From Boletus sp. NGJ (taxonomy: Eukaryota; Basidiomycota; Agaricomycetes; Boletales; Boletaceae): a stretch of 64,000 nucleotides of DNA. Both the position numbers and the translations under genes were made by a program. The notes beneath the pieces are model-generated. The model searched no databases, was not told the origin of the DNA, and saw only the letters and a list, made by a program, of their open reading frames with translations. Shown one piece after another: positions 1-64,000 of this stretch (the first letter of the stretch is position 1; every line of letters starts with the position of its first letter). The stretch lies in NCBI GenBank assembly GCA_019096195.1, contig JAGTXK010000055.1, positions 310,001 to 374,000 of the forward strand, written 5' to 3'.

Positions 1-790
1 TCCTTTTTTTTTGAAAGGTCCATGCTGCAAGGATGCTTTGTGCTAACAATTGTCTCGCGGCCATCGTGTATTACAGATTACGTTGGAGGAGACCACTGCC
101 GAACCTCAGCCCAATCAGCTGTGGACCTTTGTGCAAGTGAACTAGATACGACGTGTACTGGACGATGGTTTGTTGGGGTTCCGTTGATACAGTCTCGCTA
201 TGGATTTTGCGTGTTCTGTTTTACTCGGTTCCGCAGTCATGAGTCAAGGATATGCATCCCGTGTCTACAATCACTTCAGGACTAAAACGGTTACATCGTG
301 AGATCGACCAACTGGCGACGAAAAGTACTCGGTTCGGAAACAAGATCTACCAAGTCCACACTGATCAGCCGCACGGGTGGGGTACTATCACTGGGCAGGG
401 GTGTGAGATGCGTGCAATTCGACGACAAAGCCCCTGATCAGCTCGTTCATCACGAATATGCGAGATACTGTATGATTTGGCAAGTTCTGTAACAATAAAC
501 CTGTATGTGGATATAAATACAAGGCAAGTCTTCTCAAGGGGATCAATTCAAGAATAATCCACGTCCTCGACAGGTTCGGTGGAATAGGTGAATCAGAAAT
601 GGAGATGGACACCTCGGACTAGACCTCTTCGTATCTAAGGCCAGACTGAGAAGCAATCGCCGAGGTGTGACAGGATTCAAAAAATCATCATAGATCCATA
701 CAAGGTGTACCTGTCCGTGTCACAAGGGACCGATACCCACCTCGACCCAACCACCCACGACCCGACCACTCCAAATTTAACACCGCACAC
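1..790. other. No convincing gene
   Basis: Only short open frames with no recognisable domain lie here. This is the 3' flank of the Hel2-type gene that ends at 791 on the minus strand. I see no repeat, RNA gene or mobile element. Confidence 0.5.
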
Positions 791-3540
791 TTACGCCTGG
801 AACGACCCCAACGTAAACAACGTCTGCTTCTGCTTTCCCTTCCCCTTCCTTCCCTTTCCCCCCGTCGCCTCCGACCGCTCCTGCGCAGGTACCCCTCCCT
901 GCACCAACGTCTGCGTCACCCCGCCAACCTCAGCACCCGCCCCAACCACTACACTCCCAGCCACATGCTCATTCCCATTCCCACTCCAAGCGGACGTCGT
1001 AGGCGCCGCATCCCCAAAAATATACCTCAACGACGCATTCCCCCTCGCGGGTGGCGGTTTCGCACGCGGATGTGCCGTCGGTAGCTCCGGGAACGCAGCC
1101 ACAGACAACGTCGGTGGCTGACCCACCGCGGGCCCTTTTCCCTTTTTCTTGGGTGGTATCGCGGTGGGAGGCGGTGCGGGTACCGTGGCGGTGGCGGCGA
1201 CGACGGTGGAAGAGCCGCTCGCAGAAGCGGAAGAACCGGACACCCATGGTGTCTGGCGTTGTGGTTGGCGGAACCCAGGTGTCACGTTGATAGTGGTAGA
1301 AGGACCAGTCAACCGCGGGAATCGATCAACTTGGACTGTATTCGACGACGCGGAGGGGACTGCACTGGCACCCGGGACGCACCGCGAGGTCGAGGACGAC
1401 GCGCTGGCCGCTTGTGCAACGCGATCCCATACATGTCGTGAAGATTGTGGAGAGGACCGTGACGCCGTTGCATGCTTGGCGTTGAGAACGCGTCCGCTCG
1501 TGATCCCTGCGTAGCCTGACCCAACGGCTGTCGGAACGAGATCCGGAAACTGTTGACGTTGCTAAACAGACCGTGGGCGTCAGTGATGTGAGCATCACGG
1601 GCGGTGCGATTGAAAGCTGACCTCAATCTTGAACGAGTTCCATGCAGCCAAGAGGTACCGTTTCTTCTCTTCTTCCTCCAAGAGATCAATAACGCCATTG
1701 ATGATGCTGGCGGTATCATCTAGGTTGTGGTCGAGGACGTTCCAGACCGTCGAGATTAAATCGCGAGCGCTCGACTCGTTTGCCCGATATCCGCGCATCG
1801 CAGCTTTCACGGCGGTGGCGGCATTGTTCGGATTCGGTGCAACATTTTGTAACCGCGTGATAAAAGCAGCGTGTCGTCTAAGCGTCCCAGCATGAGCCTC
1901 CAGCAAAAAGACACCCCGAGAAAAGCACGTACTCGGCAACGAGAGGATCGACGTCCTCCCTTATCGGACTTGCACGCCCACTCGGTACAGCAGGCTGCGT
2001 CGTCTGCGTAACTTCCGTCGTCAGGTATCCCCCAAATGCCTCCCGTCGCCTCCTCAGTGCCTGCGCAATCGGAGGTGGCGGCTCTTGCTCTCGCTCTCGA
2101 TCCCCGCGATCGCGCCGTCCCCTCCGATTGCTCCCACCCGTGTCATCAAATGTAAACTCGGCTTGGACCCGTCGCACGTCTTTTTTGTCTTTCGAGCTCA
2201 TGTCCGCCCCGTGTACTTCTACCTGATGCGCCTTGAGATCCAGCTCCGAGTTGAACACGACAAACTTTTGAGCCTGACAGACGGCGTCGGTACACGCGAA
2301 ATGCGCCTGCGAAAAGTGGCGCTCCTACGGGCGAGAGCGTCAACCGACCGACGACGACACGCGACGCAAAGCAAGGGAAAATCAACCTACAAGGGACGCG
2401 TAGTTTTGAAAGCTACCATCGAAAACACGTCACCAAAAACGAGGCAGCGCGACGACAAGTCGACACGTACTATTGGTGTCGAACTTCGTTTCGCTTGCAT
2501 AAAAAGCACTCCTCGTGCCGTTCGCGCATGTGCACAAACAGCTCGTCGTCGCTAAAAAAACACTCGCGACAAAACTCACACAATGGATGGATACCACCCT
2601 CGATGGGCTCTTTTGGCGGTTGTTTGCTCGGTTGATGCAGCATGAAAGGTAAATGCAACGGAAGCACGTTCGGCGGATATAATGCATGCTCGTGTGCGAA
2701 CACCTTTTTAGATCGGATACATAAATCACTTTTTTGCGAGCACCACATCAAGCGTCGAAACATCGACACCAAAAATCAAAACCAAATGAGTTTTTAGGGG
2801 GGGGAATTTGCCTACCAAAGCATCTTTCCATGTATAGCGCGGGCGTGGAGTTTGAGATCACCCCATCCCGAAGCGGTGTATTCGCATTCGACATCAGGAC
2901 AATTGAATCGGAGGAGGATGAGGGTTTCTTCCATCATGTCTTCTGTCTCGAAGAAGATGGCGAGTTTGGCGTCTTTGTAGGGGATCGAGTCGGGCATGTA
3001 GGACGAGAATTCGGCGTCGGGCGAGGTGGTGAATATAACCGTCGATTGTGGCTCCTGTCGCCATCAGCATCGACACAGACAGACCGAACGCCGTCAACAC
3101 GCGCATCAAGCGAGGCAGAAATCGAGAACGAACAAAGACCGAAACCAACCCACCTTGCAAAACGTACACTCGAGCTTCTTGTACAACGCCCGCAACCGCA
3201 GTGCACACACGTGGCACGTCCGATGGTTACATGCAGACAAGGAATAATACTTGACGGGTTCAGCGCATATCCAGCAGACGGCCGCTGTGGCGTCTTCGTC
3301 TTCGTTCGCAGCGGCACCCGCGTTGGCGTTGTTAGCGGTGGAGGACTTGGCGGTCGCGTTGGCGGATAGTTTCGTTCCTGGTTCGCCTGTCGTAGGTCTG
3401 GGTTTATGACCGCCACGTCGGGCGGCTTTGTTGGAGTTGGGCTCGTTGGGGTGATTACCGCGTCCCCGTCCGCGATTGCCCCGTCGGGTACGATTTTCGG
3501 ATTGGGTTGTCCGAGTTTCGGTGGTCGTTGAGGCAGACAT
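791..3540 (-). CDS. HEL2: Hel2/ZNF598-type RING E3 ubiquitin ligase
   Basis: The family senses collided ribosomes and ubiquitinates 40S proteins to start ribosome-associated quality control in the cytosol. Exons, all phases closing: 3540-3154, 3054-2816, 2728-2471, 2412-2391, 2324-1933, 1877-1622, 1549-791, giving 770 residues. The first exon carries basic RG-rich sequence and then the RING (CWICAEPVKYYSLSACNH, ending CTFCK). Exons 2-5 hold the Hel2-typical region, with MLCDLCIRSKKVF, a C2H2-like LCEFCRECFF...HMRERH and CTDAVCQAQKFVVF. The C-terminal half is Pro/Ser/Ala-rich and ends in a lysine-rich patch. The ATG at 3540 is chosen because the RING frame has no other suitable start. Exon 4 is only 22 nt. 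A transposon lies just upstream and may supply the promoter. Family assignment is strong; function is by homology. Confidence 0.92.
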
Positions 3541-3584
3541 GGGTTTGTGGATGCAACGAGGCTTGTCACGACTCACTGGCTAGG

Positions 3585-3661
3585 TTACAGCCGTTTGCAA
3601 AGCGATGCGGAAAACATATTTGAGAATTTGACTCGTCGGAAACTGCCAGAGTAGGACCCCG
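3585..3661 (+). repeat. Left terminal inverted repeat
   Basis: It begins TTACAGCCGTTTGCAAAGCG and matches the reverse complement of 4450-4526 with about four mismatches. Confidence 0.85.
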
Positions 3662-4449
3662 GTTGTGCCTAGCCTATGTGTGCGTGATTAGCTACTCGTG
3701 ACTGACTGTGACCTGTACTGTATCCACTATGCTGCTGCCATCTCCAGCCTATGAATCCGAGGAACTCCATGTATTTACAATCTCCCTTACTGTCTATTCC
3801 CTCCTCAAGAAGAAGGCATTTACTAAGGGCAAAGTGTTGACATCAAAGGAAGAGAAGTCTGTCAAAATCAAAGAACTGCAATTTTCCATCAATGACAGCA
3901 ACTACTGTACCTTGACTTTTTACAAAGTGTACTTGACAAGCATGGGCAAGATCAATACAACATATCAGAGAAACTGTGGTTTCCATTCAAGTATGTGCTG
4001 CCAAAGGCAAAAGGGCAAGTTGCTCATTTTTTTCATTGCTTGACTTTGATGGTTGGTTCTACCTAGTAACTTCATTTAGCCAGCACTCCAGTGACACAAT
4101 GGATGTCAATCATGAAGAGTTCATCAAGATAAATTGTATTGTGATGTTGAACCATGGTTTGAATAAATAAAATATCTGCTGTGCTGAGGATGCAATGGCG
4201 CCCGACAATGTGAGAGTATGTATGTGGGTTGTAGATGATGCCGAACCTTCTGTAGAAGTCAAGTCTTGTATACAAGCATTTTCTTGATGCCAAGAAGCCC
4301 ACATATCTCTTTTACAGTGTAGCCATCAAGAGAAAGGGCAGGAATGTGTGTTTTGGTGTTGTTGGGCACAGCATGGATTGGTATGGTGGGGCTAGTGGTG
4401 GTCTGAGTCAGCACAGTGCGTGACAGAGCCATCTTGGCTTGGATGAGTT

Positions 4450-4526
4450 CGGGGTCCTACCCCGGCAGTTTCCGACGAGTCGAATTCTCAAATGTGTTTT
4501 CCGCATCGCTTTGCAAACGGCTGTAA
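4450..4526 (-). repeat. Right terminal inverted repeat
   Basis: Inverted partner of 3585-3661. The outer end reads CGGCTGTAA on the plus strand. Confidence 0.85.
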
Positions 4527-4696
4527 ATAGAGGAAGAGATGTGCCACGTGATCGAACACGTTCGACCTGATGCAGATGAACTTTGAAGGAGAGATCTATG
4601 TACTTTGAGAGCGAACGAACGGGTGCATGTAAATTACATCGCATAGCATATCCAAGAAACCGAACCCGCACCCACGCAGTCCATCCATCTAAGTTA

Positions 4697-7600
4697 TCAC
4701 TCCACTCCACCCAAATCATGCAGCTCCCCGTCGTTCGTCCCCCGGGTACCATCGACATTCTCGCCTCTCGCCTCTCCCAATCCCAGCTCTCCTTCTAATC
4801 GTCCAGCCACACCTCGCGTCCGCGCAGGCGACGGTGACCCGCCCAATCCAACACCAAACCCGACCACCGAAGACGAGCGTAGCCCACCTATGGCGTACAT
4901 CGTCGATAGCGTCCTCGGACGCGTCGGTCCCTCCATCGCACGTCCGAGACCGAGAGGCACAAAAGGCGAATGTGAGGGCGTGGGCATCGGAATGCGGAGG
5001 TTCAGTCCTGCCAGTGGCCCGCGGTCGGGGTTCTCGTGTATGGAGGTTTGCGCGTGCAATTGCTTGAGCGACGCGGCATGGCGCAGGCGCGGCGATGTCA
5101 TCACCGCGCCAAATGTTTGCACTGGCGTCGGCGAGCGCGAAGGCGTCGCATTCGTCCCCAACAAGCCAGCCGTCCAGGCTGTCCATCCCGCCCTCGCCCC
5201 AGCGTCCTTGCTACCATCGACAGCCTCACCATGCCGTTCCGCACCCTCCTCCTCAGACATCGCCAGTCCATGTACAGCCCGCTTCACAACCGCCACATCA
5301 TGCTGCACATCCTCCAACTTCCTCCCAAACTTCTCCAACGCCTTCGCCACGCCTTCTTCCATCCCATCCACGAACTCTCTCGCGGTCGCCTCCACCTCGG
5401 CACGTTCGTCCGCGTCCACCAACGCGCCGGGCACGGATAGTACCGTTTCGAATCCACTCGCGGTGAGCTCCTCGTCAGTAACGCGGATCTCGAGCTCCAC
5501 CCGCGCGTCCTCAGCGTAGTCGTCGATCCGCGCGAGCGCCGTCTCGAGGTGCTGACGGAGCTTTGACTGGATGTGTGACGAAGGCGAGGAAGAGGCGAGG
5601 GTGCGCTTGAGTTCTTTGAGCGCAATGGAGCAGTCACGAAAGGCGCGTTGGAGGGTATCGTAGCGATGTTTCGTAGCCCCAAGTTCGGAGAGCAGTGTAG
5701 GTTGAGAATTGGATGGAGAAGGTAGAATCAATGCAGCACGAGATACAACTGGGGTCGAGGTGGATATCGACGTCGAGGGAATGCGGGTATCATCCTCAGC
5801 GAGGACTTGCGTATTCTGAACTACGGGCATGGGGGTGGATATCGATGTAGAGGATATGGATGGGCCATCCTCACCGTAGACTTGCACATTCTGGTTAGTT
5901 TCTAAAGGGGATGAGACAGAGATATCGTTCGGCAATTCATGGATCGGCACCACGTCTGTTGTCGAGGGTTCTTCTGTGTGGGAGGGCTGGAGAGCCTGCT
6001 GAATGTCTAGCACAGACACAGCTGGCGAATGGGGTTGAGCAGCCTTGGGCTCCTCATCAACGAGGAGCGTGAGTGTGGTTGAAGTTGAAAAACTTTCTTG
6101 TACGGACGGTGAGGGTAAGGAATGTATATCTGCCTCTACAATCGTATGATCCATTATTTTGGCAATCGGAGGAGAGATGGCTGCAGGGACTACGAAAGGA
6201 TCATCCATCGATTCCTCTGAGGCACCGACCATCGACACAGGCGAGTCCACATCTTGGGGTGAAGGCGACGATACAGGTGGTACCTGGTGCTGGGGTTCTG
6301 CATTTCCGTTTGGTGTGAGCAGTAGATGATCTGGGGATCCATCGTAGAGGGGCGATGAAAGGTTCTCGATCCTGGATGTGGCTTCATCCAGGTGACCATT
6401 TGGAAGAGAGCGCGCGCTTTTCCGGACAGCTTCCACACGCTTCTGTACTTCGTCTTGTAGTTCGCTCCTCAGGGCCACTACAGCCTCCCTTGCCAGTGTC
6501 ATTCTCGCCAGCGAGCCCGACGTATGAGTTGTGTCGGAAACTTGCACATCATCGTCTAAGGTTGATAAAAGAGACTCTGCGTCACTAATCACACGATGAA
6601 ATGCCTCTTGGACAGCGTCCTCAGATGAAACGTGCACGGTGGGTGGTTGGGCTGAGCTGTAACATCGCGCATACAACTCCCTTGCTCTCCTGGCCCAGCG
6701 TTGCATGAATTCTGCAACGCCTTCTTCTCTTGAAAGCAAAGCAAGTCGCAGAGCGACTTCTCTCCGTCTTCCGTACGATTCACGTGCGAGATCTTCGCAA
6801 AGTTCGTCGAGGGCATCTTGGAGGCGTGCAGTGCGTGTACGCTCGGATGCAAGTTGAGATTCTGCTATAGACAGTTGGAGTTCGAGCGTGCCAATCGTCG
6901 AGGCATATCGCGATTTGAGCGTTGTAATTTGTTGTTGTAGAGCATTGATAGAAGCTTGTGAGAAATTCCTACAAGGATTCATGAGCAGACATGGGGGCGT
7001 GGGCGGTAGGAACGAACATGTAACGAGTGACCATCTTGGCTGCGGTCTGATCTTCTAGGTTAAGTTTATCGAGTTCCGTCTTGGTTTGTGAGAGCAATGT
7101 GCGGTCATGGGAGGCAGTAACGCGTTCTGCATCCAAAGTCATCTGGAGATCTGATACTTTGGCGTTGAGCTCCGCGATAGCGACGTGAAGCTGTTCCGAC
7201 TCTGTGTCGAACGCTGTTAGCATTCTGTGAAGAGTGGACTTGCCGTCTTGGAGGTTGTCGACGAGAGTGATTGTGGAAGCGGATCCATCCGAGATGGAAG
7301 GGGTATTATTGACGGACTTGCGGCCCTCGAGGTTGCGGACGAGGTCTGCATACTCTTGTACGACGAGGTCGACCATCTTGCGCTCTTCTTCTGAAGCGTA
7401 GGCCTGGAATTTGAGCTCGCGTTCGCGTGCTTTGCTGGCCTCTTCGCGAGCGCGCATGCGGGCAGCGAGTTCGTACGCGCCATCGGTGGTATGTCTCGCT
7501 CTGACAAGCTCGCTACGTGCATCTATCAGTTCTGAGGTGCGCTCGAGGAGGGTGTTCTCTGTGAGGGCAATCTTGTCGGAGACGCGTCGGAGGGCGAGGG

Positions 7601-7904
7601 AGAGTTCGTGTACCTGCGCCTCGGCAGGGTGGGGTGGTACGTCGGGGTGTGCCCGGAGGATTCCGAGCTCGTGGGTGAAACGGGCGTTCTCCTGTTCGAG
7701 AGTCGCGGTGTAGTCGTGGAGAGACGATAAATCGAGCGAGTGACGCTGCAGCTTGATGGCTGCCGCGTGCGCCTCATGCTAGTTTGGAAGATCGGCGAGT
7801 GTGTCGTGTTCGGGGCAATAAATACGCACCTGAAAACGAGCTGCAGTCTGGCGGAGACTTGTGAGCTCGAGGAGGAGGGGGTGGTCGTCGCTACCAGGAC
7901 TCAT
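4697..7904 (-). CDS. Long coiled-coil protein, function unknown
   Basis: Exons 7904-7830, 7778-7018 and 6968-4697 close in phase and give 1035 residues; introns are 51 and 49 bp. Residues about 20-190 are an almost unbroken heptad-type helix rich in Glu, Arg, Leu and Ala (for example EEASKARERELKFQAYASEE). A second helical stretch follows from about 275, including NALQQQITTLKSRYASTIG. The middle (about 480-720) is Ser/Thr/Pro-rich and probably disordered. A third coiled region is followed by a Gly/Ser/Pro-rich tail. There is no enzyme domain, signal peptide or membrane segment. The architecture suggests a scaffold, cytoskeletal or vesicle-tethering protein, but I do not recognise the family. 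It shares a 219-bp divergent promoter with the deubiquitinase gene at 8124. Confidence 0.85.
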
Positions 7905-8123
7905 GAGGAGAAGCAGGACGCGGAGACGTGTCGAAGGACGTGTACTGATTAGGCAAGTGTAAAGCTAAGGTTAGGGTTACGCCAAACTGATGCAAACAAG
8001 ATGATTGACTTGAGCGCGTGCAGCTGCGAGGTATAAAATTTTTAATTGCTCGTGTGCGGGCTGTCGTCCTCGCCGTCTCTCTCGTCGACCAGCGCCCTTT
8101 CCTCGCCGTTCCGCACCGCGACC
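7905..8123. promoter_or_regulatory. Divergent promoter region
   Basis: This 219-bp interval separates the start codon of the minus-strand coiled-coil gene (7904) from that of the plus-strand deubiquitinase (8124). It must hold both core promoters. Confidence 0.6.
8032..8038 (+). promoter_or_regulatory. TATA-like box of the deubiquitinase gene
   Basis: TATAAAA lies 92 bp upstream of the ATG at 8124, a usual TATA-to-ATG distance for a fungal gene. It is followed by pyrimidine-rich sequence. Confidence 0.45.
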
Positions 8124-10945
8124 ATGGCAGCACCACAGCCCACATACGCACATCCCGGTCCCTCCTCCTACTTCCCTCCGCCTCCGCCCCCGCCCTTTCC
8201 CTACCACGCACCCAGCCATGCGCCGTACCAGTACCAATACCCCATCCCGCCCATCAATGGCCATCCCCATCCCCCGTCGTCCCCGCGTGTCAATCCACAG
8301 GGCCGTGGCTACCCTCCGTCGCGCGCTGGTCCGAGTTATCAGAACTACCAGCACCATCCGCAGTCCCATCACCATCACTATTCCTACCCACAGCCCTCTC
8401 CGCACTCCCCTGGTCCCTATCCCGCCCAACCCACACAACATCACCCGCACGGGAAATACCACTCATCCCCCGTCACTTACTCTCCCAGCTACCCTCTTCA
8501 CCCCTCCAGCCCCTATCACTCCGCTTGGCAGCCCCAGCAGCCATTGTCCCCCCTCCCTAAGCAGCTCTCCATGCTCCCCCCGCTCTCCCCCGCAGATCAT
8601 CTCCCTGACCTCCCCGACCAGTCAGATTACATGCCCACGCCAGAGTCAGATTCGGCCGAAATCCACGTCGATCACCCACGCTCGTCTCCGTCTCCCCCCA
8701 ACTCACCCCGCATCGCCTCTGTCTCTGCCCCCTCCATGCCCTCTTCCCCCGCGTCGTCGATCGTGTCGTCCTCAAAGATGATGGTGAGTGCGTCCGCCGA
8801 GTATGTCATCTGGTCCCACCGTCCCTCGAATCCTTCCACCGCGCCCGGCATCATCATATCCCCGCGCGCTCGTCCCCCAGATGACGTAATCCAGAAAGCA
8901 CTCGCGCTGCCCTCTCCGCCTCCTTCTCCGCCACCCACCGAGGTCCTCCCTGAGCGCGCCCCGACCCCCACACCACCCGACCATATAGACCCCCCCTCCT
9001 CGGTCGACACCGAAACGACCCCCGCAACATCCACTGCACCAGATACCTCCGTCCCCACGTCCCCCATCTCCACGAATACCTCCCTCTCTGCCGCTGACCC
9101 GCTCACAAAAACCACGTCGGATGAGCCTCCACAACTGGATCGCGTTCTCACACCTCAACCAGACATCGTCCCAGAATCAGTCCCTGTCGCTGCGGAACAA
9201 TCGGTCGAGCCACTCACCACGGAACCTCTTGCCACCCCAGTCCCAGCCAAACCAGCAGCTCCAAAACCATCATGGGCATCCCTCCTTCGCACCGCGTCCC
9301 CCTCAAAACCCAACTCCCTCCCAACCTCTTCCATCGTCGGTTTCTCCATCCCTGCATCCGCTCTCTCCGCACCGTCCACCGGGTCGCCCATTTCCCCGAG
9401 CAAGAAAAACGAGTTGCTGTCCCTCATTACATCCGGTCCATCCAAACAGCCCGTCATGAAAATCCGTTCTCGCGGTCTCGTCAACACTGGAAACCTGTGT
9501 TTTGCAAATGCAGTCCTTCAGGTGCTCATCTACTGCCCACCATTCTGGCGGTTGTTCCATGAGTTGGGCAAGTACCTCGATACCCCCAGTGATGACGACG
9601 CCTCCAACAGTAAGACGCCCCTCGTCGATGCGACGGTTAGGTTCCTCCAGGAATTTATTCCCAAGACAAAACCAGCTCCAGAGGGAAAGGGCAAAGCTGT
9701 TGACCGCACAAACTATGGCCATAGCGACGAGGAAGACAACCTGATAAACTCTTTTATTCCCACCTGCGTCTACGATGCACTCAAGGAAAAGAAGCGATTT
9801 GATCACATGCGAGTAAGTTAGTATAATCGACCCCCATGTCCCTTCACTTAACACCTTTCAGGGCGGCCACCAAGAGGATGCGGAGGAATTTTTGGGCTTT
9901 TACTTGGACACATTGGAAGAAGAGTTCCTCTCCATCTCCTCCTCGCTCACTTCCAAAACAGAATTGCATACTGAGACACAAAATGGCCACGCGGCCCAGG
10001 AGGATGGACCGTGGCTCGAAGTCGGTAAGCGCAATCGAACGGCTATTACACGCACGGTAAGTTGTTCACAACGAGGCAAATCAGTCGTTCACGGACACGA
10101 AAACAAACCTACAGGCCAAGTCAACCGACTCACCGATCACTCGCATGTTTGGCGGGAAATTCCGCTCGACACTCCACGTGCCTCACCAAAAAGACTCGGT
10201 TCTGTTCGAAGACTGGCGTTCGCTGCGATTAGACATCCAGGCTCGTTTCCCTACTCCTGGAGCCCTGTCTTTGCATGGACTCATCTGATTTTTGCAGCGC
10301 GAACAAATCCACACGATCAAAGATGCCCTCGCATACATTTCGTCGCCGCAATCGGTACAAGTCACTTCGGTCACTAGACCTGGCGCGACTTTGGACGCGA
10401 CACAAACGGTACACATTGACGCACTCCCTCCGATTCTCATCCTCCATCTCAAGCGGTTCTTGTACGATGCGAGTGCAGGCGGCGTAGGCAAAGTCGGCAA
10501 GCAAGTGTCGTTTACATCCGAGTTGGACATTCCCAGCGGTAGGCATCTTTTTGACGTCCAGTCTCCATGAATGTAACATTTTTCTTGCGTGTAGAAGTAA
10601 TGGCTACCGGCAAGAAACTCCATGGGACGCGGTACAAGCTCTTTGGTGGTAAGCACCGCTCTCCAGCTTTGGTATCACGACGCTGAGCCTTTATGATGCA
10701 TAGTGCTGTACCACCACGGGCTTTCAGCCTCGGGAGGGCACTACACCCTCGACGTGCTGCATCCCAACATCGATAATACGATGGGTACGGGACCGACGAT
10801 GAAGCCACGCGAAGGATGGATACGTATAGACGACGAGTTCGTGTCGGACGTGAGAGCCGAGGACGTGTTTGGGACTCCGGAGCGGGACGATCGATGTGCG
10901 TATCTGTTGTTCTACCGGCGTGTCGGTACGGGTGTGCGGAGTTGA
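8124..10945 (+). CDS. UBP3: Ubiquitin carboxyl-terminal hydrolase, USP10/Ubp3 type
   Basis: Cysteine protease that removes ubiquitin from substrates; Ubp3/USP10 relatives act in vesicle traffic, ribophagy and stress responses. Exons 8124-9812, 9862-10056, 10115-10240, 10298-10538, 10595-10648 and 10704-10945 close in phase for 848 residues. The first ~440 residues are Pro/Ser/Tyr/His-rich and disordered. The catalytic domain follows, with the Cys box (NTGNLCFANAVLQVL), the QEDAEEFLGFYLD segment, ILILHLKRFLYD and the His box (GLSASGGHYTLDV). The start is set at 8124 because the ATG sits in an accATGg context; an upstream in-frame ATG at 8046 lies close to the TATA-like box. The third intron (10241-10297) starts with GC instead of GT. 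The last exon ends with a typical LLFYRR tail. Confidence 0.93.
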
Positions 10946-11889
10946 CGAGCGGTGTGAACGTTGGTGGGCGGTTCAGAGAACGATGGTTGGTGGAAGGTGG
11001 GAGCATGGACGATGGCGGGGCTTGTGGTAATGAGGAACTCCGTGGCCTTTTTCATGCATGTAGATCTTTGTTCGCACACCCTCGCTCACTGGTCATCGTA
11101 TATCTTTCTTTACTTTTCTGCTATTCTTTTTTTTTTTCGAGGATTTTTGGTCTTATGTGGTCTGAGAGCGACAACATTCGGAAACCGTCATTGGGTTGAT
11201 TTGGATATGGAAACTAGCCTCTGATTCTTTGATGGGCATCTCCGTTGACGTCCCAGGCTATCAACCTAGGCTAGTCACCAGTCTATGTCGTACCGCTGCA
11301 CCAACACTCTTGATACCGTGTCATATTTGCGAATATTTGCGATACAGGCTAGACACCTCTTGACGATAAAAGTTTGGGTACCAATCCGTTTTCCAAAAAC
11401 GCTGATATCGACTCCATCTTTCCTCAGTTTGCTTCAAGGTGCCAACTATGACAGTACGTGCATCCACACGGAATTGCTGTATATCGACCGAAAACAATTC
11501 ACCCTAAACGTTGCGTTCCCTGAGCGTTGGAGGCCCAGACAGACGTTCTACGGTACTCACTGCTGTTGCATCGTTGGGCCAGATCGAGCGGGTCCTCGCG
11601 GTGTACCTATACTCGCCGGGTGTGTTCGACGGGCTATACTGCTCGCCTGACGTAGGTGACGTTGGGCTTATATGAGGAGAGACCCAATCGTTGGCCAAGC
11701 GACTGTTGCGAAACAAGTACGAGGCATTGGCTACAGCGAAGTTATAGAAGCACCTCTTAGCGCCCAGAGATGATCATAGGTGTGTGAACTGATGTATATC
11801 GATAAGGAGAGACGTGTATGCGTGGCGACAATATTAATGGCGTACCGCCCGTAGATGACTGTGCATCCTCCCTTCCAACGCTCTGATAC
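10946..11889. other. Intergenic, no gene seen
   Basis: About 0.94 kb with only short unconvincing frames. It contains the 3' flank of the deubiquitinase, with a T-rich tract near 11125, and the upstream region of the WD40/HET gene. Confidence 0.5.
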
Positions 11890-14800
11890 ATGGCCGAGTA
11901 TGTCATCGAGGATAAGCCAGCAGTCAATAAAGAGTGAGTACCTGGGCGAGCGGCATTCGAGAGTGTGATACTGACAAGAGTCGAGTGAAGACAGTCCCTA
12001 CCCCTTCAGCACCGAATACAAACAGCAAGCTAAACTGATCGAGATCAAGGGGAATATAAGCTCAGTCGCCTTTTTTGCTGATGGGAAGCACTTTGTGGGT
12101 AGCACGGGAGGAACGATTCGATGTTGGCGCGTGGTGGATGGCGCGTTGGTGGGGACGATGGATGCGGGGGGTGAGGTTATGGACGTCGCGGTCTCACGAG
12201 ATGGAAAGTGGGTCGTCAGTGGGACGACAGAAGGCTTGGTGATAGTATGGAATGCGGTGAGCTACGAAAAGGTAATCGCATTCGCAGGACACAAGAACTG
12301 GGTGTATGCAGTCGATATCTCTCCAGATGGAACGAGAATTGCGACTGGATCAAATGACAAGACTGCTTGCGTCTGGTCGCTCTCGATTGGCCAGCGACTG
12401 CTCGGTCCCCTGCAACACAACGGCGCCGTTTTCATGGTCAGATTCTCACCCGACGGACGCCTCATTGCCACTGCTAGTAGTTGGTCACGTCGCGTTCGGA
12501 ATCTACGATAGTCAGCAAGGCAGCGCTCTCGTTGACGTCAACAACCAGGCCAGCGAGTCGATCAATCGATCCCTCACTTGGACCAGCGATAGCAAGCAAC
12601 TTTTTGGTTTGTCTAATGACGGAAACATCGTCTGTCTCGACGTGTCCACAGGCACGACGCGCTCTAAATGGCCCATCCACGCCAGCTCTGGTTACACCTC
12701 CAAGTGCATCGCCCTAGCGAGCAATGACACATTCATCGCAGCTCCCGCATACCCATCAGTCTCGTTGTGGGACACTACGACGCACGAGCACATCGGGTCT
12801 ATTGTCATGGATACTGATCGCATCGAGTCGATGGCTCTCTCAACAAACAATGTTCTTGTGATGGGCGGATGTTATACTACCTCGTCTACAATCACGCTCC
12901 GCAGTCTCCGGGATGTCATTCCTTCATCCTACTGCTCTGACCCTGTAAGTGCATTTACATCATAATCCCGCTACATGAGACAGTTTCCTTATCATGAGCG
13001 GACCCGGCAGCGCATGGGGTTGGAAAAGGCCGGTCCCGGAGAGGTAATCAAAAGCCCAAGTGTGTTTTATTAGCACGCGAATTCGCGTGTCGTTGACATC
13101 CAGGTTCATTAGATAAAATTGCGCGTCTCGAAGAAACCGTCCAGCAACTCCGTGACCAGCTCTCCAACTCCAAACGTAGAGCGGATAGCCTAAACGAGTT
13201 GCTTCGTGCACAGGAGATGAACTCGAGTGCGTCCATCGCCACCCCGACGCGCGTTCATTGACATTCCCGTCTTTAGACACCAAAATCGCCCATCTCGAAA
13301 AAACCGTCCAGCAACTCCGCGACCAGCACGCCCATTCCCAACACACAGCCGATAACCTCCTCCAGATCCTTCATGCGCACGAGCAAAAACATAAATGCGA
13401 AGCCCTGTATGCCGAGGACCGCATAATCAAAGCAGCGATATGTCTCTCCGAGATCACCAATACCATAGGCGACGAGGTGAGAGCCAACACGCTGATAATG
13501 AACTGGCTTGCTGGTGAGTTTTGGGGTCGCGTATGCGGAGAATGCATTCAAATTTTACCATCAGAGTTCAAGAACGACTGTGAATCAACGCTGAAAATAA
13601 TTGGAGACGAGGCATCGAGTGCAGAGGAAGAAGATGAAGCGGTTGCAGCCTACTCTGCTGCATTGCTACTCAGTCCCTCCACCCCGAACACCTTCCTAAC
13701 CAAGTGGGCGCACATAATGTTGACTCGTAGCTCAGTGAGCGAAGTATCGAGTGCCGCCGCTAAGGTATGCTCTAGATGATAATCTGAAGCCGGACGTTGA
13801 CAGTCTTTTCGGATCAGTTCAAGCTTATAAACTTTATCATCTGCCAGACGATCAGTGATATTCTTGAAGAGGACGGTCGTGTTTCGGAGGCAATCAAGTG
13901 TTTCCTACAGTTCCAGAGCGAGCTAGGAGAGGTCACGGGTAACCATGATGAGAAACCACAGTCGGGACTCGGTGAGGTGTTCCGACAACGACGCAGCGAC
14001 GCGACAGATTCTTTCCACACAACAATGAACGTCGACGTGATGTCTATGGATGAAACTGAGTGGGTTGCTGGTGAGGATTCGCTACCTCTTTCATGGCCCT
14101 CAGTGTCCTCTGACATTGGACATCAGACTTCAAAATGCGTAGTCTCAAGACATTAGAGCAACGTGGAGATGTCTCTGTGGATTCCGCTTTATACAAAGAT
14201 GCTGTTGTCCAATACACTATAGCACTGGCCCTCGATTCTTTATCGACAGATCTTTTGACCAAACGAAGCAAAGCACGAGCTGCGATTGGATCATGGCAAG
14301 ATTCGCTGGAGGATGCTGATGCGGTACGTATCCTGATTTACACCAGAGCGATCGATCAACGTGATCTCAGGCGATCAAACTCAACCCATCGTGTCCACGT
14401 GGCCACGAAAGAAAGCATGCGGCACTGCTTGGCGCTCGTCGTTATGATGAAGCAATCAAGGCATACAAAGATATGCTTCTGAACCTTGAACAATCTCTGG
14501 ATCCTGTTACTCCAGGTAATATTTTCCAACTCACAATGGAAGCATCACCTGACAATGCAAAAATCAATCTGTGTGACAAGCACGAGCGTTTGGATGAATT
14601 CGAAGGTGATACAACATTCAAGGAGCTTGTTGCATCCATCACGACAGGGATCGACAAGTCTCGCATCACGCAGACCGTTCGGAAATATTTCCAATATGCC
14701 ACATTCTCCCATGCTTGGGAGGGAGCAGAACCGCTTTTCTACGATGTCCTTCATGAACCATTACACGAATTAGCAGCATCACCCACACAGTCCTGAAGTT

Positions 14801-16117
14801 GATGATGTTCTGTGCGACGGCGCGGGAGGCCAAGGTTGCGCTGGGCATGGTCCGATACATGTTGTATCAACAAAACAAACAGTTCGGTGCTCCAAGAATC
14901 CCTGACCTCGATGTTTCGATGGTACCACGCAGCCGCGCTCACCATTGTTCACCTAAAGGGTGTACGATCTGACCCGGAGCTGGGTGCGCTCGAGAGGTAT
15001 TTTTGGAACACCCGTGCATGGACGTTGCAAGAGTTCTTTGCATCCTGGGTCATCCGCTTCTACACCGAAGATTGGAAGCCATATCTTCCTCAGGAGAGTG
15101 CATATAACCACAAGGAGTCATCTCCAATCATGGGCGAGATGGGGGCCGCGAATGGTGTTGATGCACAAGTTCTGCTCTCTCTTCAACACGGATCAGAGAA
15201 TGTACGACAGAAACTCTGCCTTCCCTCGACGCGCGTCTCTACAAAACAAGAGGATATAGCCTACTCGCTCTTCAATATCTTTGATGTCTCCATCCTGGTC
15301 ACGTATGGCGAGGGCCAACAACGCGCTCTGGGTCGCCTCCTACAAGAGGTGTTGACTCGGTCAGGTGATGTTACGATTCTAGCCTGGACGGGGAAGGCGT
15401 CCGACTATAACCGCTGTCTTCCTGCGTATATCGCGAGCCAGCATCATCCTATATCCCGTCACTAATCGAAGATGACAAGATGGACGTGTTGGTCACGGAA
15501 CTACGGGCATCGTCATATCTCAACTCGGCTATACGATCAAGTCATCGTTCTCCCATCGCCCCGTCTCGTCAGTCGTCGCCTGAGCTTATCTTGCATTACG
15601 TTTCCGCTGAGAGGACTCTCCGTCTCGAGCGGCGATTCTCAGTGTGTTTATAGTGCCGTGACATCCGCACTCGGGAATGTCGAGATCAAGACGACGGAGG
15701 ACTTATCCAACCTGAAGAATTTAGTGCTCGTGTATCCATGGCTCCAGTGCCTTCTCGATCCTGCTCTTCCTTCCAAGGATCCGATTGTAGATGAGGATGA
15801 GGCGGAACTGCTAAGTTCGCTTGATGGGGATAGCGGGGATGGAGACTCTGATGTGCTGTCTCCTTTGTCATCGCACACTGCATCCCCTTCATACGACAAA
15901 GCTTAACAGAGCATTACGGCTTTTTACGCGTCTCAGGCAGCTGAGGCAACCCTTTGGCACACTATTGCTCGGTCCTCGGGTCCCGAGTCTGTCTATTCTT
16001 CGTGATCTCAAATTTGACCATTGCATGTTGCATTTCGCATTGCTTTCCGAAACGTATATTACAAACCAACTGGATAGGTTTAAGACTTGGACGTCGAACT
16101 TCTCCGAGCCGGAATGA
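11890..16117 (+). pseudogene. WD40 - coiled-coil - TPR - HET protein gene, apparently decayed
   Basis: HET-domain proteins mediate heterokaryon incompatibility and cell death in fungi; WD40 and TPR repeats are typical recognition or scaffold modules. The first exon 11890-11933 (MAEYVIEDKPAVNK) joins in phase to 11995. The WD40 block (about 11995-12950) has repeats such as SRDGKWVVSGTTEGLVIVWN and HKNWVYAVDISPDGTRIATG. Two similar coiled-coil segments follow (13113-13395), then a helical segment (about 13430-13900), a TPR-like part (ALYKDAVVQYTIALALDS, near 14190) and the HET domain (14530-15450: YFQYATFSHAWEG, WAWSDTCCIN, WNTRAWTLQEFF, EDIAYSLFNIF). A Leu-rich C-terminal region continues to about 16117. 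The domains lie in different frames; not every switch fits an intron, so several breaks are likely and the gene is probably not functional. Domain calls are firm, gene limits are not. Confidence 0.7.
13113..13395 (+). repeat. Tandem duplicated coiled-coil exon
   Basis: Two units (about 13113-13226 and 13277-13395) encode near-parallel helices. The first has KIARLEETVQQLRDQLSNSK and the second KIAHLEKTVQQLRDQHAHSQ. Each is preceded by a TTAG acceptor-like site, so they look like a duplicated exon within the WD40/TPR/HET gene. Confidence 0.7.
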
Positions 16118-18120
16118 CCGGCCTTTGATTCAAAAAGATACATGGAATCCATCTGGCAGCCCTCCGTTTGCGTTCGTTTCCTTTTGTTTTGGATAACACG
16201 ACTCGCCAGCATCCATGGCAAGCCCGCTACGTTTTGGACAAGCCGCCACTGGAGCACACCGAGATCTAAGAGAGATCCTCTCGACAATCGCTCAAAACCG
16301 CGGAAAAGTGAAGAAGGTTCAATAGTGGTGTCGTCCGATAGAAGAGTCTTCCCTGGCCCACAGCACAGTTGTCGCACGCTACAGCTTGCGCAATCGCACA
16401 CAAATGTCCGATATTACCTTGCTTGCAAGGTTAATTGTCGGGAGCTTTGAGTGTAGACACATGACCAAGTCACGCGAATCTTATGTAATGTCACATCATG
16501 CACGTTTCCTCCCGTTTGGAATGAGCGGCGCAAGTATGGTTTGTTGTTGGTCTTTCGCAGTGTGTATGGAAAAGGCAATAACACTGCAGTGAAACATCAG
16601 ATTTGTTCTTCCTCCTCATATGCCATCTTGCTATGAATTCGCCCATAGATTATGATAGATACTGATTAGTATAAATCTAAGATGACGAACAACTTGAAGA
16701 CAAAAAAGGATCTGACATCCAAAAGATCACGAGATGTATAGCGGGAATAGGCAAACGACACCCAATTAGACTAAAGGAGACACCAGATCCAAGTCTCAGT
16801 GTAGCCAAGAATGTAGCGTACAAATCTCTGCCAAAAAAAATCGAGATCGCACCCTATAAAAAAACCCACTACTTACGTAGCGGGAATTACTGCCTTTTGT
16901 ATTGAAATGGACGAGCGTGCTTGTCGGCTTACTTCCTTTCAAAACAGCTGTCACACTCTCGTCGTTTCACTTTGAATAGTTTCCTTTCATACCCGCGAAT
17001 CTCGGTCCTACTCTGAATCAAGCTCCCGAGTCTTGATAGGCCCCACAGATCGTTCTCTGATCGCCATTGATCTACGCGTAACTATTGTGACTACTGTGAC
17101 ACGGGCACTGAGTCCTTACCTGTGGCAATGAGAACGAAAGGCCACTGGGGCGAACAACCTGAGGCGGAGCGAGCTGCGAGGCCTTGAGGGTGGGCTGAGC
17201 AAGTTCAAGTTACTGAGCAGCTGGCAGAGAGCTGACATGTAATGACAGTGTCAAGTGAACAGGCCCAAAAAGTTTAAGCATGAAGGATCCGAGTCAGTGG
17301 CAAAAGGCACAAATAGGATGGTCATGCCGAGCACAGCCAGGTCGGAATATATGACACTGCGGTGAGTCATCATTTGGCTTCGATTCAGACGACATCCCGA
17401 GGGGGAGGCTGCCTCCCCGACTCGAACGGTAACTAACCCCGTTTTGGATTGATTATTGCATTTTTTTCTAGCCATCCTCCAATCACAGCTCGCAAATGGC
17501 CGGAGGCAGAGTAGTCAAGTGATAATGTTACACAGCGTCTTGCAGATGGAGCATATGTGGTCACCACCGAACGGAGTCTCAACGTCAAGCTCAACTCACC
17601 AACGTTCAACACGGGACCGTGCGTAGTTATTCCCTCGTGATACTCCATGACTGACCAACTGAGTGGTTGACCAACTTACAATGGTAGCCGATGGTATGGA
17701 GCTAGGAACTTGTTTGCAGTCTGTGAGGGGAGTGGGGGAAGGTGCAAATGAATGGCTATGCTTCTGATTGACAGCTGCGAGACAGTGCGATGAGCTCGCA
17801 CTCCAGCGAAGTGGACGAGAGCAAAAGGTCGGGCGCCTTACGCCGGCAAAAATATTCAGTTTCCAGTTTATCAACGGATCCGATTCTCAGATTTGCTGCT
17901 TTCGTGGAGAGACATGCGGTGAGTATCATAGCTTTCATTAGCCGGGCAGCAACTTATCACCAGATAGGAACTGAGGCACATTTTCCATACCTCAATCATT
18001 GGCACGGGACAAACACATCACTAGGTAAAGCTTAAATACGAGGGCATTTCTCACTGAGACCCCGTACGACATAATTCCCAGTTTCTGCTGCCCTCGGACA
18101 TACCCACTGCTACCAATACC
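16118..18120. other. Intergenic, no gene seen
   Basis: Two kilobases without a supportable gene. It is AT-rich around 16600-16900. Open frames at 17596-17938 (minus) and 17790-18035 (plus) show no domain and are probably chance. The P450 gene begins at the right edge. Confidence 0.45.
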
Positions 18121-20226
18121 ATGCTTTTTGGGGCAGTGATATCGCTCGTCCTCTGCATCTGTCTCTATGACCTGTATACCAGGTGCCGAGCTCACCATTT
18201 ACCACCAGGCATCTCTGGTCTTCGATGCCTCTTTGAGATCCCGAAAGGGAAGATATGGTCGAAAGGTGCTCCAGCTTAACCGCAAATATGGTGTGCAGAG
18301 TTATCATCATAAATTTTGCTATCACTGATCATTCGTCGGATAGGTGATATTACCTCTATATCGTTGTGTGGGTACAATATCATCCTCATCGGTTCTGCCA
18401 AAATTGCCGACGATCTCCTTGAAAAACGTGGCATGAATTATGTTGACCGCCCTCGGTCAGTTATGGGAGAGCTGTCAGGATGGGGCACAATGATGTTACT
18501 GTGCAACTACACCGATCGCTTTCGTACTCAACGAAGATGGATCGCTCAGGATATTGGCAGTCATGCTAATGTCGCCAAGGTTCATAGGATGATCGAGGTT
18601 GAAACACGACGATCTTTTCGATTGGTACTCGAGGATCCGGACAGGATCCGGGTCCACCTCCGCAGGTATGTTTGAGATAGATCTTTCTCCTATTTGACTA
18701 ATGATGTCGTACAGGAATGTTACTTCCATCGCATTACACCTTTCGCATGGATATATCACTAATATGGAGGGCGACGATCCTCTGGTCGAGTTAACTGAAT
18801 TAGCAAACTCGCAATTGTCAAAGACATTAGTTGCGGGTGCACACGCTGTCGATTTCATCCCTTTCTGTAAGTTGACGATCTATTCCACTATCTCTCAGTT
18901 CCTACACCTGCTGCAGTGAAGTACATCCCATCATGGGTTCCCGGTGCTGGTTTCAAGAAGAGAGCCGCAGAATATGCTGCCGTTCTGCGAGACATATTAG
19001 AAATCCCTCACGATTATGTCCAGTCTCAGCTTGTGAGTTCGCTAGGCATTTTGTTTTGACGCCCGCCGATCTGGATTTGGAGGCTGCTGGTACAGCGCTG
19101 CCATCACTTTCCTCTCGTCTCTTAAGCTTACCAGACCTCACGGAAGAACAGCGGGACAACATTAAATGGACTGCATCTTCGGTATTCCGAGGTACGCACA
19201 ACACTGTTAATCTCAGTCTCGTGGTAACATTATCAAAATGATAGCGGGTGCAGAAACGGTACGAGACTTATCTCTTACTACAAGGTACTCATTGCTAAAG
19301 TTTTGTCCAGTCCACATCTGCCTCTTATGCGTTCTACCTCGCTATGACGCTCTATCCACGTGTCATGAAAAAAGCCCAGCAGGAGCTCGACTCGGTCGTT
19401 GGTACTGGCAGATTGCCAACATTCACCGACCGGCCATCTCTACCATACATGGAAGCTCTGTTTACAGAGCTCTTCCGCTGGCATACTCCAGGTCCGATAT
19501 GTAGGTTTGGTTCTCGAACCCAAACACAGTGGTTACTAAGGACGTTCTGCAGCATTGAGGCGTACGAGAGCCAATGATGAATATAACGGATATCTGATTC
19601 CCGAAGGCTCTTATGTTGTGGTCAATATCTGGTAGGTCAGCAGCGCTCGAGTGAAATGCCACAGATACAACGTTCCTTTGAATTTAGGGCCATGCTTCGC
19701 GATGAGAGAACGTACACAGATCCCTTAGAGTTCAAACCCGAACGGTTCCTGGGAGATAATCCGGAACCTCATCCCTTCAATGTATGCTTCGGTTTTGGAC
19801 GACGGTAAGCAGAAAATCAGTCGTGACGAAGACAATATTGACCACGGAACCCCTGCCCAGTCGATGCCCGGGTGGGTTATAGTCGTTCGACTGAACTCCG
19901 AAACGATGTACTGACCTCACGCTCCGCATGTGTACACACAGGTTTTTACTTTGCGCAGTCGACCATCTGGCTTCTGTGTGCCCAATCCCTCGCCGCATTC
20001 GATATCTCAAAACGCGTAGAGAATGGCGTCGAGGTCACGCCAGAGTTTAACTATGAGGGAGAAGCACTCATGTCAGTGTTCAAGTATTCTTCTACATCGT
20101 TCAGTTTGTCGCTGACCTGTGTCTTGCGGATTTTTCAGGTATGTGGCACCCTTCAAATGTCTGATCAAGCCCAGATCAGAGACAGCGGCAGATCTCGTCA
20201 AGGGAGGAATTCCCGATGTAGGGTAG
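18121..20226 (+). CDS. Cytochrome P450 monooxygenase
   Basis: Haem-thiolate monooxygenase of the fungal microsomal type; substrate unknown. The N-terminus has a membrane anchor (MLFGAVISLVLCICLYDLY) and the LPPG hinge. Exons: 18121-18290, 18344-18665, 18715-18866, 18917-19032, 19083-19191, 19245-19258, 19311-19500, 19553-19631, 19688-19804, 19861-19871, 19942-20071, 20139-20226. Key motifs are the oxygen-binding AGAET, the ExxR-region LPYMEALFTELFRWHTPGP, the PERF element (FKPERFLGD) and the haem loop FGFGRRRCPG. Exon 6 (14 nt) carries AGAET and exon 10 (11 nt) carries the haem-ligand cysteine. From exon 2 onward all phases close. Exon 1 does not: the start frame and the frame entering exon 2 differ by one base near 18240-18260, with no room for an intron. 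This could be a sequence error, a wrong start or a recent lesion. Confidence 0.88.
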
Positions 20227-20421
20227 TGCACCCGCAAAGCAGAATACAGAGTTGGACTATTAGTTTCGCTCACATTCTCTGTTTCCGTCGAGTATAGAGT
20301 GTAGGTTTTTCGGGGTGATTTTCCGCTGTTAGAAACTACAAAGTAGTGTAGAATTAAAGGACCATATCACCAAGCTTGAAATACAGGTGGAACATCTACG
20401 AGTCTTTTTGACTCTACGTCG

Positions 20422-22520
20422 ATGCTTGTCACGGCGGCTCGCCATTTCGTCCCACGTCGTGCTCACGCCTGGCATATACGACCGTTCAATAATCCTTCTG
20501 TCGGCTTATTCTCAGTTGCTTTGATGATGCGGACCAGGCGAGCGACTCAGCTGGCTGCCATTGACAAAGATGAGGCCAAGCACAGGCCAGTGGACGTCAA
20601 ACCACCGGCCGAAGGAGAGCATACGAGGCGGCCACTCAAACGCGCTAGGAAAGAACAGCGGCCAGGCGAACGAGCATCATCAACGGTTGCCACTGGCGCA
20701 GAACTTAAAGAACCTGAACGTAAGTCACATTGAGCCCAGGTTGCCTTAGTGTTTCGGACACACAGTACACACAGTGAACGACGCGGATGCTAGCCATACG
20801 AAACAATCACGCAAAGCGCGGAAAAAGAAAGAAGATGCTAACCCCAAACCATCTGATTTCGCTCCGCGCGTATCTTCGGCATGGAAAGTTGGTGCGCACG
20901 TCTCTGCAGCTGGGGGTGTGGAAAACGTGATTGTGAATGCGGCGCGTGTCAGGTGGGCTTCGCGTCCCCTTTGTTTCATTCTCAATGATAACGGCTTGAT
21001 GCACCTTCGTAGGGCCAACGCGTTTGCTCTATTCGTGAAATCGCAACGGAAATGGGTATCTCCCCCTCTTACAGACGAAAACGTCGCGTCTTTCAAAGCA
21101 CGCATGGACGAGTTCGGGTACGATCCGAAATATGTTCTCCCCCATGGAAGCTACCTCGTCAACCTTGGAAACCCTGATGAGTGAGTACCTTGTATGCGCC
21201 GCCCCGTCCTGACCATGATGTGTAATCCCAGAACGAAGCGCGAAAAATCATACGAATGCTTTCTGGATGATCTCAAGCGATGTGAACGTCTCGGCTTGAT
21301 GTTTTACAATTTCCAGTGAGTTTCGATCCTCGTTCTTCCTTCCAACGACCGCGTATATGCTACTTTCGCATCTGAAAAGCCCAGGTTCCACTGTTGGGAA
21401 TGCGACGAAAGAAGAATCGATATCTCATATAGCTCAATGTTTAAACAGGGCACATCGAGAGACATCATCCGTGACAACTGTCATCGAGAACATGGTGAGT
21501 GCTGTTTTCCGCCCACATTTGTTCTCCAGTCTTCACAATGTGAATACTGAGCCGGGGGTAATGATATGCTTCTATTAGTCTGGTGCCAAGAACATCATAG
21601 GTTCCCGGTTTACAGAGCTGCGAGATATTATCGATCAGGTCGAGGACAAGTCGAGAGTTGGAGTGTGTCTTGATACGTGTAAGTACTTGGCTCAGCATGG
21701 AACTGTACAATCGCTGATGCACTTGTGGGTAGGTCATATGTACGCAGCCGTAAGCGACCTTGTCGCCCATTTGAGACATAGATGTTGATGTATTACATAG
21801 GGTTATGATATCTCTACAAAAGCAGGTTGGAAGTAAGTTCCATCTTAATCTGTAGGGGATTTCTTGACACTTCAACTACCGGCAGCACAACGAGTGAGTC
21901 GAGGATCCATGTCCATTACATGCGTCGCAGACTTACGTGGACTCTGTTGATAGTGGCGACGTTCGATGAACAAGTTGGACTCTCATACCTCCGAGGGATG
22001 CACCTGAACGACTCCAAGACACCACTTGGATCAAAGAAAGATAGGCATGAGAACATTGGGCTGTACGTCGTCACCCACCAATGGTCGTTCTGACTGATCC
22101 ATCTGCTCATCTTTTTTATTTATTCATCTGCGCCCTCCCGCATTATTTGCCGAACATCTTACCAGAGGTACACTCAAGCTCTCAGCATTCCTAACGATCC
22201 TCTCGGACCCTCGAGTTCAAGATATTCCTCTTATACTCGAAACCCCAACATTTGAAGCTGTAGAGGTATGGGAGTGTGAGATCAACGTGTTGAATATGTT
22301 GTCGAAGGTTGGGGCTGGTTCAGGGGCTAGTGTGGGAGAAGAAGGGGATAGAGGAAGAGAAGAGATGTTGGAGGAGATGGTGGGCGAGATTCGGAATGTC
22401 ATCCAGGAAAGGAACGGGAAGAAAAATACATCAGGCATATCCAAACCGAAAGGAAAGTCAAGAAAACGTGAGATAACAGACGATGAAGAGGAGGATGAGT
22501 GCACGGAGCATTCTGGGTAG
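20422..22520 (+). CDS. APN1: AP endonuclease APN1 (endonuclease IV family)
   Basis: Zinc enzyme that cuts DNA 5' to abasic sites in base-excision repair. Exons 20422-20719, 20775-20952, 21013-21180, 21232-21315, 21380-21494, 21579-21678, 21733-21749, 21801-21832, 21886-21893, 21954-22062 and 22166-22520 close in phase for 487 residues. Family metal ligands are visible: [58 protein letters not shown] and LILETP. Exons 7 and 9 are only 17 and 8 nt. The first ~45 residues are Arg/His/Ala-rich without acidic residues and look like a mitochondrial presequence. Lys/Arg-rich stretches follow ([16 protein letters not shown]) and recur at the C-terminus (KGKSRKRE), resembling nuclear signals. Dual mitochondrial and nuclear targeting is therefore likely, as reported for yeast Apn1. 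A start at 20524 would omit the leader. Confidence 0.95.
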
Positions 22521-22674
22521 ATGGAACGAGTGTGGTACTGTTCCCCCACCTCATCTACACTAGTACTGATCTTGTCTGACCAGCCACGGTTACAACAATC
22601 GTGGATCATTACCTTGCAAACTAGGATAAGTATTGGAGGCGTAAATTAACCTTTTTTTCGTGGTATAATCAACA

Positions 22675-24229
22675 CTATAACCGGTTCACAGAACACCGCC
22701 TGCATACTAGGGTCTGGCAATTCATGCAGCGCTGCGACCAACAAATGAGCACACAGCATCCAAAGGACACCAGATAAAAAACTCGCCATCAAGAAAACGG
22801 GCAAGAAATCACTACACTGTTCGCACTGCCCAGATCCGTGTCTATACCTCCAGGAGTGGACCTGACATTCGTGATTTTCACGCAGCTGCTCCATCTGTTG
22901 ATAAACCCGCTCCGCGTGTATTGCTGGTTGCGCCCGAGCCCCCCAATCCCCAAATTCATTGCGCACCCTTCTTTCGGCGTCGTTCACTAAGCGTTCTTCA
23001 TCCCATTGGCGACAGGCACACGTTTTCCATCGTGCAGAGCACAGATAGCAAAACTGTGTCGAACAACGACAGGTAATATGATAACATCCCTGGCTGAGTT
23101 CGATGATGGCATGACACCCGGGGCACGTCTGCCACCTGTTCGCAATCGCCGTTTCTCGTAATTCAAGCGTTGATTGGTGCTCGGAGCAGTCTTCTCCTGG
23201 ATGCGCGTTATTCTTGCATAGGGAGCAGGAGACAGCGTCACAGTTATTGCAGGTGAGATCTCTCTTCATATCTCCCGACGCGTCAAGGAACGTGGAGCAT
23301 CTTGGGTTGGAACAATACACCCGTGATCCGGCGGGTATTGAGTATTCGCGACGCTTAGTGAGAAATTGAGACCGGAGGGAGATCGAGATAAACCTGAAGA
23401 CGCCGAGCTCCAACGGAAGTGGTTGATGACAGCATCGCAGCGGGTGGAGACTCTCATCACGCAGAGACGTTTCGACGAGGCTCACAATGCAGCCTCGACA
23501 ATAGCGGTGGGCGCAAGGTGCTTCAAACGAGCGACGAGCGAGGACGTCGTCGCCGCAAATGACACATTCGAGACCTGTATCGAGGCTTCTGATCATCGAT
23601 GTCAGTTACGTTCAAGTTCAGGGAGACGAGTCTCACTGGGAGTGTTGGTGGGGGGCGATGACAGGGGCCACTGGGGTGGTGATGTGAAGATTTTCTACGC
23701 CCACACGAATGGCTTTCGTGTCCACCTCCGTGGCGTTACTAGTATTTCCACGTGGCACGGGAGCAGGTTCTCTGTTGAAAGAGTCAATGGTTGCATTACA
23801 CAGACATGCTCGGATTGACCTAGCATATTGAACCGTGGTCAGTTCCATCCTCCGTTGCAACGGCGTCTGCTGTGGCAAATCATGCCCATTTCCAAGGGCA
23901 ACAGCTGCCCGATGGTCATCGCGTTCAGCCTGTTCCTGAAGTGCGATTCTCCCGAGTTGATGTGCGTCGGTTTCGATGGCGCGATCGATGCTTGAAGCAA
24001 ATTGGTGGTCTTGCAAGACACCAATCAACGTGTTCAAAGATGCAGCTTGGAAGTCGAATGCAATGTCTTCGTCGCTGCGCGGGGCATCCTCGCGAGCCTT
24101 GCCTTTCCGGGTGGCCTGGACGGCAGCTATGTCGTTGAGTACCAACTCGGCGATGAGGAGCTCCGATGCGGTATCAGGGACTCGTTCGTGGAGGTGGGAC
24201 TCAACGGCAGAGCTTGCGGTCAGAGTCAT
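22675..24229 (-). CDS. RBR (RING-IBR-RING) E3 ubiquitin ligase
   Basis: Ubiquitin ligase of the Ariadne-like RBR class, expanded in mushroom-forming fungi. Exons 24229-23637, 23588-22787 and 22731-22675 close in phase for 483 residues. The N-terminal ~195 residues are helical and acidic (NTLIGVLQDHQFA, QEQAERDDHRAAVALG). RING1 is CVICGDDV...CAHRYCRGC, the IBR is YCSNPRCSTF...CNNCDAVSCSLC, and RING2 is CPGCHAIIELSQGCYHITC, whose cysteine after GCYHIT is the expected catalytic position. The last exon is reached through an intron (22732-22786) with a GC donor. It yields RCMNCQTLVCRRCSVNRL, the Cys-rich end usual for the family; reading through gives an unrelated hydrophobic tail. Start: an in-frame TTG upstream was rejected for the ATG at 24229. 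It converges with APN1 across 154 bp. Confidence 0.9.
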
Positions 24230-24579
24230 GGTGGTGGACAAGGCAAACGGGAGGGAAGAGGGGCAGTTGATCTCCTAAGATTCGAAACAGGGAGATAGGG
24301 GAAGGTCATGTTAGACAAGGTCACCATCAAAGACCCCTCTGTGTGGCTGAAAACACTTCTTCATGGTTGGTAACTTGGTGCAAGGCAATTGCGATTGGTT
24401 TTCCAACAAGCCCTTTCTTCGGAGTGCTGTTACAAGACAGCTCGACCATGTCTACACATGGTTGATTCATCTTGCAATGTTATTCCGTCGGTCGATGACC
24501 GCGCTAGTGAAGATCAACGGGTACTAACATTTGGCAACACAGCCACATTCACCTTTCACACCAGCGTTGACGCTGGCAG
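24230..24579. promoter_or_regulatory. Divergent promoter region
   Basis: 350 bp between the start codons of the RBR ligase (minus) and COA1 (plus). No gene is seen, and both core promoters should lie here. Confidence 0.5.
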
Positions 24580-25450
24580 ATGAGCTCCATGTCTACGTTT
24601 GCCCGGGGGACCCGCTCAGTTGCGTCACGGCGTGTTCTTTTCTCTGAGAGACGCACATATGCAACAACCACTCAACTTCCTCGACCACCGCCTCCCACAG
24701 AAGATCCTCGCATCGAGACCTTCTCAGCCCCTTCAAAACCCAAACCCTACAACCGTCCTTCTCCGCGCGGCGACTTGCCCCAAATACAAGTACCGCCGTC
24801 CATATGTTCCGTATTGTGAAAAAAAAAACTAAAGTGCGTTCATGTAGAAACGATGGCCAATCATTCTCGCATTTGCCGCAGTCGGGGTGTCTGGATGGGC
24901 TGCGTTCCTCCTCGTAGCGATGAACCAAGAACGTCTCTCGAGTTCCGTCGTACGCCAGGTTTTGAATACGGCACGAGAAGATCAGGCGTTGCAGGCTGCT
25001 TTGGGTGATGCCATACGGTTCGAGCCAACGTGGTACCTCAATGGCGACCCCTGGATCAACGGTTCCGTGCGTCTCATTCACTTTCTTCTTCTTCTTCTCC
25101 CCCCATGTCTGGTATTTCTAATGTCATGCGTTTGGTAGATAAATCTCCCGCAAGGAAACGTCGACGTGAGCTTTCGACTAAAAGGTCACCAAGGTGAGTG
25201 AAGCGTTTCTCTGTCCGTCGAACTGGATGGCATTTTGGGGGTCATTGTAGGCAGCGGAACGCTGTATTTTACTAGTATCCGCAAAGCGAAAGGAGAAGCG
25301 TTCACACCTTGTACGTCCTGCGTTGTTATTTGGGGCAATCTGTATGAACCTTGTTGCTTTGCAGTGCGATTCAGGGTCATCTGCGATAATGGCGCGGTCA
25401 TCAATATCGTTCCGCAGTCCACCAGCGCGTCTGGATCACGGGCACAATGA
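24580..25450 (+). CDS. COA1: Cytochrome c oxidase assembly factor COA1
   Basis: Inner mitochondrial membrane protein that chaperones early Cox1 intermediates. Exons 24580-24789, 24848-25066, 25139-25193, 25251-25310 and 25365-25450 close in phase for 209 residues. The N-terminus (ARGTRSVASRRVLFSERRTY) is a mitochondrial presequence. One membrane helix (IILAFAAVGVSGWAAFLLV) is followed by the Coa1/DUF1783 signature: SSSVVRQVL, a WYLNGDPWINGS segment, LPQGNVDVSFRLKGH and SGTLYFTSIRKAKGE. Two close in-frame ATGs exist (24580 and 24589); either keeps the presequence. Length fits the family. The intron after residue 70 is flanked by a run of nine or ten As. Confidence 0.9.
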
Positions 25451-25735
25451 TTGCGGGTCTAATACTTATTTGGTTGCACCTGGATGGGCCGAGAACGACT
25501 ACATTTCCAAGTCGCGGTTGATCATTAGATACCGATGTGAATTGGTCGCAATGGGTTGGTGCCTGTTCGTGGTCGCAGTGCACGAGGCTGTGTACCTACA
25601 TAAATGTACCCCCACGTACAGATGAGATATCGCACACGCCGGGTCCCGGAAGGCAGTCCGGAGCGTGATATAAGATGTCCTTTCAAGCATATAAAGGGCG
25701 TCAAAGAGGCTGACTTGGATTTAGCATTGACCACC

Positions 25736-26681
25736 ATGAACAACATCAAAGTATTGACAATTGGAGGGTCTAGGAACATTGGATATTTTTCCTCGGTAAG
25801 GCTCCTTGGTATGTCTGGCGGCCACATGTTTTGCGGTGTACTGAATGATGGTGATCAGACTTAGGGGCTACTGTCACCTTCCTCTTGAGAAAGCCTAGTG
25901 TGTTTGATAACGACGAGACAGTTCAAAAGTATGTTCGTGCCGGTAAAGCAAGACTTGTTCAAGGCGATGCACTTGTCAAGGAGGACGTCAAACGTGCTTG
26001 GACTGCCGCCCAGGGAGACGATAGCAAACCCGTGGACTTTCTCGTTTTCACGGTCGGTAAGATGCACCATTTCGCCCTCGCTCCCTTATTCGATCTCACG
26101 CGTATCGCTCGACAGGCGGGACACCCCAGTTCAAACTCACCAAAGGCTTTGTGGTGTCACCTCCCAATCTCGTGACCCAATCCCTCCTCCACTGTCTCGA
26201 AACTCTTCCAACACCTCACCCCAACATCGTCACCATCTCTTCTGCCGGAATCACTCGCATCGGCCACGAGAAACTCCCGTTTCTCCTCAAGCCATTCTAC
26301 GGCTACCTCCTCGCCGTCCCGCACGCGGATAAACGTGGTACGGAGGAAGTTCTGGCGTATTGTGCAGGCTGGGAGTGGGAGGCAGAGGATAGCCCTGGTA
26401 CGGAGGTGCTTGATGGGAATTGGAAAGCGAACGCGGACTTGCCGGCACCTGGGACGCTGAAGAACGTCGTCGTGGTACGCCCTGCGCTGTTAACAGACGG
26501 GACATGTCGCGCGGATACTTCCGAGTCGACGTCGAGCAAAAAAGGAGCATACACGGTCGAAGAGGAGGACCTCACAGGGCGGTGGACGGTTTCGAGGAAG
26601 GACGTGGCGCATTTCCTGGTTGAGAGGGTGGTCAGGAATTGGGATGAATGGGAGGGGAAGCGTGTCAGTATCGCTTACTAG
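25736..26681 (+). CDS. NAD(P)-binding reductase/epimerase-like protein
   Basis: Rossmann-fold protein of the extended or atypical short-chain dehydrogenase (NmrA/NAD-epimerase-like) group; substrate unknown. Exons 25736-25808, 25865-26056 and 26116-26681 close in phase for 276 residues. The dinucleotide site is VLTIGGSRNIGYFSS at the N-terminus. The second strand region is ATVTFLLRKPSVFDND, then LVQGDALV and VDFLVFTVGG. The C-terminal part carries ISSAGITRIGHEKLP and TGRWTVSRKDVAHFLVE. Classic YxxxK catalytic residues are not obvious. The ATG at 25736 immediately precedes the glycine motif; the open frame extends upstream to 25604, but that sequence is not family-like. Confidence 0.85.
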
Positions 26682-26989
26682 GATTTGCTCTCGGCTTGTT
26701 ATGCTACGGAAGGGGGATTAACGATGAATATGCTACATGATAGGTACTGTAGTACCATATTGCAATAATTTGATCAGTGGTGGTGCTCTATGGGTGGTAA
26801 GGAAATATAATGATTTATCACACAGTTGCTGTTCGGTGAATTGAACGGTCCAAGTCCGTCAACAACCAACCAAGGTTGTAGATGCTCGGTGTTCGTCTCG
26901 ACCTCCTTGTGAGCTTCACTACCTATTTTTCCATGTCTGATATGCACTCACAACCCTGATATGAGCTTCGTGAATCTTGGAAGTTCGGA

Positions 26990-28915
26990 AGCCCAATCCC
27001 GCTTCTGCATAGCGGTCCTTTGTTCCGGTGACGCACACAGCTGGAAGGATTAAAAGATACGTGCTCCTTCAGAAACCAAAATGGTGCATTGGGTGGCCGA
27101 TGACACTCAGCCACCGACGTTTGGAGCCAGCCGGGTGCAACAGAATAGTGCGTCCGTCTGTCTCGTCGACGAGGGTTGTAACCTTGACATCGTGTGTGTG
27201 CAGTCGAAGTGATGCCTATAGGAAAATGGCAACTTCCCTCGAGAGAGTGTTTGCTAATGATTCCGACCAACCCAAGCTGGTGATCGCGGTCGACGAGACT
27301 CACCCTCTCACACCAATGCATCGTGTAGCATATCGGCCTGCAGATGTTTTCTGCAGAGTTGTGAACGAGTATTCACATGACCAGAATCATGCTGTTTGAG
27401 TGGTATTCGCATCGACGACTTCCAAGGTCGCTGATTTTTCCCCGCCTAACCAGAAACGTCCGTAGCCATTTCCCATTCTGCTGATCTCCCAATTGATTCG
27501 TCCTTCAGATAATTCCGACCGTGTTGCCGTTCGGGGTGAGAAGCTTTTCACATCGCAGGCTATGGAAGACCATTGTAATGCTCCTTTCGCTTCGTTGCAC
27601 CGGGTGACTAACAAGGGCTTCCACAGATGGCGTTCTCTCAAGGGTGCACTTACATTTCCAGAATGGGTGCTAGCTACGGCGGACACGACTTTAATGCGCA
27701 GAAAATCAGTCATGTGCTCGCAGTACTAGGACAGAGATTCGGACTGGACGTCACGCTTGGACACCCAGAATCGGCGGAGCACCTGGAGAACGGGGTCGCG
27801 AGTCACCTGCGGATCTGTTTTGCGACGACATTGACCGGAATTGGAGGTTCACACAGTATCCATCCGAACCGTTGCTGTCGTGCGTGGCTGCAGTCGATCT
27901 GCATAAGAAGCCTGAAAAGCTGGAGCTCGCTTTGAAGACTCTGCTGGTGGCTGTCAGCTCCGGCATGATCGACATGGGTGAACGCGGCGAACTGGGTAGC
28001 CGATTACTATGGCTACTAGCCAAGGACTTGTTCATTCGCACACGGTCGAAGAGCGTGCAGATGCCATCGACATGGGAAGAACATCTCGCGGACTGTGATA
28101 TGATCCGGGTCGTGTATTGGCTCGAATTCATCTTTGGACCGCAGATATGGGACAAGCAGGACATGCAAGCATCGCACGCACGCAAATTGTTCGAAAATGC
28201 ATATATAAATTTCTCACATTGGGTATGCATGGAGGCGAACACCGCTGGATCAAAAGCAGGGCACGAATTTAGGTCCGTCTTCCAAATTCCACTTTTCATA
28301 AGTCTGACGATCCACCATGTAGCTTGGACGAGTGGACACTGCGCCATTGGCGGAGGACCAGTGCAGTGCAGTGCTGCCACCAACAACCGCTGGTCGACAA
28401 GGTGATACCGATCTATTTCAAAGGTCTCCCTGGCAATACATTAGCGAAATCGCGAATGTCGCATATTCTCGTTTCCGACAAGGCTCGAGAATCGACGAGT
28501 TCGAAAGACGTGTTGCATGCCATCACCCGACGACATAAAAATCTGAGCGGCGAAGACAAAAGCACACCTACCTCTGATCGCGAGCCCTCTTCCTTACATC
28601 GCCATCCTGGCCGACCTTGGTCAGCCATCCTCGTTCTGTGACCTTTCCCGAGCGGGACGTGGATGACCGCTGCCTGCGGATTTACGCTGCGGGAGTTGAT
28701 ACCACGACATATCCTTTTTAGCCAAATATCCCGCCCTCATGAGGACTCTGCAAGACCTCGTACACATTCAGCAGATTCCCGAGACAGAAAGACTCTACAC
28801 TGAATATCTGAATGCGCAGGTCAAGTTCGGCAGTACGGCCACTCCCGAGCATATGGTATGTAAGGAGGAGTGTCCCGAATGTGCGAAGAAAACCTGCTCG
28901 ACGGTCCTAGGTTGA
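26990..28915 (+). pseudogene. Remnant of a large P-loop-like protein gene (possibly Crinkler-type), broken
   Basis: Plus-strand segments with protein-like composition occur in changing frames over about 1.9 kb. Visible parts are a Walker-B-like strand (KLVIAVDETHPL, near 27270), a middle part (GEKLFTSQAMEDHCNAPFA, near 27540), a QYPSEP motif near 27864 followed by a helical region (GELGSRLLWLLAKDLFIR), and a C-terminal part near 28650-28900 (DLVHIQQIPETERLYTEYLN). The order Walker B, QYPSEP, helical domain resembles the P-loop/Crinkler-type proteins common in agaricomycetes, but this is from memory and weak. It looks broken in several places and is treated as a fossil; its age cannot be judged. 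Confidence 0.4.
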
Positions 28916-29559
28916 GGTTTTGCTGTAATATCGCCGTTGTCTCTGAGATTGTGTGTACTTGTAGTAGTGAGCGAGGATGAACATCAACCCGAAACGCTAT
29001 TCCGCGCTTTGGTTGGTTGAACTTGGTTCTGCTATGTGAAGCATAGTATTCCGAGGTTCGAATGAAGCAAAAAGTTGCCACATCGCTCCCATCGTTGACC
29101 ACCACATCACCCTCATCCTCGCACACGTGAGATACATTCATGTCCGCAAGGGATATGTTGACCGAGCACGGGACGGTGGACATGATTGCCATTCAATCAA
29201 TGGCCAAGTTCAACCCGGTCTCGCGTCTGAACGATAATTCGTATGTGCGAGTTGGGGAGGGGGCTCCTGCGGGTCATCATGATTAATTCAGATGAGCCTG
29301 TTCCGGTTAGGATGATGGTACAGTCGAGACCGACCGAGTAAGAAAGCTTATACAGCGTCCAGTTACCATTCATACGGCTGATCGTCGAAGCATGCCAGTG
29401 GGCATGATCTTGGCACAACGCAGACTAGGATTAAACCTAGGTGAAGGGATTTGGGAGAGCTGCGACTCGGACCGAGGCAGATCTTGCCGCTTTTGGCTAC
29501 GGAGCCTCACGCGCATGTTACAGTAACCGGTGACCCATCTCCCAAGTTTTAACCAGTTC
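28916..29559. other. Intergenic, no gene seen
   Basis: About 0.64 kb upstream of RRP7. The 123-residue open frame on the minus strand (28821-29192) shows no domain and overlaps the remnant gene, so it is not called. Confidence 0.45.
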
Positions 29560-30546
29560 ATGTCGAGTCTTCCAAAGTTCGTTTCAGGATTCACCGTCAT
29601 CCCGGTTGTTTACCGCCACTCGACACATATCCTCTATGTCCGCGCCCACCTCTCCAAATCCAAAGACATTATATACCCAGAAGGAAGGACGCTCTTCCTG
29701 GTCAACATCCCCGTCGATGCCACCGATCGCGAAATCTCACTCTTTTTCAAGTTCTGTGGGACGATAGAACGGGTGGTATACGACAGGAACTCGTCGCGCG
29801 AGACAGAAGCAGAGGCGGAGGTGGAGACGGAGGCGGAGACATCGCCGTCGCCATCGCCATCGACCGAAGAACAACAACCACGATCGAAAAAACAACGCGA
29901 GCGACCAGAGAAGGCCTCTCCAAGTATCGTACCCCTCCCGCCGGTCCCAACACGCACCCTCCGAAAAACAGGCAGTATTGCCCATGTCATCTTCCTCGAC
30001 CCCTCGTCACTCGAAAAAGCGCTGGTTCCACCAACGAAATCGCGCCCTTGGCCATCTTCTGAAGAGCCGCGTGGTCTCGCCCACTACATGGCATTGTACG
30101 ATGCACAAAGACCACCGCTCGACGTCGTGAAAGCACATGCAGACACTTGGATGGAAAGGTTCGAGTTTGATCTGGCAAAGTCGAAGCAAAACTCGGCGTA
30201 TCGCAAAGGAGAGGCGATTGTGGACGAAGATGGATTCACGCTTGTGACGAGGGGCGGGGCATACGGACAAACGCTCGGAGGTGGTGTTGGAGTGTCAAGC
30301 AAGACATTCCAGAAAACAGGACAGACGGCGAGCAAGAAAAAGAAAGAACCAAAGGAAAAGGAGACGTTCTATGCCTTCCAAAAGGCAGAGAAACAGAGAA
30401 AAGGTGGGATAGTGTGTATGTGTGTGGTGCCGTATGCTCCAGCTAAAATGTTGTTTCTAGCGTTGCTGGATCTCAGGAAGAACTTTGAGGTAGACAAGGC
30501 ACGCATAGAGAAATTGAAGGCGTCTCGGCGTTTCAACCCTTACTGA
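29560..30546 (+). CDS. RRP7: Ribosomal RNA-processing protein 7
   Basis: Nucleolar factor for 18S rRNA maturation and small-subunit assembly. Exons 29560-30403 and 30461-30546 (57-bp intron) close in phase for 309 residues. The N-terminal RRM-like domain is visible (FTVIPVVYRHSTHILYVRAH, RTLFLVNIPVDATDREISLF). An acidic Glu/Thr/Ser insertion splits it (about residues 85-125). The C-terminal Rrp7 domain has AIVDEDGFTLVTRGG, a lysine-rich segment (ASKKKKEPKEKE) and the conserved end LKASRRFNPY. The start is the ATG at 29560; the frame also runs upstream from a GTG. The spliced join (EKQRK to ALLDLRKNFE) restores the family sequence, which supports the intron. It converges with the second RBR gene. 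Confidence 0.93.
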   Translation: MSSLPKFVSGFTVIPVVYRHSTHILYVRAHLSKSKDIIYPEGRTLFLVNIPVDATDREISLFFKFCGTIERVVYDRNSSRETEAEAEVETEAETSPSPSPSTEEQQPRSKKQRERPEKASPSIVPLPPVPTRTLRKTGSIAHVIFLDPSSLEKALVPPTKSRPWPSSEEPRGLAHYMALYDAQRPPLDVVKAHADTWMERFEFDLAKSKQNSAYRKGEAIVDEDGFTLVTRGGAYGQTLGGGVGVSSKTFQKTGQTASKKKKEPKEKETFYAFQKAEKQRKGGIVCMCVVPYAPAKMLFLALLDLRKNFEVDKARIEKLKASRRFNPY

Positions 30547-30750
30547 TTACTGACATCATTATAATAACAGTTTCTATAGATATCATATTGACTCAGCACT
30601 TGACTTCGAGTGAGCGGACCCCCATGGATTTTAGACTTTCAAGAAGGCAATGGTGAGAAAACAAAGAATACAAGGGTTCAGATGATGTGAACTCTGTTTG
30701 ACATCCGCTTTCTGTGTGAAATCCAGCGTCCATACCTCCAGGAATTCATT

Positions 30751-31837
30751 CTATCGATGGCACCTACAATAGTTCCACTTTACGCCACAATTGTAACAAA
30801 ATTCTTGCCGACACCGACACACCATATATGCGCAACCAAAGGAGCGTTCCACTACTATGTTGCATTTCGGACAGGTTTTCCAGCCTTTTTTCAAAGCAAG
30901 GGAGCGAACTTCGCGACTCACATTGTCATCGCAGCTTTCTCCGGGGTGTGCGCAAGTTTTGCATCCAGAACAGACCTCTGTGCTGCATTCTGGACACGAC
31001 ACCACACATGGTGTCGATGCGGGTGATCTTCCGATGAAGTTTGAACACGTCTTGTTGGGACAGTAAATGCGGAGGTTGGGAGGAGTCGCTGCCTCTGCAC
31101 ACTTGAAAGAGAAGGTTGTACGGAGTGGACCAGGCAAGAAACTAAGGAAGGTGTCCATTGGAAGCTGCTGTTGACAACATCTCAAGGGGAAAAGTCCTTC
31201 ATCGTTACTGGCGACTTCGGCCATGGTAATCACGCACTGGCGGCAGATGAAATGGCCGCAAAGCCCGTTGAGACAGGCGGTACATTCGAAAGTGTCACGG
31301 CAGACGACACATTCGACGCTAGCACGATGGTGAGTCGTCCGGTGAATGATACGTGTGCGATTCACTACCTGACTTGTTCCCGCTTTGTGTGTCGAACGGT
31401 GTTATTTATTTTGGAGGGTCCTCCTTCGGGCTGAGGCCCTTCGGCTGCTATATCAGCCACCAAGAATTTTGCTCTAGACGTCGATTCGGACGATCAGCTC
31501 TGCGAAGTATATACAGCGTGACCGAAAGGCTCACAACAACTCTGCAAAGGAGGCTTTGCACATCTCCAACTGGGCCGGTGTCTGTGGCGGAAGGGGTCCC
31601 CCACGCTGCAGCGCAAGTGCTGCTTGGTAGTCGTCTCGTTCGCCTGTTTCTAACAGTGCCAGACGGTCGAGGAAATACGATCGGGATTCTGATTCGCGGT
31701 TTTTTTTTTTTTTTTTTGCTTTATGATGAGCCCCCCCTCTAGTAGTCCTGTGGCACTGAGGAATACTTACCCTCCTTTTTCGAACTAGGGAACCACCGGC
31801 GTATGGGGGTCACTAGCTTGGCGAGTACGAAACCCAT
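30751..31837 (-). CDS. RBR E3 ubiquitin ligase, paralogue of the 22.7-kb gene
   Basis: Same family as the gene at 22675-24229. Exon 1 (31837-31771: MGFVLAKLVTPIRRWFPSSK) joins in phase to exon 2 (31688-31535). Exon 2 contains LLETGERDDYQAALALQ and PLPPQTPAQLEM, parallel to QEQAERDDHRAAVALG and LPQQTPLQRRMEL of the first copy. The catalytic part (about 31370-30751) has RING1 CVVCRDTFECTACLNGLCGH, an IBR (YCPNKTCSNF, CPECSTEVCSGC) and RING2 CPKCNIVVERSFGCAYMVC with the expected active cysteine. It ends just after RING2 (NYCRCHR), so it lacks the Cys-rich tail of the first copy. The exon joining 31535 to 31370 was not resolved. A run of 18 Ts (31700-31717) lies by the second exon's acceptor. Confidence 0.8.
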
Positions 31838-32665
31838 TGTTTTCTCTCTCGACTGTAATTGCAGAGGAAGAAAGGGGCATAGGGAGTGATCTAGTAGTGA
31901 ATATGGAATATGACACAATTGTAATAGGAGTTCAGTGTCGGAGATCGGGGCAAGCACTGTGACCTTAACCTTAGCCTACTAGTAGGTACCTACATATTTT
32001 CGGACGCGGCGTCTTTGTTTTGCAAGTCCTGCTGGATCACCTCAACATTACTGTACGTTTTCTCGGTTATAGACACATAACTCGGACTTTATAGGAGTGT
32101 CATACCGGGTATCTTGAATAGCAAGCAAGTCATGCAAACTCCACTATACCACACACTGCCCCGGGTCCCCCTCGCCTCCATCACGGTCACTTGGGTGTAC
32201 TTATAATGTCATGCCGCTGTACCACTGTCCCCCCCCCCTTTGGAAACACTGATATAAACCTTGATTGATGGTTGCTACAGTATTCCTCACGAGGCAATGT
32301 TACGCGCACCGGTCTTGATATGCAAACACCTTGCATCCATCTCACAACTAAATTGAAAGAGGAATTCACGCCGCGGCCGTACACGGCGGAGCTGTCAATT
32401 TCTATCAAGCTGAGTCTATAGCACTTTAACAAATCTAATCGTACCCAGAAGTTGTCGGGGCCAACTCACCAGGGAATGCTGAACTCACCCACAGCCACAG
32501 TGATGAGGCGAAAGATGTGTCAGTATCGAGTGTCAAACCCTGCTTTGAGAGGAATCCATGCCGGCTAGTTGTGGTGTGATAGACAATGTCCGTTGACACG
32601 TGAGTCGATGTGATGATATTGGACTCGGATGCGTATACCTCAGGCTGAAATGTCCGTAGACCAAA
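31838..32665. other. Intergenic, no gene seen
   Basis: About 0.83 kb between the RBR start and the MFS stop. It holds a C-run near 32228 and no supportable frame. Confidence 0.5.
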
Positions 32666-35205
32666 TTACTGGACCTCTTCCGATCGCTCAACCATCGACA
32701 CAGTTTTCTCTGAATCCTCTGCATTCTTATCGTCATCATCGTTCACCGTCTTGCGGTTCACCGTGTATTCCCGCAAGAAGAATGTCAAAATCAGGGCGAC
32801 TCCAGCCACTGCTGTCGTCACCACCCATACCATTGCAATCGAACTCGCCCACGCATGTAGTACCGCGTTACGAAGGGTGACGTCCTGGTTGGGTGTATTG
32901 TTAGTCAACGGCCATGACGGATGAACACGCAGCGACCCACAGGAATCAAGTGGACTTGGCCGATGCCATCGTTGAGCGCTGTAATACTGTCACCGAGTCC
33001 AAGGCTGGCGATATTTTGGATGGCTGCGAGTCTCCGGGGAAGTTCGATAGCAATAATAGCCTCACCAATGGCGATTCCAACGGCGCCACCTAGCGTGCTA
33101 AAAGATATCGGTCATTTCTGATAAGTTGAGCGGGGAACAAAGGTTTGCTTACCGAAGGAACATATAGGCACCAGTCGCAGTGGCCATATCTTTCAGAGGC
33201 ATCGCTGCCTGAAGTGCCACCATTGGGATTTGGAATAAAAAGCCCATCCCAATGGCTGCGACCAGAGGAAATAATTCCTGCTCGACACTATGAATGATTG
33301 AGCATCGTAAAATAAATCATTCGAGAGGTGAAAATAAAACACATACATGCTTGATGTGTAGTCCAGCATGATCATGAGGCCCGTGCCTGTGGTAAACAAT
33401 GCACTCCCAAACCAAATCGCTGGTCGGTTTATTCCCATCTTTGAGACAATGCGTCCAGAGACAACGGCGAAAGCGGAAGATACGAGGGTGTACGGCAGCA
33501 TTCTGAAGAAAGTGGTGAGTGGGCCGGAAATGCGAGCACATGGAAAATAGGTACTTGACTCCTGCACTAGTAGCTGAAGAACCAAGTACTGGAGATATGT
33601 CAGTATGTTTGCACATGACAAACCAAAATGAAAACCTTGGTAAAACAAGGGAAGATAACTGGGGTTCGGGTTAGTGCGACCCTACTGAGACTTTGACCGC
33701 GTTGCCTATGCTCACAACATTGCCGGAAGAAAAACAGAATTTTGGAGAAATGCAGTAGCCAGAAGACATCCAGTGGTTCGTGTCTGTGTAACACTGTCAG
33801 AACAGCGTGCAACGTTCGAGCTCTGAACCCACCTTGAATAAACGAGGAGGAAGGATGGCCGCACGTGTTGTGAACGCTTCGTTGACCAAACCGACGACGA
33901 GTAGAGTCGCTCCCACGGCAAGCGGGCCGATTGTCCAAGGTTCTGACCCTCCAGAATGTCAAGGATTCAATCAGTTAACACAATGAGCATAAAAACACAA
34001 GAGACTGACAGCTCTCTACGCCAAAGTTGAGCCCTACGAGGAGGCAAACGACGCCTGCGACAAGACTGAAAAGTCCAATCAAATCAAGTTCGGCAATTTG
34101 GTCACGAAGCGGGCGTTTCGGAGGTGGATGAACGTTCAGGAAGACAAATAGCAGCGAGACTGCAATTCCCCCGAGAGGCCTGGAGCTTTCGTGATCAGAT
34201 ACGCTGAATTAAACGTTCCCATTGTAGTAAGCACGTACAAGTTGACGAAGAAACACCATCTCCATGATACATGTTGCGTTAGGGTCTTGGGACCATTTAG
34301 CTCTTATGGTGGACATCTCAAACAATACAGCCTTACACCACCAAGGAGTGGTCCAGCCACGCTGTACAGAATAGAGTTAGCGGACTTGGAACTCAGATCT
34401 TGTGAATGGACTACCTTGCAACACCATACGTAGCGCCGAGTAGGCCACCATAACGCGCACGGCTACAAGATCATCAGTTGAATCAGGAAATGAATATTTC
34501 TGATCCTTCTATACGTACTCCTTCAACGAAACGATATCTGAAATAACGATTATCGAGAGTTGCATGATACCGCCACCGCCGACCCCCTGGATTGCTCTGC
34601 ACACGATCAACCAAGTCATGTTTTGCGCAGCCCCGCAAAGCGCTGATCCGAACTGTCATGATAGTAATGATAAGTCAAGCGACACACATTCCAAGCAGGA
34701 AACACACACCAAGAACACAAAGATGCATGAGTAGAGGAGTAGTTTTCGTCCTAGTGTATGGGTAAGGAACATCATCTGCATGTGTCACCAATGGAGAACC
34801 CTACCAAACATATTGGACAGTTTCCCGTAGAGGGGACCGAACGCGCCAGCTGCGAGCACGTATGCACTGGCGCGGTGAGCGTTAACCCAACGGTGCGATG
34901 ATAAAGAGAATCGGGCACACTTTCCGACCCAGCTGTAGTTATTGCCTCCCTGAAGATCAGCTACGATGGTGGGGAGCGCAGTTACGACGATAGTCTTGCA
35001 TTCTCCCCGTCAGATGCACCCGTTAGAAACAACGCCTCTGACTCACATGATCCAGCGCTCCAAGGAACATTGTACACGCCAAAGCGAAGCTGACAATACC
35101 TAGCCTGTTCTTGGGCAGAACATGCTCCTCATTCTGCTTCCAGGAAGCACCTGGCTCCCTCGGTTTTGAAACGTGTTCTTCTTGCTGGGAAGACTGGGAA
35201 AGCAT
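32666..35205 (-). CDS. MFS drug/H+ antiporter-like transporter (14-TM type)
   Basis: Plasma- or vacuolar-membrane proton antiporter of the major facilitator superfamily; substrate unknown. The gene starts at 35205 with a short polar N-terminus and TM1 ([19 protein letters not shown]). About 12 short exons follow, which I could join in phase through most of the length. Family landmarks in order are [14 protein letters not shown] (motif of the 14-TM group), [16 protein letters not shown] (motif A), [15 protein letters not shown] (motif B), [20 protein letters not shown] (motif C), [44 protein letters not shown] and a final TM near 32800. The C-terminus is acidic ([12 protein letters not shown]). 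No break was seen. The hydrophobin lies 3.6 kb away, with no sign of a secondary-metabolite cluster. Confidence 0.87.
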
Positions 35206-35758
35206 GGTCTTGCGGTGTCTTGGCCATCTGAATCAACCGAACGACGTTTTAATGAGGATGATTATTCACAAGACACTGAGCTTGATTCGCTATGGTCGTG
35301 TTCCGATAGCACAATCCAACTAGCGATCACCGCCGCAACCCTTTATCGCCTGAATGGACCCGGTGTTCCGGAAATGTCATCGGATGCGGACGACCATGCA
35401 TATGGGCGATAGATAACACTCCAGCAGTGTGAACGTTTCAGAATAAAAGCATGATGTCACAACTACCAGTCTTCGTCGCAATCAGCGACCAGCGTGGCAT
35501 GTTTTTCATGGACTTGCGAATGGCATGCAGAGTGTGCGTGTTCGGATTCTTCTTCTTCATCCCGCTGGCACCTTGGGTGAGCGCCACGTCTAAACTTCGA
35601 GCTTCCATGGCTTCTTGAACTGTTGTCGATACCTGCCACGATGCTGCTACTGTACTCGCCTTGCCAAGATTAGTTAATTGGAGCTCGCACTTGGCTTTAC
35701 CAAAGCAGAGGCATCACGGATCCATCCCATGGAAGATTAAACGGGCTCTCTTAGCAAC
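35206..35758. other. Intergenic, MFS upstream region
   Basis: No gene supported. Short frames here have no domain. Confidence 0.45.
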
Positions 35759-36505
35759 ATTGGAGTAACAGGGCCATGTTGAACTTGTTTCGGTGACCCA
35801 GTTGCTAAGGAAGAGAACCCGCTGATGAACAGTTGTCATCGGCGTTAGCTGAGACACATGCTTGTCAATGATTGTGTCCACCTGCCGCCGTATATATCGT
35901 GGTTTGTTTTAAACCCAATCCGAACTCCAGGACGAAATCACGAAGGCAGTCAGTCAGTACTAGTCAGTATCAACATTATGCAGTGTGCCGCCCAGGCCAA
36001 ACCGATAGTGTGCTTCAGAGTCAACGACCAAGAATCAGTCGAGGTGCCGGTGATCGATCGCACTGCTCCAAGTCACGGCGGACGCAACAAGAAACCTCGC
36101 ATATCAAACAGTCTTTCATTAACACCATGACATCGAGCACGTTCCCGTCCGTGTAAAACCTATCATGGTCATTAAAATTTTTTTGAAAAGAAAAAAAGGA
36201 TCTGATAAGTAAAGCATGCTATTAAAAAAAATCCGCAAAAGACAAAAGTACTCGGAACTTTCAAAGCCTAAACGTCGCACAGGGCAATCCTGCATCACCC
36301 GTGATAGTGCCCATTTGGTATCTGCAACCCACAGGCACTCACAACACGCGAGAGCGGCGTCTGTCTCGGTACCAGCGTCGTCAAACTGATCTGCGAGGGC
36401 GCTCGCGAGTGGTATTGGGATGCTTCCCGAGCGTCCAACTAATCGCGATGCCTCTATCCGCAGACTGATATATAGATCGTCCGAGTCCCTTCTTGTCAGC
36501 TTTGC
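35759..36505. repeat. Diverged duplicate of 39536-40930 (truncated copy)
   Basis: Direct repeat. The segment from AACTTGTTTCGGTG through GACGAAATCACGAAGGCAGT to CTTGTCAGCTT matches 39536-40930 in the same orientation. It covers the intergenic DNA 3' of the apyrase gene plus parts of its last exon, with small indels and three larger gaps. Confidence 0.85.
36258..36505 (-). pseudogene. Truncated apyrase pseudogene (3' end copy)
   Basis: A copy of the 3' coding end of the apyrase at 40049-42434. Relative to that gene, three pieces are missing: about 85 bp between 40149 and 40229, about 0.6 kb between 40256 and 40845, and 7 bp near 40880. The ACR5 region is still readable (GIAISWTLGK), while the membrane segment and most of the tail are gone and no 5' part exists. 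Short shared bases at the gap edges fit deletion by microhomology. The remaining parts are roughly 90-95% identical to the intact gene by eye, so the duplication is fairly recent. It cannot make an apyrase. Confidence 0.85.
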
Positions 36506-37450
36506 TCGAGAATAGACGGAGGAAACCGAGGAGGGTGACTCCAGCAGGGTCAATACGGAGGGAAGAGGAGAATGTAGTGACCATTAACCTCATCGTAGTC
36601 GAACCGAGCAGCAGGCGTGTTCGTCGGCACCTCGTCCCGTGCGATCGTGAGAAGTCACTTCAAGGGAAAAAGAACGAATGGATACCTTGAGGAGATCGTC
36701 ATTGTCATCGTTGCCGCAGGTCTCGGGCTTGAGTAGACCGGATTTCCCAGACTCTTCATAGTGTACGTGTGCGACGATCAAGTCAGCGCTCGGTTTGGCA
36801 ACGGAATGACAAACGTATACTGGGTCGGAACCAGGTGGTTTCTTGTGATCCGGGCGGCCGAGGTCGAAGGCAGCTCATCTGGTTGTCGTTCCTCACGAGT
36901 AGATGCCTGACGTAGTACGTCAACGGGGAAGACAAAATGGACATGCCAACATGGTCAATGGATAAATACTTACATGGAATGGACCATATGAATCCTGCCG
37001 AGGTTGCGCACGTTGATTTTCCCGTCCTCTCGTCCGGTCGCAAGCTACCATCCGGGGAGATGGTAATAGAGAATATATCTTCCCTGTCCTCAATGGCAGG
37101 GACAATGTGGGAGAGTCGCCACGTCAAGATGGAATGGCCTGCCTCCAGATGCTTACCATTTGGTAAACTCCAATCCAGTCCCGATGGCAAACCTGGTCGC
37201 ATCTGGGGAGACGTCGACAGCATACACCTTGTGACTGCCCTCCACCTCGATGGTTTTTTCATGCCTCTCCGCGTCCCACACGCTGGCACCTTCGTCAGTC
37301 CCACATACTACCCACTTGCGATCCCTCGACATTGTCGACACACAAGTTGCGTTCAACTTCATTCTCGTTTCCTTTCCGACCTCTTGCCCGTCTGCAAGTT
37401 GCCATGTCGAATCCCACTATCGCCAAAGATGTTATCCGTCAGGGTGGAAC
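36506..37450 (-). pseudogene. Decayed WD40-repeat gene related to the HET-type gene
   Basis: The minus strand encodes WD40-like repeats: AYAIAFHPDG, SRDRKWVVCGTDEGASVWDA, VYAVDVSPDATRFAIGTG and EDIFSITISPDG. These parallel SRDGKWVVSGTTEGLVIVWN and VYAVDISPDGTRIATG in the gene at 11890. Too few repeats remain for a propeller, the frame is interrupted, and a Ser/Thr-rich C-terminal part lies at about 36590-36900. It is probably a shortened, broken relative of the WD40 module. The 275-residue open frame on the opposite strand (36937-37764) is its antisense shadow. Confidence 0.6.
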
Positions 37451-38759
37451 GCGATTGCGTATGCAGAGTCAGAGTGACCAGTGTCAAGGATTATTGTTGG
37501 GTCTTGCCGAATTGTCAGCTCTCAACGCAATCACTCCTCGGAACTGCTACGCACCGGTTTTCGTCGACGACATCCTCACCAGTGGTACACAGTCGGTTGA
37601 AATTTCTGCGGAGATCTGGACTCGGCTGGGTCAGGATAGCCCAACCTTGGCACAAAGATGTCCAACTCAGGACAGAGGAATTCGAAACTTTAAAAATAGT
37701 GGAAAGAAAAACTGACGTGCAGGGGTGGTGCAGGTCACCCACGGATGTGGACAAGTTGAATTAATATGAGGGCGAAAAGATACTCACCGCGGTCAAACTA
37801 ATTCCTCAAGCAAACATCTCGCCAATCCTGCCTAGTTTTGGCTTTCGTTTTTGGCGGAGGATCTGCTCCAAAGACGTTGTTCATACCAACACAATTACCT
37901 GAATATTGAGTGTCGGGACGAGAAAGCTTAAAGAATTGGACAATGAGCGCTTGGGCCCCGCAACTCTGAAACACACTGGGAAACTTGTCATTAGGTGTCC
38001 AAAGGCATTACTGGCATCGAGAGCGGTATGCATGAGCGCAACCATTCAAACCCAGTCACTGGCAGGAGCAACACGTACGTACGTGACGGTACGTCCGTTA
38101 TAAGCAGCTTGAAGCTTGAAGACCCGCAACGGCGATGACATTCTTTCTCCGCGACGCGAAGACCAAGAGTAATTCACTCTAGGGGTGTCACTCGGGAAGG
38201 AAAGTTGTTGTTGTGCCGGCATATGAACCGAACTGCCGACAACGCGTCGCAGTCGACCAAAGTCCAGACTGTGCAGATGGGCCATCTCGCTCGAATTACC
38301 TCTTGATCAATTGAATTTCCCCGTTGAACGGCCGGGTCACTAGGTTGGATGACCAGTGGACATATGCCCGCGATGAGTCTTCTCGATTTCTTCCATGTTC
38401 GTATCCAGTTGAGCGTTGCCTACGCGTTGTGTCAGTCACCTCGCAGCTATCTACAGGAAAATGTGCAACGCCGGCATGGCTCTCAAATCCGTGTCACTTT
38501 CCGACGGGTCATAAGTAGTGTGCCTGCCGCCTTACCTGCATTATATTGCATAGGGTTGCGTCGGCCCACACCGACGTAAAGAAATCTACCAGTACCCGAG
38601 TCCTGCCCGGCCCAGACCATCAAGTCCAGAGCGGTGGCATCCTCAAGGCCGTGCTGCCGTTGTTGCTTTTACAGCACGAGGTAGCCGACGGTGATTTCTG
38701 TGACACGGGCTTTACCTTGCGATGAACGTAATCCATCGGACGGGGTCTTCCTCTCCAGG
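37451..38759. other. Intergenic, hydrophobin upstream region
   Basis: About 1.3 kb without a supported gene. A short palindromic ACGTACGTACGT lies near 38073. The right end should contain hydrophobin control elements. Confidence 0.45.
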
Positions 38760-38766
38760 TATAAAG
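38760..38766 (+). promoter_or_regulatory. TATA box of the hydrophobin gene
   Basis: TATAAAG lies 96 bp upstream of the ATG at 38856, followed by a CT-rich leader. This is usual for highly expressed fungal genes. Confidence 0.6.
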
Positions 38767-38855
38767 AGACGGGGAGATCGACTTTGACCAGCAGGTCTAC
38801 CACCCACTTCTCTCATCTGCTCTCTTCAGCGATTCACTACTCTCTATATCTCAAC

Positions 38856-39297
38856 ATGTTCGCTCGTGTCTTCGCTCTTCTGCCCCTTGCTGTCCTTGTC
38901 TCTGCTACGCATCTTGAGGCGCGTGGCCAGTGCAACACTGGCTCGATCAACTGCTGCAACAGCGTCCAGAGTGTAAATCTGCATGTTTTCTTTTGGTGTT
39001 GAATCGCGGTTAACGTGTTTCCCGTTGTTATTTTAGTTGAGCAGTGCGCAAAATACCTTGAGCCAGTTCAACTTGCTTAGCGCTGCTACCGCTGCTGGCG
39101 GCCAGGTTGGCTTTAACTGCTCGCCTATTAGTCTCGTTGGCGGCAATACTTGCGAGCAACAACCTGTCTGCTGCACTGGCAACGACTTCGTATGTATTCA
39201 ATGTCTTGAAGTTGGTATGAGATGTTGGTCGCTAAAAGAGATTGTTTAGAACGGTCTCGTGAACATTGGTTGTTCCCCTATCAATGTCAATGCTTGA
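38856..39297 (+). CDS. Class I hydrophobin
   Basis: Small secreted amphipathic protein that coats aerial hyphae and spores. Exons 38856-38972, 39037-39189 and 39250-39297 close in phase for 105 residues. The signal peptide is [17 protein letters not shown]. Eight cysteines follow the pattern C-X6-CC-X32-C-X10-C-X5-CC-X12-C ([47 protein letters not shown]), which fits class I spacing. Both introns lie in the positions common in basidiomycete hydrophobins. It has a TATA box and a short CT-rich leader. The gene stands between a decayed WD40 gene and the duplicated segment. Confidence 0.96.
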
Positions 39298-39535
39298 GGG
39301 ATGATTGTGTAGAAGTTGGCGGTTGGGTTGGGTGGAGTGGTTACACCTCATTTGGCTTGTCGTTTCAGAAAATATTAGTTTCGTGGGTTAATTGAAGTCG
39401 GTTTTGTGGCTTAAGATTGTGTGAACTGGATGAGTTTTATTGCAGAGGAATGTCGGAATGACTTGAACACTATGATATGCGTAGGACTTCCTAGATGGAC
39501 CTGTGATGATACTATCTTCACCGGCACTTTCAGGT

Positions 39536-40930
39536 TGGAGTGTCAGGGACATGTTGAATTTGTTTCGGTGCCAGAACCCGCTGATGATGTGATGAACAGT
39601 TGCCATCGGCGTTAGCTGAGACACATGCTTGTCAATGATATCGTGTTTTGTTTTAAACCCAATCAATGTAACTTAGGACGAAATCACGAAGGCAGTCAGT
39701 CAGTGCTAGTCAGTATCGACATTATGTTTGCCGCCCTGGCAGGCCAAACAGAAAGTGTGCATCAGAGTCGACGACCAAGAATCAGTCGAAGTACCGGTCC
39801 GGTGATCGATCGCACTCCAACACGGATGCAACAAGAAACCTCGCATATCATTCTCAGTCTTTCATTAACACCGTGACATCGGGTACGTTTCCCGTCCGTG
39901 TAAAACCTATCATGATCATTAAAAATTTTTTGAAAGGGAAAAAAAAAGTATCTGATAAGTAAAGCATGCTATTACTGTAAAAAAAAATCCACAAAGGATC
40001 AAAAGTACTCGGAACTTAAGCCTAAACGTCGCACAGGGCAATCCTGCATCACCCGTGATAGTGCCCATTTGGTATCTGCAACCCACCGGCACTCACAACA
40101 CGCGAGAGCGGCGTCTGTCTCGGTACCAGCGTCGTCAAACTGATCTGCGACGCGTTTCTCGACCGAGCCATCGTCGGCGACACCGTCTCGTCCGGCATTG
40201 GCATCGACGCGGGCCCCAATGTCGGCGATGGCGCTCGCGAGTGGTATTGGGATGCTGTAGAGGTGCCGGTCGAGGGATAGGCGGGTTCATAAAGCGAAGG
40301 AGAGGTGCGCGTGGTGGTGGGCGATGCGGGCGAAGAATGGGTATGTCGGAGGAGGGGTCGGGTGGGTTGGGAGGTCATGCTGAGCGGTGGGGGACGGGGA
40401 CGAGAGAGGTTGGAGGAGGAGACGAGACGGCGGAGGGGTCGGAGAAGAGAAGGTGGCAACATGGAAGATGGAGTGGGTTGCGAAACACTACCTTCTTCCA
40501 TCAGGTACGCATCGTCGACGCCGCGTTTCAATGGAGTTCGCCTCAATCGCCGTAATGCAAGGCCAAACGGTCGACGTAGCCGAAGTGCCATGCAGAACAA
40601 GAGCGACAGCACGACGGTGTAGGACAGAAACATGACAGGCGAAAAGCCAAGAGATTCTCGTGTCAAAACAAGGGGTAAATGTTGTGATATCTGCTCCTCG
40701 ATTGCATCCAAGTCTAGAAAAGGTGGCCGAATCGGCGTGATGGGAGGATTCCGCAAGTTCGTGGGTATATCCTGCACAGGATCCACGAGAGGTTTGCTAT
40801 CACTCGACAAGGGCTTCACCTCTTTGCTCGCTTCAAGCACCATTTTCCCGAGCGTCCAACTAATCGCGATGCCTCCGACGGTATCCGCAGACTGGAATAT
40901 AGGTCGTCCGAGTCCCTTCTTGTCAGCTTG
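39536..40930. repeat. Source copy of the direct duplication
   Basis: Matches 35759-36505 in direct orientation. It includes the intergenic region between hydrophobin and apyrase and the last part of the apyrase coding sequence. Confidence 0.8.
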
Positions 40931-42434
40931 CTTCGCGACCTGTTCGCCCTGAGTAGTAGAATTACCTCCAGGGTCGACTATGCGAGGTATCCCCATGCCT
41001 TCATGCAATACGTTCGCGACCCATGCTGCTTTGAAACACTGCATCTGCAATCGTGAGATCTCGACCTTGTCATCCCATATACCCGTCTTGACGACTTGTC
41101 CGTTCTGCATCATCTCCCCGTCTCCACCGAGTAAACCCGCCTTTTTCGACGTTTCGTGTTCCTCGACAATTCCATCCCAGTCTCGCGCGCAAAACTGCGA
41201 GGCAGCTCGCTCGTACTGAACAAAATCGTACGGACCGCCGAGTCCAAAGACGTGTTCCGAGGAATACCAGTACTCTGAGACGCCGATAAAGTGCGAGGAC
41301 AAAAAGTTGATGCGGGGGACATGAACGCCATTGAACAAACATGGCGCTTCCGAGCATGGGGCGTCCTTGTTGAGGAGCGGCGCAGTCTTTTGTAGACACT
41401 GCGTGAAGGAACCCGTGCCAACCAACGTACGCGACGTCGTATGATGTGCGTAAGGACCTCCATGCGAGGGCACCGTTTCCGTGAGCGCGAGATCCTTGGG
41501 TAGACACGGGTCGTGTATCGTGTGCGAATCCATACCGTCGAGCGTCTGCGCACCCTCCGCACTCTTGACCGCCTCGGCGACATACCGTTCCCTCGCCTTA
41601 TTCGCCCCATAGCCCAACCACGTCGTCACAAACACCTTGTGCTTGATCTCCGCCCCTCCCAACAGCCTCAGCCTCACATCGACCAACGCCGTTTCGTTCG
41701 CCTTCACGTCTTCGTCCGCAGGCTCAAACGCGATCTGCGTCGACGCCCCGCCCATATCCAAGAACCCATACGTTGTCTTCTCGTCCTTGTGTCGCCCAAT
41801 AAAGCCATCCATCAGATAGTTGACGGCTATCCATCCGAAAAGGCCTTCTTCCTCGCCGGTGATGATCTGCACGCTTGAACCGCACGGCCCGTCTTTGGAC
41901 TCGGGTTCGATACGAAAGGGGGAGGCAGTCCGGAGATAGGTACACGCCGCGTTCAAGACGCGCGCCTGCTGAAAGGGCGTCAGCAAGCGCATTCCTGCCG
42001 TCGCTAGCAGGAAAAGCGGCGTATCCGACTCAAGCGACGGTGGGATCTGCGAACGTGCATGTCGGATCAGAGGTTCCAAGTACTCAGCCACCCCCTCCGG
42101 GTTGTCCCCGAACGAAGACAAACCTAGGCAGAAAGAAAAACCGTCGGAATCAGTCTTGAACGTGTCCCCAGAGACGCGCAACAAAGTGCTCAATAAAAAA
42201 AGAAGGGGTATGAGACGCACCAGGCTCGACCTTTTTAATCCAGTCCTCCCCGGATTGAACGCCTTTCTCTACCTCTGGCAACACGTTCTGAACGGCGTCT
42301 CCATGGTCTTCAAGTACGACTTGTGGGTCCTTCCAGCTGTATATCTGAAGCCGTGAGCCAGACGATCCAGCGTCAATTACAATTCCAAATCGCCGTGCGG
42401 CTAACCAGGCTTCGCTGGACGTCGGCGGTGGCAT
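40049..42434 (-). CDS. YND1: Golgi apyrase / nucleoside diphosphatase (YND1-like, GDA1/CD39 family)
   Basis: Hydrolyses NDPs and NTPs in the Golgi lumen, removing the NDP left after glycosyl transfer. Exons 42434-42221 and 42123-40049 (97-bp intron) close in phase for 762 residues. Apyrase conserved regions in order: IVIDAGSSGSRLQIYSW, LATAGMRLL, GEEEGLFGWIAVNYL, FLDMGGASTQIAFEP and GIAISWTLGK. A membrane helix near residue 570 (FLSYTVVLSLLFCMAL) is followed by a basic stretch (RLRRPFGLALRRLRR) and a ~170-residue Ser/Pro/Thr-rich cytoplasmic tail, the Ynd1 layout. There is no N-terminal signal peptide, also as in Ynd1. The start at 42434 replaces an upstream in-frame TTG. Its 3' end was copied to 36.3 kb. 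Confidence 0.93.
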
Positions 42435-42779
42435 TGACAAGCATCTACTGAGAGAAACGACCGCGGAGAGCTTTCACGAAAGCTCGTTTCGTGTATAATA
42501 CAGTGCGACGACGCGAGGGATGTGGAACCAAGGATTGTCAATATTATGGTTGCGTGCGAGGATTATATGTAGTGTAGCATAGAGCGGCAAATCTCAGCCA
42601 CGTCAAGTGTCAGGGTCGGTTCACCGCCACTTCCAGTGCCTCAGAGATCCGCTCAGTCGAGGCGATGAGAAAGAATTATACAGAAAACGCTACATACAAT
42701 ATAACGAGCAAAACCAAGGAATATAGTGTATGCCAAAAAACTGGGATAAAGAAATGTCCGATTGCCAAATGAGTGGAGC
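42435..42779. other. Intergenic between apyrase start and chromatin-protein stop
   Basis: 345 bp. It contains the apyrase promoter and the 3' flank of the next gene; nothing else is seen. Confidence 0.5.
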
Positions 42780-45700
42780 TCATGGTCTCGAGACGGTTCC
42801 TCGCCCGAGCCGTGACCGCGACCCGCTCTGGACGACATCCGCCTTCTTCTCCTCTGCCTTCCTGTTTGGATCAATACCCAATAACCTGGCTTGTGCTGCT
42901 CGAAGCCTCATCACGTCGTCCACCCAGTCCGTCTCCGCAGCTTTGCGAGCACCCACATCGTGCAATCTTTGCTCCTCTTCGGGAGAGAGAAGCACGGGGG
43001 AAGTGCGTTCGCCAGATCGCCAAAGGAGGAGTTGTTGGATGGATTCGGGGAGGAGAATGTTGAGACAATACTGTCAGTAGAACACAAGTCAGCGACTGTA
43101 GGTCAGACTGATAAGAGAGGCACTTGCGTCGAGTTTCTCGATACCGGACAAAGTCTCAAACTCTTCACACACAACCAGAGCACTTCTCCGAGAGTCTTCG
43201 TCTGGAACGGGTGTAAGTGGGCTCGGCTGGGAAGACGTATCCTAGGACGGGGATGAGAACACGTCCACGGGGATACAACTAGATTACCTTGGATGTTACA
43301 TCTAGCGGGTCAACCTTCAACCTAGGCACTTCGGGATGGGAAGGTAATAACGATGGTTCAGTTGCGACTGCTTGCGAGACTTCGGCCAGAAGCTACTGTG
43401 TGCTCAGGGTTAGATCCCATGGGAAATTTCGATATGCCATACATCCAATTGACTCTTGGCTGCCAGGGATGCTTGTTTAACTGCAGGACTCAGGGCGACA
43501 CCGTTCGCAGAAGGAGGTTGCTATAGTTCGTGACTTGGGTCGAATTAATCAAGACAACAGCAATGGACGTTACCTGTTCTTGCCCATCAACAACCATCTC
43601 ACAGTCCTGAGTGACCTCAACCTGTTTGTCAGGTGCGGACGGAAGTAAAGCCTCATTCCCCGTGCCGTCGTTCATATCTGCGCGTACGTCTTCCGGGAGG
43701 ATTGCGCCATCGATACCTACCATCTTAATGTCCTCTGGCGAATCGCGAGGCAGAGTTTCCGCCTGCACGACTTCTGGAGGAAGGTCATTGATGGTGGCTC
43801 CTCCCTCTACCCCACCCTCCACCTCTGCTCCACTGGCACCGCGCACGATGTCCCCAGTGTCCAACCTCTCAGGTTTGACTCCATTGTCCCCAAGCACCCA
43901 CTTACATATCGCCTTCTGAACCGCCTTTACGAAACGCGCATCCATGCCCCCTCTTATACCAGCCGACTTCAATAGCGCAACCCTCTCCGACCCACCCCTC
44001 ATGAATGCCTCATGCTTCTCTCTCGCAGGTACGTATTCCTTGCTTAAGATAGCTTGCAAGATGGGTTTCACGTAGGCGAGTTGTGTGCGGATGGGAAGAT
44101 CTTCAAAGTCTTCTGCGGGTGGTGGCGGCGGTAAAGCAGAGGTGGTGTCGTCGGCGTTGGTATCGTCGTCGATACTGTATTCCCCACCTTCGTCGCCAGA
44201 CTCGGGATCGTCGATGGTCTTGACTGCACTCTCCCACTCTCCCAATGTACACCGGACGAATCCCTCCTCTTCCGAAGTCCAAAATCTATCCCTCGTGATC
44301 ACATGTTGTTCGTCATCCAAGAACTTGACCTTGTATTTCTCTTTCCGATCCGGGACATGTTCGAGAATCTGGCCAGGCCAGTAGGCACCTCCTGTTCTGG
44401 GAGCCATGGCAAGAACCAGTTCTCCGGGAATTTGCAGGGTCGGATCCGGGAGACAGGGCGACGGGCTGCGTGGTGTGTTTCCGCTTATGTCGTTCCTCAA
44501 GTTCGCTCTCGAGCGCTGCGGTTTCAACTTCCTCATCGAGTCCGTCGGCTTTGACTTTTTCCGAGCAGAGTTTGCAGGCTTGGGCAAAGTCTGCCGGATG
44601 TCGGACATGTCAGCGTCTGAGTCGTCGAGAGAGTCGTAGAAACTGCCACCGGCCGTGGCGTAGGAGGATAAAAGTGCTGGAAGCCCATCTTTCTCTAGCG
44701 TGGAAGCCTTTTCCATACTCTGGACAGCGGACTCCCACTTGGCTTCGATGGATGCATCTTCGTCAAGGCGTTGTTTCTTGGTCGGAGGACTGACATCATC
44801 ATCGGAAGTGAGGCGGAATGTAGTACGCGAGAAGCGCTTAGCGCCACTATCGTCATTAATGGATTGGACAATGGAGCATGAGGGGGCAAAGATGGTACAC
44901 AGGCCTCTGCTGGACGAGGACGAGGATGGAAAGTCGCCGAACATTGACACGCGGAGAGGTTGTTTCTGCACAATCTGCGGTGACGCATATAGATATAGAG
45001 CATCCACCTCAAGCCCTCAACGTTGCAACTCACCTGGGCGGGCCACCACATGAGGGATTCAGACAACTCGGGATGACTCTGGCTGTCCGCAAGCACGCCA
45101 AACTGGTTGACAAGTATCCAAACGGCATCTCCAATATCCCAGGCGGCATCAAGATCCATCTGTGCACTTGTCTCGGCATGCTTTTGCTTCCGTTTGGGAG
45201 ACAGAGGTTGTGAGAATACACTGAATTTTGACGCGGTGGGCCCCAAAGAACGCATAGAAAGGGTTTTCGCCATGCAAAGTCGCTTTGGTGGGGCCAAAAT
45301 CGACTCATTGGTCGTGGGTGTCGGTGAGAAGGGCAGGTCTTTCGTGGATACGGTAGGGGAGGTCGGTGCGCTCGACAAGGGAGACGGGGACGAGATGAAA
45401 ATCGAGTTCAGAATGTCTTCTCTGCGAAATGACGAAGCGGATGCCTTGCGCTTACGCGAAGTCGTTGCCACTTCACGGACTTTGGCTTTGGCTGCATGTG
45501 ATGACGGTGCGGGGGTGAACGTTGCAGGTTTAGCCTTCCTTGACATGGCTGGCTTTCTTTCCGGAGATGAAGGGCTGCCTTTGAGCGGGGAAGAAAGATG
45601 TTTTCCCGTCGCACTGTAACGGAATTTGACGGACTTTGTTCTGCTGGCTGGTCCACGAAAAGGGTTGGATGAAGGTGAAGATTCGATATCAGAGCGACCT

Positions 45701-45798
45701 GGCGAGTCGGTCAGCTGTTCTGCAAAGCTTGCGGACGCTTTCTGCGCTGCCCCGCGCGCTGGCAGAATCCGGTCAGCCAATCCTTGTGGACTGGTCAT
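42780..45798 (-). CDS. PWWP/Tudor-like chromatin-associated protein
   Basis: Probably a nuclear histone-reader protein; no catalytic domain is visible. Exons 45798-45034, 44974-43574, 43392-43288, 43241-43128 and 43070-42780 close in phase for 891 residues. Residues ~225-275 look like a PWWP start (WDIGDAVWILVNQFG ... LMWWPAQIVQKQ). Residues ~450-515 hold a second such module (LVLAMAPRTGGAYWPGQIL, KYKVKFLDDEQHVITRD). The rest is low-complexity with basic nuclear-type patches (TSRKRKAS, PPTKKQRLD). A helical C-terminal domain (YCLNILLPESIQQLLLWRSG, DDVMRLRAAQARLLGI) ends the protein. The intron before it (43071-43127) has a GCAAGT donor. The intron at 43393-43573 is long (181 bp). The ATG at 45798 replaces an upstream GTG. 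Confidence 0.82.
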
Positions 45799-48622
45799 GT
45801 AGTACTGTCCGAGTCTGTGCGCGCTAGTCACGCCGCCGTGTGACAGACGTGGTCACTGCTCGCTGACATAACAAACACCATTGACCTTGACTCCCTCCTC
45901 CGTCGACGCGATGATCAGGATCCATCCAGAACGACTGCGGCGACGATAACGAGGCTACTGCGTGGCTCTGTGCAAGTGACCGCACCGTTGAGTGGTATCG
46001 CCTGTAATGTCCCAGGTGATGCCATTGCTCGTCGTTCACGGGGGCCAGCCCCGGATCATTACCGCCTTCACGTTTTCTCCATGCACCCCTTTGTCCCCAT
46101 CCTCCACCCCATGTTTTCCGTAGCAGCTGCGGCGCGCACAAGCAGCCCTGGTTCATCCCCACTAAACCCCAGCCTCCGCACGTTCGGCGTCCCATGGAAC
46201 CTCGATCGCATTGTTTCCTGCGCGATCAGATCCATCCAATACGTTGTTCGACATTTCAAACCGTATTTGAGGCCTACGACACGCCTTCGAGGATGGCAAT
46301 GCAGCATTGCCGCGGCCTCCATTCTTCAGAGCCACCATTCAAGTGTTCTGTACGGGTCAACAATCAATCATCGTCCGCTTTCCGGTAGGTCCACTCTATC
46401 ACCACTGAATACGCCAGTTTAACGTCGAGTTTTCTCTCTGCTATCGCATGTAACGCAACGATGCATTACTAGATATGAAATCAAGACCCCTAAGATTATC
46501 GATGATCCACGGCTCACTGCCACAACGCTGTTTTTTCGCAGCCGTTCGTCCACTATTTTTCGTTGCATGTATAGCGCTTGCTAGGACATGGTGTTCAGTC
46601 AGTCGATTCGTGATGACCCCCACATCCATTCGGAATACAACGGGATGTCTCGTGTACACTATCGCCACTTGCTCGACACCATCGTGCGCTGAGTGTCTGC
46701 TCAGATTTTCGTATGTCACGATACTCCCTCCTCCATCTCCGAGGGAATCGTCTACTCAGAGCTGCTGTAGGACGAACGTTGGCGGCGGTGTCCAGGCAGT
46801 ACAGTACAAGAAAAAAGAAATTAGCGAGATGAGTGGTGTCTGAGTGGGCAGAAGCAGCAGCATGTGTATCAGCTTCCAGTCCTGCCTCTGGGCATCGCCG
46901 TCTCATGTTAACGGTGTGCCGAATTCCGTTACCGTACCTGCAAAGGAATGATTATCGATGTGACAATTTTGTACCATTTTCCTAGATGGTGCGTGTGGGC
47001 ACTGCATGCATGCATATGCTATCTTTACTCCTGCTTATTCCCAACACGAACCGCGTACGTATTACGGTGCCTTGCAGGAGTGATTGGTGAGTCTTCCGTC
47101 CTTCTATCTCTCCTCCGCGACCTCGTACTTGCAGACAAGCTTTAGTTTGATGCTGGCGACATCTTTCGTGGCACAATCATCTCCTTCTCTACCATGCCAT
47201 ATCGTGCTGCCTGTCGGCCTCTGCTGGCGATGCCCCTTCATATCCAATAATTGAACTCTAATTACTCCTGGTTACTGCTTCTTTTCTTGTTTTGCTATCT
47301 ACCATGACTCCCCTTTCCACGTTCGTCAACTTCTGTCCTTCCTTTCCACAACTGCGTCTGTGGGCTGGTTTCATATTCTGTTTCGCAACCTGACATCCCT
47401 CGTCGAAGACTCATCCGCTGCGATGCCCCCCCCCCCGGCTGTACACGTTTGCCGACGATAACGAGCACACACCATTCACTGCTGTCTCGAAGACACTCTC
47501 GATCTCCAATTATTGTCGTTCCTTCACCGGTTGTCACAGCGTTTGATCCCAGTCAGCATGGTATGCTGTCACTGCTATTATTTCCCTCTAACGCCACATC
47601 GCCGGTCACTGGAAACACCTCCACAGAAATCTATACACACCGCGTTCGAACATTACCTCCAAATGATGCTACTCCGACCCACGTGGGACACCCCATCGAC
47701 GCGCCAGATGATGCCACTCGCACGTTTATCTGGCATCGCGTCGCCAATCAGATTTGTACCTCGAACGAACGTACGAACGCCATTTATGCGGGCGCCCGCA
47801 CTCAATGACGCCCATCTCGTATACGCGCGACTGCGCCGATTTCATGAATGTACATCGATGCTTCATTCTTTTTCGTAACCGAAGGGTTCCATGGGTCCCA
47901 TCTGAACCTTGTTCGTCAGCGCGCCCCGAAGCTGTTCTTCTTTATTGTTTCGTTCGTTCTAGGCTTTCATGACGATGCACGGACCCATATCTATGATGGC
48001 TATATATCCACATGTGGTCGATTCAGGCCGTACTAGCGTCAAGTGCCGCCCGGCGATCGCTCTCGATGCCGTGACGTCCATGCTTGGACCTGGCTCATGT
48101 GGACAATCCATGGGGGTCGCGGCTGGACAGATTTCCACAGCAAACGAACGCAAACGGGAACGTGATACGTCTGCAAGAACCCCCTAACCCTCTAAATATT
48201 CCGCACCACAGCCCCAGTCATCCTTGCGATCCCCTCTCCGTCGCAATACGCAAACCCTATCTTTATTTTCGTCGACGCGTCGTCATAGGGCACGACAACC
48301 GTTGCCTGGATGACGCAGCATCCGCACAGAAATATACGCCTCGATGATCTCTCCTCCCTCATCGTTCGTTCTCCATATCTGATCACCTGATATCATGACG
48401 TCGTTTTCGTTCATTTCAGTCGTTTTTCAATTAAATGAGCCCGAGCGCGAACGCTCCATTGTCGATTACACGGAAGGCCTAACCCGGGGCTCTCAATCGC
48501 AAAACGCCCTCAACCCCAGATTCGGATGGCTGCCAAGGATCGATATCAATCCGAGTTTTCCACACTACCTAGCTTTTTGTTTTGAGAAAAGGTCACCCAG
48601 CCATGGCGTATTTGAACGCGGG

Positions 48623-48647
48623 AAAAAAAAAAAAAAAAAAAAAAAAA
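48623..48647 (+). repeat. 25-base A homopolymer
   Basis: Uninterrupted run of As, with a further A-run at about 48691. No retroelement body was found next to it. Confidence 0.9.
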
Positions 48648-49761
48648 GACATGGTACATACGCACGCGACAATAACCCCAAAGTATTGAGTGAAAAAAAA
48701 AAAACTGCGTTGGCACCCGAGGACTTGTCGACTCTCCTCGGTCGGTCCTGTCATCGTCTTGGTTACATATCAGTCTCGCCCGACGTTTTCCGATCAACTC
48801 ATGAGATGCCCGAAGCCTTCGTTCGTCTGTCTCCCTCGTCCTTGTCGGGGATTACGAGGGAACACGGACGTATTTACGCGCACGGGCTCGGATCAACGCT
48901 CGGCATCGCTCCGTCGAGGCAATGTGATACACGTCACAACCAAGTAAGTAAGCCGGGACACGGCGGACGAAAATAAAAAATAAGAAAAAGATGTTCGGAA
49001 AGACGCGACCGAGGCGCGTGATGGTGCACCGTCGGACCTTTCGGAATCACCCCAAACGCCTCTCGAACACGCTCTGGGCCAGAGAAGAAATGAACATGAA
49101 CAGGGGGGCGAAAAGGTACGCGAAACCACGACACCGTAGCGCGTGCACGAAGAGGACGCTTGCTGGCAGGTGCATTGGACGACTTCGCCACCGGCAACAG
49201 GCTGTGGCCCAAAGGGGGAGATGCGTTTCATCTTACACAAGCTAAAATTACATGGCGTATTCTTCCTCGGGGCTCATGGTGTGCGGCCCTTTTTTTTCGT
49301 GCGCACTCAAACAATGAGTGACGCGTGCTAAAAAACGTGCAGGATCGTGTGTATAGTCTTTTATGAATTGTGCCTGGAGAGAATAGGGGTTTTGTTTACA
49401 AGTGGTCAAGAATCGGGAGAGTTGCACATGACATGGGTACTACTACTACATGTGTGCGAGCCAAGGAAGAAACCCAAGTACGATAGCCGAGAGAGGAGGA
49501 GAAAAAAAGGAAGGTGCATAAGTTATTCTGAACCCAAGGCTGCACGGAAGAAGAAAATGGTATCAGGCAAAGAAGATAGAAGCCAGACGCGAGGCAGCGA
49601 CGAGACAAGAAGAGAAAACAAAAGGAGTGAATGTGCGTATTAGAGCTACAAAGTGCTTCCATACAAAATGCCCAATTCGTTCAAACAGTCTATAGCAGTC
49701 GGCGGAGGAAATTATGAGTGGACCGTATTCTTCATGACGTCCGTTCAATGGTGGGGAAGAG

Positions 49762-49780
49762 AAAAAAAAAAAAAAAAAAA
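49762..49780 (+). repeat. 19-base A homopolymer beside a stop codon
   Basis: Run of As on the plus strand (Ts on the coding strand) starting 8 bp past the stop codon of the minus-strand gene that ends at 49788. Confidence 0.9.
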
Positions 49781-49787
49781 GAAAAGG

Positions 49788-51142
49788 TCAACGCTCATGG
49801 GAGCGTGCGCGGAGAGAGTGGTCAATCGAGTGTCTTCTCTGGAGCCTTTTTCTGGACGGCCGTAGCTCCGACGCAAAGCTCATTAGCCGGCTAAACAACG
49901 GCTTTTTTAATCCACTGCCGCCACCGCTACTCGCACCCGAATAGGGCGAGTGCGGTGATGACGCTGATTTAGTGGTGGAACTTGCCGTGTAAAGCGAGGG
50001 TTCGGGTCCGCCCTATATACGCCCGATTGTTAGCTGGCTGTCCTGGTATTGAGAATACAAGGGGGGGTGGGACGTCGCAGACGACTTACCAGAACCTTGA
50101 CTTTTTGGCCGGGGGTCGGAATGATGTAGTACGTACTCCCAGAGTCCCCACTCGCTACCTCGCTGATGGGAGTCTGCGCACGGTGCGTGCTGTTACTTCT
50201 ATGCATCGGACCTCTTGGCCCATACCGTGGTTCCTCAAGCACAGACGAGAGATTACTGCGCACGGAATTGTATGGTGCCGCCGTGATGCGGGGGTACTGA
50301 GGGAAACCAGACCCTGTCGGGGAAGATACCGTGTATGTCATTCCGGGAGCTTTGTGGGGCGCATAGACAATAGTTGGCGGGGCGTAATGATCACTCGCAT
50401 GGTGATGCCCCGGGGCGTAAACGATCGACGGAGGCGGTCGATTACCACGTGAGTGTGAGTGGCTGGGGTGTTGATGATCGTATGGGTCATGAATGTGCTG
50501 CGAGTGCGAGTACACGACAGGAGGGGGCCCTTCGATATGGTTGGGTGGAAGACGTGGAGGAAGAGGCTCGATCACCTCTGGCTCGTCTTCGTGGGGAACA
50601 GAATGCGATGCTTGACGACGGGGAGGCTCCGACGACCGACGGGGTCTATACGTCCCCGTGGGGCGATGGGGTTGCGCATTTGGATCAGAAGGAAGGATGT
50701 GGATCTCTTCCGGAGGCGTCGAGAAGTCGTCCTCATATGCCCTGGGCAGACCGTGTCGCGCAGAATGGTGATGCGGCGCCACATGGGGAGGCAGATGCTC
50801 ATCCGCGGCGGACCTCGCGCGGACGTGAGAGGGGTACGCCGCGTGATGACGGGGACGTGCGGTAGGACCATGGCGACGCGGGTCATGGGCCCGCTCGTAG
50901 TGCCAGTGGGAGATTGGAATGGCTGCGCGACCGTCGCCGTATCTGAGGACCATCTTCGGGGGGAGGGAGTGGGAGCTGTCGTCTGAGTCGTGTTCCTCTA
51001 GCTCTTCTACGACGGACGGCGGGCTCTCGGGGGAGTGGTATTGGCCGTAATAGGGCGTGTGCGAGTGCACCCAGTACGCAGTACGCTCCTTGGAGTTTCT
51101 GAAGACCGCGATGGCTTCGGGCGAGGTAGTGTACTCTGTCAT
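49788..51142 (-). CDS. His/Pro-rich protein, function unknown
   Basis: Exons 51142-50090 and 50012-49788 (77-bp intron) close in phase for 425 residues. The N-terminus is MTEYTTSPEAIAVFRNSKER, followed by Tyr/His/Pro-rich low-complexity sequence with repeated PPxIVYAP-type blocks (RPPPSIVYAPGHHH, APPTIVYAPHKAPG). Near the C-terminus lie TYYIIPTPGQKVKVL and LKKPLFSRLMSFASEL, followed by a basic end. The last two look like conserved short motifs and may be the functional parts. There is no signal peptide or membrane segment. I do not recognise the family. The splice is supported by the continued open frame and the phase. Confidence 0.8.
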
Positions 51143-53085
51143 GGGGGCACAAGGCAGCCGTTTATATTGGCCGCGCAGAAGACGGGCAAAGGGAAGACAA
51201 GTCCAGTCGACGTGGTGCGTGGGGGTAGAAGAAAGAAAGAAAAAAAAGAAAAGGAAGAAAAAAGAGCTGAGAACGGCGTAGGCTTTATAAGAGCTGTGAG
51301 GGAGTTGGAAAATCCCGTGTCAGTTACGAGATCATCACCGTTGGGTAGGGATGGATACGCGCCAATTGAACGGAGGGGTCGAGATCCAGATAAGAGAGAT
51401 CCCAACAAACTTCATCGCCTCAGTCAGCTGAACCTGATTAGACTCATGTCGACTTATTTCCGGGCTAGCCAGTAGGAAATTTCCAGATCAATACCACTCG
51501 GATCGCGCTCTCGACAAGATTGGCATCGTCTGAAACGTGTGCACAACGAGGCAGATACCTCAGATATACAGCTACTTTAACGGACACTTTCACAGCCTGC
51601 GCTGCGCGTGAGCCGAATCTCTGCTGAGATTAAATGCCGAGTCAGTACACGCCCTTGTGTTTTGATCGTACTGATGGCAGCCTGGCCCCTCGACAAACGC
51701 ACCTATGCTGTCAGCTCTCCAGAGGGATACAGCAAATGCCGGTACCTCATCAACTCACCCTGAATCCGTCCAACAATGACTCCACCTGCCGAGACGATGC
51801 CATCTATACGCGTCAGTGACCAGAAACTCAGGTAAAGGGCACCCGTCCGTCTATCACATCATCATGATGTGGCACATGATCCATCCCTCCATTCAGCAAA
51901 ACAAACAATAGCACTTCCTCGACTCGGAGGCAGACCGTTCAGGCGCTCTCTCCTTTTGTTCCCCCTTCAGGCTAGGTCAGCCCTCGACGCCTGAATTGAC
52001 CAACTTGGAGCACGGATATCCCCGGCGCTGCTCGGGAACTGCGGCTGCGCCTCTGTGCCCCGGTGAAGCAGTGTCCCCGGGTTGTACGAGTATAGGCGGC
52101 GCAGCCAATCGACCCCACCACCACCGCGGTACGTCCACCAGAACGAGTAAGACGTAGTATAACGGCAAACCACCAACCTGTACCGATGAAGTCGCCAACC
52201 CCAGGTCCAACAGGCCGACCTGGGAGCATCCGATACGTAATCTCACCCCCCCTGCTCCGTCACCGACGAGGTCGACGTTCAAGGCTGTGGATCGAATCCC
52301 GGCAGGATCGAGGATACCCGTCGCTACACGTTCCGGTCGAGCCTGAGAACAACCGCCGACTTGTTACGCCAAAGATATCGATAACCCACGACGAAAAGAT
52401 AGACACAGCGCGGGTACATCGCTTTCTGAAACGAACATCACTGACGATGCGAGCGAGCGGCCAACGGTGGAAGAGGGTGGCTGTTTGGAGGGCCATACGT
52501 TGTCGAGGGCGGGTCTTGTCCTGGACGTTTTTTTGTTTTGTTTTTGTAGCGGCAGGTAAGAGACGTACGGGATTTTATACTCTGACCTCACAGGCGACGT
52601 CGGCCCTGTGTGACCGTATCCCAGCCTCCTCACCGGGATATCACATACGGGCCTTTGCTGCGCATGGACCATGGTATGAATAGCGAGTTGTGCCGCGAGG
52701 AACAGCTTGGACTGAAGCTAAAGAATCAGATGCTCTCTGCGGGCCCGGGAAGCGGCTACTTTTCTATGCGTCTCCAATTCCGAGTTACGTAATCGCGTCT
52801 ACTTCTTCCCGCACCAACAAAATGCACAACGCTGCATATCATTCCAACCAGAGTGATGACAATGTGTATTGAGTAGATTGAGTAGGAAAACCATGCGCGA
52901 ACCATGCGACAGTATTAGTATAGCCAGCAAAAAGGAAGGAAACAGAGAAGAATGAAAAAACCTAAAGCAGCGAGCGATGCGGCATGGCTATCTGCAAGCA
53001 ATATTAAAAGGATTGGACGTCCTCCCACATCAAAAGAAAAGGAGAGAGAAAAAAAGGAAATCAAATTCGGGCATCTAAAAAGCTT
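51143..53085. other. Gene-poor region of about 1.9 kb
   Basis: Upstream of the His/Pro-rich gene. Several 70-165-residue frames exist near 51970-52680 on both strands, but none has a domain and they overlap each other. No gene is called. Confidence 0.4.
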
Positions 53086-55225
53086 TCATGCCATGGAGAG
53101 TCGCTGATTAACTTGTTTTCGTCCGTTGACTGGGAGGGTACTTGCACGTCCCACATCGGCATTTTCGACACCAAGATAAAATCCTGGAGGCAGGGTTTGT
53201 GGGACTGAAGGAAAGGCATCAAAGATGTCCTTGTCAAGAAGACTGGAGGCAGGGGAGAACTCCGAGTTCGAGTCAACGGGAGATATCCAGGACGTTGGAC
53301 GAGCTCCCATGTCTTCACCATCAGGGTGTGCCTCGGACGACAATTCGGAAGGAAAAGAGAGTGAGAGTGTCGGCTGCGATGATTCATATATCGAATTCCG
53401 TTCTGACGCTACGTAAATAAAGTCACCAAACGCATGTGATGGAAGGCATCGTGAGACATACCTTGGTCTGCCGTGCTCACGTTGGATTTTGTCCGACTCC
53501 TGTTGAAAATCTTGTCGGCAAAGGAGCTCGAACGGCCCATATTGGGTCCACCTTTCTTGGGAGATGTGGTTGGCCAAGCGATACCGAATCCCTTCCGCTT
53601 GCCGTTATCTGATGGTGTTGTTACAGGAGAAGAGTCTTCAGACGACATCGACATGCTATCGCGAGGATAAGAACCAGGCATATAGCTGGATGATCGTCGA
53701 CTTGTGAGACGATAGATATTCGACAGGTACTTCCGATGTGAAGGCGATCGTTGTGAGAACGTGGTGGATGCGAGACTTCTGCCATCCGTCTCATCACCCT
53801 CGGGAATTTCATCGTCGGCCAAAGGCTCTCTGATCGATGGGATGGATACAGAACGCATCGACTGCGAACCACTATCGATGGAAGGCGCATGCGCATGCTC
53901 GGTGAGGGTGGAAGCTGACGCATGTCGAGGGTCTGGTTGGAAGAACGCGCTGGTGGGGGTAGCTGCTAGTAGTTCTTTCGCTTTCAAAGCCGTGCCATCG
54001 CCTTCTGTAAGCCTCAGCTCCAGTAATGCTGCATCCTCGAGGAGCACTGCCAGGTCGCCAAAGTTTGGACTTGGAGGTACTTGGACGACATTGCCGCTGA
54101 CACTCCTCCGCTGTTGGGTCCCCTGTGGTATTGTAGATGGGTCAAGGCTGGGGGGAACCGGAATCTCAGCGACCTTGCGGTGAACGACAGCCTTGAAAGT
54201 AGGTTTTCTCTGCGAACGAGCCTCGGTCGTTGGATTAGGTGATGGGATGTTGGGCGGAACAGACACTATTGGATCTGGTATAGGGTTACCTTGGGAGGCA
54301 GCAACCTGCTCCGTCACCTCCTCTGGGGGTGATGTGGCGACGACGGTCTCTGCACGAACAAGTGTGGGTATAGGAGCAGTGGAAGGGGTATCGATGGGCA
54401 ACGGGGAGGAGGCAGATGAGGCGGGTTCATGAAGTGATGGAGACGGTTGAGAAGCAGATTCATGGTCTGATTGTCCATCGTTGCTGCTTTGGTCAACGAC
54501 GGGAGACGGGTGATTTTGGGGTGTTGGATCCTCCGCTGGAGGGTCGACCTCTGCTGGCAATGGCTGCTCCGCAACAGGTGGCTCCAAAGGCTGCAGTGCT
54601 TCCAGACTCGATGGTTGGGGTTCGTCCACCTCCAACAGTGTTGCCTCGACAGCAAGTTCCAGAATAGGGGGTTGTGAGTCGGCGGACGACGCGTCGACAA
54701 ACTCCAACCCTTTGCTCATGACACGTCTCCCAGAGGCGAGCGAGTTGCGTCGTGGAGAGAGACCGTTGGGCAACGCCGGGACGGGTTCGTCTGTCGAAAA
54801 GTTGGATAGACCACCCGACAACGCAGTACCGGCCGAGATGCATCTCTTTCTCGGCCCGGGTGACTCTGAATCGTCCGTCTTGACGGGTGGTCCACTCGGC
54901 CTGCCCAGACCGGGGACCCGATTGCCGTAGAGTTCACCGCGCTTCTTGGGTGGTGCATTTTCTGCTAGCTGGGGTGCACCCATCGCGAAACTTGCGCGTG
55001 GAACAGGCACGCCTCCTTTTTCCTCGAACCTTGCAATTTTGTCACGTAGCCCACCCGTGCCCGCGCTGGGGACTCTCGGCGCGGACTGGTGCGTGTTGGG
55101 CGACACATTGCGTTGCTGGAGAGCTGCTATGCGTTCCTTGAGGTTCACGGGCGGTGTTTGGCCTCTGGATGTCGCCCTGGTTCGAGGGTTAGTCGGACGT
55201 GGTCGTTCGGTTACGTCGAATACAC
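53086..55225 (-). CDS. Ser/Pro-rich protein with LKERIAALQ N-terminus, function unknown
   Basis: Main exon from about 55225 to 53462, then 53408-53086 (53-bp intron; phases close). About 690 residues. Near the N-terminus are two similar short helices (VNLKERIAALQQRN and GLRDKIARFEEKGGVPVPR) and the block PPKKRGELYGNRVPGLGRP. The rest is Pro/Ser/Glu-rich and probably disordered, with a basic Ser-rich part (SNIYRLTSRRSSSYMPG, SSSFADKIFNRSRTKS). No ATG lies at the start of the large frame (it opens with a GTG at 55148 and reads further upstream). A small 5' exon is therefore missing, with acceptors possible near 55226 or 55247. I do not recognise the family; a cortical or cytoskeletal adaptor is a guess. 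Confidence 0.72.
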
Positions 55226-55552
55226 CTACATGATTCAGATCACGGCCTAGAAATGCGGCAAGATGGGTTTACAGAACGACCAGCGAGAAAAGACAACCAG
55301 CCAGGGTGGTTTGAGGGTCCAATAATGCCGACGGTCCTGATCCCTCGAGGAAGGACCGCGACTGGAACAAGAGAAGAGGATGAAGAAAAGACGGTGCTGC
55401 ACAAGAGTTGAGCAACTGGTGAATGTCTCGAATATTGGGCCAGCAAGAGTGTTGCATGAAACTCAGCAAACGGTTTGTAGCCTACGAGCGTCTAGCATGG
55501 CTACTTGCATAATTATCCCCGCCTTGTCAACGGCTAACACACATCATCACAA
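55226..55552. other. Region between the Ser/Pro-rich gene and the TRF4 stop
   Basis: Should contain the missing first exon and promoter of the minus-strand Ser/Pro-rich gene. No further gene is seen. Confidence 0.4.
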
Positions 55553-57795
55553 CTAAAATAACCCCCCGTCGTCGTCGTCGTCGTCGTCGTCTCTGTCGTG
55601 AGGCCCAATTCCTCTCGACAGCCTATAGGATCGTCGTCTCCCCATCCGGCCCTTTCCCGTGTCGTCATCCGACCCCGCAATGTCATACGCCTGATCCTCC
55701 AGCTCATCTTCTGACAGATCCTCTTCATCGGTCGTGTAGTAGCTCGTCAGTGGATCACATCGACCCGCTCCATTGGTGTCGCCTGACCGCGCGAGGCGAC
55801 GTTCCTGGATGTCATACCTTCCGCTTTCGTCCGGGTTTCCTTCCTCTACAATCTCGTCGCCAGACTCGAGCTCCATATCGCCATCCCACTCTTCTTCCAT
55901 CCCTGGCTTCCCTTTCACGTCCTGATCAATGGGCACATCAGCAGTCACGACCGAAGCTTGTGGAGGAACACGAAGAAGCTGGTGCAACAACCTCTTTTCA
56001 TATACCTCTTGTAGGAGGCGTCGGTTATTTATCGTCTGGGATCCAGTTAGGAACCCGATGATATCTAGAGATCGGCAGTGCCCACCTCTTGTGTTACACC
56101 CAAGATGCTCGACAAGATACTCATCTCCTCTGGATTCGTTACTATTCGCAGACGATACGAGTGGCCCTCCCGGCGCGAACTCAGGATCCCAGCGCGCAGA
56201 AAAGTCGCGGCTTGCATAATCCCAAAAGCACCAGCGAACGTTTGCCGGACTTTATTGATGCCATAGGAACCCTTGGAGATGTCGTTTGCTAAGAAAGACG
56301 TCAATCAAAATCATCGGCTACGAGGACCCCACATACATATATCTGTAGGATCTTCGATGGAGAGGAGTAGACCCTTGTACGGATCATACCACCCTCGCTG
56401 TCTCTTGCTAAAGTACGATCCTCCGTTCCTAACTGAAATCCCGACCTCCTCGTAGTTGAAATAACAACCATAGAGCTCAAAGAACTCCATGACCAACACA
56501 CCAAGGTTCTTCTCCGGTTCGATTTCCCCTCGGCGTATTTTTGGATGCATCTGGAGAAAACTGACGGCCAAGCAGACAATGCTGTAGCTTCCCAGGCCAC
56601 CAGTATACACCTCATTCATTCCGCGTTGGTTCAGGAACGCCTTTGCGATGACGATTAGGGAACGCAATGCGAACCCACAACCCCGCATGTCTTGCAAGAA
56701 ACAGGTGACGATCTTTCCTGCTTTGATGCCGTTACCTTGGTTAACGCTGATGTCCACGTTTAGACGTCCAAAGTGCGTGACAAACTTCACTATGGGTACT
56801 TTTGCTTTCGAGATGATCGTGACTTTTGATGTAATTCCCGCGCGCTTCAGGGTATTTGCGAGTCCGTGTAACACGTTCACTTTGTTGCTACGTGCCATGG
56901 TGTTGGATTCTATGACCAAGTCTATGTCCCTAGCTACAGTCAGGCTACGTGTCAAGGCTTCACGAGGTTGAGCACTCACCCATTGGGTAAATATAGCTTA
57001 GTCTCAAAGCTTCCAAAGGGCGATATTCGTGCATCTGGAAATACAGACATAATTGCGTTTGAGACGAGTTGGATGACGAGGGCACGAATTTCATCTTCAA
57101 TAGGTGTTGGTGACATGTACTTGACGAAAGCCTCCACTTCACGATGTAACCTAATGCGTTAAATGACGTGGAGTATCACATCAGGCTGGAAGCACTTACA
57201 TCTCTGCGACGTTGTGACAATCCCAGTCAACCTGGGACACCCACGGTGCCTTCCTGGCGACATACGGTTCGAACCGTTGTCTTCTTCTATAAGCTCGGTC
57301 GTCCTCTTCATCAAACGCAGAATCAGGTTTCCTCTTCATGCCACGACCCTCCTTATCACCCATCCTCGGCGGCTTCCCTACGTCCCACTCGCGTCCCGCC
57401 ACCCTCTCTTTTTGACGTGCCCTTTCAGATCGCGGTTTTTCTTGCGGAGAAACCTCCGCATCGCTCCCCCCAAACGGAATGAAATCGTCTCCAATCTCGG
57501 GCGTTTTAATTCTAATTTCGCCTGGCTCGGCGTCGCCGTTACGCATGCGCTCTGTGCCCTTGTGGCTCGCGCCGGACGTGCGTGGTCGTTTCGAGGAGGG
57601 TTGTGTGGGGGATGTGGAGCGTCGGCGGTGGCGACGGCGACTGTGGTTTCGGTCTCTATCCTTGTCTCTATCTCTGTTTCCGTCCCGTTCATTGTGTCGA
57701 GATCGACGGTGGCTCCTGTCTCTGTCCTTCGTTCGGTCTCTATCACGATCACGTCTTCCACGAGAGCTTGGTGGCTTCGCGGGTAGAGAATCCAT
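55553..57795 (-). CDS. TRF4: TRF4/PAPD5-type non-canonical poly(A) polymerase
   Basis: Catalytic subunit of TRAMP-like complexes that tag nuclear RNAs for exosome decay. Exons 57795-57200, 57150-56980, 56929-56337, 56288-56086 and 56035-55553 close in phase for 681 residues. The first ~110 residues are an Arg/Asp-rich RD-repeat region. The nucleotidyltransferase motif is ISPFGSFETKLYLPNGDIDL, giving the DxD metal pair, with a third carboxylate in GRLNVDISVN. The PAP-associated domain has GGLGSYSIVCLAVSFLQMHP and NGGSYFSKRQRGWYDPYKG. The C-terminus ends in an Asp-run (DRDDDDDDDDGGLF) encoded by eight GTC triplets on the plus strand. The ATG at 57795 precedes the RD-region. Confidence 0.94.
55568..55591 (+). 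repeat. (GTC)8 trinucleotide repeat in coding sequence
   Basis: Eight perfect GTC units encode eight aspartates at the TRF4 C-terminus on the minus strand. It is a likely length-variable site. Confidence 0.9.
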
Positions 57796-58055
57796 AGTCG
57801 AACAAAACGTCCTTGGAAGAGGACGTGGAAAAAAAGAGAAAGAAAAAAAACTTTCCCTGCAGAGCACGGGAGCTCGTGCCCGGGGGAATACGTTGTGGGT
57901 GGTTGTTTGATTCTAAAGTGTTTGCCAAACAATCGGGCCGTCTTACATATTTCCGTTTTCGGATCCGCCCAGGTTGGCGTTGATACAACACTAGTCATTG
58001 TTCAACGTTCAACCCTCTCCAGAACCTACCGCTCGACCGCCACTAAATCCCCCTC

Positions 58056-58486
58056 TCACCTCCGACTCAGCACCGCCCACAAAGCGAAACACATCCCCAC
58101 CACCATCCCGAGCCAAATCAGCGACCAGGTAGATCGACTCGATCTCCCGGACTCGGACTGGAAAGGCGTCGACGCATACAGCTCGACGACCATCCGCCCC
58201 ACGTCGTTAGGAATCCCCTCAAAGTCCATGTCTAGATGGACTATCCTCATCTTTGGCATACGGCGCCAACACGCAGAGTAACTCCTGATCCCGCTCCCCT
58301 CGAATCCACGCTTCGTGCGCCGTGACGCTCGCCCATCCCGTCACCAAGTGGACCTGATAGGGATAATCTGGGTTCGTGAAGAAGCGTAGCGGAAAGCATT
58401 CCGATTGTCAGGAGGGGCTGGAGAGTGGGATCTGAAACGCTGGGAGGTGATTTGAAGACGAGGATGGCAAATTCGGTGATCGTCAT
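58056..58486 (-). CDS. Small monooxygenase-like (ABM-fold) protein with C-terminal membrane helix, frame disrupted
   Basis: Three stretches in successive frames read as one small protein. They are the start MTITEFAILVFKSPPSVSD, the middle FFTNPDYPYQVHLVTGWASV then TAHEAWIRGERDQELL, and the end RIVHLDMDFEGIPNDVG followed by a membrane helix (WSLIWLGMVVGMCFALWAVL). The middle and end resemble fungal antibiotic-biosynthesis-monooxygenase-like proteins with the HLDMDFE element. Each change is by one base (near 58405 and near 58258) and no GT-AG intron fits. Either the sequence has two single-base errors or the gene is damaged. The terminal helix with a short basic tail suggests a tail-anchored protein. 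Function unknown. Confidence 0.6.
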
Positions 58487-58656
58487 GAGTTGGGTTGGTA
58501 GTTGTGGATGATTATATGATGGATTGACGGTTCCATGGGCGACGCGTCAGCGCGTTCTAATACTTATTACTTATCGACACGCTGACGCGTCTCACGGAGT
58601 CACGAACGAGGACCTGCATCCGATATCATTGAACTGATACAACAAAGTTCTTCTAC

Positions 58657-60025
58657 TTATGTAGGGATCTGGGTAGTAGGATAACCAGCGAGAGCAGTAG
58701 AAATTGCCTTGGCCAAGATGCTAATAACAAGACCTTAGCGAACAGAGGCACAAAGTACGCCAAAGCACTTACTCGTGAACAGTGAATAACGGGTGGAGCG
58801 TGTTCAGCCAGCTGAGTCATTCTATCAGCCAAAGAGTCCGAACCAACGTGAAAACAACTCACAAGTAGCTGGACACAGGGGCACAGCCCTCTACCTGATA
58901 AGTACGGGTGGGAGTACCACTCTCGTACGCAGGACAATATCCAGTAACGTTCACAAAGCCGAATGTCTGCCACTCATTAAGAAGAGTATTAAAGATGGGC
59001 TGAGTGTCAAAAACCGTGACACTGCCGAGATCTGTATAGTTTGCCTGGAATTCGCGCACGCTCTGCGTCAACCGGGTGTTGTAGTTGGCGATGTCAGTAC
59101 CCATTTGTGCTGCTGCCTGAGGCCCTTGTTCAAGCATGAGTGGTGCACGGTTCGTGGGCGGGACCGTCAAAAACAGGAAGTTACGAGCCCCTGCGTTGTA
59201 CAGATCATCCACCTTCGAAACAGCAGTTCAGTCGTGTAAGCCTGAAAACAATTCATAGCTGTACCTGTGAGAAGAGCCGATCCATCAAGGTACCGTAGAA
59301 CTGGAATTGAGTGATGTTTGTCTGTTAGAGCGCCTAAACATCAGATGCATCCTAGCAGTAACATCGAGAAACACCGACCCAGCCGGCCGAGTTTCCAATG
59401 TCATTGATGCCAATCCAGATAGCAAACAGGCTGTTTGTGCTATCCCACTGAGCTCCAGCGGGCTTTGGTGCTCGATACTCGTTGAACTGGGAGACCTGAT
59501 CAACAACTGACCTGGCAGACGGCGATGAGGATACAAATGAAGTGAAGAGAACTATGCAACACTTACAATACCGTAGGGAGGTACGGGGGAACCAGAGCAC
59601 TATCAATGGTCGCACCGCCGTACGCTAAATTGAAGGTCTGCATTGACAGATAGTTAGGCTCGATCTCTTTCGCGCAATCATCTTGCTAACCTTGACCGCG
59701 GTCTGATTATAAGTGCTAGCTACAGGACAACTGAATCACTCGACGGAAGCTACGCGAGGTCCCTCTCACTTAAAAATTCAACCCAGTTTGGGCCATTTGA
59801 AGATGTCTAAGTTAACATGAGCACGCTGCGGTGATCAAAGTATTGGCGAATCACACTCACGTATCCTGGTGTTGGAGAATTTACACCTGCCGAGATGTTG
59901 TACCCATCTGTAGTGTACGAGTCCCCAAACACAAACATGTACTCGGTGGCATTCCAAGGGATGGCGGACGCGACGGGGACGAAGAACAGGCTAGCAGCCA
60001 AGGCATGAAAACTGCGATAAAGCAT
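58657..60025 (-). CDS. Secreted SGNH/GDSL esterase, CE16 acetylesterase-like
   Basis: Extracellular esterase likely acting on acetylated sugars or cell-wall oligosaccharides. The signal peptide MLYRSFHALAASLFFVPVASA starts at 60025. Several short exons join in phase. SGNH blocks: block I MFVFGDSYT (nucleophile Ser), the Gly-containing block FNLAYGGATIDS, block III WIGINDIG (Asn), and block V WLNTLHPLFTVH with the catalytic His; Asn in place of the usual Asp before LHP is common in CE16. The C-terminus is AISTALAGYPTTQIPT. Also visible are NFLFLTVPPTNRAP and YNTRLTQSVREFQANYTDLG. The size (about 330 residues) fits CE16. It is divergent from the AP-2 mu gene across 530 bp. Confidence 0.9.
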
Positions 60026-60555
60026 GCTGCAAATGTTGAAACCCTCGAGGAGTTTTACAACCTCTAACTCCACTAGCCCTGCTCTTCTTTAATAGCACAC
60101 GGTGGTTCCGTCATAGCCCGACAATTGTCCGAGCGAAATCAACCGGCATAGCGGACCGCGTGTAGTCCCCTGTATTTCCCCAGCGTCGAACATGTGCAAC
60201 AGTCAAAGGTGTTTGAGGCGAAGAGGGCGGTGATGACTCACAAAAAGAAGTTCACATCGCGTGAAAAGGTCGGTCAGGTGGTATCTTGACGGTACCTCGG
60301 GTGGGTTAACGCTTCCATGATCGGATGGCACCTAGAGCTGGTCTGCTGGTACAAGGCTGATTCGACGAGGGCCAGAGTACGGAAGTCGTGGCACTCGAGG
60401 TTAACTGAGTAGTGAAACGAGTCCAAAATGAAGAAGACGCGATTTCCCAATATAGGTACAACCCCCAAGATTGGGGGTCGTGGCCAGCACCGGAAGGGAA
60501 GGCGGACAGTTACAACCGCTCCTCTCAAACACGGTCGCATCCTTTGACTAAAGCA
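60026..60555. promoter_or_regulatory. Divergent intergenic region
   Basis: 530 bp between the esterase start (minus) and the AP-2 mu start (plus). No gene is seen, and both promoters should lie here. Confidence 0.45.
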
Positions 60556-62389
60556 ATGATTTCGGTGAGTGTTCAAGGGATTCAGAAGAGATGGCTCGGG
60601 AACTATAACCTCACACGCTTCCCAGGCATTCTTCATCTTCAACCAAAAAGGAGAGGTTGGTCACTGTACGGTCCGCGGATGACCTTCTGGAGTATTGATC
60701 TTGGCATCTACGTCCAGGTCTTGATTTCTCGTTTATATCGAACGGATTTCAAGTATGACTCTCCTGCCTCTTCACACGGCTGCTAGTCATTCAGATCATT
60801 CTTTTCAGGCGTTCAATAGCGGATGTATTCCGAATCCAAGTCGTGTCCAACAGCGACGTGCGGTCACCTATAATCACGTTGGGCTCTACGAGCTTTTTCC
60901 ACGTCCGCGTCAACAACCTATACGTCGTTGCTGTTACCAAGTAAGCCAGACAATTCCCTTACCGCACAACCTTGACCCAAACACGTGCTCAGGACCAACG
61001 CTAATGCCGCTCTCGTATTTGAGTACTGCTACCGCTTCATAACGATCGCCAAATCCTACTTTGGAAAAGTTGACGAGGAGTCTGTCAAAAACAATTTTGT
61101 CTTGATCTATGAATTGATAGACGGTATGATCTGTGCCAAGTGCTATGCATTCTCGATCTCATGTGATAGCGTTTCAGAAATCAACGACTTTGGTTATCCA
61201 CAAAACAGTGAAATAGATACGCTGAAGAGTTATATCACAACGGAGAGTGTCATGTCATCTCCACATGTCGCCGTACGCTCTATTCTGTACCTCTTCTGCG
61301 CTTGAGTTCACTTCGTGTTGAAGGAAGAGTCTGCGAAGATTACTGAGCAAGCGACGGGCGCGACAAGTTGGCGACGTGGCGACGTCAAGTACAAAAAGAA
61401 CGAGGCATTCGTTGATGTTGTGGAAACAGTCAACCTCAGTATGAGTGCTAAAGGTCAGTTGCATGAGCTCATGTTCTGGCGAGCGTTCTCAAATTGTCGT
61501 CTTAGGGACCATACTCCGAGCAGATGTCGACGGCCACATACAAATGCGGGCCTATTTGTCCGGCAGACCTGAGTGCAAATTTGGTCTCAATGATAAGTTG
61601 GTCATTGATAAAAACGACCGCGGTGCCAGTGGAGGTGACGGTGTGGAGCTAGACGATTGTCGATTCCACCAATGTGTCCGCCTTAATGAATTTGATTCCA
61701 ATCGAACCATCAGCTTCATCCCACCTGATGGCGAGTTTGAACTTATGAGGCGAGCGGCGGCCATCTTTTTTTGTGAGATTGAACCTGAATGCCTTGTCCG
61801 TTTAGGTATAGAGCAACGTTGAACGTGAAGCTTCCGCTGCGCGTAATTGCCACCGTCAACGAAATCGGTACCTCACAAGTTTCCTATACGGTCTCTATCA
61901 AGGCAAACTTCGGTAATAAACTCTCCGCTACCGATGTCGTGCTCAGAATACCAACTCCGCTGAACACGACGACCGTGGATTGCAAAGTTGCGAACGGTAA
62001 GGCCAAGTATGTCCCTGCGGAAAATGTCGTGATCTGGAAGTACGTCAAGCTGTACATCGCTTGAGCGCTAGTGAGGCTAACATATTGCACCAGAATGCCC
62101 CGGATACAAGGCGGCCAAGAGTGTACATTCACAGCATCCGCTGAACTCACTTCCACGACGGTTCGACAAGTATGGGCTCGGCCGCCCATCGACGTCGACT
62201 TCCAGGTCCTGATGTTCACAGCATCTGGGTTGACCGTTCGCTTTTTGAAGGTATTCGAGAAAAGCAACTACCGCAGTATTAAATGGGTTCGCTATCTCAC
62301 AAAAGCAAGTGGGTCGTATCAGATTCGGGTGAGTTCTCGATCCATGCTCTTCGGTTTAGTCGATTATAACCTGGCGCCGGCAGTTCTGA
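60556..62389 (+). CDS. APM4: AP-2 adaptor complex subunit mu
   Basis: Cargo-binding medium chain of the AP-2 clathrin adaptor at the plasma membrane. Exons 60556-60564, 60626-60655, 60718-60752, 60809-60940, 60993-61123, 61178-61272, 61324-61453, 61506-61749, 61806-62039, 62094-62328 and 62384-62389 close in phase for 426 residues. N-terminal longin-like domain: [49 protein letters not shown]. Mu-homology domain: [76 protein letters not shown]. The first exon is 9 nt (MIS) and the last is 6 nt (Phe-stop), restoring the family end YQIRF. The intron 61750-61805 has a GC donor. Closer to AP-2 than AP-1 mu by sequence. Confidence 0.95.
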
Positions 62390-62669
62390 GGCATCAGACC
62401 AGCCTTTTATATACACGGAATTTACGATAGGATATTCTCGTTGGTAATATCTAATATACTTTTGGGAGATCAGGGGCTGCTAGTTTGCAAGTATCGTCCG
62501 AGTGCAGGTTGCTTGTTGAGTGGAGCGCGATCTATGACTGCCCAATCCAGGTAATCTCATAATCCTCGCTGGGTTTGCACGCGCGTAGTATCAGTGTCGT
62601 AACTCTCCCCAATTGTTCACTCGTTCGTTCCTCAACTCTTCACAATCCAAGCAGCGCTCGTCTGGTTTC

Positions 62670-64000
62670 ATGTTCTGGAGGTAGTTCATTATATCTCAGC
62701 CGGTAAATGCCTGCGTGACGATTTTCGCTCTCGTGCAGATTCGGCTTCCATAACACGTCCGCGATAGACAGTCTCCTGGACAAGGACGATGTCTCGCTGG
62801 AAGCCATACTAGACGAAGACGATCTGCTACAAGAATGCAAGTCCCAAAATACGAGACTCATCGACTATTTTCAGCGCGTCGATGTCTTGAAGCGCTTATT
62901 AGGGTATGTCACTGGCGAGATTGAGGGTACCGAGGAGAGAGGCCGATTCAAGTGCGTGACAGTTTCAATCGAGTCTCCATTGACGTCTGACGGCGCAAAG
63001 ATACCCATATGTCGCAACCGAAGTACTTTGCAGCGAGATTTGGTCTATCGTGGAGACTTGCGTGAACCACAACGAGGAGCTTCTCGCCCCCTTCTGGGAG
63101 ACCGTACTTGATAGGTGCCCCGAGGACATGAAAATGGGGATGGTCATGGCGTCGCATTTTGCAAAGATCAACGCTGTATTTCTCACCAAGAAACCTGCAG
63201 AGGTAAGTCGTAACCTACCTTTTTCGTGCCGCTTATTCCGTCGTAGATGTTGGCGTTTATCCAGTCCCAACCGTCCGTCGTGGAGCGGTTACTTCGTCAT
63301 GTCGAGACCCCTTCAATAGTGGATTTGCTCGTTCGCATTATCCAACTGGATGAGCATCCAGGCGGAGCGGGTGTCCTCGAAGTATGCTCTTACATGCACT
63401 CTTGTGTACAGTCACTCACCCCCCGTCGGCACCCAGTGGTTATCTTCAGAACAACTTATGAAGAGGTTGATAGGTCTACTTTCTCCTTCCCATTCCAGCG
63501 ATATGCACACCGTCGTGTCGGAACTCATCAAAGGGATTATCTCCATGGCTGCCCCCTCGCCCGGTGCCGGCTTGACAGAAGGGCTCCAGAATGGCCCTGC
63601 GTCAAATCGTTTTGCACGGGAATTGGCTCACAGGGACAGTATCTCCACGTTGGCTGGATATATCCTCTACGACTTTGAGGCTGACCAACCTCTCGTCAAA
63701 GCTTCGGGGGGTGACGACGCTGACAACGTTGCTGCCCCTCCCTCCGAGTTTCCAAATGGACATTCCGCCACGTCATCCGTCATCCACTCAATATCTGTCA
63801 TCATTGAGCTTATCAGAAAGAACAACTCGGACTACTTTGAACCGTATCTATTCCACACGCTGCGGAATCGACTGATACAAGTCCAACAGCAGCTCCAGGG
63901 CGCAGAGGACGCGCGAGAAACACTGGAGGTAACGATGAAGGAGATGGTTGACCGAATGGGGGTTGTCAATCTCGGATCATTGCTGGATATCATGTGCGAA
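62670..64000 (+). CDS. SAPS-family PP6/Sit4 phosphatase regulatory subunit (5' part)
   Basis: Regulatory subunit of Sit4/PP6-type phosphatase. Exons 62670-62680, 62739-62951, 63001-63202, 63247-63381 and 63437 to beyond 64000 join in phase. The protein starts MFWRFGFHNTSAIDSLLDK, the typical SAPS N-terminus. SAPS-domain helices follow: RLIDYFQRVDVLKRLLGYV, CVNHNEELLAPFWETVLD, ASHFAKINAVFLTKKPAE, VVERLLRHVETPSIVDLLVR, SVIIELIRKNNSDYFEPY. The first exon is 11 nt. The reading frame is open at the window edge, so the C-terminal half is outside. Confidence 0.94.

Follow-up and report, generated by a model that had tools for sequence, protein, structure and literature searches.

Downstream of a WD40 propeller, coiled-coil-like exons and TPR repeats, a HET domain is found in the DNA of the basidiomycete Boletus sp. 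NGJ (contig JAGTXK010000055.1, positions 310,001 to 374,000; this stretch of 64,000 nucleotides is called the window). This raises the question whether the locus encodes an NLR-like receptor for self/non-self recognition in which TPR takes the place of NACHT, as the original prediction had it, or a gene of another kind. HET is a cell-death domain related to TIR (PMC9815663; PMC10197012). A role in allorecognition has been described for few HET genes, i.e. 5 of the 125 in Podospora anserina (PMC10197012), and somatic incompatibility in basidiomycetes is described as poorly understood (PMC8229728). A survey of 2005, in which the basidiomycetes covered were Cryptococcus neoformans and Ustilago maydis, found HET, among the species included, confined to filamentous ascomycetes (PMC1325252). 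According to the section on this subject in PMC9815663, basidiomycete NLRs lack HET, which occurs there in non-NLR architectures. Since HET is missing from these NLRs, it is a fair question where the HET domains of basidiomycetes are located.

Domain order and exon structure of the locus

The stop-to-stop frames of the locus, 10 pieces in total, were searched with Pfam profiles. Between about 11,900 and 15,900 the series WD40, coiled coil, TPR and HET was found in this order, all on the forward strand (Table 1). The propeller was recognised by PF00400 in four stretches of piece 11,975-12,508 (E 5.7e-30), and a weaker propeller signal continued in another frame. TPR_2 exceeded its cut-off in the spliced middle segment of 477 aa (E 7.4e-8), whereas the single unspliced pieces remained under the cut-offs. 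HET was assigned by PF06985 in piece 14,806-15,462 (E 1.2e-6, profile positions 46-93 of 146), which scored 29.4 bits against a gathering cut-off of 22.5. Five of the 10 pieces (4, 5, 8, 9 and 10) gave no Pfam match at E ≤ 1. The WD40 block, the TPR region, the HET domain and their order with HET towards the C-terminus, all claimed beforehand, were thus borne out by the profiles; a single intact protein was not, as the frame is broken in WD40 and in HET (see below).

Seven GT-AG introns were picked by eye and tested for an open frame. Intron 1 (11,934-11,978, GTGAGT...ACAAG) links, as judged from the sequence, the ATG at 11,900 to the WD40 frame. When the ATG at 11,890 was tried as the start, a stop appeared after 17 codons once intron 1 had been removed. 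Further downstream, five GT-AG introns of 50, 51, 53, 56 and 47 nt (13,227-13,276; 13,514-13,564; 13,765-13,817; 14,071-14,126; 14,324-14,370) can be removed from 13,104-14,793, which leaves an uninterrupted frame of 477 codons; it begins in the coiled coils, crosses the TPR region and reaches the first HET block. Because this segment forms a single open frame, TPR and HET are part of one gene. Two or three adjacent genes (WD40 in a short one, coiled coil and TPR in another, HET on its own) could be imagined from the stop of the WD40 frame at 12,511 and from the weak donor at the join to the coiled coil. This is very unlikely, as the propeller signal resumes directly in the next frame and the TPR region and the first HET block occupy a common exon (14,371-14,793).

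For the junction between WD40 and the coiled coils three phase-compatible joins were found, all of which have weak donors. An intron at 12,945-13,103 was rejected because the frame was lost and 24 stops appeared. The probable intron at 12,949-13,103 is about three times as long as the other introns, and at the 3' end it is similar to the coiled-coil intron.

The limits of the locus had been placed at 11,890 and 16,117. The start has to be moved, since the ATG at 11,890 meets a stop and the one at 11,900 fits. The 3' limit is not established, because 15,815-16,114 gave 0 Pfam families.

Table 1. Features of the locus, in window coordinates.
Feature	Position	Strand	Basis or remark
Exon 1 (likely), beginning with the ATG at 11,900	11900..11933	+	only ATG of the two tried that joins the WD40 frame
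WD40 propeller, first part, premature stop at its end	11979..12511	+	PF00400, E 5.7e-30
Frame break within the propeller	12477..12511	+	propeller match lost at about 12,481 in one frame, regained from 12,477 in the following frame
Second part of the WD40 propeller, blades degenerate	12477..12944	+	matches to WDR55 (E 1.7e-9) and further propeller profiles, each under its own cut-off
Probable intron, WD40 to coiled coils	12949..13103	+	most plausible of three phase-compatible joins; weak donor GTGCAT
Coiled-coil-like exon, copy 1	13104..13226	+	repeat D1; open once spliced
Second coiled-coil-like copy, first part of exon 13,277-13,513	13277..13400	+	repeat D1
TPR module A, holds intron 13,514-13,564	13447..13764	+	aligns with module B
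TPR module B, holds intron 14,071-14,126	13818..14323	+	splicing, Pfam, alignment to module A
HOP/STI1-like TPR block, spans intron 14,324-14,370	14127..14480	+	HOP/STI1 structures, TPR_2
HET N-terminal block	14695..14793	+	one match of 18 residues (14,695-14,748), 61% identity to the fungal HET in L012, E 3.2e-4
Three stops within the HET core; HET homology on either side lies in this frame	14794..14805	+	frame and homology comparison
HET body and following region, stop at its end	14806..15465	+	PF06985; fungal HET, 34% identity, query residues 14-196, E 1e-22
C-terminal region, probably with more frame changes	15430..15906	+	weak codon-bias profile; no homologue

Duplication in the coiled-coil and TPR part

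The duplication of the coiled coil, which the original prediction had also contained, was recovered as repeat D1 of 102 nt, the copies of which are 76% identical and 167 nt apart. In a heptad pattern assigned by eye, 8/9 and 7/9 of the a/d positions of the two copies were hydrophobic (Ala counted), and Pfam gave weak matches to SlyX and Cast that stayed under their cut-offs. On the basis of these heptads and matches the duplicated exon is called coiled-coil-like. The copies differ at 7, 7 and 10 sites at codon positions 1, 2 and 3, respectively, and over 33 codons dN was 0.24 and dS 0.50 (NG86). This mildly suggests that the gene was in use after the duplication. A relic of a third copy of the coiled-coil exon may be hidden in the intron at 12,949-13,103.

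A second duplication was found in the TPR part. Modules A and B aligned with a score of 62, which was reached in 0 of 2000 shuffles, and in both an intron interrupts the alignment at the identical position, between W-L/V-A and E/D-F-K, in phase 1. The duplications of the coiled-coil exon and of the TPR module imply that the binding part of the gene grew by tandem exon duplication.

Among solved structures the TPR block of the locus resembled the TPR1 domain of HOP/STI1 best. Residues 6-102 of the 108 in the block matched HOP/STI1, with E 1.9e-15 for 7kw7 and E 1.1e-8 for 1elw, the TPR1 structure. The two-carboxylate clamp of HOP TPR1 is formed by K8, N12, N43, K73 and R77. At these five positions the locus has E, D, K, R and R, so that a single residue is identical and another shows a K-to-R replacement, and it lacks in this comparison the clamp residues of a HOP/STI1-type co-chaperone. 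As judged from the clamp alignment, binding of Hsp70/90 tails by the TPR block is doubtful.

Search for related sequences

No close relatives of the locus came from the viral and prokaryote collections. Peptide patterns were found in 14 stretches (the HET pattern in three viral and 10 genome-contig stretches, the WD40 pattern in one viral stretch), 0 of which were confirmed as relatives, and the same kind of search in the plasmid collection gave 0 matches. A scan with a HET motif gave 0 viral sequences and three genome contigs of the prokaryote collection, of which two were short chance frames and one was real (L002). This last one is located in G002, a MAG titled Deltaproteobacteria bacterium CPC1 that holds 41 HET-domain matches in 7.3 Mb and also contains L004-L023. 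One of its HET loci, L012, is apparently split by an intron. A filamentous fungus probably makes up part or most of the assembly.

The HET sequence of G002 was used as the comparison set for the HET domain of the window; 14 control genomes gave no HET. The HET piece of the window matched G002 in eight places (best E 1e-22, 34% identity) and the WD40 piece in 11 places (best E 2.6e-17). The TPR block matched it in 0 places, a result that concerns one assembly and carries no weight on relatives. A fungal origin of the locus itself is indicated by its HET homology and its short introns.

The reading frame, as sequenced, is broken in the propeller and in the HET domain

Two homology-supported breaks within 2.4 kb, one in WD40 and one in HET, were deduced from Pfam profiles, from homology to distant HET sequences and from the introns that the sequence would allow. 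The first WD40 frame stops at 12,511 and the propeller signal switches frame at about 12,480. As the propeller signals of the two frames abut, there is no space for an intron at this break. Candidate introns that could bridge the breaks were collected with GT or GC donors, AG acceptors, a length of at least 35 nt and compatible phase. Five such introns were found at the WD40 break, and in 0/5 a canonical donor occurred together with a branch-like site; the donors of two of the five passed 4/5 checks, with the branch-like site absent.

In the HET domain three stops interrupt the frame (Table 1). Homology of the HET body to the fungal-looking sequence extended over 14,842-15,402, in the same frame as the N-terminal block. 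Among the 15 HET matches listed, 13 were in one frame of the window (one to the left of the stops and 12 to the right) and two were antisense. The 13 matches represent six distinct places, L002, L015 and L018 being one place and L017 and L019 another. The distance from the first Tyr of the N-terminal block to the Trp of the WSDTCC block is 51 codons in the window versus about 47 residues in L012, the intron junction of which was read by eye. Because the spacing is similar to that in L012, no intron is expected across the stops. Two phase-compatible introns (39 and 45 nt, donor GTCCTG) were nevertheless found, neither with a canonical donor and a branch-like site; either would skip the stops and remove 13 or 15 codons of the HET core. 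When 14,680-14,793 or 14,757-14,837 was searched alone, Pfam did not find HET.

A frame change that would restore the helix between the two HET blocks was also considered. Alignment of the three frames to L012 gave scores of 18, 19 and 14, with 629, 437 and 969 of 2000 shuffles as good, respectively; no frame stood out, and the stops alone are firm. The fold predicted for the HET ORF modelled alone had a pLDDT of 31.6, too low to be of use, and the best match of this ORF among PDB sequences had an E of only 0.29. A complete open HET that could act as a death effector was not found, as three stops lie in frame and the weak-donor intron is a slim possibility. After the HET body further frame changes (beyond 15,430) are weakly indicated by the codon bias. 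For the first of these changes one candidate intron, with a GC donor, passed the filter, so that the change is not firm.

As the frame is broken in both WD40 and HET, no single intact protein is encoded. This copy is most likely non-functional, because a full-length protein cannot be made. We give a probability of roughly three in four to the reading that the locus is a pseudogene, a decayed copy of a single fungal gene with several exons. Its ancestor, when intact, would have had the layout WD40-coiled coil-two TPR modules-HET. The best explanation of the observations is that a gene of a large, variable class has decayed in the ordinary way.

Alternatively, the gene could be intact and the breaks errors of base calling or assembly, in which case the organism would have a working NOD-less WD40-TPR-HET receptor. 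The open frame from the coiled coils to TPR across five introns would fit this, as would the values of the coiled-coil copies (dN 0.24 versus dS 0.50), which mildly suggest use after the duplication. However, two separate homology-supported breaks would be needed in 2.4 kb and the three stops are clustered in HET, which makes such errors unlikely. Besides, two other genes of the window, GDA1/CD39 and RRP7, run without interruption over 739 and 339 codons, which is a partial control of the sequence quality as both are among 10 ORFs picked for their length, 4/10 of which had no Pfam match. It is also conceivable that the breaks are bridged deliberately, by unusual splicing or programmed frameshifting, as a control on a toxic HET. 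In Tuber melanosporum the sensors of NLRs are reported to be diversified by microexons of three bases (PMC10197012), and the two weak introns would be able to skip the HET stops. This explanation is nonetheless extremely improbable: the HET break has no canonical donor, skipping would cost 13-15 residues of the HET core and the WD40 break would require a separate device.

Comparison of the probably decayed gene with NLRs and other HET proteins

The absence of NACHT from the original prediction could have been an oversight, and this was discarded after the Pfam and Walker A scans. Walker A (G-x4-GK[S/T]) did not occur in the six frames of 9,000-19,000, and neither NACHT nor NB-ARC was among the Pfam matches listed (for one piece these were the best 25 of 52 families). 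In the whole window two Walker A motifs were present, at 24,771 and 60,440, both on the reverse strand. The locus thus has no detected central NACHT or NB-ARC of an NLR (STAND), and instead of an N-terminal effector and a C-terminal repeat sensor it has its repeats N-terminal and HET C-terminal.

TPR is a binding scaffold and not a nucleotide-driven switch. In fungal NLRs, TPR or WD40 already serve as the sensor part (PMC10197012), and basidiomycete NLRs are reported without HET (PMC9815663). With the copy being disrupted as well, the proposal of an NLR-like receptor in which TPR replaces NACHT is not supported. What remains of the original interpretation is one gene with the given order and without NACHT, as the coiled coil, TPR and the start of HET share a spliced frame. 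The locus is best read as a NOD-less WD40-TPR-HET gene and not as an NLR.

Like HET-E, HET-D and HET-R of Podospora anserina (HNWD), the locus has HET and WD40 within one gene. In these proteins, however, HET is N-terminal, NACHT central and WD40 C-terminal (PMC4986451), whereas in the locus WD40 comes first and HET last, and NACHT was not found; the HET-NACHT-WD40 order is therefore absent. With fungal NLRs that have TPR sensors, such as PLP-1 and PNT1, it shares TPR repeats in a cell-death receptor, but these carry NB-ARC (PMC12881547), which was not detected in the locus. Also comparable are the non-NLR HET proteins of basidiomycetes (PMC9815663), which resemble it in having HET without a detected NACHT or NB-ARC. 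The section of PMC9815663 concerned gives no domain order for them, and the copy in the locus is disrupted. The literature matches listed (text passages, titles and abstract openings) contained no published statement of the order WD40-TPR-HET.

WD40-TPR-HET proteins are probably common in Boletales. In the intact form, going by the known roles of the domains, the propeller and the TPRs would recognise a modified or foreign protein, and the coiled coil and the TPRs would gather copies together. This clustering might then switch on the TIR-related HET and lead to regulated cell death, with no NOD (nucleotide-switch) module involved. More tentatively, mushroom-forming fungi might possess a whole class of death receptors that lack a NOD, combine WD40, coiled coil and duplicated TPR with a C-terminal HET, replace the absent HET-NLRs and leave pseudogenes through fast turnover of copies, a generalisation that we consider possible rather than probable. 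The locus provides one concrete non-NLR layout of HET in which exon duplication is visible in the binding part. Since it is probably a dead copy it says little on function, and its value is that of a pointer to intact relatives.

Neighbouring genes in the window

Upstream of the locus, at 8046-10374 on the forward strand, a gene for a ubiquitin carboxyl-terminal hydrolase was observed; UCH was matched in one frame and again in the frame that follows, there under the cut-off. Downstream, 20750-21181 on the same strand contains a frame resembling AP endonuclease family 2 (PF01261, under the cut-off). Two further frames were noticed on the reverse strand: one with an IBR domain at 22649-23605 and, at 30754-31401, one with a RING-like cysteine pattern recognised by eye.
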